A stretch of 64,000 nucleotides of DNA from Thioclava atlantica (GTDB taxonomy: Bacteria > Pseudomonadota > Alphaproteobacteria > Rhodobacterales > Rhodobacteraceae): contig NZ_AQRC01000008.1 of NCBI RefSeq assembly GCF_000737065.1, forward strand, positions 62,001-126,000, given 5' to 3'. Below are positions 1 to 64,000 of this stretch, one piece after another (within the stretch, counting starts at the first letter, position 1; the number at the start of each line of letters is the position of its first letter). The notes under the pieces are model-generated. The model made no database searches, was not told where the DNA came from, and saw only the letters and a list, made by a program, of their open reading frames with translations. The translations under genes and the position numbers were made by a program.

Positions 1-1432
1 CTTCCGTCGGGCCGACCACGGTCGATCCCGCCAGCGCGGCCTCTTCCTGCTGCGCGCTGGGGATCCAGAGCGCGGGCGCGTTGAAGACCGGCTCGCGCAC
101 CTCGGTTCCCTCGGGCAGGAAGTCGCGATTGTCGGCGATCAGGGCGAGCACGCGGTCGGGCATCAGCCGGTCGCGTGCCTGCTCCACCCCCTGGATACGG
201 ATACGGTACTGGCCGGGGCCGATCGTGGCGTCGTCGGTCAGCCGGATTTCGGGCAGGATCAGACCGTAACTCGCCGCGACGTGATTGCGCATATTGGCGA
301 TGCGCGAATCGAGCCCGGTCGCGGGATCGAGGGCCATCGCCACGAGGTCGGGGGCGAATTCGACATGGATATCGTCGATATCGAGCACGTCGCCCATCGA
401 TTTGCGCGCCGGCCGCGTGTCGGGGGCGGGCATCTTCATCGCCTCGCGCCGAGCCCGGGCCCGGGCCGCACGCTCCAGCAGGAAGGCGCAGCCCCCCAGC
501 AGCGCCGCGCCCATCATGAACGGCACGAAGGGCAGGCCCGGGACCAGCCCGAACAGCGCCATCAGAACGGCGACCGTGGTGAGCGCGGGCGGGTAGCGGC
601 CGAGCTGGCGGAACAGCTCGAAATCGGCCGAGCCCTTCGCGCCTCCGCGAGACAGCAGGATCGCGGCGGCGATCGAGATGATCACTGCGGGAAACTGGCT
701 GACCAGACCGTCGCCCACGGTCAGGATCGAATAGGTTTCCAGCGCACGGTCGAGCGGCATGCCATGCACGACCGTGCCGATGATGAGCCCCACCACGAGG
801 TTGAGAAGCGTGATCAGAAGCCCCGCCACGGCGTCGCCCTTGACGAATTTCGACGCGCCGTCGAGCGAGCCGAAAAAGGTGGTCTCGGCCTGTTCGCGTT
901 CGCGGCGTTCGCGCGCCTCGGCATGGTCGATGGCACCGGCATTCATGTCGCTGTCGATCGCGAGCTGCTTGCCCGGCATCGCGTCGAGCGCAAAGCGCGC
1001 GCCCACCTCCGCCATCCGGCCCGCGCCTTTCGTGATGACGATGAAATTGACGATCAGGATCACGCAGAACACGACGAGCCCGATCAGGACCGACCCGCTC
1101 ATGATGAATTGCGCGAAGCCCTCGATGACGCCGCCCGCCGCGCCTGTCCCGGTATGGCCCTGGCCGATGATCAGCTTCGTCGAGGTGACGTTGAGCGAGA
1201 GCCGCAGCATCAGCGAGGCGAGCAGGATCGTGGGAAAGGCCGAGAAATCGAGCGGCCGTTCGATGAAGAGGGTGACGGTGAAGATCAGGATGGCGAGCGC
1301 GAAGGAGCTTGCGAGACCGACATCGAGCACCCAGGCGGGCACCGGCAGGATCATCATCGCGATCACCGCCATCAGCGCGAGCGAGAGCAGGATCGTCGGC
1401 TGGAAGATCCGCCGGGCAAGAGGCGCTTGCAT
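1..1432 (-). CDS. flhA: Flagellar biosynthesis protein FlhA (C-terminus cut by window edge)
   Basis: FlhA is the multi-pass membrane subunit of the flagellar type III export gate; its cytosolic domain receives chaperone-substrate complexes. About 477 codons are visible of a family length near 690-700, so the distal cytosolic domain lies off the left edge. The N-terminal half shows hydrophobic segments and the hallmark FHIPEP region (VITKGAGRMAEVGARFALD, followed by AMPGKQ and DSDMNAG). The start is the ATG at 1432, which shares one base with the stop of the upstream lytic transglycosylase gene (TGATG). It is the last visible gene of the leftward flagellar operon. Identification is secure; only the 3' end is missing. 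Confidence 0.96.
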   Translation of the reverse strand, partial: MQAPLARRIFQPTILLSLALMAVIAMMILPVPAWVLDVGLASSFALAILIFTVTLFIERPLDFSAFPTILLASLMLRLSLNVTSTKLIIGQGHTGTGAAGGVIEGFAQFIMSGSVLIGLVVFCVILIVNFIVITKGAGRMAEVGARFALDAMPGKQLAIDSDMNAGAIDHAEARERREREQAETTFFGSLDGASKFVKGDAVAGLLITLLNLVVGLIIGTVVHGMPLDRALETYSILTVGDGLVSQFPAVIISIAAAILLSRGGAKGSADFELFRQLGRYPPALTTVAVLMALFGLVPGLPFVPFMMGAALLGGCAFLLERAARARARREAMKMPAPDTRPARKSMGDVLDIDDIHVEFAPDLVAMALDPATGLDSRIANMRNHVAASYGLILPEIRLTDDATIGPGQYRIRIQGVEQARDRLMPDRVLALIADNRDFLPEGTEVREPVFNAPALWIPSAQQEEAALAGSTVVGPTE

Positions 1433-2217
1433 CACGAGCCATCCCGCTTGGAGAGGGCGGCGGCGAAAAGCGAAGCGCCGGCAGCAGCGCCGAGCGGTGG
1501 CGCGGGGCCGCCTCCCTTGAGGAGCGGATAGCCGTTGCTGCGCTCCTTCCGGGGCGCGCTCGCGGCAGGCGGGCCGACGATATCGGGGATGTCGGGAATC
1601 GCCGCGGACGTCTGCGCCGTCGCGGCGAGCGCGATATCCTGTTCTCCGGCGGGCGCGGGCAAGCGGCCAGCCTGCGCGCCGAGCTTCGTCAGAAACCGCT
1701 CGAACCGCTGGGCGTATCGGTCCGCGAGCGCGCGCGTTCGGGAATGGTAGGCCCCTGCGGCGCGGCTCCAGTCACCGGTCTCGTGGTAGAGTTCCGTCAG
1801 GAAGCGCGCGGCATAGCGCGCGTTCACGAGCGGGTCGAACATCTCGTCGATCGAGGCGAAATGCCTGCCATGCCATTTGTAGTTGATCTGGAAGCAGCCG
1901 AGATCGAAGCTTCGCGCGCCCCGCTTGAACTCCTTGAAGACGTAGCGCAGCGCCTCGTCGCGGGTGTCGAACCAGTGGCCCTTTCCCTCCATGTTCACCG
2001 TCCAGGGCCAGGTTCGAAAGGCGTTCCCCTGCTTGCGCCCCGTTTCGTTGAGCGAGATCGCCTTGAGCACCGGGGCGGGAATGCCCGCTTCGGCGGCGAC
2101 GCGTTCGGCGACGCGGTCGCACAGCTCGAGAGTCTCGGTTCCGCGGGCAAGGGCGAGACAGGTGAAAAGCACCTGAAACACGACAGCGAGGAGCAGAAGC
2201 CGCCCGGATGAGGCCAT
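1432..2217 (-). CDS. Flagellum-associated lytic transglycosylase (SLT domain)
   Basis: This is a 261-residue exported protein. It has an N-terminal signal peptide (hydrophobic residues about 7-24) and an SLT/lysozyme-like domain around residues 30-190. The probable catalytic glutamate is E58 in the LNETG motif, and conserved core segments include GCFQINYKWHG and ARYAARFLTEL. Such enzymes cleave peptidoglycan so that the rod and motor can cross the wall. Location between flagellar genes supports a dedicated role like SltF of Rhodobacter, although the sequence alone does not prove it. The C-terminal tail (about 195-261) is low-complexity, rich in Ala and Pro. It is separated by 114 bases from the upstream gene and overlaps flhA by one base. 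Confidence 0.88.
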   Translation of the reverse strand: MASSGRLLLLAVVFQVLFTCLALARGTETLELCDRVAERVAAEAGIPAPVLKAISLNETGRKQGNAFRTWPWTVNMEGKGHWFDTRDEALRYVFKEFKRGARSFDLGCFQINYKWHGRHFASIDEMFDPLVNARYAARFLTELYHETGDWSRAAGAYHSRTRALADRYAQRFERFLTKLGAQAGRLPAPAGEQDIALAATAQTSAAIPDIPDIVGPPAASAPRKERSNGYPLLKGGGPAPPLGAAAGASLFAAALSKRDGS

Positions 2218-2331
2218 GGGTTTTCCCTTTGCATCGCAATTCTTGCGTAACCAGAGCTAGGCGTGAAACCTTGAGATTCGGTTGCCTTGCGAACGAAGAC
2301 GGATCGAATTCGGGCCGTTTCCCGCGTGTCG

Positions 2332-4638
2332 TCACGACCCGAGTCGATCGAGCAGCTCGCGCAGCGTCTCGCGTTCGGTGCGGCTGGTATCGAGAAGGTG
2401 TCTTGCGCGGGTGACCGGGCCGGCATGGTCGCTTGCCGGCTTGTCCGGTGTCGCGAAAATCTCGGTGAAGCGGGCGACGGCCGGATCGGAATTTTCGTTC
2501 GGCGCAATCCATGCCCCCGCTCGGCGCGATTCCTCGCGCGCGCGCACCTCGTCTGCGGCTTCGAGAAAGGCATCGCGGGCGCGAGCGTGCTGCCCGAGCC
2601 GCGCGAACGCCTCGGCCCGCAGGGTCAGGGCGATATCGTCGTCGAGCCCCTGCAAATGGGCCAGCGCTGCGGAAGGGTCCCGGTTCGCCTGCGCGGCGCG
2701 TGCGAGCAGGCGCCGATCCTCATCCCCGATGTCGGGCGCATGTTCGATCAGCTGCACCGCGCGGTCGGCCAGTCCGAGATCAAGCAGGCGTCCTGCCAGC
2801 GCGCTTCGGAGGGACGGGTCGGCGACCGCGATCTCGATGCGGTCGCGATAGGCGAACACCGTTCGCAAAAAGAGCGCGTCGTCGGGATGGACCGACAGGA
2901 GCGCGACGAGCCGGTCCGCCGTGTCGCGTGTTTCGGCCGCATCGGGATCGATCGCGGCGTCGCGCAGATGGGCGAATCCCTTGTCGAACTCGCCCGAAGA
3001 TCCATAGCCGAGTGCGGCCGCACGCAGCAGATCGGCGGCCTGCGGATCGCCGGCCAGCTCGAAGGCGAGTTCCTCGGCGCTGGCGATGAGATCCCGCTCC
3101 ACCACCTCCTGCGCGGTGAGCCGCTGTTCGATCAGGAGCAGGAGCGTGTCGACGGATTCGGGTCTTCGGGCGTCGACGACATCGCGCAACGTCTCGCGCA
3201 TCTCGGGCGCGGCGGGATCTAAAGCGACGCGGGCCGCCACGAGGTCGAGCGCCTCGTGGTCCTCGCCGGTGATGCGCGCGAGCTGCGGCTGGAGCGAGCG
3301 GGCGACATCCGCGGCCCCGAGGACGAGCAGCTTTTCGACGAGGCGCGGGCCGATCGCCTGACGCAGTGGCGGAGGCAGTGCGCCATAACCGCGCTGGATC
3401 GCCGCGAAATTCACCTCCGGTTTCTCGGGCAACGGATCGGCTCCGAGCAGCGCCCAGAGCGCGACCGGACCATCACAGGGGGTCAGCCTCACCTCGGACA
3501 TCGCGGCTGCGGTCGCGTCGTCATCGAGGATCGCGGCCAGATAGGCCAGTGTGTCGCGCTGAGCATCCGGTTCGGCCATGTCCTGCAGCACCGCGCGTGC
3601 CTCGGCGCCGAAGCCGAAGGCGAGATAGGTGCGCGCAAGGTCCAGAACCTTGTCCTGCCGGGGGGTGTCGAACTCGCCCAGCAGGCCCTGCCGCGCCTCC
3701 GCCAGATGGGCGGGCATGGAGCGGCCGTCCATCCAGGGGCCGAAATCCAGCAGGGCATCGGGCGGACATTCGCGATCTCCGGTGCCGGCCGAGCTTGCAA
3801 GGTTGTCCTGATCGCGATCGATGGCGGTGAGCGAACGAAAGGGGATGTGATCGGGAGGGGCCGAGGCCGAGGCCGTCTGACCGTCGGGCACGGGCGAAAT
3901 CTCCGCCTCATGCGCTTGTCGCGAAGGCCCTTTTCCCTCCGCCGCAGCCGCGCCCCGGTCCACTTCGACCAATCCCTGGGCGGCGGCGCGTGCCAGTTGC
4001 GCGAGCAGAGCTGCCTCGACTTCCGCGACACGCGGGTCGGGCGTGTCCACTTCCGGAAGGCTCAGGGGGGTATCCGCGGTCTCGTGCCGGGGAAAAGGCT
4101 GGGCCAGCAGTTGAGGCTGATCGCGGGCGCCATGACCGAGCGGGGCGAGATCGCGCCAGAACAGGTCGAAATCCGCGGGCGGTTCTTCAGGACCGGGAAG
4201 GGCCGGGCCGGGCGGGGGAGGGCGCGCGGGCGTGGGCTGAACGGCCTCGGGCTCGACCGTCTTGAGGTCGCGGCGGGGGCGCGGCAGAGGTGCGGTGCGA
4301 AAGTCGATGACCAGGCGGTTGTCATGCAGCAGAACGGCCTCCGCCCGGATCGCGACGGCCGTGCGGAAAAGAAGCCCCCCCTCTTTGGCGGGATCTACCG
4401 CGAGGAGGCGGGTCTTCGGGATTCGCTCGAAGATGCCGCCGATCCGGAAATCCGCCTCCCTGGCGCTGGTGCTCAGAAGATATCCCTCTGGAGTGCGCGC
4501 GAGTGACCAGTCCGTGCCTGCGGGAAGCGGTAAGACAAGACGCGAGAACCCCGCATGTTCGCCGGAGCGTATCGTGATCGGAGCCGCGAGCGCCGGCGCG
4601 GCGAGCAGGGTCAGAAAAAGGGCGAGCCGCGCGATCAT
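2332..4638 (-). CDS. Large exported helical-repeat protein in the flagellar operon (MotC-like candidate)
   Basis: This 768-residue protein begins MIARLALFLTLLAAPALA, a clear signal peptide. Residues about 20-115 are beta-rich and begin ITIRSGEHAGFSRLVLPLP, reminiscent of AMIN-like domains. A Pro-rich linker (about 115-180) follows. From about residue 270 to the end it is Ala/Leu/Asp-rich helical sequence resembling degenerate tetratricopeptide repeats (for example DLARTYLAFGFGAEARAVL). The ATG at 4638 overlaps the motA stop (ATGA). The frame stays open upstream to 5292, but only as antisense-like sequence over motA, so the short form is chosen. I do not recognise a named family. Position after motA and near a MotE-like gene suggests a periplasmic motor component comparable to rhizobial MotC; this is inference from context only. 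Confidence 0.8.
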   Translation of the reverse strand: MIARLALFLTLLAAPALAAPITIRSGEHAGFSRLVLPLPAGTDWSLARTPEGYLLSTSAREADFRIGGIFERIPKTRLLAVDPAKEGGLLFRTAVAIRAEAVLLHDNRLVIDFRTAPLPRPRRDLKTVEPEAVQPTPARPPPPGPALPGPEEPPADFDLFWRDLAPLGHGARDQPQLLAQPFPRHETADTPLSLPEVDTPDPRVAEVEAALLAQLARAAAQGLVEVDRGAAAAEGKGPSRQAHEAEISPVPDGQTASASAPPDHIPFRSLTAIDRDQDNLASSAGTGDRECPPDALLDFGPWMDGRSMPAHLAEARQGLLGEFDTPRQDKVLDLARTYLAFGFGAEARAVLQDMAEPDAQRDTLAYLAAILDDDATAAAMSEVRLTPCDGPVALWALLGADPLPEKPEVNFAAIQRGYGALPPPLRQAIGPRLVEKLLVLGAADVARSLQPQLARITGEDHEALDLVAARVALDPAAPEMRETLRDVVDARRPESVDTLLLLIEQRLTAQEVVERDLIASAEELAFELAGDPQAADLLRAAALGYGSSGEFDKGFAHLRDAAIDPDAAETRDTADRLVALLSVHPDDALFLRTVFAYRDRIEIAVADPSLRSALAGRLLDLGLADRAVQLIEHAPDIGDEDRRLLARAAQANRDPSAALAHLQGLDDDIALTLRAEAFARLGQHARARDAFLEAADEVRAREESRRAGAWIAPNENSDPAVARFTEIFATPDKPASDHAGPVTRARHLLDTSRTERETLRELLDRLGS

Positions 4639-5504
4639 GCGGGCTCCGATTTCACCGATTTGAGTGCTTCTTCGAGGGCGGCGAAACTCGGGCGGATATG
4701 GTGAGGGGTATTCTGCCGCCCGACCTCGATGCAGATATTGGTCGCATGATTGTGCAGATTGGCCACCAGAACTTCCCGGATCAGCTTGTAGAACTGACTG
4801 TCCTCGTCGATCACCGCCTTCATCCGCGAGGCGAAGGGGGCGATGAACCCGTAGGAGAGGAACACGCCGAGAAACGTCCCGACCAGCGCGCCGCCGATCA
4901 TCTTGCCGAGGATTTCTGGCGGCTGGTCGATCGAGCCCATCGTCTTGATCACGCCCAGCACTGCGGCGACGATCCCGAGCGCGGGCATCGCATCCGCGAC
5001 CGATTGCATGGCATGGCTCGAATGCATCGCGTGCTGGTAATTGGCCTCCAGCTGCTTGTCGATCACCTCCTCCACCTGCATCGGATCGTCGTAATTCATC
5101 GAGGCCGAGCGCATGGTGTCGCAGATGATGTCGACCGCGGCGTGATCGGCGAGGATCTTGGGATATTTTCCGAAGATGGTGGAGCTTTCGGGGGCCTCGA
5201 TATGCTCCTCGATCGCCACCGGGTTCTGCCGGGCGAGGCGGATCAGCTCGAACAGCAGGCATAGCAGATCGCGGTAATCGTCGGGTTTCCATTTCGGCCC
5301 CTTGAAGACCTTTCCGACATCCTTGAGCGTGTGCTTGATCGAGGCCATGTCGTTTGCCAGAACGAACGCGCCTGTCGCCGCGCCCCCGATCATGATCATC
5401 TCGAAGGGCAGGGATTTGAGGATGATCCCCATCTTGCCCCCGGCTGCCATATAGCCGCCGAACACCATCGCGAAGATGATGACGATTCCGATGATGCCGA
5501 TCAT
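4635..5504 (-). CDS. motA: Flagellar motor stator protein MotA
   Basis: MotA is the inner-membrane stator subunit that, with MotB, couples ion flow to flagellar rotation. The 289-residue protein begins MIGIIGIVIIFAMVFGGYMA. It has the expected four hydrophobic segments (about 1-22, 34-52, 170-190, 200-222) and a large cytoplasmic loop between the second and third. The family signature around AMPALGIVAAVLGVIKTMG and GGALVGTFLGVFLSYGF is intact. Length matches the family. It is 63 bases downstream of the MotE-like gene and overlaps the next gene by four bases. No motB is adjacent, so the partner must lie elsewhere. Confidence 0.96.
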   Translation of the reverse strand: MIGIIGIVIIFAMVFGGYMAAGGKMGIILKSLPFEMIMIGGAATGAFVLANDMASIKHTLKDVGKVFKGPKWKPDDYRDLLCLLFELIRLARQNPVAIEEHIEAPESSTIFGKYPKILADHAAVDIICDTMRSASMNYDDPMQVEEVIDKQLEANYQHAMHSSHAMQSVADAMPALGIVAAVLGVIKTMGSIDQPPEILGKMIGGALVGTFLGVFLSYGFIAPFASRMKAVIDEDSQFYKLIREVLVANLHNHATNICIEVGRQNTPHHIRPSFAALEEALKSVKSEPA

Positions 5505-5567
5505 GAAGCCCTCTTGGATGGTCGCGCTCGAGCTTGCGCGATTCTGCTTAAGAAAAGGCCAACAGGA

Positions 5568-6158
5568 TCAGTCGCTCGGGGCGGCGGCGTTGCGCCCCGC
5601 CATCAGCACGCTGATCGTGTAGGCGATCTTCGGATCAAGGCTTTCCATCACCGCGGCCGCGGCGTCGGGGCGCATCCGGCCGAGGAAACCGGCGGCGAAT
5701 TCGGGGGCCATTTCGGCAAAGAGCGGCGCCGCCTGCTTGGGCTTCATGTTTTCGTAAAGGGCGACAAGCCGCGCCACATCCTCTTCCGCGGCGCGATCGG
5801 CTATGGCGACGGTCCGCGCCAGTTCCTGCTCCGCGGCGACGAGATCCTTCAACCGCGCCCCGAGCCGTTTCTCCGCCAGAACCTGTGCGCTTCGGCGGTC
5901 GTTCAAGAGATCTTCCTGTTCGATGAGCCGGGCCTCGCGTTTGCGCAGATCCTCGAGCAGCGCCATCACGCCCGGTTCTGCGACGCATTCGCTTGCGGGT
6001 CCGGGCGCGGCGGGCTTGGCCTCCGTGGCCCGAGCGCTCGCGCCGATCTCGACCGCGCGCAGCCCGCCCGAGAGGAGAAAGAGGCCGGCGATGATCCACA
6101 GGGCGCCACGCCCGAGCCGAAACCGCCTCTTGCGGTGGGGGGCGCCGCCCCGGCTCAT
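5568..6158 (-). CDS. MotE-like protein (membrane anchor, coiled coil, MgtE-N-like domain)
   Basis: The 196-residue protein has a basic N-terminus and one transmembrane or uncleaved signal segment (about 18-35). A charged helical coiled coil follows (about 65-125: LRKREARLIEQEDLL onward), then a C-terminal MgtE-N-like domain (about 128-188: YENMKPKQAAPLFAEM, FLGRMRPDAAAAVMESLD). This is the architecture of MotE, which in Sinorhizobium is described as a periplasmic chaperone for MotC. Here it lies upstream of motA and the exported repeat protein. Its ATG overlaps the stop of the preceding 117-residue gene. Function by analogy only. Confidence 0.82.
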   Translation of the reverse strand: MSRGGAPHRKRRFRLGRGALWIIAGLFLLSGGLRAVEIGASARATEAKPAAPGPASECVAEPGVMALLEDLRKREARLIEQEDLLNDRRSAQVLAEKRLGARLKDLVAAEQELARTVAIADRAAEEDVARLVALYENMKPKQAAPLFAEMAPEFAAGFLGRMRPDAAAAVMESLDPKIAYTISVLMAGRNAAAPSD

Positions 6159-6508
6159 TCCGCCGCCTCCATCGGCGCGGGCCTGGGCCGCCGGCGCAGG
6201 CCGCGACGGCGCGGTTCGCCCGCCTCGGGAAGATCATGGAGCGAGGCCAGCAGCAATTCGAGCTTCTCCGCCCCCTGCTCGGCGCGTTCGGTGAGTGTGC
6301 GCAGCTCGCGTTCGGAGCCGGAGGCCGTGGCCTGCGCCCTTTCGAGCGCGCGTGTCATGTCATCGACCTGGGCCGAGAGCACCGCGATCGCCCCGCCCAT
6401 CCCGTTTTCAAGCTGATTGAAGCGCTTCAGCCGCCGCGCCAGCACGAAGCAATAGGCGGCGGCGGCGAGCGCGGCAGCGACGAGCACGAAATCTGCGGCA
6501 AACTGCAT
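6155..6508 (-). CDS. Small membrane-anchored coiled-coil protein of flagellar locus
   Basis: The 117-residue protein has one N-terminal transmembrane segment (about 5-24) followed by a basic stretch (ARRLKRFNQLE) and a heptad-like helix (about 35-90) rich in Ala, Glu and Leu. The C-terminus is very basic (RRRGLRRRPRP). It resembles the DUF6468-type proteins that recur in alphaproteobacterial flagellar loci, but I cannot confirm that assignment. It sits between fliL (11 bases upstream) and the MotE-like gene (4-base overlap), so it is co-transcribed with the motor genes. No catalytic motif is visible. Confidence 0.75.
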   Translation of the reverse strand: MQFAADFVLVAAALAAAAYCFVLARRLKRFNQLENGMGGAIAVLSAQVDDMTRALERAQATASGSERELRTLTERAEQGAEKLELLLASLHDLPEAGEPRRRGLRRRPRPAPMEAAE

Positions 6509-6519
6509 CCCGGCCTCCG

Positions 6520-7047
6520 TCAGTTCAGAACGAATTCGATGATGAGGAGGTCGCGCACGCGCCCATCCCCCGCGACCAGTCGGATCCGCCGCAGCATCTG
6601 TGCCCGCAGCCGCATCATCGCGGTCGGCTCCTCGAGCAGGTGCACATCGACTGCCCGCAGATAGCCGTTGAGCACATCCATCACCCGCGGCTTGAGATGC
6701 TCGACATCCGCCTCATAGGCCTTGGGCACTTCGAGTTGGGCGACGAAGCGCAGATGCCGCGCCCCCGCATCCTTGAGCGAGATCGTCAGCGGCTCGAGCG
6801 GGACATAGGCGATATCGGGCAGCGGATCGGCCTCATGCGCGTCATGACCGCTCGCCGCATCTTCCTTCGCTGCATGCGGCAGAACCTTGCCCGAATAGAC
6901 CGCATAGAACCCGCCGCCGCCGAGCAGAAGCATCAGCACCACGCCGATCAGGAACGGCAGTTTCGATTTCTTCGGTTGCGGCGCCTCCGCGCCCGCATCT
7001 TCCGCGACAGCCATGGTCTCACCGGTTTCTTCCGTCGAGACCGGCAT
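6520..7047 (-). CDS. fliL: Flagellar basal body-associated protein FliL
   Basis: FliL is a single-pass inner-membrane protein that surrounds or supports the stator and affects motor torque. This 175-residue protein has a short acidic cytoplasmic tail, a transmembrane segment (about 31-50: PFLIGVVLMLLLGGGGFYAVY) and a periplasmic domain. That domain ends in the typical FliL region (HLKPRVMDVLNGYLRAVDV, then RIRLVAGDGRVRDLLIIEFVLN). The ATG at 7047 is used here; an internal ATG at 7014 is a possible alternative start. It is the first gene of the leftward operon and diverges from fliF across a region with a CtrA-like site. Confidence 0.93.
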   Translation of the reverse strand: MPVSTEETGETMAVAEDAGAEAPQPKKSKLPFLIGVVLMLLLGGGGFYAVYSGKVLPHAAKEDAASGHDAHEADPLPDIAYVPLEPLTISLKDAGARHLRFVAQLEVPKAYEADVEHLKPRVMDVLNGYLRAVDVHLLEEPTAMMRLRAQMLRRIRLVAGDGRVRDLLIIEFVLN

Positions 7048-7060
7048 AACCCGGAACCGA

Positions 7061-7075
7061 CTAACCGATTGTTAA
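7061..7075. promoter_or_regulatory. CtrA-like binding site between fliL and fliF
   Basis: The sequence CTAA-N7-TTAA (reverse strand TTAA-N7-TTAG) differs by one base from the CtrA consensus TTAA-N7-TTAA. It sits in the 91-base divergent region between the fliL and fliF starts. CtrA activates flagellar genes in many alphaproteobacteria. One mismatched short motif can occur by chance, so its position is the main support. Confidence 0.5.
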
Positions 7076-7138
7076 GAGCCCTGCGGGAAAGTGGGCCCCG
7101 GACGTCCGGGCAGAATGCCTGAAGTCAGGAGGTGCGTC

Positions 7139-8758
7139 TTGCAACAGCTTTTCGGTGCCTGGCAGGCGCTCGACACGCGCAGGAAGCTGTCCGCGGTGGC
7201 GGCCGGTTTGGCGATGCTCGCGACGCTTCTCGCGATCTCGGCGATCGCGTCCAAGCCCGGGATGGCCCTGCTCTATGCGGGTCTAGAGGGCGCGGAATCG
7301 GGAGAGGTCATTGCGGCGCTCGAGCAGCGCGGCGCGCAATACGAGGCGCGCGGCACGTCGATCTATGTCGAGGCGGCGCAGCGCGACGCGCTGCGCATGA
7401 CGCTCGCCTCCGAGGGGCTGCCCGCGACGGGCGCGGCGGGCTACGAGCTGCTCGATTCGCTCTCGGGTTTCGGGACGACATCGCAGATGTTCGATGCCGC
7501 CTACTGGCGCGCGAAGGAAGGGGAACTCGCGCGCACCATCGCGGCGGTGCCCGCGATTCGCGCGGCGCGGGTTCATATCGCGCATCCCGAGTCTCGTCCC
7601 TTCCGCTCCGATCTGCGGCCGACGGCCTCCGTCACCCTGACCGCCGCCTCGGGCGGGATCGGTGCGGCGCAGGCCAAGGCGGTGCGCTATCTCGTGGCCT
7701 CTGCGGTCACCGGAATGACGCCCGACGAGGTGTCGGTGATCGACACCGCCCGCGGGCTGGTTCCGCTGACGGGCCAGCCCGGGGCGGAAACCGCCGGGGA
7801 GGACCGCGCGAGCGCGCTCAAACGCAATGTGGAGCGCTTGCTCGAGGCCCGCGTCGGCCCCGGCAATGCGGTGGTCGAGCTTGCGCTCGAGACGGTCACC
7901 GAACGCGAGGCGATCACCGAGCGGCGCTTCGATCCCGACGGTCGCGTCGCGATCTCCACCGACACTCAGGAAAGTTCGAAGAAATCCGACGCAAGCGATC
8001 CGGCCGCGGTCACGGTCGCTTCCAACCTGCCGGAAAAGAACGGCGCCGATGGCGGCCGCTCGCAAAGCCAGACCAGCGAAACCCGCGCGCGCACCAATTT
8101 CGAGGTCTCCGAGACGCGGCGCGAAGTGGTCCGTACGCCGGGTGCGATCAAGCGTCTGAGCGTGGCGGTGCTGGTCGATGGCGTCACCGATCCCGGGTCG
8201 GATGGCACGACCAGCTGGCAGCCCCGCTCCGACGCGGAATTGGCCGACCTGCGCGAGCTGGTGGCCTCGGCGGTCGGTCTCGACGAGGGGCGGGGCGATG
8301 TCATCACCCTGCGCTCGATGCAGTTCGAGCCGTTGCCGGAGGCGGGGAGCGCGGCCGCCGGGGGGCTCCTGGGGGCGATGCCGCTCGATCTCACGCGGCT
8401 GATCCAAATCGCCGTGCTCGCCGTGGTCGCACTCGTGCTGGGCCTGTTCGTCCTGCGCCCGCTCCTGATGCAGCGTGGCCGGGCGCCGGGCGCAGACCTC
8501 TCGCCGCCCGCCCCTGAAGACGCCGCCACTCAGGCGCTGACCGGCGAGATCGACGACGGGGACCTGCCCGAGATGAACATGCAGGTCGTGTCGGATTTCG
8601 ATATTGGCGATCTTCCGATGCAGATGGGGGGCGATTTCGATTTCGAACGTCCCGCCGATCCGGTCGAACGACTCAAGCGGATGATCGAGGCGCGGCAGGC
8701 GGAAACGGTCGAGATCCTGCGCAGCTGGATGGATGAGAGCGGGGAGAAGGCGCGATGA
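7139..8758 (+). CDS. fliF: Flagellar MS-ring protein FliF
   Basis: FliF forms the MS ring that anchors the rotor and houses the export gate. The 539-residue protein begins with a TTG codon at 7139. The choice rests on a strong AGGAGG at 7127-7132, six bases upstream, and on the resulting N-terminus (QQLFGAWQALD), which looks like other FliF starts. Upstream in-frame ATG 7115 and GTG 7091 lack a comparable site. It has a transmembrane segment at about 17-38, YscJ/FliF ring-building domains (about 40-240), a long polar periplasmic loop, and a second transmembrane segment at about 418-440. The acidic C-terminal tail should contact FliG. The stop overlaps the fliH start. Confidence 0.93.
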   Translation: MQQLFGAWQALDTRRKLSAVAAGLAMLATLLAISAIASKPGMALLYAGLEGAESGEVIAALEQRGAQYEARGTSIYVEAAQRDALRMTLASEGLPATGAAGYELLDSLSGFGTTSQMFDAAYWRAKEGELARTIAAVPAIRAARVHIAHPESRPFRSDLRPTASVTLTAASGGIGAAQAKAVRYLVASAVTGMTPDEVSVIDTARGLVPLTGQPGAETAGEDRASALKRNVERLLEARVGPGNAVVELALETVTEREAITERRFDPDGRVAISTDTQESSKKSDASDPAAVTVASNLPEKNGADGGRSQSQTSETRARTNFEVSETRREVVRTPGAIKRLSVAVLVDGVTDPGSDGTTSWQPRSDAELADLRELVASAVGLDEGRGDVITLRSMQFEPLPEAGSAAAGGLLGAMPLDLTRLIQIAVLAVVALVLGLFVLRPLLMQRGRAPGADLSPPAPEDAATQALTGEIDDGDLPEMNMQVVSDFDIGDLPMQMGGDFDFERPADPVERLKRMIEARQAETVEILRSWMDESGEKAR

Positions 8759-9351
8759 GCGGGCGGGTCAAACTCGAATCCTTCGAACCGCGCGAGGCCG
8801 AGCCAGCCGAGCTTGCGCTCGATCCGGCAGCCTTCGAGGAGGCCAAACTCGCGGCCTTCGAGACGGGCTACCAGGCCGGGTGGGATGACGCGGTCGCGGC
8901 CCAGAACGCCGAGACCGCGCGGCTCCACGCCGATCTCGGACAGAACCTGCAGGCGCTGAGCTTTACCCATCACGAGGCCCGCCAGCACATGCTCGACGCG
9001 CTGCGCCCCCTCCTGATCGAGATCTGCGAGAAACTTCTGCCGCAGGTGGCGCGCGACACCCTCGCGCCGCTCGTGGCCGAACAGCTCATGCCGCTGGCCG
9101 AGGAGCGGCTCTCCGCCCCGATCACCATCAGCGCGAGCCCCGTCGCGCTCGCCCAGGTCGAAGAACTGCTCACGCGCCAATGCGACCTGCCGCTCGCCTT
9201 CGTGTCCGAGCCCACCCTGGGTGAGGGTCAGGTCTATCTGCGCTTCGCCGAGGCCGAGACCCGTGTCGATCTCGATGCGGTGGTCGCCGCGATCTCGCAG
9301 GCGGTCCGGACCCATTTCCATTCCGATCCGGAGGAGGCACACGATGTCTGA
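8755..9351 (+). CDS. fliH: FliH-like flagellar export regulator
   Basis: The 198-residue protein occupies the fliH position between fliF and fliN. It has the general features of FliH: an acidic, Ala/Glu-rich helical N-terminal half (about 10-90) containing FETGYQAGWDDA, a family-like segment, and a C-terminal domain around IEICEKLLPQVARDTLAPLV and RVDLDAVVAAISQAVRTH. FliH binds the export ATPase FliI and FliN at the C ring. Sequence conservation in this family is low, so the call depends partly on synteny. No fliI is in the visible region. It overlaps fliF by four bases and fliN by eight. Confidence 0.78.
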   Translation: MSGRVKLESFEPREAEPAELALDPAAFEEAKLAAFETGYQAGWDDAVAAQNAETARLHADLGQNLQALSFTHHEARQHMLDALRPLLIEICEKLLPQVARDTLAPLVAEQLMPLAEERLSAPITISASPVALAQVEELLTRQCDLPLAFVSEPTLGEGQVYLRFAEAETRVDLDAVVAAISQAVRTHFHSDPEEAHDV

Positions 9352-9625
9352 TCCCGCAACCGGGGCGGGGCCGAGCGCCAACCCCTTCACCCAGGTTCCG
9401 ATCGAGATCACGATCTCGGTGGGGCGCGCGCGGCCGCTGGTGCGCGATCTGCTCCGGCTCCAGCGCGACGCGGTGCTGCCGCTCGACCGCCGCGTCGACG
9501 ATCCGGTGGAGCTCTATGTGGGCGACAAGCTGATCGCGCGCGGCGAACTGACCGAGGTCGAAGGCGAGGAGGGCCAGCTGGCCGTCCGGCTGACCGAGGT
9601 GGCCGATCTGCAAAACGGGCTCTGA
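9344..9625 (+). CDS. fliN: Flagellar motor switch protein FliN
   Basis: FliN is a C-ring component taking part in rotor switching and in docking the export apparatus. The 93-residue protein is nearly all SpoA/SPOA surface-presentation domain: IEITISVGRARPLVRDLLRL, then LDRRVDDPVELYVGDKLIARGELTEVEG. The ATG at 9344 is preceded by GGAGG at about 9331-9336. The frame could extend upstream inside fliH, but the domain and ribosome site favour this start. Length fits short FliN forms. Confidence 0.93.
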   Translation: MSDPATGAGPSANPFTQVPIEITISVGRARPLVRDLLRLQRDAVLPLDRRVDDPVELYVGDKLIARGELTEVEGEEGQLAVRLTEVADLQNGL

Positions 9626-9626
9626 G

Positions 9627-10379
9627 GTGGTCCTCATTCGTCCCCATCGGCGCACGGTGCTCGTCTGTCTCGCGGCGTTAACCTTGACGCTCCCGGGGCT
9701 TCCCGCGGCGGCCCAGGAGATCACCCTCTCGCTCGGTGAGGGAGAGAGCCTCGCGAGCCGGTCGCTCCTGCTCATCGCCGCCGTCACGCTCCTGAGCCTC
9801 GCGCCGGGGCTCGCGATCATGGTGACGGCATTCCCCTTCATCGTCACCGTGCTGTCGATCCTGCGTCAGGCCCTCGGCCTCCAGCAATCGCCCCCCAACA
9901 TGCTGATCGTCAGCCTCGCGCTGTTCCTGACATGGTTCATCATGGAGCCGGTCTTCCTCGAAAGCTGGCGCATTGCCGGCCAGCCCCTGATCGACGGCAC
10001 GATCGACTGGCGGACCGCCTTCGAGACCGGCATCGCGCCGTTCCGCTCCTTCATGGCGAACCGGACGAACCCCGAGACCCTCGCCTCGTTGGCTACGCTG
10101 CGCGAGGGCGCGCCCTATCAGGGCACGCTCGCCGAGGCGCCGCTCTCGACGCTGGTGCCCTCCTTCATGCTCTCCGAGATCACCCGCGCCTTCCAGATCG
10201 GCTTTCTCGTCTATCTGCCCTTCCTCATCATCGACCTCGTCGTCTCGGCCGTGCTGATGTCGATGGGGATGATGATGGTCCCGCCCGCGGTCGTGGCGCT
10301 GCCCTTCAAGCTCGCCTTCTTCGTGGTCGCCGATGGCTGGGTGCTGCTCTCGGGGGCGCTCGTACGCAGTTATTTCTGA
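9627..10379 (+). CDS. fliP: Flagellar biosynthetic protein FliP
   Basis: FliP forms the pentameric core of the flagellar export channel with FliQ and FliR. The 250-residue protein has a cleavable-looking signal sequence (about 10-29) followed by hydrophobic segments at about 46-75, 88-106, 185-210 and 215-240. Family signatures are present: MVTAFPFIVTVLSILRQALG, MLIVSLALFLTWFIM, PSFMLSEITRAFQIGFLVYLPFLIIDLVV and MSMGMMMVPP. A GTG at 9627, one base after the fliN stop, is used as start. No fliQ or fliR follows; the operon ends here and a tRNA gene faces it. Confidence 0.95.
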   Translation: MVLIRPHRRTVLVCLAALTLTLPGLPAAAQEITLSLGEGESLASRSLLLIAAVTLLSLAPGLAIMVTAFPFIVTVLSILRQALGLQQSPPNMLIVSLALFLTWFIMEPVFLESWRIAGQPLIDGTIDWRTAFETGIAPFRSFMANRTNPETLASLATLREGAPYQGTLAEAPLSTLVPSFMLSEITRAFQIGFLVYLPFLIIDLVVSAVLMSMGMMMVPPAVVALPFKLAFFVVADGWVLLSGALVRSYF

Positions 10380-10403
10380 CAGGCGCGGAAGGGGGATCCG
10401 GAA

Positions 10404-10431
10404 AAGCAAAAACCCGGGCCGAGGCCCGGGC
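10404..10431 (-). terminator. Rho-independent terminator of tRNA-Lys
   Basis: A 7-bp GC stem (CCCGGGC/GCCCGGG at 10413-10430, loop CGAG) is followed on the reverse strand by TTTTTGC. It lies just past the 3' end of tRNA-Lys and may also stop fliP transcripts, though the forward strand lacks a T run. Confidence 0.75.
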
Positions 10432-10443
10432 TTTGGAAGGTGA

Positions 10444-10519
10444 TGGTGAGCCGTGCAGGATTCGAACCTGCGACCCACTGATTAAAAGTCAGTTGCTCTA
10501 CCAACTGAGCTAACGGCCC
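10444..10519 (-). tRNA. tRNA-Lys (anticodon TTT)
   Basis: The reverse strand folds into a standard 76-base cloverleaf. The acceptor stem is GGGCCGT paired with ACGGCTC (one G-U pair). The D arm contains AGCTCAGTTGGTAGAGC, the anticodon loop is CTTTTAA (anticodon TTT), and the T arm carries GGTTCGAATCC. The CCA end is encoded at 10446-10444. It decodes AAA and AAG lysine codons. A sigma70-type promoter lies 14 bases upstream and a hairpin terminator follows. Confidence 0.97.
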
Positions 10520-10532
10520 ATCACAGGGCGCG

Positions 10533-10561
10533 TCTCTACAAACCCCCGACGGGGGGGTCAA
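10533..10561 (-). promoter_or_regulatory. Promoter of tRNA-Lys
   Basis: On the reverse strand a -35 TTGACC (10561-10556) and a -10 TAGAGA (10538-10533) are separated by 17 bases. The -10 ends 13 bases before the tRNA 5' end. The spacer contains the inverted repeat CCCCCGTCGGGGG, which is unusual for a promoter spacer. Confidence 0.65.
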
Positions 10562-10625
10562 GGCAAAAAATTCACAAAAATTGCGCATCTGGAAAAAACC
10601 CCGCCGCAGGCGTATATCGCGCGCC

Positions 10626-11462
10626 ATGAATACCACGCGCCCAGATACCGGCCTGCCCTTCATGAAGATGCACGGGCTCGGCAACGACTTCGTCGTGATC
10701 GACGCCCGCGACGGCGCCGATCCGGTCACGCCTTCCCTCGCACGGGCGCTGGGCGATCGTCATCGTGGTGTGGGCTTCGACCAGCTCGCGGTGATCCGTC
10801 CCGCCGAAGCGGTTGATTTCACGCTCGATTTCTGGAATTCAGACGGAACCCGCGCAGGCGCCTGCGGCAACGCGACCCGCTGCGTGAGCGATTACATGAT
10901 GCGCCAGCTCGGCCGCGACGGCGTGACGCTGCGCACCGAACGCGGGGCGCTTTCGGCGGTCCGGCGCGCGGATGGGCTGGTTTCGGTCAATATGGGCGCA
11001 CCGATTCTCGAGCCCGCACAGATCCCGATCCTGCCCGGCACCGATCCCGCGCATCTGCCGCTTGGGGGCGATCCGATCGCGGTCGGCATGGGCAATCCGC
11101 ATTGCGTCTTCTTCGTCGAGGATGCGGAAGCCGTCGAGGTGGAGGCGCACGGCCCGCTGATCGAGCATGATCCGCTCTTCCCCGAACGCACCAATGTCGA
11201 ATTCGCCTCCCTGATCGGTCCGGACCATCTGCGCATGCGGGTCTGGGAGCGCGGCACCGGCATCACGCTGGCCTGCGGCTCGGGCACCTGCGCGACCGCG
11301 GTCGCCGCCAATCTGCGCGGCCTGACGGGCAAGCGCGTGCGCGTCGATGTCGATGGCGGGCAGCTCGAGATCGACTGGCGCGAGGACGGCGTCTGGATGA
11401 CCGGCCCGACCGCGCATGTCTTCGACGCGACGCTCACCCCCGAATTTCTGGCCTCGCTATGA
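10626..11462 (+). CDS. dapF: Diaminopimelate epimerase
   Basis: DapF interconverts LL- and meso-diaminopimelate in lysine and peptidoglycan synthesis, using two cysteines as acid/base catalysts. The 278-residue protein shows both active-site motifs: GACGNATRC (C80) and [11 protein letters not shown] near residue 220. The conserved N-terminal [15 protein letters not shown] and GVGFDQL are also present. The ATG at 10626 is chosen because it gives the normal N-terminus; the open frame begins slightly earlier. Its stop overlaps the mtaB start (ATGA). Length matches the family. Confidence 0.97.
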
Positions 11463-12721
11463 AACCGCCCGTTTTCTCGACCCTCGGCTGCCGCCTCAAC
11501 GCCTATGAGACGGAGGCGATGAAGGAACTCGCCGAACAGGCGGGGCTGGAAGGCGCGGTCGTGGTCAATACCTGCGCGGTGACGGCCGAGGCCGTGCGCA
11601 AGGCCAAGCAGGAAATCCGCCGTCTGGCGCGCGAGAACCCCGACGCGCCGGTGATCGTGACGGGATGCGCGGCGCAGACCGAGCCCGAGACCTTCGCCGC
11701 GATGGCCGAGGTCACGAAGGTCATCGGCAATCACGAGAAGATGCAGGCCGAGACCTGGGCGCAGCTCGCGCCGCAAGGCCCCGATTTCATCGGCCAGACC
11801 GAGCGCGTCATGGTCGATGACATCATGTCGGTGAAGGAGACTGCCGGTCACCTGATCGACGGATTCGGCCGCCATCGCGCCTATGTGCAGGTGCAAAACG
11901 GCTGCGATCACCGCTGCACCTTCTGCATCATCCCCTATGGCCGGGGCAATTCGCGCTCGGTTCCCGCGGGCGTCGTGGTCGAGCAGATCAAGCGCCTCGT
12001 CGATCGCGGCTTCAACGAGGTGGTGCTGACCGGGGTGGACCTGACCTCCTGGGGCGCCGATCTGCCGGGAGAGCCGCGCCTGGGCGATCTGGTGATGCGG
12101 ATCCTGAAACTGGTGCCGGACCTGCCGCGCCTGCGGATCTCCTCGATCGATTCGATCGAGGCGGACGAGAACCTGATGCTGGCGATCGCCACCGAGCCGC
12201 GCCTGATGCCGCATCTGCATCTGAGCCTTCAGGCGGGCGACGACATGATCCTCAAGCGGATGAAGCGCCGCCACCTGCGTGACGATGCGATCGCCTTCAC
12301 CGAGGAAGCCCGCAAGCTGCGCCCCGGCATCGTCTTCGGCGCCGATATCATCGCGGGCTTCCCGACCGAAACCGAGGAGATGTTCGAAAACTCCCTGCGG
12401 CTCGTGGACGATTGCGGGCTGACCTTCCTGCATGTCTTCCCCTATTCCGCGCGCAAGGGCACGCCCGCGGCCCGCATGCCCGCGGTGAAAGGCCCGGTGA
12501 TCAAGGATCGCGCTGCGCGGCTGCGCGCCAAGGGTCAAGCCGCGCTCGAAGCGCATCTCGATGCGCAGGTCGGCACCGAACAGATCGTGCTGACCGAGAC
12601 CCCGCGCGTGGCGCGCACCGAAGGGTTCGCCGAGGTCGCTTTCGAGAGCGACCAGCCCGAGGGCAGCCTGATGCGGGTGCGCATCACGGGCCATGACGGG
12701 GCGCGGCTTCTGGCCGGGTGA
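11459..12721 (+). CDS. mtaB: tRNA t6A37 methylthiotransferase MtaB
   Basis: MtaB adds a methylthio group to N6-threonylcarbamoyladenosine at tRNA position 37. The 420-residue protein has the expected order. The N-terminal UPF0004 domain carries three cluster cysteines ([22 protein letters not shown]). A radical-SAM domain follows with [15 protein letters not shown] near residue 150, then a C-terminal TRAM-like region. The SxGC-type opening and NTCAVT spacing fit MtaB rather than MiaB or RimO. It overlaps dapF by four bases, a pairing commonly seen in this group. Confidence 0.94.
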
Positions 12722-12766
12722 GGCGCGCCGCCCATCGGTCGCCCGATGGCGGCAATTCACCGCCAA

Positions 12767-12830
12767 GGAGGGGGCGCTGCCCCCGTCCGCGTGCCGCGGC
12801 CTCCCCCGGGGTATTTTCGTCCAGGTGAAG
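12767..12830 (+). repeat. Dispersed intergenic repeat, copy A
   Basis: This copy runs from GGAGGGGGCGCTGCCCCCG to GGGGTATTTTCGTCCAGGTG and shares both conserved ends with a copy on the other strand at 60682-60743. The left end contains the self-complementary core GGGGGCGCTGCCCCC. It fills the gap between mtaB and arfB. The variable middle differs in sequence and by two bases in length. Confidence 0.75.
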
Positions 12831-12871
12831 AGGGGCTTTCGTTTTCGGCCCCCTGCGCTAGCTTGTCCCCC

Positions 12872-13294
12872 ATGTTGCGGATCAACGATCATATCGCGAT
12901 TGCGGATTGGGAGCTCACCGAGAGCTTCACCCGGGCGCAGGGCCCGGGCGGGCAGAATGTGAACAAGGTCTCGACCGCGGTTGAGCTGCGCTTCGAGGCC
13001 GAACGCTCTCCCCATCTGCCGGCACCGGTGAAGGCGCGGCTCAAGCGGATCGCCGGGCGCAAATGGACCACGGACGGGGCGATCGTGCTGCAGGTGCAGG
13101 ATACCCGCAGCCAGGCGCGCAACCGCGAGATCGCGCGCGAGCGGCTCGCCGAGATGATCCGCAAGGCGCTCGAGAAGCCCAAGCGCCGGATCCCCACGAA
13201 ACCCACCAAGGGCAGCCAGCGCCGCCGGCTCAAGGCCAAGACGGTCCGGGGCGAGGTGAAGGCGTTGCGCGGAAAGGTCCCGGATGGCGAATGA
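12872..13294 (+). CDS. arfB: Peptidyl-tRNA hydrolase ArfB (ribosome rescue)
   Basis: ArfB releases nascent chains from ribosomes stalled on non-stop mRNAs. The 140-residue protein carries the class I release-factor GGQ motif (RAQGPGGQNVNKVSTAVELRF, GGQ near residue 28). It ends in the basic tail needed to enter the empty mRNA channel (KPKRRIPTKPTKGSQRRRLKAK). It lacks a codon-recognition domain, as expected. The ATG at 12872 gives the standard N-terminus MLRINDHIAI. Its last 11 bases overlap the start of the aminotransferase gene. Confidence 0.95.
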   Translation: MLRINDHIAIADWELTESFTRAQGPGGQNVNKVSTAVELRFEAERSPHLPAPVKARLKRIAGRKWTTDGAIVLQVQDTRSQARNREIARERLAEMIRKALEKPKRRIPTKPTKGSQRRRLKAKTVRGEVKALRGKVPDGE

Positions 13295-14549
13295 CGCTCT
13301 GATCGCGCGGCGCGAGCGGCTCCTGGGGCCGAACGTGCCGACCTTCTACGCGCGCCCGGTGCATATCACGCGGGGGCGGGGCGCCTCTCTGTGGGATGCC
13401 GACGGCACGCGTTATCTCGACGCTTACAACAACGTCGCGCATTGCGGCCACGGCCATCCGCGCATCGTCGCGGCGATCTGCGAGCAGGCGGCACGGCTCA
13501 ATACCCATACGCGCTATCTGCATGAAGGCATTCTCGACTATGCCGAGGCGCTTCTGGCCCGGATCGGCTGGCCGGGACAGCTCTTGATGACCTGTACCGG
13601 CTCGGAAGCCAATGACGTCGCCCTGAGAATGGCGCAGGCGGTCACCGGCAAGCGCGGCTTCATCGCCACCGACAACACCTATCACGGCAACACGACCGCC
13701 GTGGCGCATCTCTCGACACGCCGCCCGCCGATCGGCGGCTGGCCCGAGCATATCCGCCGCGTGCCCGCGCCCGACAGCCTGACGCCTTTGGGCGGATCGC
13801 GCGCGGTGCAGCCCGAGGCCTTCGCCGCCAATATCGCCCGCGCGATCGACGAGCTGGAGCGAAGCGGCCACGGCTTTGCGGGATTCATGCTCTGCCCGAT
13901 CTTCGCCAATGAGGGGATGCCCGGTGTCGCGCCCGGTTTCCTCGATCCGAGCGTCGAGGTGATCCGCCGCGCGGGCGGGCTGATCCTGTGCGACGAGGTC
14001 CAGCCCGGTTTCGGCCGGGTGGGGGCGCATTTCTGGGGCCATGAATGGCTCGGTTTCCAGCCTGACGTCATCACGATGGGCAAGCCGATGGGCAATGGCC
14101 ACCCCGTCGCGGGGCTGGTGGCGAAGCCGGAGGTGATGGCCGCCTTCCGCGAGGCCTTCGGCTATTTCAACACGTTCGGCGGCAATCCGGTCTCGGTCGC
14201 CGCCGCGATGGAAGTTCTGCGGGTGATCGAGGAGGAGGGGCTGCAGGCGAATGCGGCCGAGGTGGGGGCCTATCTGCTCGGGGCGCTGCGCCAGATCGAC
14301 CATCCGCTGATCGTCGAGACGCGCGGGCTGGGGCTCTTTCTCGGGATCGAACTGGCGCGCGAGGGCGAACCGGCGGGCGAGGAGGCCGGCCGCATCGTCG
14401 AGGCGATGCGCGAGCGCCATGTGCTGATGGGGCGCGTCGGCCGGGCCCAGCACATCCTCAAGATCCGCCCGCCGATGGTGTTCTCGCGCGCCGATGCCGA
14501 CGAGCTGGTGGGCAAGCTGGCGGAGTGTTTCGCGGAGATCGCGCCATGA
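13284..14549 (+). CDS. Class III PLP aminotransferase / phospho-lyase-like
   Basis: The 421-residue protein is a fold-type I, class III PLP enzyme. It shows LWDADGTRYLDAYNNVAHCGHGHP near the N-terminus, the PLP-phosphate motif TGSEANDVALRMA, the ring-stacking aspartate in ILCDEVQPGFGR, and the Schiff-base lysine in ITMGKPMGNGHPVAG. The sequence style (NNVAHCGHGHP, KPMGNGHP) resembles the AGXT2-like subgroup, which contains ethanolamine-phosphate and phosphohydroxylysine phospho-lyases as well as alanine-glyoxylate aminotransferases. The overlapping downstream gene encodes a small-molecule kinase, which favours the phospho-lyase reading. Substrate is undetermined. Confidence 0.85.
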   Translation: MANDALIARRERLLGPNVPTFYARPVHITRGRGASLWDADGTRYLDAYNNVAHCGHGHPRIVAAICEQAARLNTHTRYLHEGILDYAEALLARIGWPGQLLMTCTGSEANDVALRMAQAVTGKRGFIATDNTYHGNTTAVAHLSTRRPPIGGWPEHIRRVPAPDSLTPLGGSRAVQPEAFAANIARAIDELERSGHGFAGFMLCPIFANEGMPGVAPGFLDPSVEVIRRAGGLILCDEVQPGFGRVGAHFWGHEWLGFQPDVITMGKPMGNGHPVAGLVAKPEVMAAFREAFGYFNTFGGNPVSVAAAMEVLRVIEEEGLQANAAEVGAYLLGALRQIDHPLIVETRGLGLFLGIELAREGEPAGEEAGRIVEAMRERHVLMGRVGRAQHILKIRPPMVFSRADADELVGKLAECFAEIAP

Positions 14550-15523
14550 CCTCCGAGGCGAAGGCCCATGCGATGGCGCAGACGGCGCTCTATTCCTGGG
14601 GGCAGGCGGTCGCGCCGCCAAGGCTGGTGAAGAATCGCGAGAATATCGTCTTCGAGGCGCATCTGAAGGATGGCCGCCATGTCGCGCTGCGCCTTCACCG
14701 CCCCGGCTATCAGGGCCGGGCCGGGATCGAGGCGGAGCTGCGCTGGTGCGCGGCGCTCAGCCGGCAGGGCCTGCCGGTGACGCGCCCGGTGCCGGCGACG
14801 AATGGTGCATTGACGGGCAGTGTGGCGAACCGGGTGACCTCCTGCGTCGAATGGTTCGCGGGTGAACCGGTCGGCGCGGGCGACCTCCCGCTTGGCCCCG
14901 ACGTCGCCCATGTGCGCGCCGAGGCGGCAGAGCTCGGGGCGCTGATCGCGCGCTTCCACGCGTGCTGCGACGCCGATCCGCCGCGCGGTTTCACCCGCCA
15001 TGCCTGGGATGCGGAGGGGTTTCTGGGCGAGCGCCCGCTCTGGGGCCGGTTCTGGGAGCATCCGCTGCTCGCCCCCGACGAGGCGGCGGTTCTGACACAG
15101 GCGCGCGCGCTGGCCCGCGAGAGGCTGGCGCAGGCCGAGGATTTCGGCCCGATCCATGCCGATCTTCTGCGCGAAAACGTCCTGCGCGGCCCGTCCGGCC
15201 TCGCGCTCATCGACTTCGACGATGGCGGCCCGGGCTGGCGGCTCTATGATCTGGCCACTGCGCTCGTGCAGGGCTGGGGCGACCCGCTCTGGGGCGCGCA
15301 GGCGCAGGGGCTCGTGGCGGGCTATCGCGCAACACGTCCGCTCGCGCCCGATCAGGTGGCATTGCTGCCGCTTTTCGTCGCACTACGTTCTTTCGCATCC
15401 GCTGGCTGGATCGTGACCCGCGCCGAGGCTTCCGATCCGCGTCAAAGGCTCTATCTCGAACGCGCGCTCGATCTCGCGCGCCACCTGATCGCCCGAACCG
15501 TGCCCTGGAAAGAGGACGAATGA
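14546..15523 (+). CDS. APH/choline-kinase-fold small-molecule kinase
   Basis: The 325-residue protein has the aminoglycoside phosphotransferase/choline kinase fold. An N-terminal ATP-binding lobe contains RENIVFEAHLKDGRHVALRLHRPGY. The catalytic loop is IHADLLRENVL (HxDxxxxN) and the metal-binding segment is ALIDFDDGG. It overlaps the preceding PLP gene by four bases and the following NUDIX gene by four. Kinases of this fold acting on ethanolamine, choline, homoserine or hydroxylysine would each fit. The tight pairing with a class III PLP enzyme suggests that it makes the phosphorylated substrate for that enzyme. Confidence 0.82.
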   Translation: MTSEAKAHAMAQTALYSWGQAVAPPRLVKNRENIVFEAHLKDGRHVALRLHRPGYQGRAGIEAELRWCAALSRQGLPVTRPVPATNGALTGSVANRVTSCVEWFAGEPVGAGDLPLGPDVAHVRAEAAELGALIARFHACCDADPPRGFTRHAWDAEGFLGERPLWGRFWEHPLLAPDEAAVLTQARALARERLAQAEDFGPIHADLLRENVLRGPSGLALIDFDDGGPGWRLYDLATALVQGWGDPLWGAQAQGLVAGYRATRPLAPDQVALLPLFVALRSFASAGWIVTRAEASDPRQRLYLERALDLARHLIARTVPWKEDE

Positions 15524-15963
15524 AGCAAGACAGACCCGCCGAGAAAGGTCATATCGGAGACCGCCCCGTCTCGCTGCAGGTAGGAGCGCTCTGCCTGCGC
15601 CTGCGCGACGGCAAGACGCAGGTCCTGCTGATCACCTCGCGCGATACCGGGCGGTGGGTGATTCCGAAGGGCTGGCCGATGCGCGGGCGCTCGCTGTCCG
15701 GGGCGGCACGGCAGGAGGCCTGGGAAGAGGCGGGCGTGAAGGGGAAGATCGCCAAGGAGCCGATCGGCGAGTTCCATTACGACAAGATCCTCGATGACGG
15801 CAGCGCAGCGCCGATCGATGTCGTCGTCTTCCCGCTGCGCGTCGAACAGCTCGAAAAGGCCTTTCCCGAGGCGCATCAGCGCAAGCGAAAGTGGTTCTCG
15901 CCCAAATCCGCGGCGAAGAACGTCCATGAGGAAGGGTTGCAGCAGATCCTGCGCGACCTGTGA
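15520..15963 (+). CDS. NUDIX hydrolase with altered Nudix box
   Basis: The 147-residue protein has the alpha/beta Nudix fold, with WVIPKGWPMRGRSLSGAARQEAWEEAGV as its Nudix box region (about 45-72). Against GX5EX7REUXEEXGU, the first E is R and the R before the E is Q, while the metal-binding EEAGV end is intact. The PKGWP style is like the diphosphoinositol-polyphosphate/Ap-n-A subgroup in alphaproteobacteria. It overlaps the kinase gene upstream and ends seven bases before the convergent pncB stop. Substrate unknown. Confidence 0.87.
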   Translation: MKQDRPAEKGHIGDRPVSLQVGALCLRLRDGKTQVLLITSRDTGRWVIPKGWPMRGRSLSGAARQEAWEEAGVKGKIAKEPIGEFHYDKILDDGSAAPIDVVVFPLRVEQLEKAFPEAHQRKRKWFSPKSAAKNVHEEGLQQILRDL

Positions 15964-15969
15964 CGCGGC

Positions 15970-17277
15970 TCAGACGATGACCTCGATCGCCTCCTGCGCG
16001 CCGACCTCGAAGACCCGCTTGTAGCGTTCGATCTCCTCGGCCGGGCCCATCGCCTTTTCCGGATTGTCCGACAATTTCACCGTCGGGCGACCATCGGCCT
16101 CCACCGCCTTGCACACGAGCGAGAACGGCGCGAGCCCGTCTCCCTCGACCAGACCGCGGAAATCGTTGGTCAGCAGCGTGCCCCAGCCGAAACCGACCTT
16201 CACCCGATCGGCGAATTGCCCGTGCAGTTCGCGCATCTTGTCGACCGTCAGCCCGTCGGAGAAGATCACCAGCTTCTGGCGCGGGTCCTCGCCGCGCGAT
16301 ATCCACCAGTCGATCGCGATCTCCGCCCCTGCCGCCGGGTCGCCCGAATCGATGCGGATGCCGGTCCAGCCCGCCAGCCAGTCGGGCGCATGCTCGAGAA
16401 ACCCTTCCGTGCCGTAGGTGTCGGGCAGGATGATGCGCAGATTTCCGTCATGCTCCTCGTGCCAGTCGGCGAGCACCTTGTAGGGCGCCTGCCGCAATTC
16501 CGCGTCGGTGCCGGCGAGCGCCGCATAGACCATCGGCAGCTCATGGGCATTCGTGCCCACCGCCTCGATATCGCGCCGCATCGCGATCAGACAGTTCGAC
16601 GTGCCGGTGAAGGCCCCGCCCTGCGCCACGTCGCCCAGGCCTTCCAGCATCGCCTGCACGCACCAGTCCTGCCAGAGGAAGGAATGGCGCCGCCGGGTGC
16701 CGAAATCCGCGACCCGCAGGCCCGGCAATTCGCGCAGCGCCTCGATCTTCTCCCAGACCTTCGTCATCGCGCGCGCATAGAGCACCTGCAATTCGAACCG
16801 GCCCATGCGATTGAGCACCGAGCGGCTGCGCAGCTCCATCAGGATGGCGAGCGCCGGGATCTCCCAGAGCATCACCTCGTGCCACTTTCCCTCGAAGGTC
16901 AGCTCGTATTGGCCGTCGCGCTTCTCGAGGTGATAGGGCGGCAACTGGTAGCCCTCGAACCACTCCATGAAATCCGGGCGGAACATCTGCCGCTTGCCGT
17001 AGAAGGTATTCCCGCGCAGCCAGGTGCTTTCGCCGCGGGTCAGCTTCAGGCTGCGCGCGTAATCGAGCTGCTCGCGCAACTCCCCCTCGTCGATCAGATC
17101 CGCCAGCCGTACCGATTTGCTCCGGTTGATCAGCGAAAACTTCACCGTCGTATCCGGCTTGTTGCGGAAAATCGACTGGCACATCAACAGCTTGTAGAAA
17201 TCCGTGTCGATGAGAGAGCGGATGATCGGGTCGATCTTCCACTTGTGGTTATAGACGCGCGTGGCGATGTCGACCAT
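15970..17277 (-). CDS. pncB: Nicotinate phosphoribosyltransferase
   Basis: PncB converts nicotinate and PRPP to nicotinate mononucleotide in the Preiss-Handler NAD salvage route. The 435-residue protein starts [17 protein letters not shown] and shows the family segments [14 protein letters not shown], the [11 protein letters not shown] region with the regulatory histidine, GTSNCL and [13 protein letters not shown]. Its ATG at 17277 follows the pncA stop by one base, so both are one transcript. Length fits the bacterial PncB family. Confidence 0.96.
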
Positions 17278-17278
17278 C

Positions 17279-17878
17279 TCAGGCCTCCAGCCTGACGCCG
17301 GCCGCGCGCATCTGCTCATGCGCCGCCGACAGCGAGCCCTCGAGGTCGATCGCCCGGCACGCGCCCTCCAGAACCGTCGCGCGGAAGCCCAGCTTCGCCG
17401 CATCGAGCGCCGACCAGGCGACGCAGAAATCCGTGGCGAGGCCTGCGAAACTCAGCTCCTCGATCCCGCGTTCGCGCAAATATCCCGCAAGGCCGGTCGC
17501 CGTCTTGTGGTCATTCTCGAAAAACGCCGAATAGCTGTCCACACCCGCGCGGAACCCCTTGCGCAGGATCAGCTGCGCGCGCTCCACGGCCAGGTCGGGA
17601 TGGAACTCCGCCCCGTCGCTCCCCTGCACGCAATGATCGGGCCAGAGCGTCTGCAGCCCATAGTCCATGTGCACCTGCGTGAAGGGGGCTGCGCCCTCGT
17701 GCTGGCTCGCGAAGGAGGAATGATCAGCCGGGTGCCAGTCCTGGGTCAGTACGACCGTGTCGAACCGGGTCATCAACGCGTTCACGCGCGGCACGATCTC
17801 GTCCCCGCCCGCCACGGCCAGCGCGCCGCCGGGGCAGAAGTCGTTCTGCATGTCGATCACGATCAGGGCTTTGCTCAT
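17279..17878 (-). CDS. pncA: Nicotinamidase
   Basis: PncA deamidates nicotinamide to nicotinate, feeding the adjacent pncB product. The 199-residue protein has the complete catalytic triad of the isochorismatase-like family: D9 (VIDMQNDF), K107 (ILRKGFRAG) and C152 ([13 protein letters not shown]). Metal ligands D47, H49 and H53 lie in [15 protein letters not shown]. It is the first gene of the pncA-pncB pair and diverges from trhO over 126 bases. Confidence 0.96.
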
Positions 17879-18004
17879 CTCTTCACCTCCCGCCGGGTTT
17901 TCTCATGGGTAGGACGCGGACCCCGTCTGGTCAACGTCCACATGCCGCGTCTGCGGGCCGCAGCCCCCTTGCCAGAGCGGGGTCTGCGGCGCTAATGGCT
18001 CCCC

Positions 18005-18916
18005 ATGTTCACCGTGGCCGCCCTCTACCATTTCACCCGCTTCGACGATCCCGCCGCGCTGCGCGCGCCGCTCGCCGATCTGTGCGAAGGGGAGGGCGTG
18101 AAAGGATCTCTGCTCATCGCGCGCGAGGGCATCAACGGCACCATCGCCGGTCCGCGCGCAGGCATCGACGCGGTGCTCGCCCATATCCGTGCGCTTCCCG
18201 GCTGCGCCGATCTGGACTGGAAGGAAAGCGCCGCCGCCGAGATTCCCTTCGGCAAGATGAAGGTGCGGCTCAAGCGCGAGATCGTCACGATGGGCCAGCC
18301 CGATGTCGATCCGCGCGCCCGCGTGGGTCATTATGTCGAGCCGAAGGACTGGAACGCGCTGATCTCCGCGCCCGATACGGTCGTGATCGACACGCGCAAC
18401 GATTACGAGGTCGAGATCGGCACCTTCGAAGGCGCGATCGACCCCGGCACCAAATCGTTCCGCGAATTCCCGCAATGGTGGCGCGACAATGCGTATCGCT
18501 TCCACAACAAGCGCGTTGCGATGTTCTGCACCGGCGGCATCCGCTGCGAGAAATCGACGAATTTCCTGCTCGCCGAGGGCGTGCCCGAGGTCTATCACCT
18601 CAAGGGCGGGATCCTGAAATATCTCGAGGAAATGCCCGAAGAGGGCTCGCTGTGGCACGGCGACTGCTTCGTCTTCGACAGCCGGGTGAGCCTGCGCCAC
18701 GGGCTGGTCGAGGGCGATTACGACAGCTGCCACGCCTGCCGCCGCCCCGTATCGGCCCACGACAAGAGCCATCCCGATTACGAGCAGGGCGTGTCCTGCC
18801 ATCGCTGCATCGGGGAGTATTCAGAGGCGGATCGCGCACGTTTCCGCGAGCGCGAACGCCAGATGCGCCTCGCCGCCGACCGCGGAGAGGCGCATCTCGG
18901 GCGCGATCAGTCCTGA
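18005..18916 (+). CDS. trhO: tRNA uridine(34) hydroxylase, rhodanese-like
   Basis: TrhO (YceA) makes 5-hydroxyuridine at the wobble position of certain tRNAs. The 303-residue protein has an N-terminal ferredoxin-like domain ([16 protein letters not shown]) and a central rhodanese domain with active-site loop [13 protein letters not shown]-terminal Cys-rich segment ([18 protein letters not shown]) is also typical of the family. The ATG at 18005 matches the usual N-terminus. Its 3' end overlaps the convergent small secreted-protein gene by ten bases. Confidence 0.95.
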
Positions 18917-19071
18917 GCGCAGGTCTGGGTCAGGGCATTGCAGCCCTGCGTGACGACCGGGGCATTGGTGCCCGGAAAGTCGAGCCGCGGAAGCGAGAAA
19001 TCCCCGACACCGGCAGACGCGGCGCTGGCGCCGACCAGGCTCAGGGCAAGGGCATAAGCGAGACGTTTCAT
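18907..19071 (-). CDS. Tiny secreted protein with two cysteines
   Basis: This is a 54-residue protein of unrecognised family. It starts [20 protein letters not shown], a convincing signal peptide ending at AxA. The mature part is only about 34 residues, contains two cysteines (GCNALTQTC) that could form one disulfide, and has no repeats. The stop lies inside the end of trhO. The first operator-like palindrome of the 19087-19159 array begins 16 bases upstream of its start, so it may be controlled by that array. A longer frame begins at 19110, but the signal peptide supports this start. Confidence 0.65.
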
Positions 19072-19086
19072 GGCGAATCTCCATTC

Positions 19087-19159
19087 TGAACCATTCTGTT
19101 CAGTCACCAATATGAACCTAACGGTTCAGTTTTCAACAGGAAATGAACTGATCGGTTCG
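19087..19159. promoter_or_regulatory. Array of three operator-like palindromes
   Basis: Three 6-4-6 inverted repeats lie in the divergent region: TGAACC-ATTC-TGTTCA (19087-19102), TGAACC-TAAC-GGTTCA (19113-19128, perfect) and TGAACT-GATC-GGTTCG (19144-19159). Starts are 26 and 31 bases apart. The shape suits a dimeric TetR-like repressor, but no regulator gene is next to it. The array could control the secreted-protein gene, mbfA, or both. Confidence 0.65.
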
Positions 19160-19169
19160 AAAGTCTGCA

Positions 19170-19197
19170 TTGCATCGGTTGCAAAGCTCGCTATTTT
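19170..19197 (+). promoter_or_regulatory. Putative mbfA promoter
   Basis: A -35-like TTGCAT (19170-19175) and a -10-like TATTTT (19192-19197) are spaced 16 bases apart. They lie just downstream of the palindrome array, and the -10 overlaps the Irr-like box. Weak match, supported by position. Confidence 0.4.
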
Positions 19198-19212
19198 GGA
19201 ATCGTTCTAAAA
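19194..19212. promoter_or_regulatory. Irr/ICE-like box upstream of mbfA
   Basis: TTTTGGAATCGTTCTAAAA is an inverted repeat of 8-base arms with one mismatch and a 3-base spacer, ending 13 bases before the mbfA ATG. It resembles the iron-control (ICE) element bound by Irr in alphaproteobacteria, and mbfA is a known Irr-repressed gene in rhizobia. It overlaps the putative -10, consistent with repression under low iron. Confidence 0.6.
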
Positions 19213-19225
19213 AGAGGGCCTCCCC

Positions 19226-20203
19226 ATGATCCCCGGACTTGCCTCCCGCAGACGGTTCGACGACCTGAGCGAACAGGAAGTGCTCGCGCTCGCGATCTCC
19301 TCGGAAGAGGACGACGCGCGCATCTACCGCCAATATGCGGCGCATCTGCGCAAGGATTTCCCCGCCTCGGCGAAGATCTTCGACGGCATGGCCGCCGAGG
19401 AGGACGAGCATCGCCGCCGCCTGATCAAGCGCCATACCGCGCGTTTCGGCGAGGTGATCCCGCTCATTCGCCGCGAACATGTCGCCGGCTTCTACGCCCG
19501 CAAGCCGATCTGGCTGGCCAGGAATCTCTCGCTCGAGACGATCCGCGGCGAGGCCGAGGCGATGGAGCGCGAGGCGGGCAAGTTCTACACCCTCGCCGCC
19601 CAGCGCAGCACCGACGCGAACACGCGCGAGCTGCTGGGCGATCTCGCCGCCGCCGAGCTCGGCCATGAACGCAAGGCGGGCGAGCTTACCGAGACCCATC
19701 TGGGCGTGGACGAGAAGGCCGAGGAGGATCGCGCCGCGCATCGCCAGTTCGTCCTGACCTGGGTGCAGCCGGGCCTCGCCGGGCTGATGGACGGTTCGGT
19801 CTCGACCCTCGCGCCGATCTTCGCCACCGCCTTCGCCACGCATGACCCGCATACCACGCTGCTCGTGGGCCTCGCCGCCTCGGTCGGCGCGGGCATCTCG
19901 ATGGGCTTCACCGAGGCCGCCCATGACGACGGCGTCATCTCGGGACGCGGATCGCCGCTCAAGCGCGGCCTCGCCTCGGGCATCATGACCGCGATCGGCG
20001 GCCTGGGCCACGCGCTGCCCTATCTGATCCCCGATTTCTGGACCGCGACGACGATCGCCTTCGTCGTCGTCTTCCTCGAACTCTGGGCGATCACCTGGAT
20101 CCAGAACCGGTTCATGGAGACCCCGTTCCTGCGCGCGGCCTTCCAGGTCGTGCTCGGCGGCGCGCTTGTCTTCGCGGCCGGTGTGCTGATCGGCGGCGGC
20201 TGA
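19226..20203 (+). CDS. mbfA: Membrane-bound ferritin-like iron exporter MbfA
   Basis: MbfA exports iron and protects against iron and peroxide stress in alphaproteobacteria. The 325-residue protein fuses an N-terminal rubrerythrin/ferritin-like domain (about 15-150) to a C-terminal VIT1/CCC1 transporter (about 170-325). Di-iron ligand motifs SSEEDDARIYRQ, AAEEDEHRRR, EREAGKFY and AAAELGHERK are in place. The transporter part contains the family segments GLMDGSVSTLAP and GISMGFTEAAHDD, with about five hydrophobic stretches. An Irr-like box and three palindromes precede the gene. Architecture is highly characteristic. Confidence 0.93.
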   Translation: MIPGLASRRRFDDLSEQEVLALAISSEEDDARIYRQYAAHLRKDFPASAKIFDGMAAEEDEHRRRLIKRHTARFGEVIPLIRREHVAGFYARKPIWLARNLSLETIRGEAEAMEREAGKFYTLAAQRSTDANTRELLGDLAAAELGHERKAGELTETHLGVDEKAEEDRAAHRQFVLTWVQPGLAGLMDGSVSTLAPIFATAFATHDPHTTLLVGLAASVGAGISMGFTEAAHDDGVISGRGSPLKRGLASGIMTAIGGLGHALPYLIPDFWTATTIAFVVVFLELWAITWIQNRFMETPFLRAAFQVVLGGALVFAAGVLIGGG

Positions 20204-20240
20204 GCCCGCCGGGGCGCCCGTGGCCGTTCCGGGCCGCTCC

Positions 20241-20309
20241 GCGGGGGATATTTGAAGCATTTGGAAGGGGCGCGCGGCTCTCCTTCCAAATGCCTGCAAA
20301 TATCCCCGC
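20241..20309. repeat. Imperfect inverted repeat (REP/BIME-like)
   Basis: Two arms of about 28 bases face each other in the mbfA-AEC gap. Each reads roughly GGGGATATTTG then a few bases then GCATTTGGAAGG, separated by a GC-rich centre. No T run follows, so a simple terminator is less likely than a repetitive extragenic element, though it may also end mbfA transcripts. Confidence 0.6.
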
Positions 20310-20393
20310 CGGAGGCTCCCGCAGTCTCCGCCCGCGCGGACCCTTTCATTCCCTCTCTGGCGCTCTGCGCACGCCCATGCTAGCGCTTGAGCC

Positions 20394-21311
20394 ATGCTCG
20401 CGATCTTCCTCAAGACCCTGCCTTTCTTCGCGCTGATCGGCCTTGGCTGGTTCGCCGGGAAGACTCGCTTCTTCACCGCCGAGGCCACTGCCTGGCTGAC
20501 GAAATTCGTCTTCTATTTCGCGCTCTCGGCGATGCTGTTCCGGTTCTCGGCCAATCTCAAACTGGCCGAGCTCTATGATCCGAATTTCGTGCTCGCCTAT
20601 CTGAGCGGCTCCTTCGCGGTCTGGCTGATCAGCTTCGGCGTCGCCAAGGCGCGCGGGCTGCCCACCTCGCTCGCCGCGATGGAGAGCCACACCTCGATGA
20701 CCGGAAATACCGGCTTTCTGGGCGTGCCGATGCTGGTCGTGCTGCTCGGGCCGGCCGCCGTGGGGCCGGTGCTGATGGTGCTTGCCTGCGACCTGATCGT
20801 GTTCTCCTCGCTGATCACGATCATCATCACCGCCGCGCGCCACGGCAAGGTCTCGCTGGGCTCGATCGCGCTTGGCCTGGTGAAGAACCCGATGATCGTG
20901 TCGATGGGGGCGGGGCTGATCTGGGCCGGGCTGAAACTGCCGATGCCGGCTCCGCTCGAGGATTTCATGTCGATCCTGGGCGCGGCGGCGACGCCGGGCG
21001 CGCTCTTCGCGATCGGCGCCTCGCTCGCCACCAAATCGGCCGAGCGGCCCGCGCCCGCGGTCTGGCTCTCCTTCGGCAAGCTCTTCCTGCATCCCGGGGC
21101 GATCGCGATCACCGCGCTGATGATCTTCCATGTCGAGCCCTTCGCCGCGGGCGTGATGATCGCGGCGGCCTCGCTTCCGGTCGCGGGCAATGTCTATATT
21201 CTGGCGCAGCATTACGGGGTCGCGCCGCAGCGCGTCTCGGCTGCGATCCTCGTCTCGACCGCCGTGTCGATCCTCACGGTCCCGGCGGTCATCCATTGGG
21301 TGAACGGATAG
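20394..21311 (+). CDS. AEC (auxin efflux carrier) family transporter
   Basis: The 305-residue integral membrane protein has about ten hydrophobic segments and the AEC-type arrangement: MLAIFLKTLPFFALIGLGWFAGK at the N-terminus, TGNTGFLGVPMLVVLLGP in the first half and PVAGNVYILAQHYGV in the second. AEC proteins export or import small organic anions; specificity cannot be read from the sequence. It is followed ten bases later by fghA, so the two may be co-transcribed. Confidence 0.88.
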   Translation: MLAIFLKTLPFFALIGLGWFAGKTRFFTAEATAWLTKFVFYFALSAMLFRFSANLKLAELYDPNFVLAYLSGSFAVWLISFGVAKARGLPTSLAAMESHTSMTGNTGFLGVPMLVVLLGPAAVGPVLMVLACDLIVFSSLITIIITAARHGKVSLGSIALGLVKNPMIVSMGAGLIWAGLKLPMPAPLEDFMSILGAAATPGALFAIGASLATKSAERPAPAVWLSFGKLFLHPGAIAITALMIFHVEPFAAGVMIAAASLPVAGNVYILAQHYGVAPQRVSAAILVSTAVSILTVPAVIHWVNG

Positions 21312-21320
21312 GAGAACACC

Positions 21321-22151
21321 ATGCGGACGATCTCGGAAAATCGCTGTTTCGAAGGCGTGCAAGGCGTCTATGCGCACGACTCGCACGCCACCAATTGTGA
21401 GATGACCTTCGGCCTGTTCCTGCCGCGCGAAGCCGAGGACGGCCCGGTGCCGGTGCTGTGGTATCTCTCGGGGCTCACCTGCACCCATGAGAACGCGATG
21501 ATCAAGGCGGGCGCGCAGGCCTTCGCAGCCGAGCACGGGATCGCGCTGGTCTTCCCCGATACCTCGCCGCGCGGCGAGGGCGTGGCCGATCACGAGGATT
21601 ACGATCTGGGCCAGGGCGCGGGCTTCTACGTCAACGCGACGCAAGCACCCTGGGCGCCGCATTTCCGGATGTGGGACTATGTCGCCGAGGAGCTTCCGAA
21701 CGCGATCGACGCCGCCTTCCCGATCGACCCCGAGCGCCAGGCGATCACCGGCCATTCGATGGGCGGCCACGGGGCGCTGACGCTGGCGATGGGCCAGCCC
21801 GGGCGCTTCCGCTCGGTCTCGGCCTTCGCGCCGATCGCCAACCCGGTGGCGAGCGACTGGGGCCGCAAGCAGTTCGGCGCCTATCTCGGGAGCGACGAGA
21901 GCCTCTGGACCCCGCATGACGCAACCCATCTGATGCGCGATCAGGGCTTCGACGGCGAGGTGCTGATCGATCAGGGCGCCAGCGACCAGTTCCTCGACCT
22001 GCTGCGCCCCGAGGCGCTCGCGCAGGCGATGGCGGCGCGGCGTCAGGCCGGGACCTTCCGGATGCAGAAGGGCTACGATCACAGCTATTTCTTCGTCTCG
22101 ACCTTCATTCCCGACCATATCGAGTTCCACGCCGAGGCGCTCTGGGCGTGA
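21321..22151 (+). CDS. fghA: S-formylglutathione hydrolase
   Basis: FghA hydrolyses S-formylglutathione to formate and glutathione in formaldehyde detoxification. The 276-residue alpha/beta hydrolase has the nucleophile elbow [10 protein letters not shown], the probable acid in [10 protein letters not shown] and the histidine in [14 protein letters not shown]. The N-terminal [25 protein letters not shown] matches the esterase D family. No glutathione-dependent formaldehyde dehydrogenase gene is adjacent. It overlaps the next gene by four bases. Confidence 0.95.
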
Positions 22152-22597
22152 TCTGGGTCGATGCCGATGCCTGTCCGGTGAAGGCCGAGGCCGAGCGGGT
22201 CGCGACCCGGCTCGGCGTCAAGCTGGCGCTGGTCTCGAACGGGGGGCTGCGGCCCTCGCCCAACCCCCTGGTCGAGATGGTCTATGTCGATCAGGGGCCG
22301 GACGAGGCCGACAAATATATCGCCGAGCGGGCAGGGCGCGGCGACGTGGTGATCACCAATGACATCCCGCTCGCGGCGAAATGCGTCGAGGCGGGCGCGC
22401 GGGTGCTGCGCCCCGATGGCGAGCCCCTGACGCCCGCCAATATCGGCAATGTTCTCGCCACCCGGGACCTGATGGCGGATCTGCGCTCGGCCGATCCGTT
22501 CCGGCAGGGTGGCGGCAAACCTTTTTCAAAAGCGGACCGGGCGCGGTTTTCCGATGCGCTCGACCGGATCGCGCGGGCGGCGCAAAAGGAGATTTGA
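22148..22597 (+). CDS. YaiI/UPF0178 (DUF188) family protein
   Basis: The 149-residue protein starts with GTG at 22148, overlapping the fghA stop (GTGA), and begins [21 protein letters not shown], the signature of the UPF0178/YaiI family. Further conserved segments are [25 protein letters not shown] and [20 protein letters not shown]. The fold is PIN-like, but its activity is not established. It is translationally coupled to fghA and precedes a HAD hydrolase by three bases. Confidence 0.92.
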
Positions 22598-22600
22598 GAC

Positions 22601-23218
22601 ATGGTCGAGGCGGTGATTTTCGATATCGGCAACGTGCTGATCGAGTGGCAGCCCGAGCGGCATTACGACACGCTGATGTCGCGCGAGGAGCGCGAGGCGA
22701 TGTTCGCCGAGGTCGATCTGCACGGCATGAACGACCTCATCGACCGCGGCGCCCCGTTTCGCGACACGATCTACGACTGGGCCGAGCGCTACCCGAAATG
22801 GCGCGACCAGATCCGGCTCTGGCACGATGACTGGATCAAGATGGCCTCGCCCGGGATCGACCGCTCGCAGCGGCTGATGAAGGCCTTGCAGGCGCGCGGC
22901 GTGCCGGTCTTCTCGCTGACGAATTTCGGGATCGGCAGCTACGATTACGCGACCGAATTCTATCCCTTCCTGCGCGACTTCGACCGCGATTTCATCTCGG
23001 GCCACATGGGGGTCACGAAACCCGATCCGAAGATCTACCAGATGGTCGAGGCGACGAGCGGGCTTTCGGGCGCGCAGCTGCTCTTCACCGACGACCGCGA
23101 CGACAATATCGCGACCGCCCATACCTTCGGCTGGAAGACGCATCATTTCGACGGGCCCGAGGGCTGGGCACGGCGGTTGATCGAGGAAGGGCTGCTGAGC
23201 GAGGCCGAGGCCGCATAA
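22601..23218 (+). CDS. HAD-superfamily hydrolase
   Basis: The 205-residue protein has all four HAD motifs. These are the nucleophile FDIGNVLIEW, the second motif in FSLTNFG (S/T), the lysine in GVTKPDPKIY, and the acidic pair in LFTDDRDDN. A helical cap (about 20-85) makes it a subclass I enzyme like YihX-type sugar phosphatases. Specific substrate is unknown. It is the last gene of the rightward group and converges on dxs across a hairpin. Confidence 0.9.
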   Translation: MVEAVIFDIGNVLIEWQPERHYDTLMSREEREAMFAEVDLHGMNDLIDRGAPFRDTIYDWAERYPKWRDQIRLWHDDWIKMASPGIDRSQRLMKALQARGVPVFSLTNFGIGSYDYATEFYPFLRDFDRDFISGHMGVTKPDPKIYQMVEATSGLSGAQLLFTDDRDDNIATAHTFGWKTHHFDGPEGWARRLIEEGLLSEAEAA

Positions 23219-23220
23219 GC

Positions 23221-23254
23221 CCGACTTATTCGCGGCGCCCCGGAATAAGTCCGG
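23221..23254. terminator. Hairpin between convergent HAD gene and dxs
   Basis: ACTTATTC (23224-23231) pairs with GAATAAGT (23243-23250), with CCG/CGG-type flanks extending the stem. It lies exactly in the 42-base convergent gap, consistent with a bidirectional terminator, although neither side has a long T run. Confidence 0.55.
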
Positions 23255-23260
23255 CTTATC

Positions 23261-25183
23261 TCAGGCGCGCTTGGCGATCGCGACGCCCAGAAGCTCGAGC
23301 ACCTTCGCCTCGATCTGCGGCGCGTCCATCCCCGCCGAGCGATACATGTCCTCGGGCGAGGCATGGTCGATGAAAGTGTCGGGCAGCACCATCGAGCGGA
23401 ACTTGAGACCGTGATCGAACACGCCTTGCTCCGACAGGTATTGCGCGACATGGCTGCCGAAGCCGCCCACCGCGCCTTCCTCGATGCAGATCAGCGCCTC
23501 GTGCCCGGCCACCAGACGGTCGATCAGGTCGGTGTCGAGCGGCTTGGCGAAGCGGGCATCGGCGACGGTCGGCGCGAGGCCGCGCGCCTGCAGCGCCTCG
23601 CGCGCCTTCATCACCTCGGCGAGCCGCGTGCCGTAGCTGAGGATCGCGACGCGCGACCCTTCCGCGATCATCCGGCCCCGGCCGATTTCCAGCGGCACGC
23701 CCGCTTCGGGCATCTCGACGCCCACGCCCTCGCCGCGCGGATAGCGGAAGGCGATCGGGCCGTCGTCATGGGCGGCGGCGGTGGCCACCATATGCACCAG
23801 TTCCGCCTCGTCGGCGGCCGCCATCACGACCATGCCCGGCAGGCTCGACATGAAGCCGACATCGAACGACCCGGCATGGGTCGCGCCATCGGCCCCCACC
23901 AGCCCCGCGCGGTCGATGGCGAAGCGCACCGGCAGGCGCTGGATCGCCACGTCATGCACGATCTGGTCGTAGCCGCGCTGCAGGAAGGTGGAGTAGATCG
24001 CGCAGAAGGGTTTCATCCCCGACGCCGCGAGCCCGGCGGAGAAGGTCACCGCATGCTGCTCGGCGATGCCCACATCGAAGCAGCGGCGCGGGTAGTGATC
24101 GGCAAAGAGGTTCAGCCCCGTCCCGTCCGGCATCGCGGCGGTGATCGCGACGATCTTGTCGTCCTTCGCGGCTTCCTTGATCAGGCTTTGCGCGAACACC
24201 TTCGTATAGGCCGGCGCGTTCGAGGGGGCTTTCTTCTGCTCGCCGGTCGCGACGTCGAATTTCGCGGTCGCATGGCCGCCATCGGCGCGGTTCTCGGCGG
24301 GCGCATAGCCCTTGCCCTTCTTCGTCAGGGCATGGATCAGGACCGGCCCGGTGGCGCGCGCCTTGAGCGTGCGCAGGAGCGGCAGCAGCTGATCGAGATC
24401 GTGCCCGTCCACCGGGCCGACATAGGTGAAGCCGAGCTCCTCGAAGAGCGTGCCGCCCATCGCCATGCCCTTGAGCATCTCCTTGGCGCGGCGTGCGCCC
24501 GCCTGGAAGGGCTCGGGCAACAGGCTCACCGCGCCCTTGGCGGCGGCCTTGAGATCCTGCAGCGAGGCTTCGGAATAGAGCCGGGTCAGGTAGGAGGAAA
24601 GCGCGCCCACGGGCGGGGCGATCGACATCTCGTTGTCGTTGAGCACCACGAACAGGCGCTTGCCCAGGTGGCCCGCATGGTTCATCGCCTCGAAGGCCAT
24701 GCCGCCCGACATCGCGCCGTCGCCGATCACCGCGATCGCGTCGCCCGTCTCGGCGCCCAGTTCGCGGCCCATCGCGAAGCCGACCGCGGCGGAGATCGAG
24801 GTCGAGCTGTGGCCCGCGCCGAACGGGTCATAGGGGCTCTCCGAGCGTTTGGTGAAGCCCGAGAGCCCGCCCTTCTGGCGCAGCGTGCGGATCCGGTCGC
24901 GGCGGCCGGTCAGGATCTTGTGCGGGTAGCACTGGTGGCCGACATCCCAGACGATCTTGTCGCGCGGCGCATCGAAGACCGCGTGCAGAGCGACGGTCAG
25001 TTCGACCACGCCGAGCCCCGCGCCCAGATGGCCGCCGGTCTGCGACACGGTCGAAATGGTCTCGTTGCGCAGCTCGTGGGCGAGCGTCTTGAGCTCGCTG
25101 TCGGACAGGCTCTTGAGATCGGAGGGCAGCCGGACCCTGTCGAGGGTCGGTGTCACGGTCTGACGGTCTTCGCTATCGCTCAT
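23261..25183 (-). CDS. dxs: 1-deoxy-D-xylulose-5-phosphate synthase
   Basis: DXS condenses pyruvate and glyceraldehyde-3-phosphate, the first step of the MEP isoprenoid pathway. The 640-residue protein contains the thiamine diphosphate motif [18 protein letters not shown] with downstream [12 protein letters not shown]. It also has the N-terminal [17 protein letters not shown] and the transketolase-type pyrimidine domain with [11 protein letters not shown]. The ATG at 25183 (MSDSEDRQ) fits the family better than the longer frame. It is the last of the xseB-ispA-dxs group, 22 bases after ispA, the usual alphaproteobacterial order. Confidence 0.97.
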
Positions 25184-25205
25184 CGGCTGGCCCCCAAGGC
25201 GCGCG

Positions 25206-26072
25206 CTACATTTCGCGGGAGATAACGAAACGCGCGGCCTCCCGCAAGTTTTCCGCCTCGTCACCGTAAGGTGAAAGCGCCGCGATCGCCTCGTCGATCA
25301 GCTCGGCGGCGCGGATGCGCGCGCCCGTGAGCCCCAGCAGCGACACGAAGGTGGCCTTTCCGGCCTCGGCATCCTTGCCCACGCGCTTGCCGGTCGCTTT
25401 CTCGCAGCCGGTGACGTCGAGGATGTCGTCGGCGATCTGGAAGGCGAGGCCGACAGCCTTGGCGTAGGCGCGCAGCGGCCCCTCGTCGGCGCCCGCGAGG
25501 ATCGCGCCTGCGCGGGCGGCAAAGGAGATCAGCGCCCCGGTCTTGCCCTCCTGCAGCGTGACGATCTGCGCGAGGCTGAGCGGATGGGCAGCACTTTCGG
25601 CGGCGATGTCGAGCGCCTGCCCGTGGCCCATTCCCGCCGCGCCGGAGGCCTGCGCGAGCGCCGCGACCAGCGCGATCCGGCGTTCGGCCGGTCCGAGGAC
25701 GGGATCGGCGCAAAGCTCGAAGGCGAGCATCTGCAGGACGTCGCCGGTCAGCACAGCGGTCGCCTCGTCCCATTTCACATGCACCGTCGGCTGGCCCCGG
25801 CGCAGGTCGTCGTCATCCATGCAGGGCAGGTCGTCATGCACGAGCGAATAGGCATGCAGCGCCTCTACGGCGGCCGCGGCGGGCATCGCCTGCGCCTGCG
25901 AGATGCCGAACACCGCCGCGCTTTCGAGCACGAGGAAGGCGCGCAGCCGCTTGCCGCCCTGCAACGCGTAATGCATCGGTGCGCGGAGCGGCCCCTCGGG
26001 CTGGCGCGCGACGGCCGCGTCGAGCGCGTCCTGAACGGCGCGCTGCACCTCCTTCAGGCGGGGTTCGAACAT
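25206..26072 (-). CDS. ispA: Farnesyl/geranyl diphosphate synthase
   Basis: The 288-residue all-helical prenyl transferase elongates isopentenyl diphosphate to C15 (or C10) products. The first aspartate-rich motif is in [17 protein letters not shown], with the two-residue insertion typical of bacterial (type II) FPP synthases. The second is [12 protein letters not shown]. The substrate segment [13 protein letters not shown] is also intact. It starts directly after the xseB stop (TAAATG) and precedes dxs, linking it to isoprenoid precursor supply. Confidence 0.95.
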
Positions 26073-26309
26073 TTACTGACCGTCGGCCGGGGCGGTGCCC
26101 TGCGGCGTGCCATCGGCGTTGAGGGTGATCTTCTCGACCCGCTCCTCGGCCTCCTTGAGGAGTTTCGCGCAGCGTTCCTTGAGTTTCGCGCCGCGCTCGT
26201 AGAGCTCGATCGAGCGGTCGAGCGGCACGTCGCCATGTTCGAGTTGGCCCACGACCTCTTCGAGCGCTTTCATCGCGTCTTCAAAGCTCATCGAGTCAAT
26301 ATCGCTCAT
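26073..26309 (-). CDS. xseB: Exodeoxyribonuclease VII small subunit
   Basis: XseB is the small helical subunit that binds XseA to form the single-strand-specific nuclease ExoVII. The 78-residue product has the conserved core SFEDAMKALEEVVGQLEHGDVPLDRSIELYERG, followed by KLKERCAKLLKEAEERVEKI. The ATG at 26309 is preferred over a TTG three codons upstream. It opens the xseB-ispA-dxs operon; xseA is not in this window. Confidence 0.94.
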   Translation of the reverse strand: MSDIDSMSFEDAMKALEEVVGQLEHGDVPLDRSIELYERGAKLKERCAKLLKEAEERVEKITLNADGTPQGTAPADGQ

Positions 26310-26331
26310 ACGCCCCAATCCCCGGAAATGC

Positions 26332-26361
26332 TGAAAACTGCGGGGGCGAAGCGCCCCCGCA
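26332..26361 (-). terminator. Terminator downstream of cytochrome c gene
   Basis: A strong GC hairpin (GCGGGGGCG paired with CGCCCCCGC, about 26340-26360) is followed on the reverse strand by AGTTTTCAG. It lies between the cytochrome c stop and xseB, separating the two transcripts. Confidence 0.75.
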
Positions 26362-26433
26362 TCTCAAAAGCATATCCTGGTCGCGGAGTCGAGATCGCCG
26401 CGCTGACGCGTCCGCAGTCCGGACGGATCCCGC

Positions 26434-26838
26434 TCAGGGCTGGAGGGTCTCCAGATAGGTGGCGAGCGAGAGCACGCGGCCGCGCGTGGCGAGGATCTCG
26501 GTATAGGTCCGTTCGGACTCATCTTCCGTTTCCGCCATGAACACATGGCCGAAGACCGGCATCGGACCGCCGTGCTGGCGCACCCCGGTCCTGCCGTCGA
26601 TGATATGGATGACGTCGAGCATCGGGAACTTGCCGTCATTCTTCGCGGCGAGCCCGGTCAGATCGCTGGGCTTGAGCGTGAGGAACTCGGCCATCGGGCC
26701 ATCGCCCTTGCCGCCCTCGCCGTGACAGCTCGCACAATACTGGTCGTAGAGGCCCTTGCCGACATCGGCATTCTGGGCGGTGGCCGGAGTGACGGCAACG
26801 AGGCTTGCCGCGGCGACGAGATAGGTGATGAAGCGCAT
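26434..26838 (-). CDS. Periplasmic c-type cytochrome
   Basis: The 134-residue protein has a signal peptide (MRFITYLVAAASLVAVTPATA) and one haem c site, CASCH, followed by GEGGKGDGPMAEFLTLKPSDLTGLA. The probable axial methionine is in one of the later GGPMPVFGH or KFPM segments. This is a class I monohaem cytochrome, probably a soluble electron carrier; its partner is not shown by the neighbours. The ATG at 26838 is chosen because it begins the signal peptide. A candidate structured RNA with a terminator ends 110 bases upstream. Confidence 0.88.
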   Translation of the reverse strand: MRFITYLVAAASLVAVTPATAQNADVGKGLYDQYCASCHGEGGKGDGPMAEFLTLKPSDLTGLAAKNDGKFPMLDVIHIIDGRTGVRQHGGPMPVFGHVFMAETEDESERTYTEILATRGRVLSLATYLETLQP

Positions 26839-26947
26839 TGATCCCTCCCACACAGGTTTACGCAAGGGGAGGATAGACGAAAAAACCGCCGAAGTCTGTG
26901 ATCTTCGTCAATAAACGCGGGCGGGTTTCGTGTTAGCCTGGCTTCAG

Positions 26948-26979
26948 CGAAAAGGGCCATCTCTGTTCGAGATGGCCCT
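26948..26979 (-). terminator. Intrinsic terminator of the candidate RNA
   Basis: A perfect 11-bp stem, AGGGCCATCTC (26953-26963) with its complement at 26969-26979 and a 5-base loop, is followed on the reverse strand by TTTTCGC. It is the strongest hairpin in the longest gene-free gap of the window. Confidence 0.75.
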
Positions 26980-27060
26980 CCGAGATCTACGGAGATGGTC
27001 CGGTTAGGGTCCGAAGGATCCAGCCGTCCCAGTCAGGGTTCTTTGCCCCAGGGTTTGCCC

Positions 27061-27117
27061 TCAGGCCACGGCCCCCCTGACTGTCCCGACACCTCTCTCC
27101 ACTATCACTCTAGACAC
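27061..27117 (-). CDS. Possible Val-rich short peptide (leader-peptide-like)
   Basis: A GTG at 27117 follows GGAGG by seven bases and opens an 18-residue frame (MSRVIVERGVGTVRGAVA) in which six internal codons encode valine or isoleucine. An in-frame ATG at 27135 gives 24 residues but has no ribosome site. The stop falls inside the inner hairpin of the candidate RNA, the geometry expected of an attenuator. Short frames arise readily by chance, so this is speculative. Confidence 0.2.
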   Translation of the reverse strand: MSRVIVERGVGTVRGAVA

Positions 27118-27144
27118 TGGACCACCTCCTTTCATGCGTTGCCG

Positions 27145-27153
27145 TTATCCACA
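27145..27153 (+). promoter_or_regulatory. Perfect DnaA-box match
   Basis: TTATCCACA matches the consensus DnaA box exactly and lies in intergenic DNA next to a CCACA/TGTGG inverted repeat. It is a single copy and could be chance; no origin features surround it. Confidence 0.25.
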
Positions 27154-27186
27154 GCGTGCCACAGATTTTGTGGTTGGCAAGAATTT

Positions 27187-27819
27187 TTACGCAACTCTTG
27201 GAGAAAGTTTGGTAACAATTGCCTTGAAAGGCAGCAGCGCGATCAAAGTCAGGGCAAGTTTGACAAGCCAGTCCGCGACCGCGAGCGACAGCCAGAGCGG
27301 CACCTGCGGCCCGAGCCCGAGAAGGGGCAGCTCTTCGTTCGCCCAGCTCACGTCATTGCCCGGCTCCAGGAAGACCAGCGCCGCGGAAAACGCGATCGAG
27401 AAGAAGATCAGTGTGTCGAGCGAGGCGCCGATCAGCGTCGAGATCGCGGGCGCACGCCACCAGACCCCGTGGCGGAGCCGGTCGAAGACGAAGACGTCGG
27501 TCATCTGCGCGATCAGGAAGGCCGCGCCCGAGCCGAGCGCGATGCGCAGCGTGACGGCGGGATAGTCGTAGCCATCGCCCTGCAGCATGATCTGCGATCC
27601 GATCAGCGAGCAGAGCACGCCCACGACGAAACCGGCGAAGACCACGCGGCGCGCGGCGGCGGGGCCGTAGATCCGGTTGATCACGTCGTTGACGAGGAAG
27701 GCGAAGGGATAGGTGAAGGCGCCCCAGGTCAGGAAATTGCCGAGGAGGAACTGCACCAGGATGTTCGAGGCCACGACGATGATGGCCATGGCGAGGATGC
27801 CGGGGAGGTAGCGGGTCAT
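27187..27819 (-). CDS. VUT/YhhQ family transporter (queuosine precursor)
   Basis: The 210-residue membrane protein belongs to the vitamin uptake-like VUT family that includes YhhQ, which imports queuine precursors in E. coli. It has about six hydrophobic segments. The recognisable core is LTWGAFTYPFAFLVNDVINRIYGP near the N-terminus, with AAFLIAQMTDVFVFDRLR and STLIGASLDTLIFFSIAF following. The ATG at 27819 (MTRYLPG) is the only good start; the codon that looks like an alternative upstream is GTA. No queuosine gene is adjacent and I see no clear preQ1 riboswitch. Confidence 0.85.
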   Translation of the reverse strand: MTRYLPGILAMAIIVVASNILVQFLLGNFLTWGAFTYPFAFLVNDVINRIYGPAAARRVVFAGFVVGVLCSLIGSQIMLQGDGYDYPAVTLRIALGSGAAFLIAQMTDVFVFDRLRHGVWWRAPAISTLIGASLDTLIFFSIAFSAALVFLEPGNDVSWANEELPLLGLGPQVPLWLSLAVADWLVKLALTLIALLPFKAIVTKLSPRVA

Positions 27820-27903
27820 GAGGTCAGCCGTTTTTACATGGTTTCGGAGACATGGCCCGGTCAGCCGGGCAAGGCGGCGCGATACGCCCAAGTGACGTCT
27901 GCG

Positions 27904-28848
27904 TCAATCCCTGCGTGCGGTGCGCGCGGGGTCGGTCAGGCGATATTCGACGATCTCGGTGCGTTGCAGCAGCCGGAAATTGTCGTCCGAGATCATCGTC
28001 AGCCGGGTCGCGCCAGCCTCGTCGCGCCAGACCGCGATGCCCTCGAGATTGTCATGCCGGCCCGCGCCGGTCTGGATCAGCACCTCGCCCCCCGAGAGCG
28101 TGTCGCCCTGGATGTCGAACACCTGCACGCGGGTGAGAAAGCCCAGCAGGCCCCAGAAATCGCGCTCGAGCACATAGAGCCGCCCGTCGGGGCCGAAATC
28201 GGCGCCCACCGGAAGCCAGTTGCCGTCGCGCTCGATCGCGAAGGGCTGATCCCATTTCCCGTTCCTGTAGCGCCAGACCGGGAAGGGCTTGTTCAGACCG
28301 CCCGAGCGTTCGGGCATGGTGTAGAGCGTGCCCTCGGCGTCGATCGCCAGCGCCTCGAGCGAGGAGTTGGACTGCATCCGGTCGAAGGCGTCGGGGCGCG
28401 GCAGAAGCTCGGCCGGGCCGCCATCCCTGGGGTAGTGCGAGACCCGCGCGAGCCCCTCGAAGGAGATGTAGACCGAGCCGTCGGGGGCGAGCGCGAGCCC
28501 CTCGCTGTCGCCCAGATGCCGGGTCAGCACCTTGCCCTTGGAACTGTGCAGCCAGTTCGGCCCCTCGGTGACGCGCACGCCGGTGATCCGGCCGCGCCCG
28601 TCGCGCTCCAGCGCGCCGCGCCAGATCGTGCTGCGGTCGGACTGGGTGACGAAATCGCGCCCGTCCGGGGCAAGTTCGAGCCCGGAAAAGCCGCCGAAGA
28701 CGCTCACATCGGGCATCTGCCAGTGGTAGGATTGCAGGAATTCGGCCCGCGGCCGGGGCCCGGCCAGCGCAAGCCCGGCAAGGGTCAGCGCGGCCAGCGC
28801 CGCCGCGGCGAGCGTCGCGCCTACCGGGAGGAGAGAACGGCGCGGCAT
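27904..28848 (-). CDS. Exported esterase-like/phytase-fold protein
   Basis: The 314-residue protein has an N-terminal signal or anchor (about 6-30) and a beta-propeller-like body resembling the esterase-like activity of phytase family. Recurring blade-like segments include [63 protein letters not shown] and [14 protein letters not shown]. Enzymatic activity cannot be inferred. Its first 28 bases overlap the 3' end of mepA, so it is probably translated from the MFS-mepA transcript. Confidence 0.8.
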
Positions 28849-29714
28849 TGCGAGGGCAGATCCGACATCACGTAGGTCTTGGCGTTCTTGGGCGGCGGAC
28901 CCTTTTTCTTCTTCGGCGCGGCCTTGGGCGGATTGAGGTAATCGGTGACCCACCACATCAGCGTGTCATCGCAACCGTCGCCGCCCTTCGAGAGCTGCGT
29001 CACGGTCGGCTTCTGGGTCACGCAATAGGGCGATCCGGGCGGGCATTTCAGCCGCACATGGAAATGGGTGTTGTGCCCGTACATCGGCCGGATCTTCTGC
29101 AGCCAGGCCCGGTCGTTGCGCGGCACGGCGTTGCACATCGCGATCTTCACCGCCGCGGCGACGAAGACGCGGTCCACCCGCGGGTCCGAGGCGGTCTGGC
29201 GCAACAGCGCCATATGCTGCGGCGTCCAGTTGGCGTTCACGTTGCGCTGGTCGGCCGTGCGCACCGAGATCGAGGAGATCTTCTCGCGCTCGGCCCGGCT
29301 CAGATCGAGCCGCCGGGGCGGCAGCATCCAGATATCGGCATCGAGGCCGATCTGGTGGCTCGCATGGCCGCCGGTCATCGGCCCGCCGCGGGGCTGCGAG
29401 ATATCGCCGATATAGAGCCCCTTCCAGCCCGGCAGGCTCGCGGCGTAGCGCGACAGGTCCTGCAGGAAGGTGAGCATCTCGGGCTGGCCCCAGTTGCGGT
29501 TGCGCGACAGCCGCATCATCTGCCAGGTCGGTCCGCTGGCGGGCATGGCCTGCAGCCCCGCCGCGCAGCCGCGCGAATAGAAGCCGATCGGATCGGGCAG
29601 TTGCTCGGATGGCGTGGATTTCGAGCCGAAGAGCGAGCGGGCCAGCGGCTCGGCCAGCGCGGGTGTGGAAATCAGGGTCAGTGAAATGAGTGCGGCAATG
29701 GTTTTGCGGATCAT
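28821..29714 (-). CDS. mepA: Penicillin-insensitive murein DD-endopeptidase
   Basis: MepA cleaves D-alanyl-meso-DAP cross-links in periplasmic peptidoglycan. The 297-residue protein has a signal peptide ([21 protein letters not shown]) and the LAS-family zinc motifs [15 protein letters not shown] and [13 protein letters not shown]. Conserved cysteines ([24 protein letters not shown]) would form the family's disulfides. Length is slightly above the E. coli enzyme, with a Lys/Pro-rich stretch near the C-terminus. It overlaps the MFS gene start by four bases. Confidence 0.95.
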
Positions 29715-31066
29715 GTGATCTTGGAGCCTCCGGGTGCTTGGTCTCCGTTGGTTTTGACCAAGCCTAGCAGCACGAGCCCGAGAATCAAAAGCGCGATGAT
29801 CGGAGTGATGCCGACCGACTGATTTCCGCTGATCTGGGTGACGATGCCGATCGAGAGCGGAGCGATGAAGGCGGTGGCCTTGCCCGAGAGCGCGTAGAGG
29901 CCGAAATGCTCGGTCATCCGCGCCGGATCCGCCTGGCGCACCATCATCGTGCGCGAGGCCGATTGCAGCGCGCCGCCGCAGGCGCCGATCAGCCCGCCCA
30001 GCGTGTAGAAGGCGATGTCGGGCAGGTGGCTCTCGGGGCCGACCGCGATCCCGAACACGCTCTCGCGCGAGACGAAGACCACACCGACCACGACCGCGAT
30101 CAGCAGCAGGAGGGTCGCGACGATCACCGATTTCGGGCCGAAGCGGTCATCGGCCTTGCCGCCGAGCCAGGCGAAAGTCGCGCCGGTGATCGTGCCGAGG
30201 ATGCCGAAGAGGCCGATCATCGTGATCGACCAGTTCAGCACGCCCGCCGCGTAGAGCCCGCCGAACGTATAGATGCCGTTGAGCGCGTCGCGATAGAACA
30301 TCGAGCTGAGCAGGTAGGAGGCGAGGCTGCGCCGGCGCGGCAGGGCGCGCAGGGTGGCGCGCAGCTCGGGCCAGGCGCCGCGCAGCGCGACCCCCACCGG
30401 CAGCGCGTCGGGCCTGCGCGGCTCGCGCACCCAGAGGAAGAACGGGATCATGAAGACCGCGTACCAGACCGCCACCAGCGGGCCGACGATGCGGGTATCC
30501 TCGCGGGTGGCGACGTCGAGGCCGAAGATCGGCTTGAGGCCGATCAGCGTCTTGCCCGTCGTGGGGCTCGCCTGCAGCAGCGTCAGCATGATGATGAGCG
30601 CGAGCATCCCGCCGATATAGCCGAAGGCCCAGCCCGAGCCCGAGACCTTGCCGATCTCTTCGCGCGGGGCGAGATCGGGCAGCATCGCATTGGTGAAGGT
30701 GGTGGCGAATTCCATCCCGATCATGCCGATCGCGAAGGAGATCATGATCAGCATCAGGCTGAAATGTCCGGGCACGGCGTACCACAGCCCCCAGGCGCCC
30801 AGCACATACATCACCGTGAACACCCAGATGAAGGGCATCCGCCGCCCCGAGCGGTCCGCGACCGCGCCGAGGAAGGGCGAGAGCACCGCGATCACGAGAC
30901 CCGCCAGCCCCACGCCGTACCCCCAGACCGTCTGCGCCCCGGTCCCCGAGCCGAGCAGATCCTTCATGAAGGGGGCGAAGATGAAGGTGATCAGCAGCGT
31001 GTTGTAGGGCTGGCTCGCCCAGTCGAAGAACCACCAGCCCCAGATGCGTTTGCGCGACGTGATCAT
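29711..31066 (-). CDS. MFS transporter (UMF1/Atg22-like)
   Basis: The 451-residue protein has about twelve transmembrane segments and begins ITSRKRIWGWWFFDWASQPYNTLLITFIFAPF, the characteristic opening of the UMF1/Atg22-like MFS subfamily. Mid-protein loops such as GAVADRSGRRMPFIW and WLGGKADDRFGPKSVI are the repeated MFS A-motifs. Substrate unknown; fungal Atg22 exports amino acids from the vacuole. The ATG at 31066 is chosen for this N-terminus. It heads the MFS-mepA-esterase-like transcript. Confidence 0.87.
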   Translation of the reverse strand: MITSRKRIWGWWFFDWASQPYNTLLITFIFAPFMKDLLGSGTGAQTVWGYGVGLAGLVIAVLSPFLGAVADRSGRRMPFIWVFTVMYVLGAWGLWYAVPGHFSLMLIMISFAIGMIGMEFATTFTNAMLPDLAPREEIGKVSGSGWAFGYIGGMLALIIMLTLLQASPTTGKTLIGLKPIFGLDVATREDTRIVGPLVAVWYAVFMIPFFLWVREPRRPDALPVGVALRGAWPELRATLRALPRRRSLASYLLSSMFYRDALNGIYTFGGLYAAGVLNWSITMIGLFGILGTITGATFAWLGGKADDRFGPKSVIVATLLLLIAVVVGVVFVSRESVFGIAVGPESHLPDIAFYTLGGLIGACGGALQSASRTMMVRQADPARMTEHFGLYALSGKATAFIAPLSIGIVTQISGNQSVGITPIIALLILGLVLLGLVKTNGDQAPGGSKIT

Positions 31067-31195
31067 GTGTGTCTGCCCCCCGGTTCGGCCCTTCCGGCCT
31101 TTCGCGGCGATGAAGCCCGAAAAGCCATGGGCGCGCAAGCGTTGAGGCAAGCGGTGGCGGACACGACCTGAGGAGGTGTGGTTTCGGGACCCGGA

Positions 31196-31726
31196 TCAGA
31201 TCTCGGGCGGCCAGGGGCGCGTCGCGTCGGCCTCGGCCCAGGCGGTGATCCAGGCGGGCAGCGGCGGGCTCTGGGTGCTCTGTCCCATCGCCTCGAGCAC
31301 CCGGGCGGGCGCGACCATGCCGTTGCGCGAGGTGACCGCAGCGCGCACGAGAAGATGCGAGGAGCACTCGCCGCCGGTGAACATCGCGTGTTCGAGATAC
31401 ATCCAGCGCTCGTCCCAGCCCACGCAGCGCGAGCGGATCTCGATCTTCTGGAAGGCGCGCACGCGACGGCGATAGCGCGTCGAATTGCCCGCCACGACGA
31501 GGCCCCAGCGGTTTGTCTTGAGCGCGGCCCAGAGCCCGGTGCGGATCGCGAGCGGGATCCGCCCCAGATCGTAGAGCGTCAGCGTGCGCCCGTTGTTGAG
31601 TTCCATCCACAGGTCGATATCCCAGGGCCAGCAGATATGGTGGCTGACATGGGTGCCCGTGACCGGCAACGGCGGCGCGTTGCGGAACTTCACGATCTCT
31701 TTGGCCATGCGGAAAACGGGATACAT
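31196..31726 (-). CDS. Thioesterase-like (hotdog-fold) protein
   Basis: The 176-residue protein resembles acyl-CoA thioesterases of the 4HBT type. MYPVFRMAKEIVKFRNAPPL opens it, followed by CWPWDIDLWMELNNGRTLTLYDLGRIP, which carries the region where the catalytic acid normally sits. RYRRRVRAFQKIEIRSRCVGWDERWMYLEHAMF then follows, a typical hotdog strand pair. The ATG at 31726 is preferred over a TTG upstream and an ATG at 31708. Substrate unknown. It is divergent from yggT. Confidence 0.8.
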   Translation of the reverse strand: MYPVFRMAKEIVKFRNAPPLPVTGTHVSHHICWPWDIDLWMELNNGRTLTLYDLGRIPLAIRTGLWAALKTNRWGLVVAGNSTRYRRRVRAFQKIEIRSRCVGWDERWMYLEHAMFTGGECSSHLLVRAAVTSRNGMVAPARVLEAMGQSTQSPPLPAWITAWAEADATRPWPPEI

Positions 31727-31797
31727 GGGCGAAGCGGTGCCGTGCCCGCGCCACAGGGTCAAGCGGAACGTTGCGGAAAATGCGCGCCTTCGTGCGG

Positions 31798-31826
31798 TTG
31801 CATTGGCGCGGTCTCTCGCTTACCTC
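31798..31826 (+). promoter_or_regulatory. Putative yggT-recQ promoter
   Basis: A -35-like TTGCAT (31798-31803) and -10-like TACCTC (31821-31826) are spaced 17 bases, 29 bases before the yggT ATG. The -10 match is weak. Confidence 0.35.
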
Positions 31827-31854
31827 TCTTGGCGACCCAAAGCGGAGGTGTTCG

Positions 31855-32154
31855 ATGGTCACGCTCTTTCAGGCGCTCGTGCTGATCCTGAACGTCATCT
31901 GGTTCGTCATGATCGCCCATATCATCATGAGCTGGCTGATCAATTTCCAGGTGCTCAATCTGCGCCAGCCGCTGGTCGCGCAGATCTGGTTCGGCCTGAA
32001 CAACCTGCTCGAGCCGATCTACGGTCGCATCCGCCGCTTCCTGCCCGATACCGGCGGGCTCGATCTGGCGCCGCTCGTGGCCTTCATCGCGCTGATCATC
32101 ATCCGTCAGGCGCTCTTCAACAACGCGGCCTTCTTCTACGGCAACAGCTTCTGA
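31855..32154 (+). CDS. YggT family membrane protein
   Basis: The 99-residue protein has two hydrophobic segments (about 5-30 and 72-90) and the family core IIMSWLINFQVLN, IWFGLNNLLEPIYGRIRRFLPDTGGLDLAPLVAFIALIIIRQAL. YggT proteins are small integral membrane proteins of uncertain role, linked to osmotic stress and cell division in different bacteria. The ATG at 31855 follows GGAGG at 31844-31848. Its stop overlaps the recQ start (TGATG). Confidence 0.92.
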   Translation: MVTLFQALVLILNVIWFVMIAHIIMSWLINFQVLNLRQPLVAQIWFGLNNLLEPIYGRIRRFLPDTGGLDLAPLVAFIALIIIRQALFNNAAFFYGNSF

Positions 32155-34217
32155 TGGAGGCGGCTGCGGCAGCCGAAGCTCCCGCAGATCTTCTGGCGCG
32201 GGTCTGGGGCTTCGACGCCTTCCGTCCCGGCCAGGAAGAGATCGTGCGCGCGGTGATCGCGGGCACGAACGTGCTGGCCATCATGCCGACGGGCGGCGGC
32301 AAGTCGCTGTGCTACCAGCTGCCCGCGCTGGCGCGCGAGGGCGTGACGGTGGTGATCTCGCCGCTGATCGCCCTGATGCGCGATCAGGTGCGCGCGCTCA
32401 AACAGGCGGGCGTCGAGGCGGGCGCGCTGACTTCGGGCAACACCGATGAAGAGACCGAGGAGGTCTTTGCCGCGATCGACGAGGGGCGGCTGAAGCTGCT
32501 CTACATGGCGCCCGAGCGGCTCGCCTCGGGCGGGGCGGTACATCTGCTGAAACGCGCGGGCGTCAGCCTGATCGCGGTGGACGAGGCGCATTGCGTGAGC
32601 CAGTGGGGCCATGATTTCCGTCCCGATTACCTGCGCATCGGCGAGTTGCGGCGCAGCCTCGGCGTGCCGCTCGCGGCCTTCACCGCGACGGCGGATGAGG
32701 AGACCCGCGCCGAGATCGTCACCCGGCTCTTCGACGGGCAGGCGCCCGAAAGCTTCCTGCGCGGCTTCGACCGGCCCAATATCCATCTCGCCTTTTCGCC
32801 CAAGGACCAGCCGCGCCAGCAGATCCTGCGCTTCGCCGCCGCGCGCAAGGGGCAGTCGGGGATCGTCTATTGCGGCACCCGGGCCAAGACCGAGACGCTG
32901 GCGCAGGCCCTGCGCGAGGCGGGCCATGCGGCGTGCCATTATCACGGCGGGATGGAGGCCGAGGACCGGCGCGGCGTCGAGACCCGCTTCCAGCAGGAAG
33001 ACGGGCTGATCGTGGTGGCGACCGTGGCCTTCGGGATGGGGGTGGACAAGCCCGATATCCGCTGGGTCGCCCATGCCGATCTGCCGAAGTCGATCGAGGC
33101 CTATTACCAGGAGATCGGCCGGGCGGGGCGCGATGGCGCGGCGGCCGAGACGCTCACGCTTTATGGGCCCGACGATATCCGGCTGCGGCGGAGCCAGATC
33201 GACGAGGGGCTCGCGCCGCCCGAGCGCAAGGAGGCCGATCACGGGCGGCTCAATGCGCTGCTGGGGCTTGCCGAGGCCACCGAATGCCGCCGGGTGAAAC
33301 TGCTGCGTTATTTCGGCGAGGCTGCGGAGCCCTGCGGCAATTGCGATCTGTGCGACACGCCGCCCGATCTGTTCGACGGCACGGAAGCGGTGCGCAAGGC
33401 GCTTTCGGCGGCGCTGCGCACGGGCGAGAGTTTCGGTGCGGGGCACCTGATCGAGATCCTGCTCGGCAGTGAGAACGACCGGATCCGCCAGCGCGGCCAT
33501 GACGCCTTGCCGACCTTCGGGGTGGGGCGCGATCTGACCCGGCCGCAATGGCAGGCGGTGTTCCGGCAGATGATGGGCCATGACCTGATCCGGCCCGACA
33601 ATGCGCGTCACGGCGCGCTGGTGATGACCGAGGCCGCCCGCCCGATCCTGCGCGGCGCGCAGTCGATCACGCTGCGCCGCGATCTGGTGGCGAAGGCGAA
33701 ATCGAAGACGGTGGCGAAAACGCTGGTGAGCGAGGAGGACGCGCCGCTCCTCTCGGCGCTCAAGGCGAAACGCCGCGCTCTGGCCGAGGCGCAGGGCGTG
33801 CCTGCCTATGTCGTCTTCACCGACCGGACCCTGATCGAGATGGCCGAGACGCGGCCTTCGAACCTCGACGAGATGGCGCGGATCGGCGGCGTCGGAGCGA
33901 AGAAGCTGGAGAGCTACGGCGCGGAGTTCCTGTCGGTGATCGCGGGCGAGGCGGAGGCGATGCATCCCTCGCGGCGCAAGCTCGCAGGCTCGACCGAGGG
34001 CGAGATCTTCGACCGGCTGGCCGAGGCGCAGCGCGATCTGGAGCGCGGCGCGGACGGGCTCGAGCGTCCGCTTTCCTGCGCGCCCGCGCTGCTGCGCAAG
34101 ATCGCCGAGGTGAAGCCGCGCTCGCGCGAGGATCTCGCGCGGGTCGCGAAACTGCCCGAGGCCAAGCTCGACCGTTTCGCCGATGCCTTCCTCGAGATCC
34201 TGAACGATTACCGCTGA
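32154..34217 (+). CDS. recQ: ATP-dependent DNA helicase RecQ with two HRDC-like domains
   Basis: RecQ is a 3'-5' helicase in recombination and fork repair. The 687-residue protein has Walker A MPTGGGKSL (K50), a DEAH box in VDEAHCVSQWGHDFRPDY, motif VI GRAGRDG and the RecQ zinc site (TECRRVKLLRYFGE, CGNCDLC). A winged-helix RQC region follows, then an HRDC domain at about 535-605. A further C-terminal helical segment (about 618-687: RPLSCAPALLRKIAEVKPRSREDLARVAKL) looks like a second HRDC. The gene ends ten bases inside the convergent histidine kinase gene. Confidence 0.95.
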   Translation: MEAAAAAEAPADLLARVWGFDAFRPGQEEIVRAVIAGTNVLAIMPTGGGKSLCYQLPALAREGVTVVISPLIALMRDQVRALKQAGVEAGALTSGNTDEETEEVFAAIDEGRLKLLYMAPERLASGGAVHLLKRAGVSLIAVDEAHCVSQWGHDFRPDYLRIGELRRSLGVPLAAFTATADEETRAEIVTRLFDGQAPESFLRGFDRPNIHLAFSPKDQPRQQILRFAAARKGQSGIVYCGTRAKTETLAQALREAGHAACHYHGGMEAEDRRGVETRFQQEDGLIVVATVAFGMGVDKPDIRWVAHADLPKSIEAYYQEIGRAGRDGAAAETLTLYGPDDIRLRRSQIDEGLAPPERKEADHGRLNALLGLAEATECRRVKLLRYFGEAAEPCGNCDLCDTPPDLFDGTEAVRKALSAALRTGESFGAGHLIEILLGSENDRIRQRGHDALPTFGVGRDLTRPQWQAVFRQMMGHDLIRPDNARHGALVMTEAARPILRGAQSITLRRDLVAKAKSKTVAKTLVSEEDAPLLSALKAKRRALAEAQGVPAYVVFTDRTLIEMAETRPSNLDEMARIGGVGAKKLESYGAEFLSVIAGEAEAMHPSRRKLAGSTEGEIFDRLAEAQRDLERGADGLERPLSCAPALLRKIAEVKPRSREDLARVAKLPEAKLDRFADAFLEILNDYR

Positions 34218-36430
34218 GCCTCCTCGGGGATCGGCGGGCGCGCCTGCTCGGGGCGTTCGGCGGCGATGCGTTCGGCGATGCGCGCCTTCTTGAGCGGCTT
34301 GGTGAGGTAATGGTCGATCCCGGCGGCGAGGATCGACTCGCTGTCGCCCGCCATCGCATGGGCGGTGAGCGCGCAGATCGGCACATGCGCGCCCGCCTCT
34401 TCCTCGGCGCGGATGGCGCTCGCGGCCTCGCGCCCGTCCATCTCGGGCATCGAGATATCCATGAAGATCAGGTCGGGTCGAAACTCGCGCCAGAGTTCGA
34501 CCGCCTCGCGGCCGTTCGCGGCGAAGCGAAGCTCGATATCGAAATCCTGCACCATCTTGCGGAAAACGAGCTGGTTGGTGCGGTTGTCCTCCGCGGCGAG
34601 GATGCGCATCTGGCGGCCTGTCTGCGCTGCGCCGGGTTCGGGGGCGGGCGCGGGGGGCGCCGCCGCGGCCGGGTCGGAGGGCATGAGCCGCTGCAGGGCG
34701 TGGATGAGTTCGGCGCGCGGGACGGGCTTTTGCAGCCGCGCGGTGACCGCATGCGCCTGCCGCGCGTCAACCGTGTCGGGGTCGGAGCTGAGCAGCAGGA
34801 TCGGCCCGTCATACCCACCCTCGCGCAGCCGCGCCGCGAGCGCGGCCCCGTCGAGGTCGGGCATCTGCTGATCGGTGAGGATCACGTCGAAGCTCTGTCC
34901 CTTCGCGATCATCCCCAGGGCCTCCTCGCCGCTGCGGCACAGCGTCACCTTCAGGCCGAGCGTCTGGAGCTGGCGGTCGAGGATCATCCGGTTGACGAGC
35001 TGGTCATCGACGACCAGCGCGCTGTGCAGCGTGCTCGGCCGGGCGGGCGCGTCGAGCGGGGTCTCGGGCTCGGCGCGCGGCAGGCAGAGCTTGAAGCCGA
35101 AGACGGACCCCTCGCCGAGGATGCTGTCCACCCAGACCTCGCCGCCCATCAGCTCCACCAGGCGGCGGGTGATGGCGAGCCCGAGCCCCGTTCCCTCGAA
35201 CTTGCGGTTGGGCTCGGCCTCGGCCTGGTTGAACTCGCCGAAGACGTGGTCGATCAGGTCGGGCGCGATGCCGATGCCGCTATCCTCGACCGTGACGTGA
35301 AGGTCGTAGCATCCGCCCGCGCCTTCGATGCCCACGACGCGGGCGATCACATGGCCGTCCTCGGTGAATTTCACCGCATTGCCGATCAGGTTGGTGAGGA
35401 TCTGGCGTATCCGGCCCGGATCGGCCTCGAACCGGGTGGGCAGGAAGATGTCGTAATCGACGAGAAGCTCGACGCGCCGGTCGCGCGCGGAGGGCTGAAG
35501 CAGAACCATGATCTCGTGCAGGCAGCGTTCGAGATCGAAGGGTTCGGGATAGAGGCTCATCCGGTCGGCCTCGATCTTCGAGAAATCGAGAACGTCGTTG
35601 ATGATCGTCAGGAGCGCCTCGCCGGAGGAGCGGATCGTGTCGGCATAGAGCTGCTGTTCGGGGCCCAGATCGCTTTCCGCGAGCAGGTCGGCCATCCCGA
35701 TGACCCCGTTCATCGGGGTGCGGATCTCGTGGCTCATATTGGCGAGGAAGGCGGATTTGGCACGGCTCGCGGCCTCGGCCCGGTCGCGGGCCTCGCGCAA
35801 TTCGCCCTCGCGCAGCACCGCCTCGGTGATGTCCTGCGCATAGGTGACGAGATCGCCGTGGCGTCCCCAGCGGTTGTTGATCCGCAGCCAGCGCCCCGAG
35901 CGGGTCTGCATCTCGATCGGCGCGATTTCGCGGCGGCGGATCCGTTCGCAGAGTTCGAAATGCCAGTCGAGCGGGTCGCGCCCGCCGAGATCGAGAAGGC
36001 CGGCCTTCGCCGCGATCCGCGCCACCTCGTCATAGGTGACGCCCGGCGCCAGCGCGATCTCGTCCTCGAAGAAGGAGATGAAGATCTGGTTGGCCGCGAC
36101 GAGGTGCAGATCGGGATCGAAGACCGCGAAACCGTCGGGGATCGTGTCGACCGCGTCCCAGAGCCGTTGCTGGGCGATCATCGCCATCGAGTTCGCGCGT
36201 TCGAGATCGGTGCGGACGCGGCTGTTCTCGCCCTTGAGGGTCTCGGTCTCGGTCAGGGCGCGGGCAAGGCCCTGCCGCTGCTCCGCGATCTGGACCGAGA
36301 GCATGCGCGCATGCAGCGCGAGCTTCTGATTGGCCGCGAAAAGCTCCCGTTTCTTCTGTTCGAGAAGCTTTTCCGCGGCCAGTCGCGCGCGCCGTTCCTG
36401 CGCCAGTTTCTCCGCGATGGAAAAATGCAT
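34208..36430 (-). CDS. Cytoplasmic hybrid sensor histidine kinase with two receiver domains
   Basis: The 740-residue protein has no transmembrane segment. In order it shows an N-terminal coiled coil (about 8-85), a PAS-like sensor (about 90-205), HisKA with the phospho-acceptor H234 in SHEIRTPMNGVIG, and HATPase_c (NAVKFTEDG, DSGIGIAP, GTGLGLAI). Two receiver domains follow: one with D520 in ILTDQQMPDLDG and K568, and one with D658 in FMDISMPEMDG and K711. There is no Hpt domain, so phosphotransfer partners lie elsewhere. Input signal unknown. It overlaps recQ by ten bases at the 3' end. Confidence 0.94.
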   Translation of the reverse strand: MHFSIAEKLAQERRARLAAEKLLEQKKRELFAANQKLALHARMLSVQIAEQRQGLARALTETETLKGENSRVRTDLERANSMAMIAQQRLWDAVDTIPDGFAVFDPDLHLVAANQIFISFFEDEIALAPGVTYDEVARIAAKAGLLDLGGRDPLDWHFELCERIRRREIAPIEMQTRSGRWLRINNRWGRHGDLVTYAQDITEAVLREGELREARDRAEAASRAKSAFLANMSHEIRTPMNGVIGMADLLAESDLGPEQQLYADTIRSSGEALLTIINDVLDFSKIEADRMSLYPEPFDLERCLHEIMVLLQPSARDRRVELLVDYDIFLPTRFEADPGRIRQILTNLIGNAVKFTEDGHVIARVVGIEGAGGCYDLHVTVEDSGIGIAPDLIDHVFGEFNQAEAEPNRKFEGTGLGLAITRRLVELMGGEVWVDSILGEGSVFGFKLCLPRAEPETPLDAPARPSTLHSALVVDDQLVNRMILDRQLQTLGLKVTLCRSGEEALGMIAKGQSFDVILTDQQMPDLDGAALAARLREGGYDGPILLLSSDPDTVDARQAHAVTARLQKPVPRAELIHALQRLMPSDPAAAAPPAPAPEPGAAQTGRQMRILAAEDNRTNQLVFRKMVQDFDIELRFAANGREAVELWREFRPDLIFMDISMPEMDGREAASAIRAEEEAGAHVPICALTAHAMAGDSESILAAGIDHYLTKPLKKARIAERIAAERPEQARPPIPEEAQR

Positions 36431-36568
36431 CACGCGGTCGCTGCCCCCGGCAAGTTGGTCGTGGCGGGCAGATTGGCAGAGTGGGGTGAACGCGCGCTTA
36501 ACCGCGATGGGGGGCACGGGCGGGGGAAATCGGGAAAATGCCGATCAATTCCCGCCCGTCCCGAGGCG

Positions 36569-37744
36569 TCAGACCCGCTCGATGGCGAGCGCGATGCCCT
36601 GGCCGCCACCGATGCACATGGTGATCAGCGCGCGTTTGCCGCCGGTGCGCTCGAGCGCGTGCAGCGCCTTCACGGTCAGGATCGCGCCGGTCGCGCCGAC
36701 CGGGTGGCCGAGCGCGATCGCGCCGCCATCGGGGTTCACCTTCTCCGGGTCGAGGCCCAGCTCGCGCGAGACGGCGATGGCCTGCGAGGCAAAGGCCTCG
36801 TTGCTCTCGATCCAGTCGAAATCGGCGGCCTGCATCCCGGTCTTCTCCAGAAGCGCGCGCACGGCGGGGATCGGGCCGAGGCCCATCACCTCGGGGCGCA
36901 CGCCCGCGATGGCGTAGCCGGTGATCTTCGCGCGCGGGGTGAGGCCCGCGGCCGCGGCGGCATCCTCGCGGGCGAGAACGAGGGCGGCCGCGCCGTCATT
37001 GATCCCGCTCGCATTGCCCGCCGTCACCGAGCCGTCCTTCTGGAAGACCGGTTTGAGGCCCGCGAGCTTCTCGAGGCTGGTGGCTTTCGGATGCTCGTCG
37101 GTGTCGAAGGTGACGGTGCCCTTGCGCGAGGTGATCTCGACCGGGGTGATCTCGTCCTTGAAATGTCCCGCGGCGATGGCCTTCGCCGCGCGCTCCTGGC
37201 TTTGCATCGCGAAGGCGTCCTGAGCGGCGCGTGTGATCGTGCATTCGGCGGCCACGTTCTCGGCGGTGACGCCCATATGGCCGGAGCCGAAGGGGCAGTG
37301 GAGCGTGCCGGTCATCATGTCGATCATCCGCGCATCGCCCATCTTCTGCCCGAACCGGGCCGCGGGCAGGATATAGGGCGATTTGCTCATTACCTCGGCG
37401 CCGCCGGCCAGCGCGAAATCGGCGTCGCCCAGCATCAGCATCTGCGCCGCCGAGACGATCGCCTGCACGCCCGAGCCGCACAGGCGGTTCACGTTCATCG
37501 CCGGCGTGCCCACGGGGACGCCCGCATTCACCGCCGCGACGCGCGACAGGTACATGTCGCGGGGCTCGGTATTGATGATGTGGCCGAAGACGCTCTGGCC
37601 GATCTTCTCGGGCGCGATCCCGGCCCGGGCGATGGCTTCCTTGGCGACGAGCGTGGCCAGATCGATGGGCGCGAAACCCGACAGCGCGCCGCCGAACGTG
37701 CCGATGGCGGTGCGGGTGCCGGAAAGGATGACGATGCCGGTCAT
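36569..37744 (-). CDS. Acetyl-CoA acetyltransferase / beta-ketothiolase
   Basis: The 391-residue thiolase condenses or cleaves acyl-CoAs. The nucleophile is C89 in MNVNRLCGSGVQA. The remaining catalytic motifs are NEAFA, GGAIALGHPVGATGA and CIGGGQG with the second cysteine. This matches biosynthetic or BktB-like thiolases used in polyhydroxyalkanoate or fatty-acid metabolism; no phaB or crotonase gene is near, so the pathway is open. It diverges from the MBL gene over 164 bases containing a palindrome. Confidence 0.93.
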   Translation of the reverse strand: MTGIVILSGTRTAIGTFGGALSGFAPIDLATLVAKEAIARAGIAPEKIGQSVFGHIINTEPRDMYLSRVAAVNAGVPVGTPAMNVNRLCGSGVQAIVSAAQMLMLGDADFALAGGAEVMSKSPYILPAARFGQKMGDARMIDMMTGTLHCPFGSGHMGVTAENVAAECTITRAAQDAFAMQSQERAAKAIAAGHFKDEITPVEITSRKGTVTFDTDEHPKATSLEKLAGLKPVFQKDGSVTAGNASGINDGAAALVLAREDAAAAAGLTPRAKITGYAIAGVRPEVMGLGPIPAVRALLEKTGMQAADFDWIESNEAFASQAIAVSRELGLDPEKVNPDGGAIALGHPVGATGAILTVKALHALERTGGKRALITMCIGGGQGIALAIERV

Positions 37745-37817
37745 GGGAAACCTCCTTCAATGGGTCGGGCGCATGCTAGCGGCTCGGGGGAACCCGAACC
37801 AGAAGCCCCGCGTCATA

Positions 37818-37832
37818 GTGACGAGACGTCAC
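37818..37832. promoter_or_regulatory. Palindrome in thiolase/MBL divergent region
   Basis: GTGACG-AGA-CGTCAC is a perfect 6-3-6 inverted repeat, 74 bases upstream of the thiolase start and 77 upstream of the MBL start. It is operator-like; the cognate regulator is unknown. Confidence 0.45.
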
Positions 37833-37908
37833 AAGATGACCGGGCGGGGTTGAAATGACGCGCCCGGCGAACACATGCGAAAAGAAGAATATGAAACAGG
37901 AGGCGGCC

Positions 37909-38781
37909 ATGAGCGCGAAACCCGTCGTGAAGGGCTTCTGGGACAAGCCGACCGGAAGCTGGCAATACGTGTTCCACGACCCCGAGACGATGAAGGGGGC
38001 GGTGATCGACCCGGTCTGGGATTACGACCCGATGGCAGCGGCGACCAGCCTGGGCAATGCGCGCCGCATTCTCGAATATGTGAAGGCCGAGGGGATCGAG
38101 ATTGACTGGGTGCTCGACACCCATCCCCATGCCGATCACTTCTCCGCCGCGGTCTGGCTCGCCGAGGAGCTGGGGGCGAAACGCGGCATCGGCGAGCGCG
38201 TGCGCAAGGTGCAGGCGCTCTGGGCCGATATCTACAACACGCCGGATCTGGCGCAGGACGGGCGGCAATGGGACCATCTCTTTGCCGAGGGCGAGACCTT
38301 CAAGATCGGCAATCTCGAGGTGAGGGTGATGCTGTCCACGGGGCATACGCTGGCCTCGATCACCTATGTCACCGGCGATGCGGCCTTCGTGCATGACACC
38401 CTGATGCAGCCCGAACGCGGCACCAGCCGGGCCGATTTCCCGGGCGGATCGGCGTCGGAACTCTGGGAGTCTATCCGGGCGATCCTCGACCTGCCGGAAG
38501 AGACCCGCCTCTTCATCGGGCATGACTACCCGGGCGAGGGCGAGGAGCCGCAAACCGGCGCCACGGTGGCCGAGCACCGGGCCTCGAACAAGCATGTGAA
38601 GGACGGGATCTCGCGCGAGGAATTCATCGAGACCCGCGAGGCGCGCGATGCGACCCTGCCGCTGCCGAAACTGATGCTGGCCGCGCTGCAGGTGAATATC
38701 CGGGGCGGGCGCAAGCCCGAGGCCGAGGGCAACGGCCGCAGCTATCTGAAGATCCCGCTGGATTACTTCGAGCCGCGCTGA
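37909..38781 (+). CDS. MBL-fold metallo-hydrolase (persulfide dioxygenase/Blh-like)
   Basis: The 290-residue protein has the metallo-beta-lactamase motif THPHADHFSA and downstream ligands in STGHTLASI, AFVHDTLMQPERGTSRADFPGG and IGHDYPGEG. The GHTLAS and DYPG segments resemble ETHE1/Blh-type persulfide dioxygenases and related proteins rather than glyoxalase II, though sulfide chemistry is not proven. The ATG at 37909 follows AGGAGG at about 37898-37903; an ATG at 37891 is possible. It converges on the metallophosphatase gene with four bases between stops. Confidence 0.88.
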   Translation: MSAKPVVKGFWDKPTGSWQYVFHDPETMKGAVIDPVWDYDPMAAATSLGNARRILEYVKAEGIEIDWVLDTHPHADHFSAAVWLAEELGAKRGIGERVRKVQALWADIYNTPDLAQDGRQWDHLFAEGETFKIGNLEVRVMLSTGHTLASITYVTGDAAFVHDTLMQPERGTSRADFPGGSASELWESIRAILDLPEETRLFIGHDYPGEGEEPQTGATVAEHRASNKHVKDGISREEFIETREARDATLPLPKLMLAALQVNIRGGRKPEAEGNGRSYLKIPLDYFEPR

Positions 38782-38785
38782 CCGC

Positions 38786-39520
38786 TCAGAGCGGCAAGAG
38801 CGGGACGCGGCCCTGAGGCGTCAGGAGCCAGGCGTCGCGGCCCTCGATCACCGCGGCCGAAAGCGGATGCCCATAGCCCGCGCCGCTGTCGAGATTGAGG
38901 CGGTTGCCGTAATGGGTGGCCGCCTCGATATTCGTATGCCCGTGCACGACGAGCGCGCCGTGGTCGCGGGTGTCGGACAGGAAGGGCTCGCGGATCCACA
39001 GAAGATCGTCCTCGGTCTGGTCGTGCAGATCGACGCCCGGGCGGATCCCGGCATGGACGAAGAGCGCCTCGCCGCGCAGATGGTAGGCGGGCTGCTCCGC
39101 CAGCCAGTCGCGATGGGCCTGCGGGATGGCGGACAGCTCCTGGGCCACTTCCTCGGTCGGGCGCGAGAACGCACCGGCGATCCCGTAGCTCGCCAGCGTC
39201 GCCTCGCCGCCGACGCGCGGATTGAGATAGGTGACATGGCGGCTCAGGAGCGGATCCTCGGTGAAGGGATCCTCGAGAAAGCCGAGGAACATCCGGTCGT
39301 GATTGCCGCGCAGCACCACCCAGGCCTCGCCGCGGGCCTGCCCCTCCATCAGATGCGAGATCACCCCCGCCGAGTCGGGGCCGCGATCGACGAGATCGCC
39401 GACATGGACGATCGGGGCCTCGGTCTCGCCGCAGGCGGCGCGATCTTCCGCGATCAGCTCATGGGCGCCCAGAAGTTTCTCGAACTGGCCGTGAATGTCG
39501 CCGATCGCATAGGTTCGCAT
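38786..39520 (-). CDS. Serine/threonine-type metallophosphatase
   Basis: The 244-residue protein has the complete calcineurin-like phosphoesterase signature: GDIHGQFEK, VGDLVDRGPDS, LRGNHDRMF, then VHAGIRP and VHGHTN. These bind two metals for phosphoester hydrolysis. It resembles bacterial PrpA/ApaH-like phosphatases; substrate may be phosphoprotein or a nucleotide. It lies downstream of serA but beyond a strong terminator, so it may have its own promoter or depend on read-through. Confidence 0.92.
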   Translation of the reverse strand: MRTYAIGDIHGQFEKLLGAHELIAEDRAACGETEAPIVHVGDLVDRGPDSAGVISHLMEGQARGEAWVVLRGNHDRMFLGFLEDPFTEDPLLSRHVTYLNPRVGGEATLASYGIAGAFSRPTEEVAQELSAIPQAHRDWLAEQPAYHLRGEALFVHAGIRPGVDLHDQTEDDLLWIREPFLSDTRDHGALVVHGHTNIEAATHYGNRLNLDSGAGYGHPLSAAVIEGRDAWLLTPQGRVPLLPL

Positions 39521-39530
39521 GTCGCCTCCG

Positions 39531-39566
39531 AAAACTGAAAAGGCCCCCCGCAGCTGCGAGGGGCCC
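39531..39566 (-). terminator. Terminator downstream of serA
   Basis: On the reverse strand GGCCCCTCGCAG pairs with CTGCGGGGGGCC (39542-39565, one mismatch), followed by TTTTCAGTTTTC. It stands between the serA stop and the metallophosphatase start. Confidence 0.8.
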
Positions 39567-39586
39567 CGATCGAGTGTTCAGCTAGA

Positions 39587-41182
39587 TCAGCCGAGGGTGA
39601 ATTCCAGCGCCTTCACCTGCTTGAAGTAGCCCGAGCCCTTGAGCGCCTCGACGGTCTCCGGGGTGATTTCCTCGTCCACATAGGCAATCGCGATCGCCTC
39701 GCCGCCCTGTTTGGCGCGGCCCAACGTGAAGTTCGCGAGGTTCACGCCGTTCTCGCCGAGGATGGTGCCGAGCTTGCCGATGATGCCGGGCACGTCCTCG
39801 TTGGTGGTGTAGAGCATGTGCTCGCCCACCTCGGCGTCGATATTGATGCCCTTGATCTGGATGAAGCGCGGCTTGCCGTCGGAGAAGACGGTGCCCGCGA
39901 TCGAGCGTTCCTTGCTCTCGGAGACCACGGTGACCTTGATATAGCCTTCGAACACGCCGGTCTGGTCCTGCGAGGTGGTCGAGATCTGGATCCCGCGCTC
40001 TTTCGCGATGACCGGGGCCGAGACCATGTTCACGTCGGGCTGCGAGGCTTTCAGGATGCCCGAGACCACGGCGGCGTCGAGCGCCTTGAGGTTCATCTCG
40101 GAGGCCACGCCGTCGAAGGTGATGTTGATCGCCTTGATCGCGTCCTCGGTCATCTGTCCGATGAAACCGCCCAGGTGCTGCGCGAGCTTCACCCACGGGC
40201 CCATGACCTTCGCCTCTTCGGCGGTCATCGAGGGCATGTTGAGCGCGTTCTCGACCGCGCCGTCGAGCAGGTAGTTGGCCATCTGCTCGGCGACCTGAAG
40301 GGCCACGTTTTCCTGTGCTTCGGTGGTCGAGGCGCCCAGATGCGGGGTGCAGACCACGTTCGGCAGGCCGAAAAGCGGGTTCTCGGTGGCGGGCTCTTCG
40401 GAGAACACGTCGAAGGCGGCGCCCGCGACATGGCCCGACTTGATCAGATCGGCCAGCGCCTGCTCGTCGACCAGGCCGCCACGGGCGCAGTTGATGATCC
40501 GCACGCCCGGCTTGGTCTTCTGCAGGTTCTCGCGCGACAGGATGTTGCGGGTCTGCTCGGTGAGCGGAACGTGGAGGGTGATGAAATCGGCGCGCTTGAG
40601 CAGTTCCTCGAGCTCGACCTTCTCGACGCCCATATTGGCCGCCTTCTCCTCGCCCAGATAGGGATCGTAGGCCACGACCTTCATCTTCAGGCCGCGGGCG
40701 CGGTCGCAGACGATGCCGCCGATATTGCCCGCACCGATCACGCCGAGGGTCTTGCCGGTCAGCTCGACACCCATGAATTTCGACTTCTCCCACTTGCCGG
40801 CCTGGGTCGAGGCGTCGGCTTCGGGGATCTGGCGGGCGACCGCGAACATCAGCGCGATCGCATGCTCGGCCGTGGTGATCATGTTGCCGAAGGGCGTGTT
40901 CATCACGATCACGCCCTTCTTGGACGCCGCTTCCTTGTCCACGTTGTCGGTGCCGATACCGGCGCGGCCGACGACCTTCAGATTGGTCGCACCTTCGAGC
41001 AGTTTCGCGGTCACCTTGGTGGCCGAACGGATCGCGAGGCCGTCATATTTGCCGATCACCTCGGCGAGCTTTTCCTTGTCCTTGCCGAGCGAGGGTTCGA
41101 AATCGACCTCGATGCCACGGTCACGGAAGATCTGGACGGCGGTTTCCGAGAGCTTGTCGGAGACGAGAACCTTGGGGGCCAT
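39587..41182 (-). CDS. serA: D-3-phosphoglycerate dehydrogenase
   Basis: SerA oxidises 3-phosphoglycerate, the first step of serine synthesis. The 531-residue protein is the long form. It has a substrate domain (about 1-100), an NAD Rossmann domain with GVIGAGNIGGIVCDRARGL and the catalytic region ARGGLVDEQAL, and PHLGASTTEAQENVA. An intervening domain follows, then a C-terminal ACT domain (MLYTTNEDVPGIIGKLGTILGENGVNLANFTLGR), the usual site of serine feedback. The ATG at 41182 begins MAPKVLVSDKLSE. It lies 73 bases downstream of serC on the same strand. Confidence 0.97.
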   Translation of the reverse strand: MAPKVLVSDKLSETAVQIFRDRGIEVDFEPSLGKDKEKLAEVIGKYDGLAIRSATKVTAKLLEGATNLKVVGRAGIGTDNVDKEAASKKGVIVMNTPFGNMITTAEHAIALMFAVARQIPEADASTQAGKWEKSKFMGVELTGKTLGVIGAGNIGGIVCDRARGLKMKVVAYDPYLGEEKAANMGVEKVELEELLKRADFITLHVPLTEQTRNILSRENLQKTKPGVRIINCARGGLVDEQALADLIKSGHVAGAAFDVFSEEPATENPLFGLPNVVCTPHLGASTTEAQENVALQVAEQMANYLLDGAVENALNMPSMTAEEAKVMGPWVKLAQHLGGFIGQMTEDAIKAINITFDGVASEMNLKALDAAVVSGILKASQPDVNMVSAPVIAKERGIQISTTSQDQTGVFEGYIKVTVVSESKERSIAGTVFSDGKPRFIQIKGINIDAEVGEHMLYTTNEDVPGIIGKLGTILGENGVNLANFTLGRAKQGGEAIAIAYVDEEITPETVEALKGSGYFKQVKALEFTLG

Positions 41183-41255
41183 GTCTGGGCTCCTTGAATT
41201 TTCAGAAATTCGGGAAAGGACGGGCCGTCGCGGCCCGCCGATCAGTCGTTTTCGA

Positions 41256-42401
<1,146 letters not shown>

Positions 42402-42403
42402 TG

Positions 42404-42443
42404 CTGGTATCCTTCCAGATAAGCGCCCCTCGTTGGGGAGGGG
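42404..42443 (-). promoter_or_regulatory. serC leader RNA element (candidate)
   Basis: Two hairpins lie immediately 5' of serC on the reverse strand: CCCCTC/GAGGGG (42443-42426) and CTGG/CCAG (42418-42404). The loop and stem of the second carry GGAAGGAT, the likely ribosome site. This matches the layout of the serC RNA motif described upstream of serC in alphaproteobacteria. Ligand and mechanism are not known to me. Confidence 0.6.
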
Positions 42444-42547
42444 TGTCCCATCGCCGCAGATACGCCTCGCCCGGCTCTGGCGCAAGGGGGAAATTTGGTC
42501 TAATGCGCCGGTTCAGGTCACGGATACGACATTCCCAAGGAGCGCGC

Positions 42548-43423
42548 ATGTTCACCGCCACGCTGATCGCCGACCCGAAAGAGGCCAATCTGGATCAGGC
42601 CACGCTCGATGCGCTCTGCGGTGCCTGGGGCGGGGGTGACGCGCGCTGGCTCAACCCCAATGTCGCGGCGGAATTCAGCGTCGAGGAAGTGCCCTCGAAC
42701 GCGGCGCAGAGCTGGGAGGGGCTGCAGGGGCTCGGCGTCGATCTGGTCGTGCAGCCGCGCGAGGGGCGCCGCAAGAAGATGCTCGTCGCCGACATGGATT
42801 CGACGATGATCCAGCAGGAATGCATCGACGAGCTGGCCGATGTGGCGGGCGTCGGCGAGCGGGTGAAGGAGATCACCGCGCGGGCGATGAATGGCGAGCT
42901 GGATTTCGAGGGCGCGCTGACCGAGCGGGTCGGGCTGTTGAAGGGCCTGCGCGAAGAGGTGATCGGACAGGTCATCGCGGAACGCATCACCTTCATGCCG
43001 GGCGGGCATGATCTGGTGGCGACGATGAAGGCGAACGGCGCCTATTGCGTGCTGGTCTCGGGCGGGTTCACGGCCTTCACCGGCTATGTCGCCGAGGCCC
43101 TGGGCTTCGACGAGAACCGGGCCAACCGCTTGCTGATCGAGGACGGAAAGCTGGTGGGTATTCCCGCCCAGCCGATCCTCGGGCGCGAGGCGAAGGTTCA
43201 GGCTTTGCTGGAAATTTCGGAAAGACTGAAGCTCGACCATGCCGAGGTGATGGCGGTCGGCGACGGGGCGAACGATCTGGGCATGCTGCACCTTGCCGGG
43301 GCGGGCGTCGCACTGCATGCCAAGCCCGCCGTGGCCGCGCAATGCGACATCCGGATCAATTACGGCGATCTGAGCGCGCTGCTCTATATACAGGGCTATT
43401 CGGTCGAGGAATTCGCCTCCTAA
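42548..43423 (+). CDS. serB: Phosphoserine phosphatase
   Basis: SerB removes phosphate from phosphoserine, the last step of serine synthesis. The 291-residue protein has a divergent N-terminal regulatory domain (about 1-70) and a HAD catalytic domain: DMDSTMIQQECIDELAD (nucleophile D82, acid D84), VSGGFTAFT, and the acidic motif VGDGANDLGML. It is divergent from serC-serA, so all three serine genes are together. The ATG at 42548 is used. Its stop overlaps the convergent nagA stop. Confidence 0.96.
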   Translation: MFTATLIADPKEANLDQATLDALCGAWGGGDARWLNPNVAAEFSVEEVPSNAAQSWEGLQGLGVDLVVQPREGRRKKMLVADMDSTMIQQECIDELADVAGVGERVKEITARAMNGELDFEGALTERVGLLKGLREEVIGQVIAERITFMPGGHDLVATMKANGAYCVLVSGGFTAFTGYVAEALGFDENRANRLLIEDGKLVGIPAQPILGREAKVQALLEISERLKLDHAEVMAVGDGANDLGMLHLAGAGVALHAKPAVAAQCDIRINYGDLSALLYIQGYSVEEFAS

Positions 43424-44553
43424 GCGAGCGGCGCGATTTCCCGGCCGCCCTGCCAGATCCGGGTGGGACGCCAGGTTTCATCGAAATGCACCAGATCGGC
43501 GGCGAGGCCCGGAGCGATCCGGCCCACGGGCGCGCCGATCTGTGCCGCGGGGATGCGCGTGGCCATCGCCAATGCGCGCTCCGGGGCGATGCCGACCGTC
43601 TCGATCATGAAGCGGATCGCCTGCGGGAGGGACAGATCCGCCCCCGCCAGGGTGCCGTCCTCGAGCCGCAGCGCGCCGTCGCGCCGCGCGATTCGCCGCC
43701 CGGCGAGATCGAAACCATCCAGCCCGGTCCCGGCGCAGGCCATCGCATCGGAAACGAGGAACACCTCGCCCGCCTGCTTGGCCGCAAGCGCGAGCCGGAT
43801 CGAGGCGGGGTGAACATGGATGCCATCCGCGATCAGTCCGGCCGAGACACCGCTTGCAAGGGCCGCGCCCACGAGCCCCGGTTCGCGCGAGCCGAGCTGG
43901 CTCATCGCGTTGTAGAGATGGGTGACCATCCGCGCCCCGGCCGCGATCGCCTCCTGCGCTTGCGCGAAACCGCAATCGCTATGGCCGAGACTGACGATGA
44001 TGCCCGCCTCGGAAAGCCGCTCGATCTGGCGCGGGGTCGCGGCGGCGGGGGAGAGCGTGACGATCAGCGCGGGCAGCGCGGTCTTCGCCTCGAGCAGGAT
44101 CTCGAGATCCCCCTCCTCCATCGGACGGATATGCTGGGGCGGGTGGCAGCCGGGGCGCCGGGGATCGAGATGCGGGCCTTCCAGATGCAGACCGGCAAAG
44201 CCCGGCACGCGCCCCACCGCCGCGATCCCGGCGGCCAGCGTGCTTTGCATCGCCGCGCGGCTGTCGGTGATCAGAGTGGGCAGCAGCGTCGTCGCCCCGA
44301 GCCGCGCATGGGCCGCACAGATCGTGGAGAGCGTCTCCAGGCGGGCATCGCCGTCCAGCATCACGCCCCCGCCACCGTTGACCTGAAGATCGACGAGGCC
44401 CGGCGCAAGCGTGCCGCCGGGGAGTGCGATCCGCCTGCCCTCGGGCGCGTCATCGAGCGGACACAGGCCGGAAATGCGACCCTGTTCCAGCAAGATTGCC
44501 TGGTTCTCGAGAAACCGCTCGCCGTCGAAAAGGCGCGCGCCCTGCAGGATCAT
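43420..44553 (-). CDS. nagA: N-acetylglucosamine-6-phosphate deacetylase
   Basis: NagA deacetylates GlcNAc-6-phosphate in amino-sugar use and cell-wall recycling. The 377-residue amidohydrolase shows LAPGLVDLQVNGGGGVMLDG, HLEGPHLDPRRPGCHPPQHI, the histidine-bearing SLGHSDCGFAQ and THLYNAMSQLGSREPG, and the catalytic aspartate in LVSDAMACAG. The ATG at 44553 overlaps the stop of the BadF-type kinase (ATGA), so kinase and deacetylase are coupled. Length matches the family. Confidence 0.94.
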   Translation of the reverse strand: MILQGARLFDGERFLENQAILLEQGRISGLCPLDDAPEGRRIALPGGTLAPGLVDLQVNGGGGVMLDGDARLETLSTICAAHARLGATTLLPTLITDSRAAMQSTLAAGIAAVGRVPGFAGLHLEGPHLDPRRPGCHPPQHIRPMEEGDLEILLEAKTALPALIVTLSPAAATPRQIERLSEAGIIVSLGHSDCGFAQAQEAIAAGARMVTHLYNAMSQLGSREPGLVGAALASGVSAGLIADGIHVHPASIRLALAAKQAGEVFLVSDAMACAGTGLDGFDLAGRRIARRDGALRLEDGTLAGADLSLPQAIRFMIETVGIAPERALAMATRIPAAQIGAPVGRIAPGLAADLVHFDETWRPTRIWQGGREIAPLA

Positions 44554-45371
44554 TCGCTCCAAAACGCATCCTCCATCGCCAGCGAAAGCGCACCGTCGAG
44601 CGCGGATCCGCGCGCGGGAGTGCTGGGCCAGTCGGGGAGAGCGAGGGTCGGACCGAGCCCGCCGATCCATGTCACCGGCAGATCCGATTCGGGCTGCAGC
44701 AGCGCGATCGCCTCCCGGATGTCGGACGCGGCTTCGCTGCGGATCGCGACCGCCGCCGGGTCTTCGGAGCCCAGCACACGCGGCGCGAGCGCGGCCCAGT
44801 CGGCGGGCGTCGCGCTCAGGCTGAACCGCAACAGCCCCGCGCCGCCATCCATCTGTTCGAGAAGCGTGCGCAGAAGGGGGGTGAGCGGGCAGAACCCGTC
44901 GAGCGCGCGCGCCGCGCGGGCCCCGAGCGCCCGGCCGATCCAGGCGCCCGATCCCTCGTCGCCGAGCCGCAGCCCCCAGCCGCCGATCGTGTGGAGATGG
45001 CCGTCGAGCTGGCGCGCGAAGACCGAGCCGGTTCCGAGCGCCGCGACGATCCCGTCCTCGCGCCCGAGCGCGCCGCGCACGGAGATCGTCACGTCCTGCA
45101 CCACGCGGGCGCGAAACGGCAGGCGGGTGACGAGCATCTCGCCCTGGCCGGAGAGGTTGGCGCCCGCGAGCCCGAGCACCGCGCGCAGTTCGCCGGGCGC
45201 GAACCCCGCCATCGCCGCATCGCAGGCGGCAAGGATATTGGCCAATGCACCCCCGAAATCGCTCGCGATATTGGCGGGGCCCGCCTCGCCGCGGCCGATC
45301 ACCCGGCCCGTCGCGTCGGCCAGAACCGCGCGGCAGCCGGTGCCTCCGCCGTCGACACCCAGAAAATGCAT
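44550..45371 (-). CDS. BadF/BadG-type sugar kinase (N-acetylglucosamine kinase candidate)
   Basis: The 273-residue protein belongs to the ASKHA fold. Phosphate-binding MHFLGVDGGGTGCRAVLAD opens it, a second phosphate loop lies in GIVAALGTGSVFA, and the ADP-binding GWGLRLGDEGSGAWIG and WIGGLGPTL follow. It is a BadF/BadG/BcrA/BcrD-type ATPase of the size of GlcNAc or glucosamine kinases. Coupling to nagA supports phosphorylation of GlcNAc to GlcNAc-6-phosphate. No amino-sugar transporter is adjacent, so the substrate could come from wall recycling. Confidence 0.85.
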   Translation of the reverse strand: MHFLGVDGGGTGCRAVLADATGRVIGRGEAGPANIASDFGGALANILAACDAAMAGFAPGELRAVLGLAGANLSGQGEMLVTRLPFRARVVQDVTISVRGALGREDGIVAALGTGSVFARQLDGHLHTIGGWGLRLGDEGSGAWIGRALGARAARALDGFCPLTPLLRTLLEQMDGGAGLLRFSLSATPADWAALAPRVLGSEDPAAVAIRSEAASDIREAIALLQPESDLPVTWIGGLGPTLALPDWPSTPARGSALDGALSLAMEDAFWSE

Positions 45372-45506
45372 CCCTGCCTCCGTTTTGAGCGTAACAGTGC
45401 CAAATCCCCGATCCGAGAGGAAGGGCCGTAACAACGCCTCGGCGTGAAACGACTTGGGGAAAGACAACGATCCCTCTATCACTGGGAAAAACCGACCGGG
45501 AGCTTC

Positions 45507-47621
45507 ATGCGCAAACCTTTGATATTCCTTGTCCTGATCGCGATCGCGGTGGTTGCGACGGTGCTCGTGGCCGATCCCGACCCCGACCGTCTGCGCGCGC
45601 TGCGCGATGGGGTCGCCGACTGGCAGGCGGCGCATCCGGTGGCGCTCCCGGCGGGCTTCTTCGCGCTCTATGTCGCGGTCACGGCGCTGTCGCTGCCGCT
45701 CGCGGTGTGGCTGACGCTTCTGGGCGCGGCGCTTCTGGGCTTCTGGAAGGGGTTGGTGCTGATCTCCTTCGCCTCCTCGCTCGGGGCGCTGCTGGCGTTT
45801 CTGGTGGCGCGCTACCTGATGCGCGACTGGGTGCGCGGGCGGCTTGGCCCGCGGCTATCGAAGATCGAGCGGGGCGTCGCGCGCGACGGCGAGTTCTTCC
45901 TGTTCTCGCTGCGGCTGATCCCGGTCGTGCCGTTCTTCGTCATCAACCTCGCCTTCGGCCTGACGCGGATGAAGGCGTGGCGCTATTATCTCGTGAGCCA
46001 GGTCGGGATGCTGCCCGGCACCGCCGTCTATGTCGCCGCGGGCGCGCAGCTCGGCACGCTCGACAGCCTTTCGGGGATCGTCTCGCCGGGGGTGCTCGGG
46101 GCCTTCGCGGCGCTTGCGGTCTTTCCCTGGATCGCGCGAGCCGCGCTGCGGTTCTGGGCGCGAAAGCGCGCCTATCGCGGCCTTGAGCGGCCCGTGAAAT
46201 TCGATCGCAACCTGATCGTGATCGGCGCGGGGGCGGCGGGGCTGGTGGCCTCTTATGTGGCCGCGCAGGCGCGGGCGAAGGTGACGCTCGTTCAGGACGG
46301 CCCGATGGGGGGCGATTGCCTGAATTTCGGCTGCGTGCCCTCGAAGGCGCTGATCGCCTCGGCGCGGGCGGCCGGCGCCGCGCGCGGCTCGCAAGCGCTC
46401 GGGGTGAAAGCCGAGGTCTCGGTCGATTGGCCGAGGGTCACGAAGCGGATCTCCGAGGTGATCGCGCAGATCGAACCCAATGATTCCGTGGAGCGTTACG
46501 AGGGGCTCGGGGTCGAGGTGATCGAGGGCCACGCGCGGCTCGAGGACCCGTGGACGGTGCGCGTGGGCGATCAGCGTCTGACTGCGCGCGGGATCGTTCT
46601 GGCGACCGGGGCGGCGCCGGTGATCCCGCCGATCGAGGGGATCGGATCGGTCGAGCCGCTCACCTCGGACACGCTCTGGGACGCGCTGGCGGCCCTGCCG
46701 GCGCCTCCCGCGCGCATGGTGATCCTGGGCGGCGGCCCGATCGGCTGCGAGATCGCGCAGGCGCTGGTGCGGCTTGGCGCGGGGGTGACGCTGATCGAAG
46801 CGGCGGAGCGGTTGCTGATCCGGGAGGATGTCGAAGCTTCCGATGCCATCGCTGCGGCGCTGCGCGCCGATGGGGTCGATCTGCGTCTTGGCGCGAAAGC
46901 GATCCGCTTCGGGCGCGATGACGGGAAATGGCTCGAGCTCGAGGACGGCACGAAGATCGGTTTCGACATGCTCCTGGTCGCGGTCGGGCGCAAGGCGCGG
47001 CTCGAGGGGTTCGGGCTGGAGGAACTGGGCATCCCGACGGGCCGCGTGATCGAGACCAACGACTATCTCGAGACGCTGATGCCGAATATCTACGCCGCCG
47101 GAGACGCCGCGGGGCCGCGGCAACTGACCAATGCCGCCGGTCATCAGGGCTGGATCGCGGCGGCCAATGCGCTCGCGGCACCCTTCTGGCGCTTCAAGGC
47201 CCATGGCGCGCCGATCCCGCATGCGGTCTTCACCTCGCCGGAACTGGCACGGGTCGGGATGACGGCGGCGGAGGCGGAGGCCGAGGGTGTCGCGCATGAG
47301 GTCACGACCTATCCCCTCGGCGATCTGGATCGGGCGCTGGCGGAGGGCGCGGGCGAAGGCTTGGTGCGAGTCGTGACCGCGAAGGGGTCGGACAAGATCC
47401 TCGGCGTGACCGTGCTGGGCGCTCATGCGGCCGAGGTGCTGGCCGAATTCGTGCTTGCGATGCGTCACGGGCTGGGTCTGGGCAAGATCCTCGCCACGCC
47501 GCATGTCTATCCGAGCTGGTCGGAGGCGGCGAAGAACGCCGCCGGGCGCTGGCGGCAGGCGCATGTGAACCCGCGCACGCTGCGCATCGCGGAGCGCTTC
47601 ATGACCCGGAGGCGCGGATGA
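45507..47621 (+). CDS. TVP38/VTT membrane domain fused to MerA-like FAD disulfide reductase
   Basis: This 704-residue fusion has two parts. Residues about 1-220 are a VTT/TVP38 (SNARE-associated, DedA-like) membrane domain, with hydrophobic segments at about 5-22, 50-70, 72-105 and 130-215 and the conserved FLFSLRLIPVVPFFVINLAFGL. Residues 235-704 are a pyridine nucleotide-disulfide oxidoreductase: FAD motif VIGAGAAGLVASYVA, redox-active pair C271/C276 (GGDCLNFGCVPSK), NAD motif ILGGGPIGCEIAQ and YAAGDAAGP. There is no MerA metal-binding N-terminal domain and no C-terminal cysteine pair, so mercury reduction is unlikely. It heads a coupled five-gene operon. Confidence 0.9.
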   Translation: MRKPLIFLVLIAIAVVATVLVADPDPDRLRALRDGVADWQAAHPVALPAGFFALYVAVTALSLPLAVWLTLLGAALLGFWKGLVLISFASSLGALLAFLVARYLMRDWVRGRLGPRLSKIERGVARDGEFFLFSLRLIPVVPFFVINLAFGLTRMKAWRYYLVSQVGMLPGTAVYVAAGAQLGTLDSLSGIVSPGVLGAFAALAVFPWIARAALRFWARKRAYRGLERPVKFDRNLIVIGAGAAGLVASYVAAQARAKVTLVQDGPMGGDCLNFGCVPSKALIASARAAGAARGSQALGVKAEVSVDWPRVTKRISEVIAQIEPNDSVERYEGLGVEVIEGHARLEDPWTVRVGDQRLTARGIVLATGAAPVIPPIEGIGSVEPLTSDTLWDALAALPAPPARMVILGGGPIGCEIAQALVRLGAGVTLIEAAERLLIREDVEASDAIAAALRADGVDLRLGAKAIRFGRDDGKWLELEDGTKIGFDMLLVAVGRKARLEGFGLEELGIPTGRVIETNDYLETLMPNIYAAGDAAGPRQLTNAAGHQGWIAAANALAAPFWRFKAHGAPIPHAVFTSPELARVGMTAAEAEAEGVAHEVTTYPLGDLDRALAEGAGEGLVRVVTAKGSDKILGVTVLGAHAAEVLAEFVLAMRHGLGLGKILATPHVYPSWSEAAKNAAGRWRQAHVNPRTLRIAERFMTRRRG

Positions 47622-48223
47622 TCGACGCCGCTCTCCTGCCCCTGCAGCGCGCGATGATGCAGCCGCCCGCCGAGGCCCTGGCCGCGCGCGGCATTCGCGC
47701 CGATCAGGTCACGGTGGCGGGCTTCGCGCTGGGCCTTCTCGCGATCCCCGCGCTGGCCTTCGGGGCCTATTGGCCGGCGCTGGTCCTGATCTTGCTCAAC
47801 CGGATCGCGGACGGGCTCGACGGCGCGATCGCGCGGATCAACGGCCCGACCGATCGCGGGGCCTTCCTCGATATCGCCTTCGATTTCCTGTTCTACGCGC
47901 TGATCCCGGTGGGGTTCGCGCTGGCCGATCCTGCGCGCAACGCGCTGCCCGCCGCGATCCTGATCGCCGCTTTCGTCGGCACCGGGTCGAGCTTTCTCGC
48001 CTTCGCCTCGATCGCGGCCAAGCGCGGGATGAGTGCCGAGAGCTATCCCACCAAGGGCATCTACTATCTGGGCGGTCTGACCGAGGGGACCGAGACGATC
48101 CTCTTCTTCGCCGCGATCTGCCTGTTCCCGCAGGCCTTCCCGATCCTTGCGGCGATCTTTTCCGCCGCCTGTTTCGTGACCACCGCGACCCGTTGGCTGA
48201 TGGGTTGGCGGGCCTTTTCGTAA
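47618..48223 (+). CDS. CDP-alcohol phosphatidyltransferase (YnjF-like)
   Basis: The 201-residue membrane enzyme carries the CDP-alcohol phosphotransferase signature DGLDGAIARINGPTDRGAFLDIAFD (DG-x2-DG-AR-G-x3-D-x3-D pattern, about residues 68-92), with about five hydrophobic segments. Members transfer a phosphatidyl group from CDP-diacylglycerol to an alcohol; the acceptor is unknown here. It overlaps the VTT-reductase by four bases. In E. coli a similar gene, ynjF, ends the ynj operon; here it precedes the ABC genes. Confidence 0.88.
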   Translation: MIDAALLPLQRAMMQPPAEALAARGIRADQVTVAGFALGLLAIPALAFGAYWPALVLILLNRIADGLDGAIARINGPTDRGAFLDIAFDFLFYALIPVGFALADPARNALPAAILIAAFVGTGSSFLAFASIAAKRGMSAESYPTKGIYYLGGLTEGTETILFFAAICLFPQAFPILAAIFSAACFVTTATRWLMGWRAFS

Positions 48224-48241
48224 ATCGGAGTGAGAGTGAGT

Positions 48242-49435
48242 ATGAGAACCAGAACCGCCGCGCTATCCCTGCTGGCCTTGCCAATGCTCGCCACCCCCGC
48301 GCTTGCCGATTGGGCGCAAACGCAGGCGGAGGCGAAAGGCCAGACCGTCTATTTCAACGCCTGGGGCGGGGATCCCCGCACAAACGCCTTCATCGAATGG
48401 GTCTCGGACCGGATGCAGGAGAGATACGGCGTGACGGTCGAGCAGGTGAAGCTCACCGATACGGCCGAGGCGGTGTCGCGCGTACAGGCGGAAAAGGCGG
48501 CGGGTCAGGACGAGGGCGGCGCGGTCGATCTCATCTGGATCAACGGGCCGAATTTCCTCGCGATGAAAGAGGCGGGTCTGCTGCATGGGCCTTTCGTGGC
48601 GGATCTGCCCAATGCGAAATATCTCGACCTTTCCGAAGGCGCGGCGGCGAGCACCGATTTCACCGTGCCGACCGAAGGCTTTGAGGCGCCGTGGCGGCTC
48701 GCGAAATTCGTCTTCGACTACGATTCCGAACGGGTGACGACGCCGCCCGCGGACATGGCGGGGCTGCTCGATTGGGCACAGGCGCATCCGGGCCGGTTCA
48801 CCCATCCCAACCCGTCGAATTTCATCGGCGCGACTTTCCTCAAGCAGGCGCTGGTCGAGATGGCGCCCGACCCGGAGGCTCTGGCCAGTCCGGTCACCGA
48901 TGCGGCCTATGACAAGGAAACCGCACCGCTCTGGGCGTGGTATGACCAGTTGCGGCCGCTGATGTGGCGCAAGGGCGAGGCCTTCCCGGAAAACGAGAGC
49001 GCTCAGGCGCAGCTTCTGGCCGATGGCGAGGTCGATTTCGGGATGCATTTCGACCCGGCCGCGCCGGCGGCGTTGATCGAGCAGGGCGTGCTGCCGCCTT
49101 CGGTGCGGGTCTGGGTGCCGCAAGGCGGGACGATCGGCAATATCTCCTTCGTCGCGATCCCCTATAACGCGGCGCACAAGGCGGGGGCGGAGCTGGTGGC
49201 GAATTTCCTGCTCGACCCGGCCACGCAGGCGCATATGCAGGATATCAGCGTCCTGGGCAGCTTCTCGGTGCTCGATCCGGCGAAGCTGGACGATGGGGCG
49301 AAGGCGGCCTTCGTGGGGCTGCCCACGGCGCCGGCGCTGCCCACGCTGGAGGCGCTCGGCCCGACCCTTCCCGAGCCGCATCCGAGCTGGATGACCCGGC
49401 TCACCGAGGATTGGGCGCGGCGCTACACGAAGTGA
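48242..49435 (+). CDS. ABC transporter substrate-binding protein (YnjB-like)
   Basis: The 397-residue periplasmic protein has a signal peptide (MRTRTAALSLLALPMLATPALA) and a type II binding-protein fold of the ThiB/YnjB/iron class: GQTVYFNAWGGDPRTNAFIEWV at the N-terminus, AVDLIWINGPNFLAMKEAGLL, and GTIGNISFVAIPYNA. The ATG at 48242 is preferred over a GTG at 48230, since it begins the signal peptide. The ligand cannot be inferred; YnjB ligands are not established to my knowledge. Downstream permease and ATPase complete the importer. Confidence 0.88.
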   Translation: MRTRTAALSLLALPMLATPALADWAQTQAEAKGQTVYFNAWGGDPRTNAFIEWVSDRMQERYGVTVEQVKLTDTAEAVSRVQAEKAAGQDEGGAVDLIWINGPNFLAMKEAGLLHGPFVADLPNAKYLDLSEGAAASTDFTVPTEGFEAPWRLAKFVFDYDSERVTTPPADMAGLLDWAQAHPGRFTHPNPSNFIGATFLKQALVEMAPDPEALASPVTDAAYDKETAPLWAWYDQLRPLMWRKGEAFPENESAQAQLLADGEVDFGMHFDPAAPAALIEQGVLPPSVRVWVPQGGTIGNISFVAIPYNAAHKAGAELVANFLLDPATQAHMQDISVLGSFSVLDPAKLDDGAKAAFVGLPTAPALPTLEALGPTLPEPHPSWMTRLTEDWARRYTK

Positions 49436-49442
49436 GGTTGCG

Positions 49443-51098
49443 ATGCGGCTTGCCGGGCTGATCCTGACGCTGGTGATCGGCGGGCCGGTCGCGCTGGGCA
49501 CGGCGCTGACCGTCGCGACCGGTTTCGGCTGGCAGCCGGGGCTGGGGCGGGTGACACCGGGCTGGGGCGGGGTCATGGAGGCGCTTTCCCTGCCGGGGAT
49601 CGACACCTCGCTGCGGCTGACGCTGGTGACCGGGATCGGGGCGACGGTGCTGTCGCTCGCGGCCTCGATCCCGCTCTCGCGCTGGTTGGTGACGCGGGAG
49701 GCGTCGGCGCGCTGGCTGACGCCGCTGCTGGCGGTGCCCCATGCGGCGCTGGCGATCGGGCTGGCCTTTCTCATTGCGCCCTCGGGCTGGACCGCGCGGC
49801 TGATCTCGCCCTGGGCGACGGGATGGGATCTGCCGCCGCAGATCGTCACCGTGGGCGATCCGTGGGGGCTCACGCTGATCCTCGGGCTGATGCTGAAGGA
49901 AGTGCCGTTCCTGACCCTGATGACTCTGGTCGCGGCGGCGCAGAAGCCGCTGGCGGCCCAGATGGCGGCAGGCCGGGCGCTGGGTTACGCGCCGGGGCGT
50001 GCTTGGGCCCGGATCGTCTGGCCGCAGCTTTATCCCGCGCTGCGGCTGCCGGTGCTGATCGTGCTCGCCTTCTCTCTATCGGTGGTGGACATGGCGTTGA
50101 TCCTCGGGCCGTCGAACCCGCCGACTCTCGCGGTGCGGATCTTGCGGCTCTATGGCGCGCCCGATCCGGCGCAGGCGGTGCCGGCCTCGGCGCTGGCGGT
50201 GCTGTTGCTGGCGGTGATGGCGGGATGCGCCGGCCTCTGGCTGACGGGAGAGCGGGCGATCGCCGCGCTCGGGCGGCGCGCGGTCGCGGCGGGGCGGCGA
50301 GGACATGCCCGGCGCAACTGGATCGGGGGGTGGCCCGCCGCCGTCGGCGGTGTTCTCACGCTCGGATCGCTGGGCGCGCTGGTGCTTTGGAGCCTCGCGA
50401 GTATCTGGCGCTTCCCCGAAGCGGTCCCGGCGCGCCTGAGCCTGCAACGATGGGCCGCCGCGGACTGGGCCGGACCCTTCGCCACGAGCCTCGCTCTGGC
50501 GGTCGCCTCGACCGCGCTGGCGCTGATGCTCGCGGTCCTGTGGCTCGAAAGCGAGGATCGCGCGGGAAGGCGCCTGCCGCTCGGTGCGCTGATCGTGCTG
50601 CCGCTTCTGCTGCCGCAGATCGGCTTCCTGCAAGGACTGACGACCGGCTTTCTCTGGCTGGGCCTGCCGCCCGGGGCGGTGGCGGTGACATGGGCGGAAC
50701 TGCTCTTCGTCTTTCCCTATGTGATGATCGCGCTGGCGGGGCCGTGGCGCGCGCTCGATCCGGGGCTGCTGGCGAGTGCCGCGAGCCTGGGTGCGGGGCC
50801 GGGGCGCAGGCTCTGGCGGGTGAAACTGCCGGTTCTTCTCGGGCCGCTCGCGGCGGCGGCGGCGATCGGGGTGGCGGTGTCGGTCGCGCAATATCTCGCC
50901 GTGCTGCTGCCGGGGGCGGGACGCGTTCAGGCGCTCGCGACGGAGGCGGTGGCGCTCGCCTCGGGGGCGGATCGGCGGCTCGCCGCGGTGCTCGCACTGA
51001 TGCAGGCGGCGCTTCCCTGGGCCGGGTTCGCGCTGGCGCTCGCGCTCCCCGCCTGGTGGCATCGCAACCGCAAGGGCCTTCGGGGAGGACTGGCATGA
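49443..51098 (+). CDS. ABC transporter permease, tandem fused (YnjC-like)
   Basis: The 551-residue inner-membrane protein contains two BPD-type permease units. Each carries an EAA-like loop: AAGRALGYAPGRAWARIVWPQL in the first half and ASAASLGAGPGRRLWRVKLPVLLG in the second. About twelve hydrophobic segments are present. Such fused permeases (as in ThiP or FbpB) form the whole channel with one ATPase dimer. It starts eight bases after the binding-protein gene and overlaps the ATPase gene by four. Confidence 0.9.
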   Translation: MRLAGLILTLVIGGPVALGTALTVATGFGWQPGLGRVTPGWGGVMEALSLPGIDTSLRLTLVTGIGATVLSLAASIPLSRWLVTREASARWLTPLLAVPHAALAIGLAFLIAPSGWTARLISPWATGWDLPPQIVTVGDPWGLTLILGLMLKEVPFLTLMTLVAAAQKPLAAQMAAGRALGYAPGRAWARIVWPQLYPALRLPVLIVLAFSLSVVDMALILGPSNPPTLAVRILRLYGAPDPAQAVPASALAVLLLAVMAGCAGLWLTGERAIAALGRRAVAAGRRGHARRNWIGGWPAAVGGVLTLGSLGALVLWSLASIWRFPEAVPARLSLQRWAAADWAGPFATSLALAVASTALALMLAVLWLESEDRAGRRLPLGALIVLPLLLPQIGFLQGLTTGFLWLGLPPGAVAVTWAELLFVFPYVMIALAGPWRALDPGLLASAASLGAGPGRRLWRVKLPVLLGPLAAAAAIGVAVSVAQYLAVLLPGAGRVQALATEAVALASGADRRLAAVLALMQAALPWAGFALALALPAWWHRNRKGLRGGLA

Positions 51099-51733
51099 GC
51101 CTCGAACTGCTCGACGTGAGCCTGACCGCGCCGGACGCGCGCGCCCCGCTTTTCGCTCCGCTCTCCTTGCGCGTCGCGCCGGGGGAGGTGGTCTGCGTGA
51201 TGGGCCCCTCCGGCATCGGCAAGTCGAGCCTTCTTGCGCATATCGGCGGCCACCTGCCGCGCGGGTTTCGCACGACAGGCTCGGTGCGGCTCGAGGGGGT
51301 AGAGGTGATGCGGCTGCCGGCGGAACGGCGCGGGATCGGGATGCTGTTCCAGCAGGCGCAGCTCTTCCCGCATCTCTCGGTGGGCGACAATCTCGCCTTC
51401 GGCCTCGCAGCGCATCTCAAGGGCCGGTCGGCGCGCAAGGCGGCGGTGGCGCGAGCGCTCGGGCAGGCGGGGCTTGCCGGAATGGAGGATCGCGACCCGG
51501 CGACGCTGTCGGGCGGGCAACGCACACGAGTCGCGCTGATGCGCGCGCTTCTGGCCGAGCCGCGCGCGATCCTGATCGACGAGCCCTTCGCCGCGCTCGA
51601 TGCCGATCTGCGCGCCGAGATCCGCGCCTTCGTGCTCGGTCATATCCGGGCCCGCGCGATCCCCGCCTTGATGGTGAGTCATGACGAGAGCGACGCGCAG
51701 GCCGCGGCGCGGGTGGTGACCCTGCGGCGCTGA
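51095..51733 (+). CDS. ABC transporter ATP-binding protein (YnjD-like)
   Basis: The 212-residue ATPase powers the YnjBC-like importer. Walker A is GPSGIGKSSL, the Q-loop is LFQQAQLFPHLSV, the signature is LSGGQRTRVALMRALL, Walker B is ILIDEPFAALD and the switch histidine is in VSHDESDA. It is short, without a regulatory C-terminal domain, matching the YnjD/ThiQ size. It ends the coupled operon 45507-51733. Confidence 0.93.
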   Translation: MSLELLDVSLTAPDARAPLFAPLSLRVAPGEVVCVMGPSGIGKSSLLAHIGGHLPRGFRTTGSVRLEGVEVMRLPAERRGIGMLFQQAQLFPHLSVGDNLAFGLAAHLKGRSARKAAVARALGQAGLAGMEDRDPATLSGGQRTRVALMRALLAEPRAILIDEPFAALDADLRAEIRAFVLGHIRARAIPALMVSHDESDAQAAARVVTLRR

Positions 51734-51799
51734 GCGCACCGGCGGATCTCCGCGCATGCAGGCTTGCGAGACCCCGGTACAGGCCTTATTCCCAAGGGC

Positions 51800-52450
51800 A
51801 TGTTCGCAAACCCCGTCTTCCGCCACGCCCGCGCCCTTGCCGTTCTCACGGCGCTGATCGGCACGCTTTCCGGCTGCGTGCCGGGGGAGTTCGGCACGGC
51901 CCAGGTCGCCCAGTCGCGCACCAAGCTCGCCAATGGCGCGCTGACCGTGACCGCGCCGAAAGGCTGGTGCATCGACCCCAAGAGCCTGCGCGATTCCGGC
52001 GCGGGGGGCTTTGCGCTCTTCGGCAATTGCGCCGCGATTTCCCGCAATCCCGATGATGCCCATGCCCCGCTGCCCGCGCTTCTGAGCGTGACGGTCGGTC
52101 CGCCCGCCGTCACGGATGCGAGCGGCACGTTCGGAAAGGACCGGCTCCCCCAGAACGGAACCTTCTTCCGCTCCGAGCTTGGCCGGGCAGCGCTCGCGCG
52201 GTCGGGGGAAGCGGGCGACGTGACGATCGACAAGTCCGAGATCTCGGGCGACGTGCTGATGCTGCGCGTGACCGACCGCTCGAAGCAGGGCGGCCCGCCC
52301 GTCGCCGATACCTATCTGCGCGGGATCAGCGATATCGGCGGGCGGATCGTCGCGCTCTCGGTGATGCCGCTCAAGGATGGCGAGATGAGTTATGACGCTC
52401 AACGTCGCCTTTTGCGCGAATTCGTCGCGGCGATCCGCGCCGCGAACTGA
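51800..52450 (+). CDS. Hypothetical lipoprotein
   Basis: The 216-residue protein starts MFANPVFRHARALAVLTALIGTLSGCVPG, with a lipobox LSGC (lipidation at about C26). It is otherwise a globular domain with GALTVTAPKGWCIDPKSLR and LFGNCAAIS; two Cys in the mature part could pair. The C-terminal half contains DKSEISGDVLMLRVTDRS and ends in a helix. I do not recognise a family. It follows the ABC operon after 66 bases, apparently as its own unit. Confidence 0.7.
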   Translation: MFANPVFRHARALAVLTALIGTLSGCVPGEFGTAQVAQSRTKLANGALTVTAPKGWCIDPKSLRDSGAGGFALFGNCAAISRNPDDAHAPLPALLSVTVGPPAVTDASGTFGKDRLPQNGTFFRSELGRAALARSGEAGDVTIDKSEISGDVLMLRVTDRSKQGGPPVADTYLRGISDIGGRIVALSVMPLKDGEMSYDAQRRLLREFVAAIRAAN

Positions 52451-52584
52451 GCGCCCCCCCGACAAGACCAGCCACCGCAGCAGATTTGCCCTTTTCGTGA
52501 GGGGCTTGATAAGAAATAAGTGGTGTCGTTGGGCCGGGTCCGTTGGCCCGGAACGCGGCGAGGCGAAGGGGGACGATCGGGGCA

Positions 52585-53361
52585 ATGGCTGGGATGCGTG
52601 GCTCATCGCTGCTCGATCGGGTGCTCGAACGCCGCGCCCTGCGACGCTGGAACCGGGCCGCCCGCGCCACCAAGCAGATGGATGCCGAGGCCCTGCGCAG
52701 CCTGCGCGGCCGCGCCCGGCTCCTGCGCAACGCCCTCGAAGATGTTCTGCGCCAGAGCGAGGCGCGCCTGCGCAGCGCCTTTCCAGGGACGGCCGCGCTT
52801 CCCCGGCCCTCAGGGAGTGACTGGGTCTGGCGCCCCGAGATCTGGCGCGTCCCGGTGCAGCCGGTCGGTATCGCGGGGGCGGAAAACCGCACGATGCTCG
52901 GGCGCGAGCTGACGCTCTTTCACGATTGCCCCGCCTCCGAGATCACCCTGCGCCAGATCCGCACCAGCGGCCCCGGCACGGTCGCACCCTACGGGTTGCG
53001 GATGGACGTGCTGCGCTTCGAGGGCTCGTTTCTCTCCTTCGTGCTCGACCTGCCCGAAAGCGCGCTGCGCGGGTTGCAGCTCAATCACCTGCTGCGTCTG
53101 GAGATGGATGTCGCGATGGAGCGGCCGCTGGAGATCTTCTGCCGGCTCAACATCAAGCACGGTCCCAATAGCGAGCAGCTCGTGCGGGAATTGCCGCCCG
53201 GCGGCGGTGGCCAATTCGTGGAATTCGATCTCGCCTATACCCGGATGAACGAGCGGCGGCTCGAGAAGGCCTGGGTGGATATCATCTTCGAAAGCCCGCG
53301 CATGAACGAAGTCGTTCTGCGCGATATGACCTTCGCGCGCTATCCGCGTGCGGAGTTGTGA
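52585..53361 (+). CDS. DUF6478-like conserved hypothetical protein
   Basis: The 258-residue protein begins with a basic helical region (LLDRVLERRALRRWNRAARATKQMD, LRGRARLLRNALEDVL) and continues with a beta-rich domain: SDWVWRPEIWRVPVQPVG, GRELTLFHDCPASEITLRQIRT, LRMDVLRFEGSFLSFVLDLP and WVDIIFESPRMNEVVLRDMTFARYPRAEL. It resembles DUF6478 proteins common in Rhodobacterales; role unknown. The ATG at 52585 is used, with a TTG start at 52543 possible. The 116-residue gene follows 11 bases later. Confidence 0.75.
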   Translation: MAGMRGSSLLDRVLERRALRRWNRAARATKQMDAEALRSLRGRARLLRNALEDVLRQSEARLRSAFPGTAALPRPSGSDWVWRPEIWRVPVQPVGIAGAENRTMLGRELTLFHDCPASEITLRQIRTSGPGTVAPYGLRMDVLRFEGSFLSFVLDLPESALRGLQLNHLLRLEMDVAMERPLEIFCRLNIKHGPNSEQLVRELPPGGGGQFVEFDLAYTRMNERRLEKAWVDIIFESPRMNEVVLRDMTFARYPRAEL

Positions 53362-53371
53362 CGGAGGACGG

Positions 53372-53722
53372 ATGCTGGAAGCGACACGGATACGGGGCGG
53401 CTGTTGGGAGGCCACGAGCCGCATGCCCGAATCCCCCGATCTCGAGGTGCGCCACCTGGGCGAGGTGCTCGAGGGGCTTGCCGTTTCGGGCAAACCCGGA
53501 GACTGGCGCATCACCCAGCCGATCCCGGTTTCGGCGCTCAACGAGGGCGTGTTGAGCTTCCTCGTCTGCCGCAAGGGCGAAAGCGAGCCGATCGACAGCT
53601 TCACCCTCGTCGCCGGCGCCCCGCTGGCCGAGGATCTGCGCGCGGAGATCGACCTGCTGCGGGCCGAGCTCGACCTGTTGAAGCGGGCGTTCCGGCAGCA
53701 TTGCGCCGAGAGCGAGGCCTGA
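53372..53722 (+). CDS. Conserved hypothetical protein coupled to DUF6478-like gene
   Basis: The 116-residue protein contains a small beta-rich part (DLEVRHLGEVLEGLAVSG, ITQPIPVSALNEGVLSFLV) followed by an amphipathic C-terminal helix (LAEDLRAEIDLLRAELDLLKRAFRQH), a likely coiled coil. The ATG at 53372 follows GGAGG at 53363-53367. It has no recognised family. Being only 11 bases after the DUF6478-like gene, it probably works with it. Confidence 0.68.
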   Translation: MLEATRIRGGCWEATSRMPESPDLEVRHLGEVLEGLAVSGKPGDWRITQPIPVSALNEGVLSFLVCRKGESEPIDSFTLVAGAPLAEDLRAEIDLLRAELDLLKRAFRQHCAESEA

Positions 53723-53821
53723 GCACCTCACCCCTTCGCGAGAGGTCTCGAAGCGCCCCCTTTCCGCTTGCGGGAAATGCTGCATATGCCTAGCTTCCCC
53801 GCGACAGCGATGGAGGCTTTC

Positions 53822-54280
53822 ATGTCCAGGATCGAAGCGCGGCTCGCGGAGCTCGGCATCACCCTTCCCGAAGCGCCCGCCCCGGCGGCCAATTACGTGC
53901 CCTATGTGCGCAGCGGCCAGCACCTCTTCGTCTCCGGGCAGATCTCGAACGGTCCCGAAGGGCTGATCGTCGGAAAGCTCGGCGCCGGCATGGACGTGGT
54001 GGAGGGCGCGCTTGCGGCGCGGTTCTGCGGTCTCGCGCTGATCGCGCAGGCCAAGGCGGCGCTCGGTGATCTCGACCGGGTGAAACGGGTCGTGAAACTG
54101 GTGGGCTTCGTCAACTCCACCGCCGAGTTCACCGACCAGCCCAAGGTCGTCAACGGCTGTTCCGATCTGATGGTCGAGGTGTTCGGTGACGCAGGGCGGC
54201 ACGCGCGCTCCGCGGTCTCGGCGGCCTCCCTTCCGCTCGGCGTCGCGGTCGAGATCGAAGCGATTTTCGAGGTCGAGTGA
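53822..54280 (+). CDS. RidA-family protein
   Basis: The 152-residue protein has the RidA/YjgF/UK114 fold: YVPYVRSGQHLFVSGQIS at the N-terminus, VKRVVKLVGFVNS in the middle, and a C-terminal HARSAVSAASLPLGVAVEIEAIFEV that includes the conserved arginine. RidA proteins deaminate reactive enamine/imine intermediates from PLP enzymes. The N-terminal extension (about 20 residues) is typical of the longer subgroup, which may lack deaminase activity. Its stop overlaps the next gene (TGATG). Confidence 0.9.
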   Translation: MSRIEARLAELGITLPEAPAPAANYVPYVRSGQHLFVSGQISNGPEGLIVGKLGAGMDVVEGALAARFCGLALIAQAKAALGDLDRVKRVVKLVGFVNSTAEFTDQPKVVNGCSDLMVEVFGDAGRHARSAVSAASLPLGVAVEIEAIFEVE

Positions 54281-55044
54281 TGGCGCTTCATCCGGATTTC
54301 CTGCGCCTGCCGATCGCGCATCGCGCTTTGCATGACCTTTCCCTGGGGCGGCCCGAGAACAGCCGCGCCGCGATCCGTGCCGCGATCGAGGCGGGCTACG
54401 GCATCGAGATCGACCTGCAGCTCTCGGCCGATGGCGTGCCGGTCGTGTTCCACGATTATTCGCTCCACCGGCTGACCGAGGAAACCGGCCCGGTGCGCGG
54501 GCGCAGCGCCGCGGAACTCGGTGCGATCCGGCTCAAGGGCGGGGAGGAAGGCATCCCGACCTTCGCCGAGATCCTCGAGCTTGTCGGCGGGCGGGTGCCG
54601 CTTCTGGTGGAGCTGAAGGATCAGGATGGCGCGCTTGGCCTTTCGGTCGGAGCGCTCGAGGAGGCGGCCGCCGCGCTCTTGAAGGACTATGAGGGTCCGG
54701 TCGCGGTGATGTCCTTCAATCCGCATGCGGTCGAGGCTTTCTCGAGATACGCCCCCGACATCCCGGTCGGGCTGACCACCTCTGCCTATCTGCAGGATGA
54801 CTGGGCCTTGCTGCCTGTCGCGCGCGGCGAGGAGCTGCGTCACATCCCCGATTTCGATCGTGTGAAGGCGGCCTTCATCTCGCATGAGGCGAAGGATCTG
54901 AGCGCGGCGCGCGTGGCGGAGCTGAAGGCGCTCGGTGTCCCGATCCTGTGCTGGACGATCCGCTCGGTCGATGACGAGGCGCTGGCGCGTCAGGTGGCCG
55001 ACAACGTGACCTTCGAGGGCTATCTTTCGGCGCTGCCTGCTTGA
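54280..55044 (+). CDS. Glycerophosphodiester phosphodiesterase
   Basis: The 254-residue protein has the GDPD catalytic core IAHRALHDLSLGRPENSRAAI (HR and E), IEIDLQLSADGVPVVFHDYSLHRLT (E-x-D and HD) and the barrel segment LVELKDQ. It hydrolyses glycerophosphodiesters to glycerol-3-phosphate and an alcohol. No signal peptide is visible, so it is probably cytoplasmic. ATG 54280 shares a base with the RidA stop; a GTG three bases earlier is possible. Confidence 0.92.
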   Translation: MALHPDFLRLPIAHRALHDLSLGRPENSRAAIRAAIEAGYGIEIDLQLSADGVPVVFHDYSLHRLTEETGPVRGRSAAELGAIRLKGGEEGIPTFAEILELVGGRVPLLVELKDQDGALGLSVGALEEAAAALLKDYEGPVAVMSFNPHAVEAFSRYAPDIPVGLTTSAYLQDDWALLPVARGEELRHIPDFDRVKAAFISHEAKDLSAARVAELKALGVPILCWTIRSVDDEALARQVADNVTFEGYLSALPA

Positions 55045-55101
55045 CCGGGCGTCCCTCGGCCACAGATTCAGGGCATACCGAACCGCAATCTCTCGGGGCA
55101 C

Positions 55102-56280
55102 ATGGATCAAGGCTTTGAAATCACGCTTTATTCGGATATTTCCGAAATAAGCGAAACGGATTGGAATGCCTGCGCCTGTCCCGAAACGGCAGATGGATCG
55201 CGGGCATTCGATCCCTTCACCACGCATAGGTTCCTTGCGGCGCTCGAGGCTTCGGGCTCCGTCGGGCCCGGCACCGGATGGGACGCGCGGCATCTCGTGG
55301 CGCGGCTGGAAGGGCGCGTGATCGGGGTGGCGCCGCTCTACGTGAAGGGCCATTCGCAGGGCGAATATGTCTTCGATCACGGCTGGGCCGACGCGTTCGA
55401 ACGTGCCGGCGGGCGCTATTATCCCAAGCTGCAATGCGCGGTGCCCTTCACTCCGGTAACCGGGCGGCGGCTGCTGGTGCTGCCGGGGCTCGAGGAGGCG
55501 GGGCGGCGCGCCCTACTTGCCGGAATGGCGCAGATCGCCGAGGGCGCCGGGGTATCCTCGGTCCATGTCACCTTCTGCACCGAGGGCGAGGCCGAACTGG
55601 CTGCGGGCGAAGGCTGGCTGCACCGGGTCGGGCAGCAGTTCCACTGGTTCAACGACGGCTACGGCGCCTTCGAGGATTTCCTTGCCGAGCTCAGTTCGCG
55701 CAAGCGCAAGGCGCTGCGCAAGGAACGCCGCAAGGCGCAGGAGTTCAGCGGCGAGATCGTGCAGCTGACGGGCGATGCGATCCGCCCCGAACATTGGGAC
55801 GCCTTCTGGGCTTTCTATCAGGATACCGGCAGCCGGAAATGGGGCCGCCCCTACCTGACGCGGGCTTTCTTCGACCGGCTCCACGAGATGCGCGAGGATG
55901 TTCTTCTGGTGCTGGCGCTGCGCGAGGGACGCCCGATCGCGGGCGCGCTCAACCTGATCGGGCGGGACGCGCTGTTCGGCCGCTACTGGGGCTGCATCGA
56001 GGATCACCCCTTCCTGCATTTCGAGCTTTGCTATCATCAGGCGGTCGACTACGCGATCGCCGAGGGGCTGGGCCGGGTCGAGGCGGGCGCGCAGGGCGAG
56101 CACAAGCTGGCGCGCGGCTACCTGCCCGTCGTCACCCATTCGGCGCATTGGATCGGCCATCCCGGCCTGCGCCGGGCCGTGGCCGATTATCTCGAAGCCG
56201 AGCGGGCCGCGGTGGACGAGGATATCGAGATCCTGACCGAACTCGGCCCCTTCAGAATGAACCGGGAACCCGATACCTGA
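55102..56280 (+). CDS. GNAT-fold protein of the COG3146/DUF482 group (FemAB-like)
   Basis: The 392-residue protein matches a family of large GNAT-fold proteins annotated as peptidogalycan biosynthesis-like. Segments include FDPFTTHRFLAALEASGSV, PLYVKGHSQGEYVFDHGWADAFE, YYPKLQCAVPFTPVTGRRLL, LAELSSRKRKALRKERR and RYWGCIEDHPFLHFELCYHQAVDYAI. Substrate not established. It lies in a run of rightward genes, after GDPD and before mscS. Confidence 0.85.
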   Translation: MDQGFEITLYSDISEISETDWNACACPETADGSRAFDPFTTHRFLAALEASGSVGPGTGWDARHLVARLEGRVIGVAPLYVKGHSQGEYVFDHGWADAFERAGGRYYPKLQCAVPFTPVTGRRLLVLPGLEEAGRRALLAGMAQIAEGAGVSSVHVTFCTEGEAELAAGEGWLHRVGQQFHWFNDGYGAFEDFLAELSSRKRKALRKERRKAQEFSGEIVQLTGDAIRPEHWDAFWAFYQDTGSRKWGRPYLTRAFFDRLHEMREDVLLVLALREGRPIAGALNLIGRDALFGRYWGCIEDHPFLHFELCYHQAVDYAIAEGLGRVEAGAQGEHKLARGYLPVVTHSAHWIGHPGLRRAVADYLEAERAAVDEDIEILTELGPFRMNREPDT

Positions 56281-56318
56281 CGTAACGTTTGGGACATGAC
56301 TTCAAGAGGGAGCGATGA

Positions 56319-57200
56319 ATGAATCTCAATGACCTGACGCATCTGAATGGCTGGCTCACGCAGGACCGCATCGACGCGGCGATCCTTGCCGCGGTGAATG
56401 TGTTGGCCGCGCTGGTGATCCTGCTGATCGCGCTGGCCATGTCCGCCTGGGCGAAGCATCGCATCCTCGCGCTCTCGGACCGATATGCGCGGCTCGACGA
56501 CACGCTTTTCGGCTTCCTCGGCAACATGGTGAAATACCTGATCCTCGCGATCGGGGTGATCTTCATCCTCAACCGCTTCGGCATCCAGACGACCTCGCTC
56601 GCCGCGCTCGTCGGTGCCGCCGGTCTGGCCGTTGGTCTCGCGCTTCAGGGCACGCTGTCGAACCTCGCGGCGGGGGTGATGATCATCCTGTTCCGTCCGT
56701 TCCGGCAGGGCGATTACATCGCGGCAGGGAGCCAGAGCGGGACGGTGACCGAGATCCAGCTCTTCTATACCGTGCTCAAGACCTATGACGGGATCCAGAC
56801 CATCGTGCCGAACGGAGATATCTGGTCGAAGCCGATCATCAACTACTCGGCGAACCCGACGCGGATGATGGATCTCACGATCGGGGTCGCCTATGACGCC
56901 GATCTGAAGAAGACGCAGGAGGTGCTCGAGCGGATCGCGAGCTCGGACGAACGCGCGCTGGCCGATCCCGCGCCGACGATCCGGGTCAAGCAGCTCGGCG
57001 ACAGCTCGGTCGATTTCACCTTCCGCGTCTGGGCGAACACCGCCGATTACTGGCAGTTGCAGGCCGATATCACCCGCAGGATCAAGGAAGAGTTCGACGC
57101 CCACGGCATCGGCATTCCCTTCCCCACGCGCACGCTCGAAGTGGTGCAGGTGCCGCAGATCGAGACCGCGCCGGCGATGAACGGGCGCGGAGCGGTTTGA
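56319..57200 (+). CDS. Small-conductance mechanosensitive channel MscS
   Basis: The 293-residue protein has three transmembrane segments (about 25-48, 67-88, 95-125), with a glycine- and alanine-rich pore helix LAALVGAAGLAVGLALQGTLSNLAAGVMIILFRPF. The C-terminal beta and alpha/beta domains end near residue 275 (GIGIPFPTRTLEV). It opens under hypo-osmotic shock to release solutes. The pore glycine/alanine pattern is intact and length matches E. coli MscS. Confidence 0.94.
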   Translation: MNLNDLTHLNGWLTQDRIDAAILAAVNVLAALVILLIALAMSAWAKHRILALSDRYARLDDTLFGFLGNMVKYLILAIGVIFILNRFGIQTTSLAALVGAAGLAVGLALQGTLSNLAAGVMIILFRPFRQGDYIAAGSQSGTVTEIQLFYTVLKTYDGIQTIVPNGDIWSKPIINYSANPTRMMDLTIGVAYDADLKKTQEVLERIASSDERALADPAPTIRVKQLGDSSVDFTFRVWANTADYWQLQADITRRIKEEFDAHGIGIPFPTRTLEVVQVPQIETAPAMNGRGAV

Positions 57201-57256
57201 TCTGGCTCTTCGCGCGTGCGGTGCTACCTTGCGGGAATGCGAGAAGGGAGTGAACC

Positions 57257-57619
57257 ATGACCGACAAGCTCGATGCCGAAGAACGCAAGGCTCTGCTCAG
57301 TGCGCTCGAAGATTCCGGCTGGCGCGCCGCCGAGGGGGCGGACGCGATGGTCAAACGGCTGCTGTTTCCGGATTTCTCGGCGGCCTGGGGCTTCATGTCG
57401 CAAGCGGCGCTCTGCGCCGAGAAGATGGAGCATCACCCCGATTGGCGCAATGTCTACAACAAGCTCGAGATCACGCTCTCGACCCATGACTGCGGTGGCG
57501 TGAGCGTGCTCGATATAGAGCTCGCCCGCGCCCTCGACGCGCTGGCCGAAGGGGTGGCCGAGGTGGATCGCGATATCGGCCGGCCCCTGATGCGGCTGAC
57601 CGAGAGCAGGGCCGACTGA
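57257..57619 (+). CDS. phhB: 4a-hydroxytetrahydrobiopterin dehydratase
   Basis: The 120-residue protein has the pterin-4a-carbinolamine dehydratase motif MEHHPDWRNVYNKLEITLSTHDCGGVS, in which two histidines and a tryptophan form the active site. PhhB regenerates the pterin cofactor of phenylalanine hydroxylase; no phhA is nearby, so it may serve folate or molybdopterin side chemistry. A bidirectional terminator follows the stop. Confidence 0.94.
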   Translation: MTDKLDAEERKALLSALEDSGWRAAEGADAMVKRLLFPDFSAAWGFMSQAALCAEKMEHHPDWRNVYNKLEITLSTHDCGGVSVLDIELARALDALAEGVAEVDRDIGRPLMRLTESRAD

Positions 57620-57636
57620 CCCTCACGCCGTCCGCA

Positions 57637-57673
57637 AAGAAAAACGCCCGGTCCTGCGCCGGGCGTTTTCGAT
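57637..57673. terminator. Bidirectional terminator between phhB and peroxiredoxin gene
   Basis: AAAACGCCCGG (57641-57651) pairs perfectly with CCGGGCGTTTT (57659-57669), giving an 11-bp stem with A/T runs on both sides and a 7-base loop. It is placed exactly between convergent genes. Confidence 0.85.
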
Positions 57674-57692
57674 TGCATGAGGGGGCGCGCGT

Positions 57693-58181
57693 TCAGAGCG
57701 CGGCCAGCAGGCCCTCGCCCGCCGAAGCCTCGCAGGTGCCCGGGCTTTCCTCGACGTGCAGCACCTTCACCACCCCGTCATCGACGAGCATCGCATACCG
57801 CTTCGAACGGTTGATCAGCCCTGCGGGCGGCGCGGTGAAATCCATGCCGATCGCCTGCGTGAACGCGGCTTCGGGATCGGCGAGCATGGTGATGCCGGCC
57901 TCGCTCGCACCGGTCGACTCGCCCCAGGCCTTCATCACGAAGGGATCGTTGACCGCGACGCAGACGATTTCCGCCACGCCCTTCTCGGCGAATTCGTCCT
58001 TGGTGCGGATGAAGCTCGGCACATGGGCGGTGGTGCAGACCCCGGTATAGGCGCCCGGCACGGCGAAGACGACGATCTTGCGGCCTTTCATCTTCTCGCC
58101 GAGGCTCACGGGTTGCGGGCCCTCGGCCCCGATTTCGAGGAAGGTGGCGCCGGGAAGGGCATCGCCGGTCGTGATGGTCAT
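57693..58181 (-). CDS. Peroxiredoxin (Prx5/AhpE-like)
   Basis: The 162-residue protein has the Prx5-type peroxidatic site VPGAYTGVCTTAHVPSF (C49) in place of the more usual PxxxTxxC, with a later cysteine in SPGTCEAS that may resolve it. It reduces peroxides, probably using glutathione/glutaredoxin or thioredoxin. It lacks a fused glutaredoxin domain. The ATG at 58181 gives MTITTGDALPGATFLEI. It diverges from a FAD reductase gene. Confidence 0.93.
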   Translation of the reverse strand: MTITTGDALPGATFLEIGAEGPQPVSLGEKMKGRKIVVFAVPGAYTGVCTTAHVPSFIRTKDEFAEKGVAEIVCVAVNDPFVMKAWGESTGASEAGITMLADPEAAFTQAIGMDFTAPPAGLINRSKRYAMLVDDGVVKVLHVEESPGTCEASAGEGLLAAL

Positions 58182-58263
58182 GAAGTGCTCCGTTGCTGTC
58201 GCGTTGCGTTTCCTGCCTGCGACGATATAGGGTCGGGCGCGTGTCGCGCCAGTGGAGAGAGTG

Positions 58264-59469
58264 ATGAACCGGATCGTGATCGTCGGGGCAGGGCAGGCCG
58301 CGGCCTCGATGGCCGCCAAGTTGCGTGCGCTCGGACATGACGGGCAGATCACTCTGGTGGGAGATGAGCCCGTCGCGCCCTATCAGCGCCCGCCGCTCTC
58401 GAAGGCCTATCTCCTGGGCGAGATGGGGGTGGAGCGGCTGACGCTGCGGTCTGAAGACTGGTGGACCGAACAGGGCGTGGAGCTGCGGCTCGGCACCGCG
58501 GTCACCGATATCGACACCGCTGCGCAGCGCGTCACGCTGTCCGATGGCGCCACGCTCGATTACGCCGAGCTCGCGTTTTGCACCGGCGCCACCCCGCGCC
58601 GTCTGCCCGCGGCGATCGGCGGCGATCTGGGCAATGTCTTCACCGTGCGCAGCCTCGCCGATGTCGATGCGATGCGCCCGCTCTTCGCGCCGGGCAAGCG
58701 CCTTCTCGTGGTGGGCGGCGGCTATATCGGGCTCGAGGCGGCCGCGGTCGCGCGCAAGCTCGGGCTCGAGGTCACGCTAATCGAGGCCGCGCCGCGCATC
58801 CTCGGCCGCGTCGCCTGCGCCGAGACCGCCGCCGCGATCCGCGACCTGCATCGCCGCCAGGGCGTCGAGATCCTCGAAGGGATCGGGCTTTCCCGGCTCA
58901 CCGGGGAGGACAGCGTCACCGGCGCCCTGCTCGAGGACGGCCGCACGCTCCCGGCCGATTTCGTCATCATCGGGATCGGCGTCACCCCCGAGGACGAGAT
59001 CGCGCGCGCGGCGGGCATTCATTGCGAGAACGGGATCGCGACGGATGCGCAGGGCCGGACCTCCGCCGCGCATGTCTGGGCGGCGGGCGATTGCGCCTCC
59101 TTCCCCGGCCCCGGCGCCGACGGGCGGCTGCGGCTCGAATCGGTGGGCAATGCGATCGACATGGCCGAACTGGTCGCCGAGAACATCTGCGGCGCAGGCA
59201 AGGACTACCTCCCGAAACCGTGGTTCTGGTCGGATCAGTTCGATGCGAAGCTCCAGATCGCGGGGCTCAATGCAGGATACGACCGGATCGTCACCCGAAA
59301 CGACGAGGGCGAGAGCTTCTGGTATTTCCGCGACGGCCGGCTGATCGCGGTCGATGCGATCAATGACGCACGCGCCTATATGGTCGGCAAACGGGTGATC
59401 GAGGGCGGCAAGGTCGTCACGCCCGAACAGGTCGAGACCACGCCCGAACTGAAGGCGCTGATGAAATGA
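58264..59469 (+). CDS. FAD-dependent ferredoxin/rubredoxin reductase-like
   Basis: The 401-residue protein has FAD motif IVIVGAGQAAASMAAKL, NAD motif LLVVGGGYIGLEAAAVA and the FAD-binding AAGDCASFP. The remaining sequence matches the BphA4/ThcD-type reductase family that passes electrons to small ferredoxins. The typical PYQRPPLSKAYLLG segment is present. No ferredoxin or P450 gene is adjacent, so the partner is unknown. The ATG at 58264 is used. It overlaps rsmD by four bases. Confidence 0.9.
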   Translation: MNRIVIVGAGQAAASMAAKLRALGHDGQITLVGDEPVAPYQRPPLSKAYLLGEMGVERLTLRSEDWWTEQGVELRLGTAVTDIDTAAQRVTLSDGATLDYAELAFCTGATPRRLPAAIGGDLGNVFTVRSLADVDAMRPLFAPGKRLLVVGGGYIGLEAAAVARKLGLEVTLIEAAPRILGRVACAETAAAIRDLHRRQGVEILEGIGLSRLTGEDSVTGALLEDGRTLPADFVIIGIGVTPEDEIARAAGIHCENGIATDAQGRTSAAHVWAAGDCASFPGPGADGRLRLESVGNAIDMAELVAENICGAGKDYLPKPWFWSDQFDAKLQIAGLNAGYDRIVTRNDEGESFWYFRDGRLIAVDAINDARAYMVGKRVIEGGKVVTPEQVETTPELKALMK

Positions 59470-60029
59470 GGATCATCGGCGGCGCGCGGCGCGGGCTCAA
59501 GCTGGCGGATGTGGGCGAGGGCGATACAAACGCCCATCTGCGCCCGACCACTGACCGGGTGCGCGAGAGCATCTTCAACCTGCTGATCAATGGCAGCCAC
59601 GGCAATCCCGTGCCCGGCGCCCGGGTGCTCGATCTCTTCGCGGGCACCGGCGCGCTCGGGCTCGAGGCGCTGTCGCGCGGCGCCGCCCGCGTGGCCTTCG
59701 TCGATGACGGTGCGGTCTCCCGCGCGCTGCTGCGCCGCAATATCGAGGCGATGCAGGCGATGGGCGTGACCGATGTCTGGCGGCGCGACGCGACCCGGAT
59801 GGGCCCCAATCGCGGCCCCGGCTATGATCTCGTCTTTCTCGATCCGCCCTACGGAATGGGTCTGGGCGAGAAGGCGATCGCCTCGTGTCTCGAAGGCGGC
59901 TGGCTGGCTCCCGGCGCGACGATCGTCTGGGAAGAGAGCACCCCGCCCCTCCTGCCCGCGCCGCTGATCCAGCTCGACCAGCGCCGCTACGGCGATACCT
60001 TTGTCACCCTCGCACGGATGCCCGAATGA
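59466..60029 (+). CDS. rsmD: 16S rRNA (guanine966-N2)-methyltransferase
   Basis: The 187-residue SAM-dependent enzyme has LDLFAGTGALGLEALSRGA for cofactor binding and the target-base motif VFLDPPYGMGL. N-terminal MRIIGGARRGLKL and RPTTDRVRESIFNLL are family-specific. It methylates 16S rRNA at G966. The ATG at 59466 overlaps the upstream stop, and its own stop overlaps the HAD gene (ATGA). Confidence 0.95.
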   Translation: MRIIGGARRGLKLADVGEGDTNAHLRPTTDRVRESIFNLLINGSHGNPVPGARVLDLFAGTGALGLEALSRGAARVAFVDDGAVSRALLRRNIEAMQAMGVTDVWRRDATRMGPNRGPGYDLVFLDPPYGMGLGEKAIASCLEGGWLAPGATIVWEESTPPLLPAPLIQLDQRRYGDTFVTLARMPE

Positions 60030-60679
60030 TCCCCCAGGCCGTTCTCTTCGATTGCGACGGCGTGCTCGTCGACAGCGAGCCCGCGACCTTCGACCTGATC
60101 CAGGCGGAATTCGCCCGGCACGGTCTGCACAAGGAAATCCCCGAACTCGAGGAGGCCTTCATCGGCGCGACGATGGAACGCGTGGCCGAATGGGGGCGGG
60201 CCCATGGCGCCGACCTTCCCGAGGGCTGGATCGACGCCTATTACGAGACCCTCTATGCGCGGCTGCGCGAAGGGACCGAGCTGATGCCCGGTATCCCGCA
60301 ATTGCTCGCACGGCTCGATGCGGTCGGCATTCCCTTCGCGGTCGGCTCGAACGGCCGGATGGCGAAAATGGAGGCAACACTGGGCCAGCACCCCACGATC
60401 CGGGCGCGGCTCGAGGGGCTCTTGTTCTCGGGTCAGGATCTCGGCTGTCCGAAACCCGCCCCCGATCTCTACATCAAGGCCGCCCGAGCGCTCGGCGCCG
60501 AGCCCTCGGCCTGCGTCGTGATCGAGGACAGCCCGACCGGCGCGCGCGCGGCGAAGTCTGCCGGCATGCGGTGCCTGGGCTATGCGCCGCAGGGCCCCAA
60601 TCCGCGTCTGGAGGCCGAAGGGGCCGAACTCTTCTCCGATATGAGACAGGTGCCGCGCCTGATCGGGCTCGATCCCTGA
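60026..60679 (+). CDS. HAD-IA hydrolase
   Basis: The 217-residue protein has the HAD-IA signature: FDCDGVLVDSE, a helical cap (about 15-85), GSNGRMAKME (motif II), CPKPAPDLYIKAA (motif III) and VIEDSPTGARAA (motif IV). It resembles beta-phosphoglucomutase and phosphatase subfamilies such as YieH. Substrate unknown. It is coupled to rsmD by a four-base overlap and is followed by a repeat copy. Confidence 0.92.
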   Translation: MIPQAVLFDCDGVLVDSEPATFDLIQAEFARHGLHKEIPELEEAFIGATMERVAEWGRAHGADLPEGWIDAYYETLYARLREGTELMPGIPQLLARLDAVGIPFAVGSNGRMAKMEATLGQHPTIRARLEGLLFSGQDLGCPKPAPDLYIKAARALGAEPSACVVIEDSPTGARAAKSAGMRCLGYAPQGPNPRLEAEGAELFSDMRQVPRLIGLDP

Positions 60680-60681
60680 TC

Positions 60682-60743
60682 CTTCACCTGGACGGAAATA
60701 CCCCGGGGGGCTCGCGGAAGCGAGCGGGGGCAGCGCCCCCTCC
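60682..60743 (-). repeat. Dispersed intergenic repeat, copy B
   Basis: Reverse-complement copy of the 12767-12830 repeat. It reads from GGAGGGGGCGCTGCCCCCG to GGGGTATTTCCGTCCAGGTG on the reverse strand, with a different middle section. It lies between the HAD stop and the convergent map stop. Confidence 0.75.
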
Positions 60744-60754
60744 GATGGGTGCGC

Positions 60755-61564
60755 TCAGCGCCAGGTGGGGTGGAAGCGGTTTCCGGGCGAACTGGTGAAG
60801 ATCTCGCAGCCATCGGCGGTCACGCCGACCGAGTGCTCGAACTGCGCGCTCAGCGATTTGTCGCGCGTCACCGCCGTCCAGTCATCGGCCAGAACCTTGG
60901 TCTCGGGCCGGCCCAGATTCACCATCGGTTCGATGGTGAAGATCATGCCTTCCTCGAGACGCGCGCCCGAGCCCGCCCGCCCGTAATGCAGCACGTTCGG
61001 CGGCGCGTGGAACACCCGGCCCACGCCGTGACCGCAGAAATCGCGCACCACCGACATCCGGTGGCCCTCGACATATTTCTGGATCGCGTGGCCGATATCG
61101 CCGAAAGTATTGCCGGGCTTGACCTGTTCGATCCCGATCATCAGCGCGTCATGGGTGACCTGGATCAGCCGCTCGGCCTTGCGGCTGAGGCTGCCCGCCA
61201 CATACATGCGCGAGCTGTCGCCATACCAGCCGTCGAGGATCACGGTGATGTCGATATTGAGGATGTCGCCATCCTTGAGCCGCTTGTCGCCGGGAATGCC
61301 GTGGCAGACCACGTGATTGACCGAGATGCAGCTCGCATGCTGATAGCCGCGATAGCCGATCGTCGCCGAGGTCGCGCCAAGTTCGCCCACGCGCTTCTCG
61401 ATGAAGGCATCGAGCTCGCCGGTGCTCACGCCCGGTTTCACCAGATCGGCCACTTCGTCGAGGATTTGCGCGGTCACCTGAGAGGCTGCACGCATCCCCG
61501 CGAAATCGCTCGCGTCGTAGATGCGGATGCCGTCTTTGGTCACTCGGGCCTGGCTGTCGTCCAA
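60755..61564 (-). CDS. map: Methionine aminopeptidase
   Basis: Map removes the initiator methionine from nascent proteins. The 269-residue type I enzyme has the metal ligands in LNIDITVILDGWYGDSSRMY (two aspartates), CGHGVGRVFHAPPNVLHY (histidine), IFTIEPMVN and QFEHSVGV (glutamates). The start is taken as TTG at 61564, preceded by AGGAG seven bases upstream; no in-frame ATG or GTG lies nearby, and internal ATGs would truncate the fold. It is divergent from the cinA-like gene. Confidence 0.92.
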   Translation of the reverse strand: MDDSQARVTKDGIRIYDASDFAGMRAASQVTAQILDEVADLVKPGVSTGELDAFIEKRVGELGATSATIGYRGYQHASCISVNHVVCHGIPGDKRLKDGDILNIDITVILDGWYGDSSRMYVAGSLSRKAERLIQVTHDALMIGIEQVKPGNTFGDIGHAIQKYVEGHRMSVVRDFCGHGVGRVFHAPPNVLHYGRAGSGARLEEGMIFTIEPMVNLGRPETKVLADDWTAVTRDKSLSAQFEHSVGVTADGCEIFTSSPGNRFHPTWR

Positions 61565-61679
61565 GGGTCCACTCCTAGAAGTTGCGCGCCTTAGATAGTC
61601 ACAAAATCCGGGCTTGGCCAGTGCCCGCTCTTTCCCCGCTCCGCGCCCCGCCCTATACCAAAGGCAAAGGAGCCCGAAG

Positions 61680-62408
61680 ATGCCCAATCCGACCGCAGCC
61701 ATCCTGATCATCGGCGACGAGATCCTGACCGGACGCACCCGCGAGGGGAACGCGCATTTTCTGGCGGGAAAGCTCGTCGAACAGGGCATCACCTGCCGCG
61801 AAATCCGCATCGTGCCGGACGACAATGACGTGATCGTCGCCGCGGTGCGCGAGCTCTCCTCGCGCCACGATCATCTTTTCACGAGCGGCGGCATCGGCCC
61901 GACCCATGACGACATCACCGCCGATGCGGTGGCCGAGGCGATGGGGGCGGCGCTCGATGTGCGCGAGGATGCGCGCGAGATCCTTGCGGCCTATTACGCC
62001 GCGCGCGGGGTCGAGTTCACCGCCGCCCGGCTGCGGATGGCGCGGATCCCCGAGGGCGCGACGCTGATCGAGAATCCGGTCTCGGGCGCGCCCGGTTTCA
62101 GCTGCGGCAATGTCCATGTCATGGCTGGCGTTCCCAATATCTTCCAGGCGATGGTCGAGGGGCTCTTGCCGCGCCTCACCGGGGGGGCGCCGCTGCTCTC
62201 GCGCAACTGGCAGGTGCCGCGGCCCGAAGCCACCGTGGCCGATGAGCTGCGCCGGATCGCGGGCGAGTTTCCCGATCTCTCCCTTGGCTCCTACCCCTAT
62301 ATCCAGGAGGGGCGCTACGGCACCAACCTCGTCGCGCGCGGCACCGATCCCGCGCTGGTCGAGGCGGGCTGGCAGGCGCTCAAGGATGCCTTCCCGGAGG
62401 GGCAATGA
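61680..62408 (+). CDS. CinA-like molybdopterin-binding domain protein
   Basis: The 242-residue protein is the MoaB/Mog-like (CinA N-terminal) domain: AAILIIGDEILTGRTREGNAHFLAGKL, then LFTSGGIGPTHDDITADAVAEAMG and VHVMAGVPNIFQAMVEGLLP. It lacks the C-terminal nicotinamide-nucleotide amidase domain of full CinA. Such short forms are annotated as competence/damage-inducible protein A, but activity is unclear. The ATG at 61680 is used. It overlaps the next gene by four bases. Confidence 0.87.
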   Translation: MPNPTAAILIIGDEILTGRTREGNAHFLAGKLVEQGITCREIRIVPDDNDVIVAAVRELSSRHDHLFTSGGIGPTHDDITADAVAEAMGAALDVREDAREILAAYYAARGVEFTAARLRMARIPEGATLIENPVSGAPGFSCGNVHVMAGVPNIFQAMVEGLLPRLTGGAPLLSRNWQVPRPEATVADELRRIAGEFPDLSLGSYPYIQEGRYGTNLVARGTDPALVEAGWQALKDAFPEGQ

Positions 62409-63115
62409 CGGAGCCGTTCGGGATCATCGACGCGTCCTGGCCGGCCGCGAGCCTGCGCCGGGCCGGCGGTTTCCTGATCCGCGAGGGCAAGGGCGGCGGC
62501 TCGCGGGTGAGCTGCGCGACGCTCGAAGTCCCGCTCGAGGAGGCCGATATTCCCGCCGCCGAGGCCGCGCATGTTGCCCTTGGGCAGGTCCCGCGCTTCA
62601 TGATCCGGGGAGGCGAGGAGGCGCTCGACGCGGCGCTCGCGGCGCGCGGCTATGTGGCTCATGATCCCACGCGGATCTGGTCGGCGCCGATCGCGCGGGT
62701 GCAGGGCGAGGTGCCGCCGGTGACCGCTTTCGCGCATTGGCCGCCGTTGCAGATCGTGCGCGATCTCTGGTCCGAATTGCAGGTCGGCCCCGAGCGGCAG
62801 GCGATCATGGAGAGGATCACGGAGCCCAAGGCCTGCGTGCTGGGGCGCCGCGACGATCGCGCCGCCGGGGCGGCCTTCGTGACGCTCCATGAGGGCATCG
62901 CGATGGTGCACGCATTGGCCGTCGCGCCGGCGTTCCGCCGCAAGGGGCTCGCCCGCGCGCTGATCTACGAGGCTGCCCGCTGGGCCAAGGAGCAGGGGGC
63001 GACGCAATTCGAGATGCTGGTGGTGGAGGCGAACGACGCCTCGACCTCGCTGGCCAAAAGCCTCGGAATGACGGTCCGGCAAAGCTATCACTATCGCTGC
63101 AAGGGAGCGGCGTGA
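62405..63115 (+). CDS. GNAT family N-acetyltransferase
   Basis: The 236-residue protein has a divergent N-terminal half (RAGGFLIREGKGGGSRVSCATL) and a C-terminal GNAT domain with acetyl-CoA loop VAPAFRRKGLARALIYEAARWAKEQG and QFEMLVVEANDASTSLAKSLGM. Substrate unknown. It is coupled to the cinA-like gene upstream and to the OmpA gene downstream (TGATG), so the three form one transcript. Confidence 0.87.
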   Translation: MTEPFGIIDASWPAASLRRAGGFLIREGKGGGSRVSCATLEVPLEEADIPAAEAAHVALGQVPRFMIRGGEEALDAALAARGYVAHDPTRIWSAPIARVQGEVPPVTAFAHWPPLQIVRDLWSELQVGPERQAIMERITEPKACVLGRRDDRAAGAAFVTLHEGIAMVHALAVAPAFRRKGLARALIYEAARWAKEQGATQFEMLVVEANDASTSLAKSLGMTVRQSYHYRCKGAA

Positions 63116-64000
63116 TGTACGCGCGCGCCGCCATCGCCTTCGGGCTTGCGCTGCTCGCGAGCGCTGCACAGGGCGAGCCGGTCACGCTCAAGCTTCCGGG
63201 CGGAGCCTCCCAGTCCGCGCAGGAGGCGAGCCCCGCCACGAGCTACAAGCTGGCGATCGGGCCCTGGCAGGATGACGAGGTCAAGAGCCTCACGCTGGAG
63301 GGGGCGCGCTCGGACACCGCCTGGCGGCTGCGGTCGAACCAGAACACGACCCTGCAGATCCTCGCCCCGCTGCGCGACCAGCTTCAGCAGGCCGGCTACA
63401 CGATCCTCTTCGAATGCGCGACCGATGCCTGCGGCGGGTTCGATTTCCGCTACCGGCTCGATCTGCTGCCCGAGCCTTCGATGCATGTCGATCTCGGCGA
63501 TTTCCGCTATCTCGCGGCGCGCAACGGCAGCGATTACGTCGCGATCACCGTCTCGCGCTCCTCGGAATCGGGCTTCGTGCAGGTCACCGACATGAGCGTG
63601 CAGGACGTCACGCCCGCCCAGCCCGACAACCCGCTTGCCGCGCCGCAGACCGCAGCGCCGCTGCCCACGACCGCCGAGGCCCCCACGACTCCCACGGCAT
63701 TCGCGCAGGCTCTCGAGGCGCAGGGCTCCGTGGCGCTCGACGATCTGGATTTCCCGTCCGGCGCGGCGGATCTCGGCCCGGGTGAATTCGGCTCGCTCAA
63801 GGCCCTTGCCGACTATCTCAAGGCCAATTCCGCGATGCAGGTCATGCTGGTCGGTCATACCGATGCGGTCGGTTCGCTCGCGGCCAATATCGCGCTGTCG
63901 AAAAAGCGCGCCGAAGCGGTCCGCAGCAAGCTGGTATCCGATTACGGAGTGGACCCGAACCAGATCAGCGCCGAAGGGGCCGGGTTCCTCGCACCGCGCG
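63115..64000 (+). CDS. OmpA-family peptidoglycan-binding protein (3' end cut by window)
   Basis: About 295 codons are visible. The protein has a signal peptide (ARAAIAFGLALLASAAQG) and a beta-rich N-terminal domain (about 25-165: SYKLAIGPWQDDEVKSLTLEG, TTLQILAPLRDQLQQAGY). A Pro/Thr/Ala-rich linker follows (about 165-200). The C-terminal OmpA domain contains DLDFPSGAADLGPGEFGSLKALADYL and VMLVGHTDAVGSLAANIALSKKRAEAVRSKL, which binds peptidoglycan. The end is off the right edge. It probably tethers the outer membrane or an assembly to the wall. ATG 63115 overlaps the GNAT stop. Confidence 0.87.
   Translation, partial: MYARAAIAFGLALLASAAQGEPVTLKLPGGASQSAQEASPATSYKLAIGPWQDDEVKSLTLEGARSDTAWRLRSNQNTTLQILAPLRDQLQQAGYTILFECATDACGGFDFRYRLDLLPEPSMHVDLGDFRYLAARNGSDYVAITVSRSSESGFVQVTDMSVQDVTPAQPDNPLAAPQTAAPLPTTAEAPTTPTAFAQALEAQGSVALDDLDFPSGAADLGPGEFGSLKALADYLKANSAMQVMLVGHTDAVGSLAANIALSKKRAEAVRSKLVSDYGVDPNQISAEGAGFLAPR

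Follow-up and report, generated by a model that had tools for sequence, protein, structure and literature searches.

The five genes at positions 45507-51733 of the window, a 64,000-nucleotide stretch of the Thioclava atlantica genome, encode a solute importer (YnjBCD), a CDP-alcohol phosphotransferase (YnjF) and a VTT-disulfide reductase fusion protein (V-R). We give roughly even odds (a probability of ~0.5) to the reading that this operon is an import-and-lipidation module, in which YnjBCD would import a polar alcohol, YnjF would phosphatidylate it, and V-R would reduce the cargo or its carrier and move the lipid.

A five-gene operon related to the E. coli ydj-ynj genes

All five genes lie head to tail on the + strand. 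The first (45507-47621) encodes V-R, recognized from domain matches as a VTT/TVP38 domain (COG0398-type DedA) followed by an FAD/NAD(P)H disulfide reductase. Next come YnjF (47618-48223; PF01066 and the E. coli orthologue), with its motif intact; YnjB (48242-49435; NCBIfam and the E. coli orthologue), a periplasmic solute-binding protein of the NF008633 subfamily; YnjC (49443-51098), an ABC permease whose two halves form a single chain, identified by its match to E. coli YnjC; and YnjD (51095-51733; E. coli orthologue), an ABC ATPase. The preliminary description had assigned a VTT-reductase fusion, a CDP-alcohol phosphotransferase, a binding protein, a fused permease and an ATPase to one unit with these boundaries, and the five genes on one strand confirm it. 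Its statement that they are joined mostly by 4-base overlaps was too strong: such overlaps are found at two of the four junctions (V-R/YnjF and YnjC/YnjD), and the other two are gaps of 18 and 7 bases.

YnjB (42% over 374 aa), YnjC (two pieces, 41% and 37%), YnjD (48%) and YnjF (55% over 192 aa) are orthologous to their E. coli K-12 namesakes, and the VTT half of V-R is of the YdjX/YdjZ type (32% to YdjX, E 6e-19; 35% to YdjZ, E 1e-12). This orthology and the genome survey below support the earlier proposal that the operon is the same module as E. coli ynjBCD plus ynjF with a YdjX/YdjZ-type membrane domain. Compared with the E. coli ydjXYZ-ynjABCDE/ynjF cluster, the window has a VTT-fused reductase and one VTT domain rather than two, and ynjF is inside the operon, whereas in E. 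coli it is opposite and downstream. A six-frame phmmer search across the 64 kb (E ≤ 0.01) gave no match to YdjY, YnjA or YnjE, so the YnjA-like and rhodanese YnjE-like parts are absent from the window, as had been described. To our knowledge, YnjBCD, YnjF, YdjX and YdjZ are E. coli proteins still without a known function.

YnjB and YnjF are paired across Pseudomonadota

In a phylum-wide draw of 398 Pseudomonadota genomes, YnjB was found in 51 and YnjF in 60; 49 of the 51 YnjB genomes also held YnjF (7.7 expected; Fisher 2e-49, Fisher values here ignoring kinship among genomes), a co-occurrence that extends beyond the clade of the window. Among 100 Rhodobacteraceae genera, YnjF was present in 35 of the 40 YnjB genomes (44 genomes with YnjF; 17.6 expected). 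Because YnjB and YnjF sit at separate loci in 14 of the 49 shared genomes, the pairing goes beyond operon hitch-hiking. Counting against the module reading, YnjF occurs without YnjB in 11 of the 60 YnjF genomes.

The link to V-R is looser. V-R and YnjB share 21 genomes, against 7.6 expected, and V-R stands next to YnjBCD in 16 of them; this adjacency recurs both within the family of the window and outside it, in further families and classes of Pseudomonadota. Since 30 of the 51 YnjB genomes have no V-R, the fusion is a frequent helper rather than a required part. The V-R profile matched 67 genomes, 59 of which were counted as fused, including one that matches the reductase part only (G018) and one with a reported stop inside the match (G122).

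Open reading frames in the fetched loci were called mechanically and picked by conservation, and the neighbour counts that follow can miss genes. YnjF is the dominant partner, near YnjB at 34 of the 50 phylum-draw loci, and none of the scored partners was present at 12 of the 50. Of the 80 closest loci, 34 have both V-R and YnjF in the vicinity of YnjB, which disposes of the idea that the operon is a local oddity. META-domain, methyltransferase, pseudouridine-synthase, chemoreceptor and amidase genes were also seen among the neighbours. The rhodanese YnjE and the AhpD-like YnjA occur at six of the 50 phylum-draw YnjB loci, and these six are the only ones of 168. Their presence, and the connection of COG0398 proteins to aerobic metabolism made in the excerpted text of Todor et al. 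(2023; PMC10127716), would suit a thiol or oxidative stress module, in which V-R reduces an imported thiol, disulfide or thiol precursor and YnjF serves general lipid repair. We think such a module unlikely, given how few loci carry YnjE and YnjA and that the dominant partner, YnjF, belongs to a lipid-enzyme family.

YnjF scores 36.5 bits against PF01066 (cut-off 22). Its catalytic residues D65, D68, G69, A72, R73, G81, D85 and D89 are invariant in 17 of 17 YnjF proteins and follow the pattern D-x2-D-G-x2-A-R-x7/8-G-x3-D-x3-D, which we take to be the catalytic motif of CDP-alcohol phosphotransferases (PF01066). The host genome holds three further PF01066 genes above the cut-off, so YnjF is an extra gene of this family. 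At 20 YnjF loci away from YnjB or in YnjB-free genomes there was no constant neighbour. A HAD-type hydrolase gene is common to four related loci among these (L222-L225), and at L236 an unlinked YnjF adjoins a phosphatidylserine synthase and decarboxylase, both above their cut-offs. The word YnjF was not found in the literature searched.

The importer differs from known cluster-D systems

At 490.8 bits against NF008633 (curated cut-off 203), YnjB is a member of that subfamily. YnjC gave no Pfam match at E ≤ 0.001, yet both of its halves match E. coli YnjC. Could YnjBCD be an ordinary iron, polyamine, thiamine or phosphonate importer, with YnjF and V-R as mere fellow travellers? It shares the binding-protein fold and transporter type of the cluster-D ABC importers (FbpA, PotD, AfuA, PhnSTUV), and YnjD scores best against the PhnT2 and ThiQ models. 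Those scores are far below the cut-offs, however, and no equivalog model reached its cut-off for YnjB, YnjC or YnjD among the NCBIfam matches listed (for YnjD, 25 of 181). Nor are the ligand residues of FbpA and PotD conserved in YnjB. In HMMER alignments the adjacent tyrosine pair of FbpA, presumably its iron-binding residues, aligns with Pro/Ala (domain E 0.07, a weak match), and PotD Asp257, which we take to be a polyamine-binding residue, aligns with the invariant Ser280; the alignments thus give no support to iron or polyamine binding by YnjB. The fused permease YnjC and the YnjF partner further set the system apart from cluster-D importers. With YnjF following YnjB even where the two are unlinked, an ordinary importer seems improbable to us.

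A Foldseek search with the YnjB model returned 1046 PDB matches at E ≤ 0.001. Because the 50 matches listed carry many different ligands, leaving YnjB unseparated from iron, polyamine, sugar-phosphate and GABA binders, we do not call its ligand from structure. YnjB is barely mentioned in the literature found by searching it jointly with YdjZ or with YnjC/YnjD.

V-R is a complete reductase found in several gene settings

V-R combines an N-terminal membrane domain (VTT_dom, 83 bits) with a reductase (Pyr_redox_2, 203 bits; dimerisation domain, 91 bits). The reductase is complete, with a CxxxxC site (C271/C276) and a C-terminal pair (H666/E673) in one chain with the VTT domain, and both site and pair are invariant across 16 aligned sequences. 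V-R proteins from other classes are 49-52% identical to that of the window. A quick tree of 65 rows, with SH-aLRT support only, was built after thinning the closest loci to nine and setting aside L215, L218 and L219 (no anchor motif). The predicted structure has a mean pLDDT of 81.5; for the VTT half, phmmer at E ≤ 1 found no relative in the PDB. The fusion architecture is already in print: in the excerpted text of PMC10127716, COG0398 DedA joined to PF07992/PF02852 is the commonest fusion of the COG0398 DedA subfamily, and the domain architecture of the window V-R is identical. The partner genes YnjBCD, YnjF and ArsS are absent from that excerpted account.

V-R is not specific to the YnjBCD-YnjF setting, and its wider range of partners counts against the module reading. 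At 44 places V-R does not adjoin YnjB, and we read 40 of these (all but G018, G122, G173 and G174). V-R elsewhere adjoins arsS clusters, arsM-like genes, DUF547 genes, and a nucleoside transporter with YnjF. V-R and YnjF occur together without YnjBCD at five of the 40 loci, twice flanking the nucleoside transporter (L195, L197). As for the arsenosugar clusters (arsS/TIGR04282/TIGR04283), arsS lies within 10 kb of V-R in 12 of the 26 genomes with both; the genome-level association is weak. One type of operon contains YnjBCD, a kinase-like gene, V-R and the two 'arsenosugar' glycosyltransferases TIGR04283 and TIGR04282, and at L092, L093 and L097 YnjBCD, both glycosyltransferases (above cut-off) and V-R lie in one stretch. 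ArsS, present in 116 genomes at E ≤ 1e-60 (114 over the curated cut-off), shares none of the 398 genomes with YnjB (14.9 expected), a mutual exclusion that may be explained by kinship among genomes. In the host genome, unlike those clusters, neither ArsS (TIGR04167) nor TIGR04282 or TIGR04283 reaches its cut-off. The literature found on arsenosugar genes is sparse and includes PMC8801600; a combined multi-term search found no joint mention of arsenosugar with DedA/TVP38/VTT.

The proximity to arsS and arsM-like genes could indicate that V-R serves to detoxify metals or metalloids (mercury, tellurite, selenite), with the operon as a resistance unit. The reductase half closely resembles MerA and dihydrolipoamide dehydrogenases, and in G183 and G208 a gene near YnjF has as its sole NCBIfam match the arsenite-efflux model ArsK (193 and 191 bits, where the cut-off is 400). 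Mercuric reductase MerA carries a C-terminal vicinal cysteine pair; V-R has cysteines at 271, 276 and 414 only, none beyond position 414, and with 345 bits against the TIGR02053 cut-off of 454 it is not a MerA. An importer and a lipid synthase would also be odd parts for export or detoxification, and we doubt this explanation.

Discussion

In the import-and-lipidation reading, YnjB would be the periplasmic binder of a small polar alcohol, which YnjC-YnjD would import with ATP, as expected from their family. YnjF would then use CDP-diacylglycerol to phosphatidylate a hydroxyl of the cargo or of a cargo-derived product, yielding CMP and a phospholipid with an unusual headgroup; the motif and the pairing with YnjB are observed. 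Anchored beside the importer and YnjF by its VTT domain, V-R may use NAD(P)H, through its FAD reductase and CxxxxC disulfide, to maintain the reduced state of the cargo or of its thiol carrier, and by analogy with DedA/TMEM41B biology the VTT half may help shift the lipid between leaflets. In E. coli the same job would be done by separate YdjX and YdjZ, with YdjY, YnjA and YnjE as extra redox and sulfur partners. Of the three elements first linked, import, membrane lipid chemistry and thiol redox, the last is just one way to read the reductase.

What might the cargo be? One candidate gives V-R the last step, common to two routes, in the making of organoarsenic or organoselenium lipids: ArsS genomes would make arsenosugar, and YnjBCD genomes would import a riboside, perhaps ready-made arsenosugar or its glycerol glycoside, that YnjF would lipidate with CDP-diacylglycerol to arsenosugar phospholipid. 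On this view E. coli would use its ydj-ynj genes to salvage such ribosides. The candidate draws on the nearness of V-R to arsS, the absence of any genome with both YnjB and ArsS, the operons that YnjBCD and V-R share with the kinase-like and glycosyltransferase genes, the nucleoside (riboside) transporter flanked by V-R and YnjF at loci lacking YnjBCD, and the distantly ArsK-like gene near YnjF. We hold it to be rather unlikely; it is nonetheless the first testable candidate for the YnjBCD cargo, suggested by V-R standing beside arsenosugar genes elsewhere. Arsenosugar phospholipids occur in algae, and we know of no enzyme assigned to their lipid-forming step. If the cargo were an arsenic or selenium riboside, YnjF would be a bacterial enzyme for arsenosugar phospholipids. 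Whatever the cargo, an importer and a CDP-alcohol phosphotransferase that are near-obligate partners turn two orphans into one testable pathway.

Gene content of the operon and comparison with E. coli

Five genes lie head to tail at 45507-51733 (+), and Pfam and NCBIfam assign them a VTT domain followed by a complete pyridine nucleotide-disulfide oxidoreductase (the VTT-reductase fusion, V-R), a CDP-alcohol phosphotransferase (YnjF), a YnjB-subfamily binding protein, a permease (YnjC) and an ABC ATPase (YnjD). The preliminary description was right to read them as one unit; of its mostly 4-base overlaps, two of the four junctions have such an overlap, and at the other two the genes stand 18 and 7 bases apart. 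YnjB scores 490.8 bits against an NCBIfam subfamily cut-off of 203, and is 91% identical to YnjB of Thioclava marina. Compared by BLAST with E. coli K-12 MG1655, the identities are 55% for YnjF, 42% for YnjB, 48% for YnjD and 41% and 37% for two pieces of YnjC. The proposal that this is the same module as the E. coli ydj-ynj genes holds. The VTT half of V-R is 32% identical to YdjX and 35% to YdjZ. Unlike the E. coli cluster, no frame of the window matched YdjY, YnjA or YnjE, the last two having already been described as absent.

Upstream, two divergent genes at 43420-44670 (-) and 44550-45635 (-) encode a NagA-type deacetylase, which exceeds the TIGR00221 cut-off (269.5 against 225.65 bits), and a BadF/NagK-like kinase, which falls short of the NagK one; they are probably an amino-sugar pair unrelated to the operon. 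Three genes follow downstream (51764-52450, 52543-53361 and 53348-53722, all +), the first with no Pfam or NCBIfam match. In 14-15 of the 168 YnjB loci read, YnjD is followed by apparent homologues of the three, matched by eye; by the locus list these loci are all of Rhodobacterales type, near Thioclava. A glycerophosphodiester phosphodiesterase gene at 54277-55044 (+; 84.9 bits), located after a RidA-like gene ~2.5 kb downstream of the operon, could be relevant to lipid headgroup turnover.

YnjB, YnjF and V-R co-occur across Pseudomonadota

We searched 398 Pseudomonadota genomes, drawn evenly, and a second draw of 100 Rhodobacteraceae genera, at least six genomes being common to both; all co-occurrence statistics were computed without correction for kinship. 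YnjB was over its cut-off in 51 of the 398 genomes and in one of 14 controls. The YnjF subfamily, searched with a profile of 17 proteins (E <= 1e-30), was found in 60 genomes, 49 of which also have YnjB, against 7.7 expected (Fisher 2e-49, ignoring kinship). The two lie within 10 kb of each other in 35 of these 49 genomes and apart in 14. Among the Rhodobacteraceae genera, 40 have YnjB, 44 have YnjF and 35 have both (17.6 expected). As far as these searches show, this near-obligate pairing is new.

A profile built from 16 V-R sequences matched 67 genomes at E <= 1e-150, 59 of them counted as fused. The association of such fusions with YnjB, which the preliminary description had put forward for checking, is borne out by 21 shared genomes against 7.6 expected, with the genes adjacent in 16. 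The remaining eight matches (G016, G226, G321, G325, G388, G390, G224 and G128) each contain exactly one stop, and six of these genomes also have YnjB; judged from sequence, they are perhaps tandem, separate VTT and reductase genes.

Gene orders around YnjB

Among 168 YnjB loci, of which 80 were the nearest ones in a public species collection and 88 came from other genomes, we found four gene orders combining V-R with YnjBCD. The window and its relatives have V-R, F, B, C, D (letters denoting ynj genes). Eight loci have V-R, DUF547, B, C, D, F; a gene for a TonB receptor precedes V-R in six of them and lies between DUF547 and B in one. The order B, C, D, F, V-R is seen in L130 and in L126, where an ORF on the opposite strand intervenes and V-R lies 7.8 kb away from YnjB. 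In L092, L093 and L097 the order is APH, B, C, D, TIGR04283, TIGR04282, V-R, and each of these loci exceeds the cut-offs of both glycosyltransferase models. L119 shares with these three loci an APH-family, kinase-like gene (checked against Pfam for L092) directly 5' of ynjB, and TIGR04283 and TIGR04282 genes after ynjBCD, placing import, phosphorylation, activation and transfer genes together; in L119, 4.1 kb containing called ORFs on the opposite strand separate the TIGR04283 gene from YnjB.

Within 8.5 kb of YnjB in the 50 phylum-wide-draw loci other than the window, the neighbours were YnjF (34), V-R (15), DUF547 (8), a TonB receptor (7), a separate VTT gene, YnjE and YnjA (6 each), and TIGR04282-like, TIGR04283-like and APH-family kinase-like genes (4 each). 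Twelve of the 50 had no V-R, VTT, YnjF, YnjE, YnjA, DUF547, APH or glycosyltransferase gene in that range. Six YnjB-like loci (L134, L166, L169, L173-L175) have the permease split in two genes and no neighbouring YnjF; they may form a distinct subfamily that still exceeds the NF008633 cut-off.

V-R is also linked to arsenosugar clusters

ArsS forms an arsenic-carbon bond in vitro. It was found in 116 of the 398 genomes (114 over cut-off) and, among the 14 controls, only in Synechococcus elongatus. At the genome level its association with V-R is weak (26 of 59 V-R genomes, 17.2 expected, p 0.008, ignoring kinship), and the argument for a link rests on distance, the two being within 10 kb in 12 of the 26. 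Neither YnjB nor ArsS is present in 12 of the 59. Of the 44 V-R places not adjoining YnjB, 40 were examined (L181-L220). ArsS is present in 11 (453 bits for a representative, against a cut-off of 300), TIGR04282/TIGR04283-like genes in eight (for the single pair scored, L205, TIGR04283 passes its cut-off and TIGR04282 does not), an ArsM-like methyltransferase cluster in six (173 bits for a representative, short of the cut-off of 263), and a TIGR03169-like oxidoreductase (one representative over cut-off, another below) and a YnjF-like gene in five each. DUF547 occurs in 15, immediately adjoining V-R in 14 with or without ArsS, and adjoins V-R in eight further loci on the YnjB side; it is a frequent V-R partner. 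The link between V-R and arsenosugar clusters is, to the extent of these searches, new.

YnjB and ArsS were never found in the same genome of the 398, against 14.9 expected (ignoring kinship), while YnjF and ArsS share one, G366. The concentration of ArsS in a few families of the draw counts against a functional reading of this exclusion. In favor of it, families f43 and f62 each include different genera in which V-R occurs with YnjB or with ArsS, and a 65-row V-R tree requires at least five changes on well-supported branches for the YnjB setting and likewise for the ArsS setting, so V-R has changed partners repeatedly.

Protein features, cargo and a proposed mechanism

The CDP-alcohol phosphotransferase motif is kept in all 17 aligned YnjF proteins. 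YnjF is not the sole such enzyme of the window's genome, which has three other PF01066 genes. V-R proteins from other classes share 49-52% identity with the V-R of the window; the disulfide site and a His/Glu pair are invariant in 16 sequences, and the window's V-R has no C-terminal cysteine pair. Among PDB entries, its closest sequence relatives are dihydrolipoamide dehydrogenases and mercuric reductases, and the matches listed all fall in the reductase half. The predicted YnjB model (pLDDT 89.9) has a cluster-D binding-protein fold, keeping neither PotD Asp257 nor, in a weak alignment, the FbpA tyrosine pair.

YnjBCD would import an alcohol that YnjF would phosphatidylate, V-R may reduce either this cargo or a carrier thiol, and the VTT half of V-R may move lipid. 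The last step draws on the flipping of undecaprenyl phosphate that PMC10127716 describes for some DedA proteins of bacteria, with COG0398 set apart there as another subfamily, and on TMEM41B, a scramblase. According to PMC3836016, which cites earlier work, YdjX and YdjZ did not rescue a cell-division mutant rescued by other DedA proteins. An E. coli BaeR regulon table gives fold changes of 1.6 for ynjA and 1.4 for ynjB (PMC2731931); the literature consulted also included PMC7818093, PMC9068703, PMC8803141 and PMC8801600. We found no mention of YnjF in the literature searched.

Several neighbours point to the cargo. In G087 and G353 (L195, L197), which lack YnjB over cut-off, a 143-residue gene with no Pfam match and a transporter gene with three nucleoside-transporter Pfam domains (in L195, NupC model 272 bits, below the cut-off of 442) lie between V-R and YnjF. 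In G183 and G208 (L222, L223) the sole NCBIfam model that a gene near YnjF matches, at the thresholds applied, is ArsK (193 and 191 bits, short of its cut-off of 400), and in G012 (L218) an 8-oxoguanine-deaminase-type amidohydrolase (711 bits against a cut-off of 532) comes after V-R and YnjF. By gene context, these suggest a riboside/nucleoside-like or arsenic cargo. A role in phospholipid synthesis fits G008 (L236), where YnjF adjoins a phosphatidylserine synthase (110 bits against a cut-off of 107) and a phosphatidylserine decarboxylase (349 bits against 315); across 20 loci, stand-alone YnjF genes otherwise show no consistent partner. The window's genome has no ArsS at E <= 1e-60 and no TIGR04282, TIGR04283 or NF008823 arsenite-methyltransferase match over cut-off, so an arsenosugar cargo, if that is what the cargo is, would probably be imported into this organism. 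The window operon is a common Rhodobacteraceae form of a widespread module.
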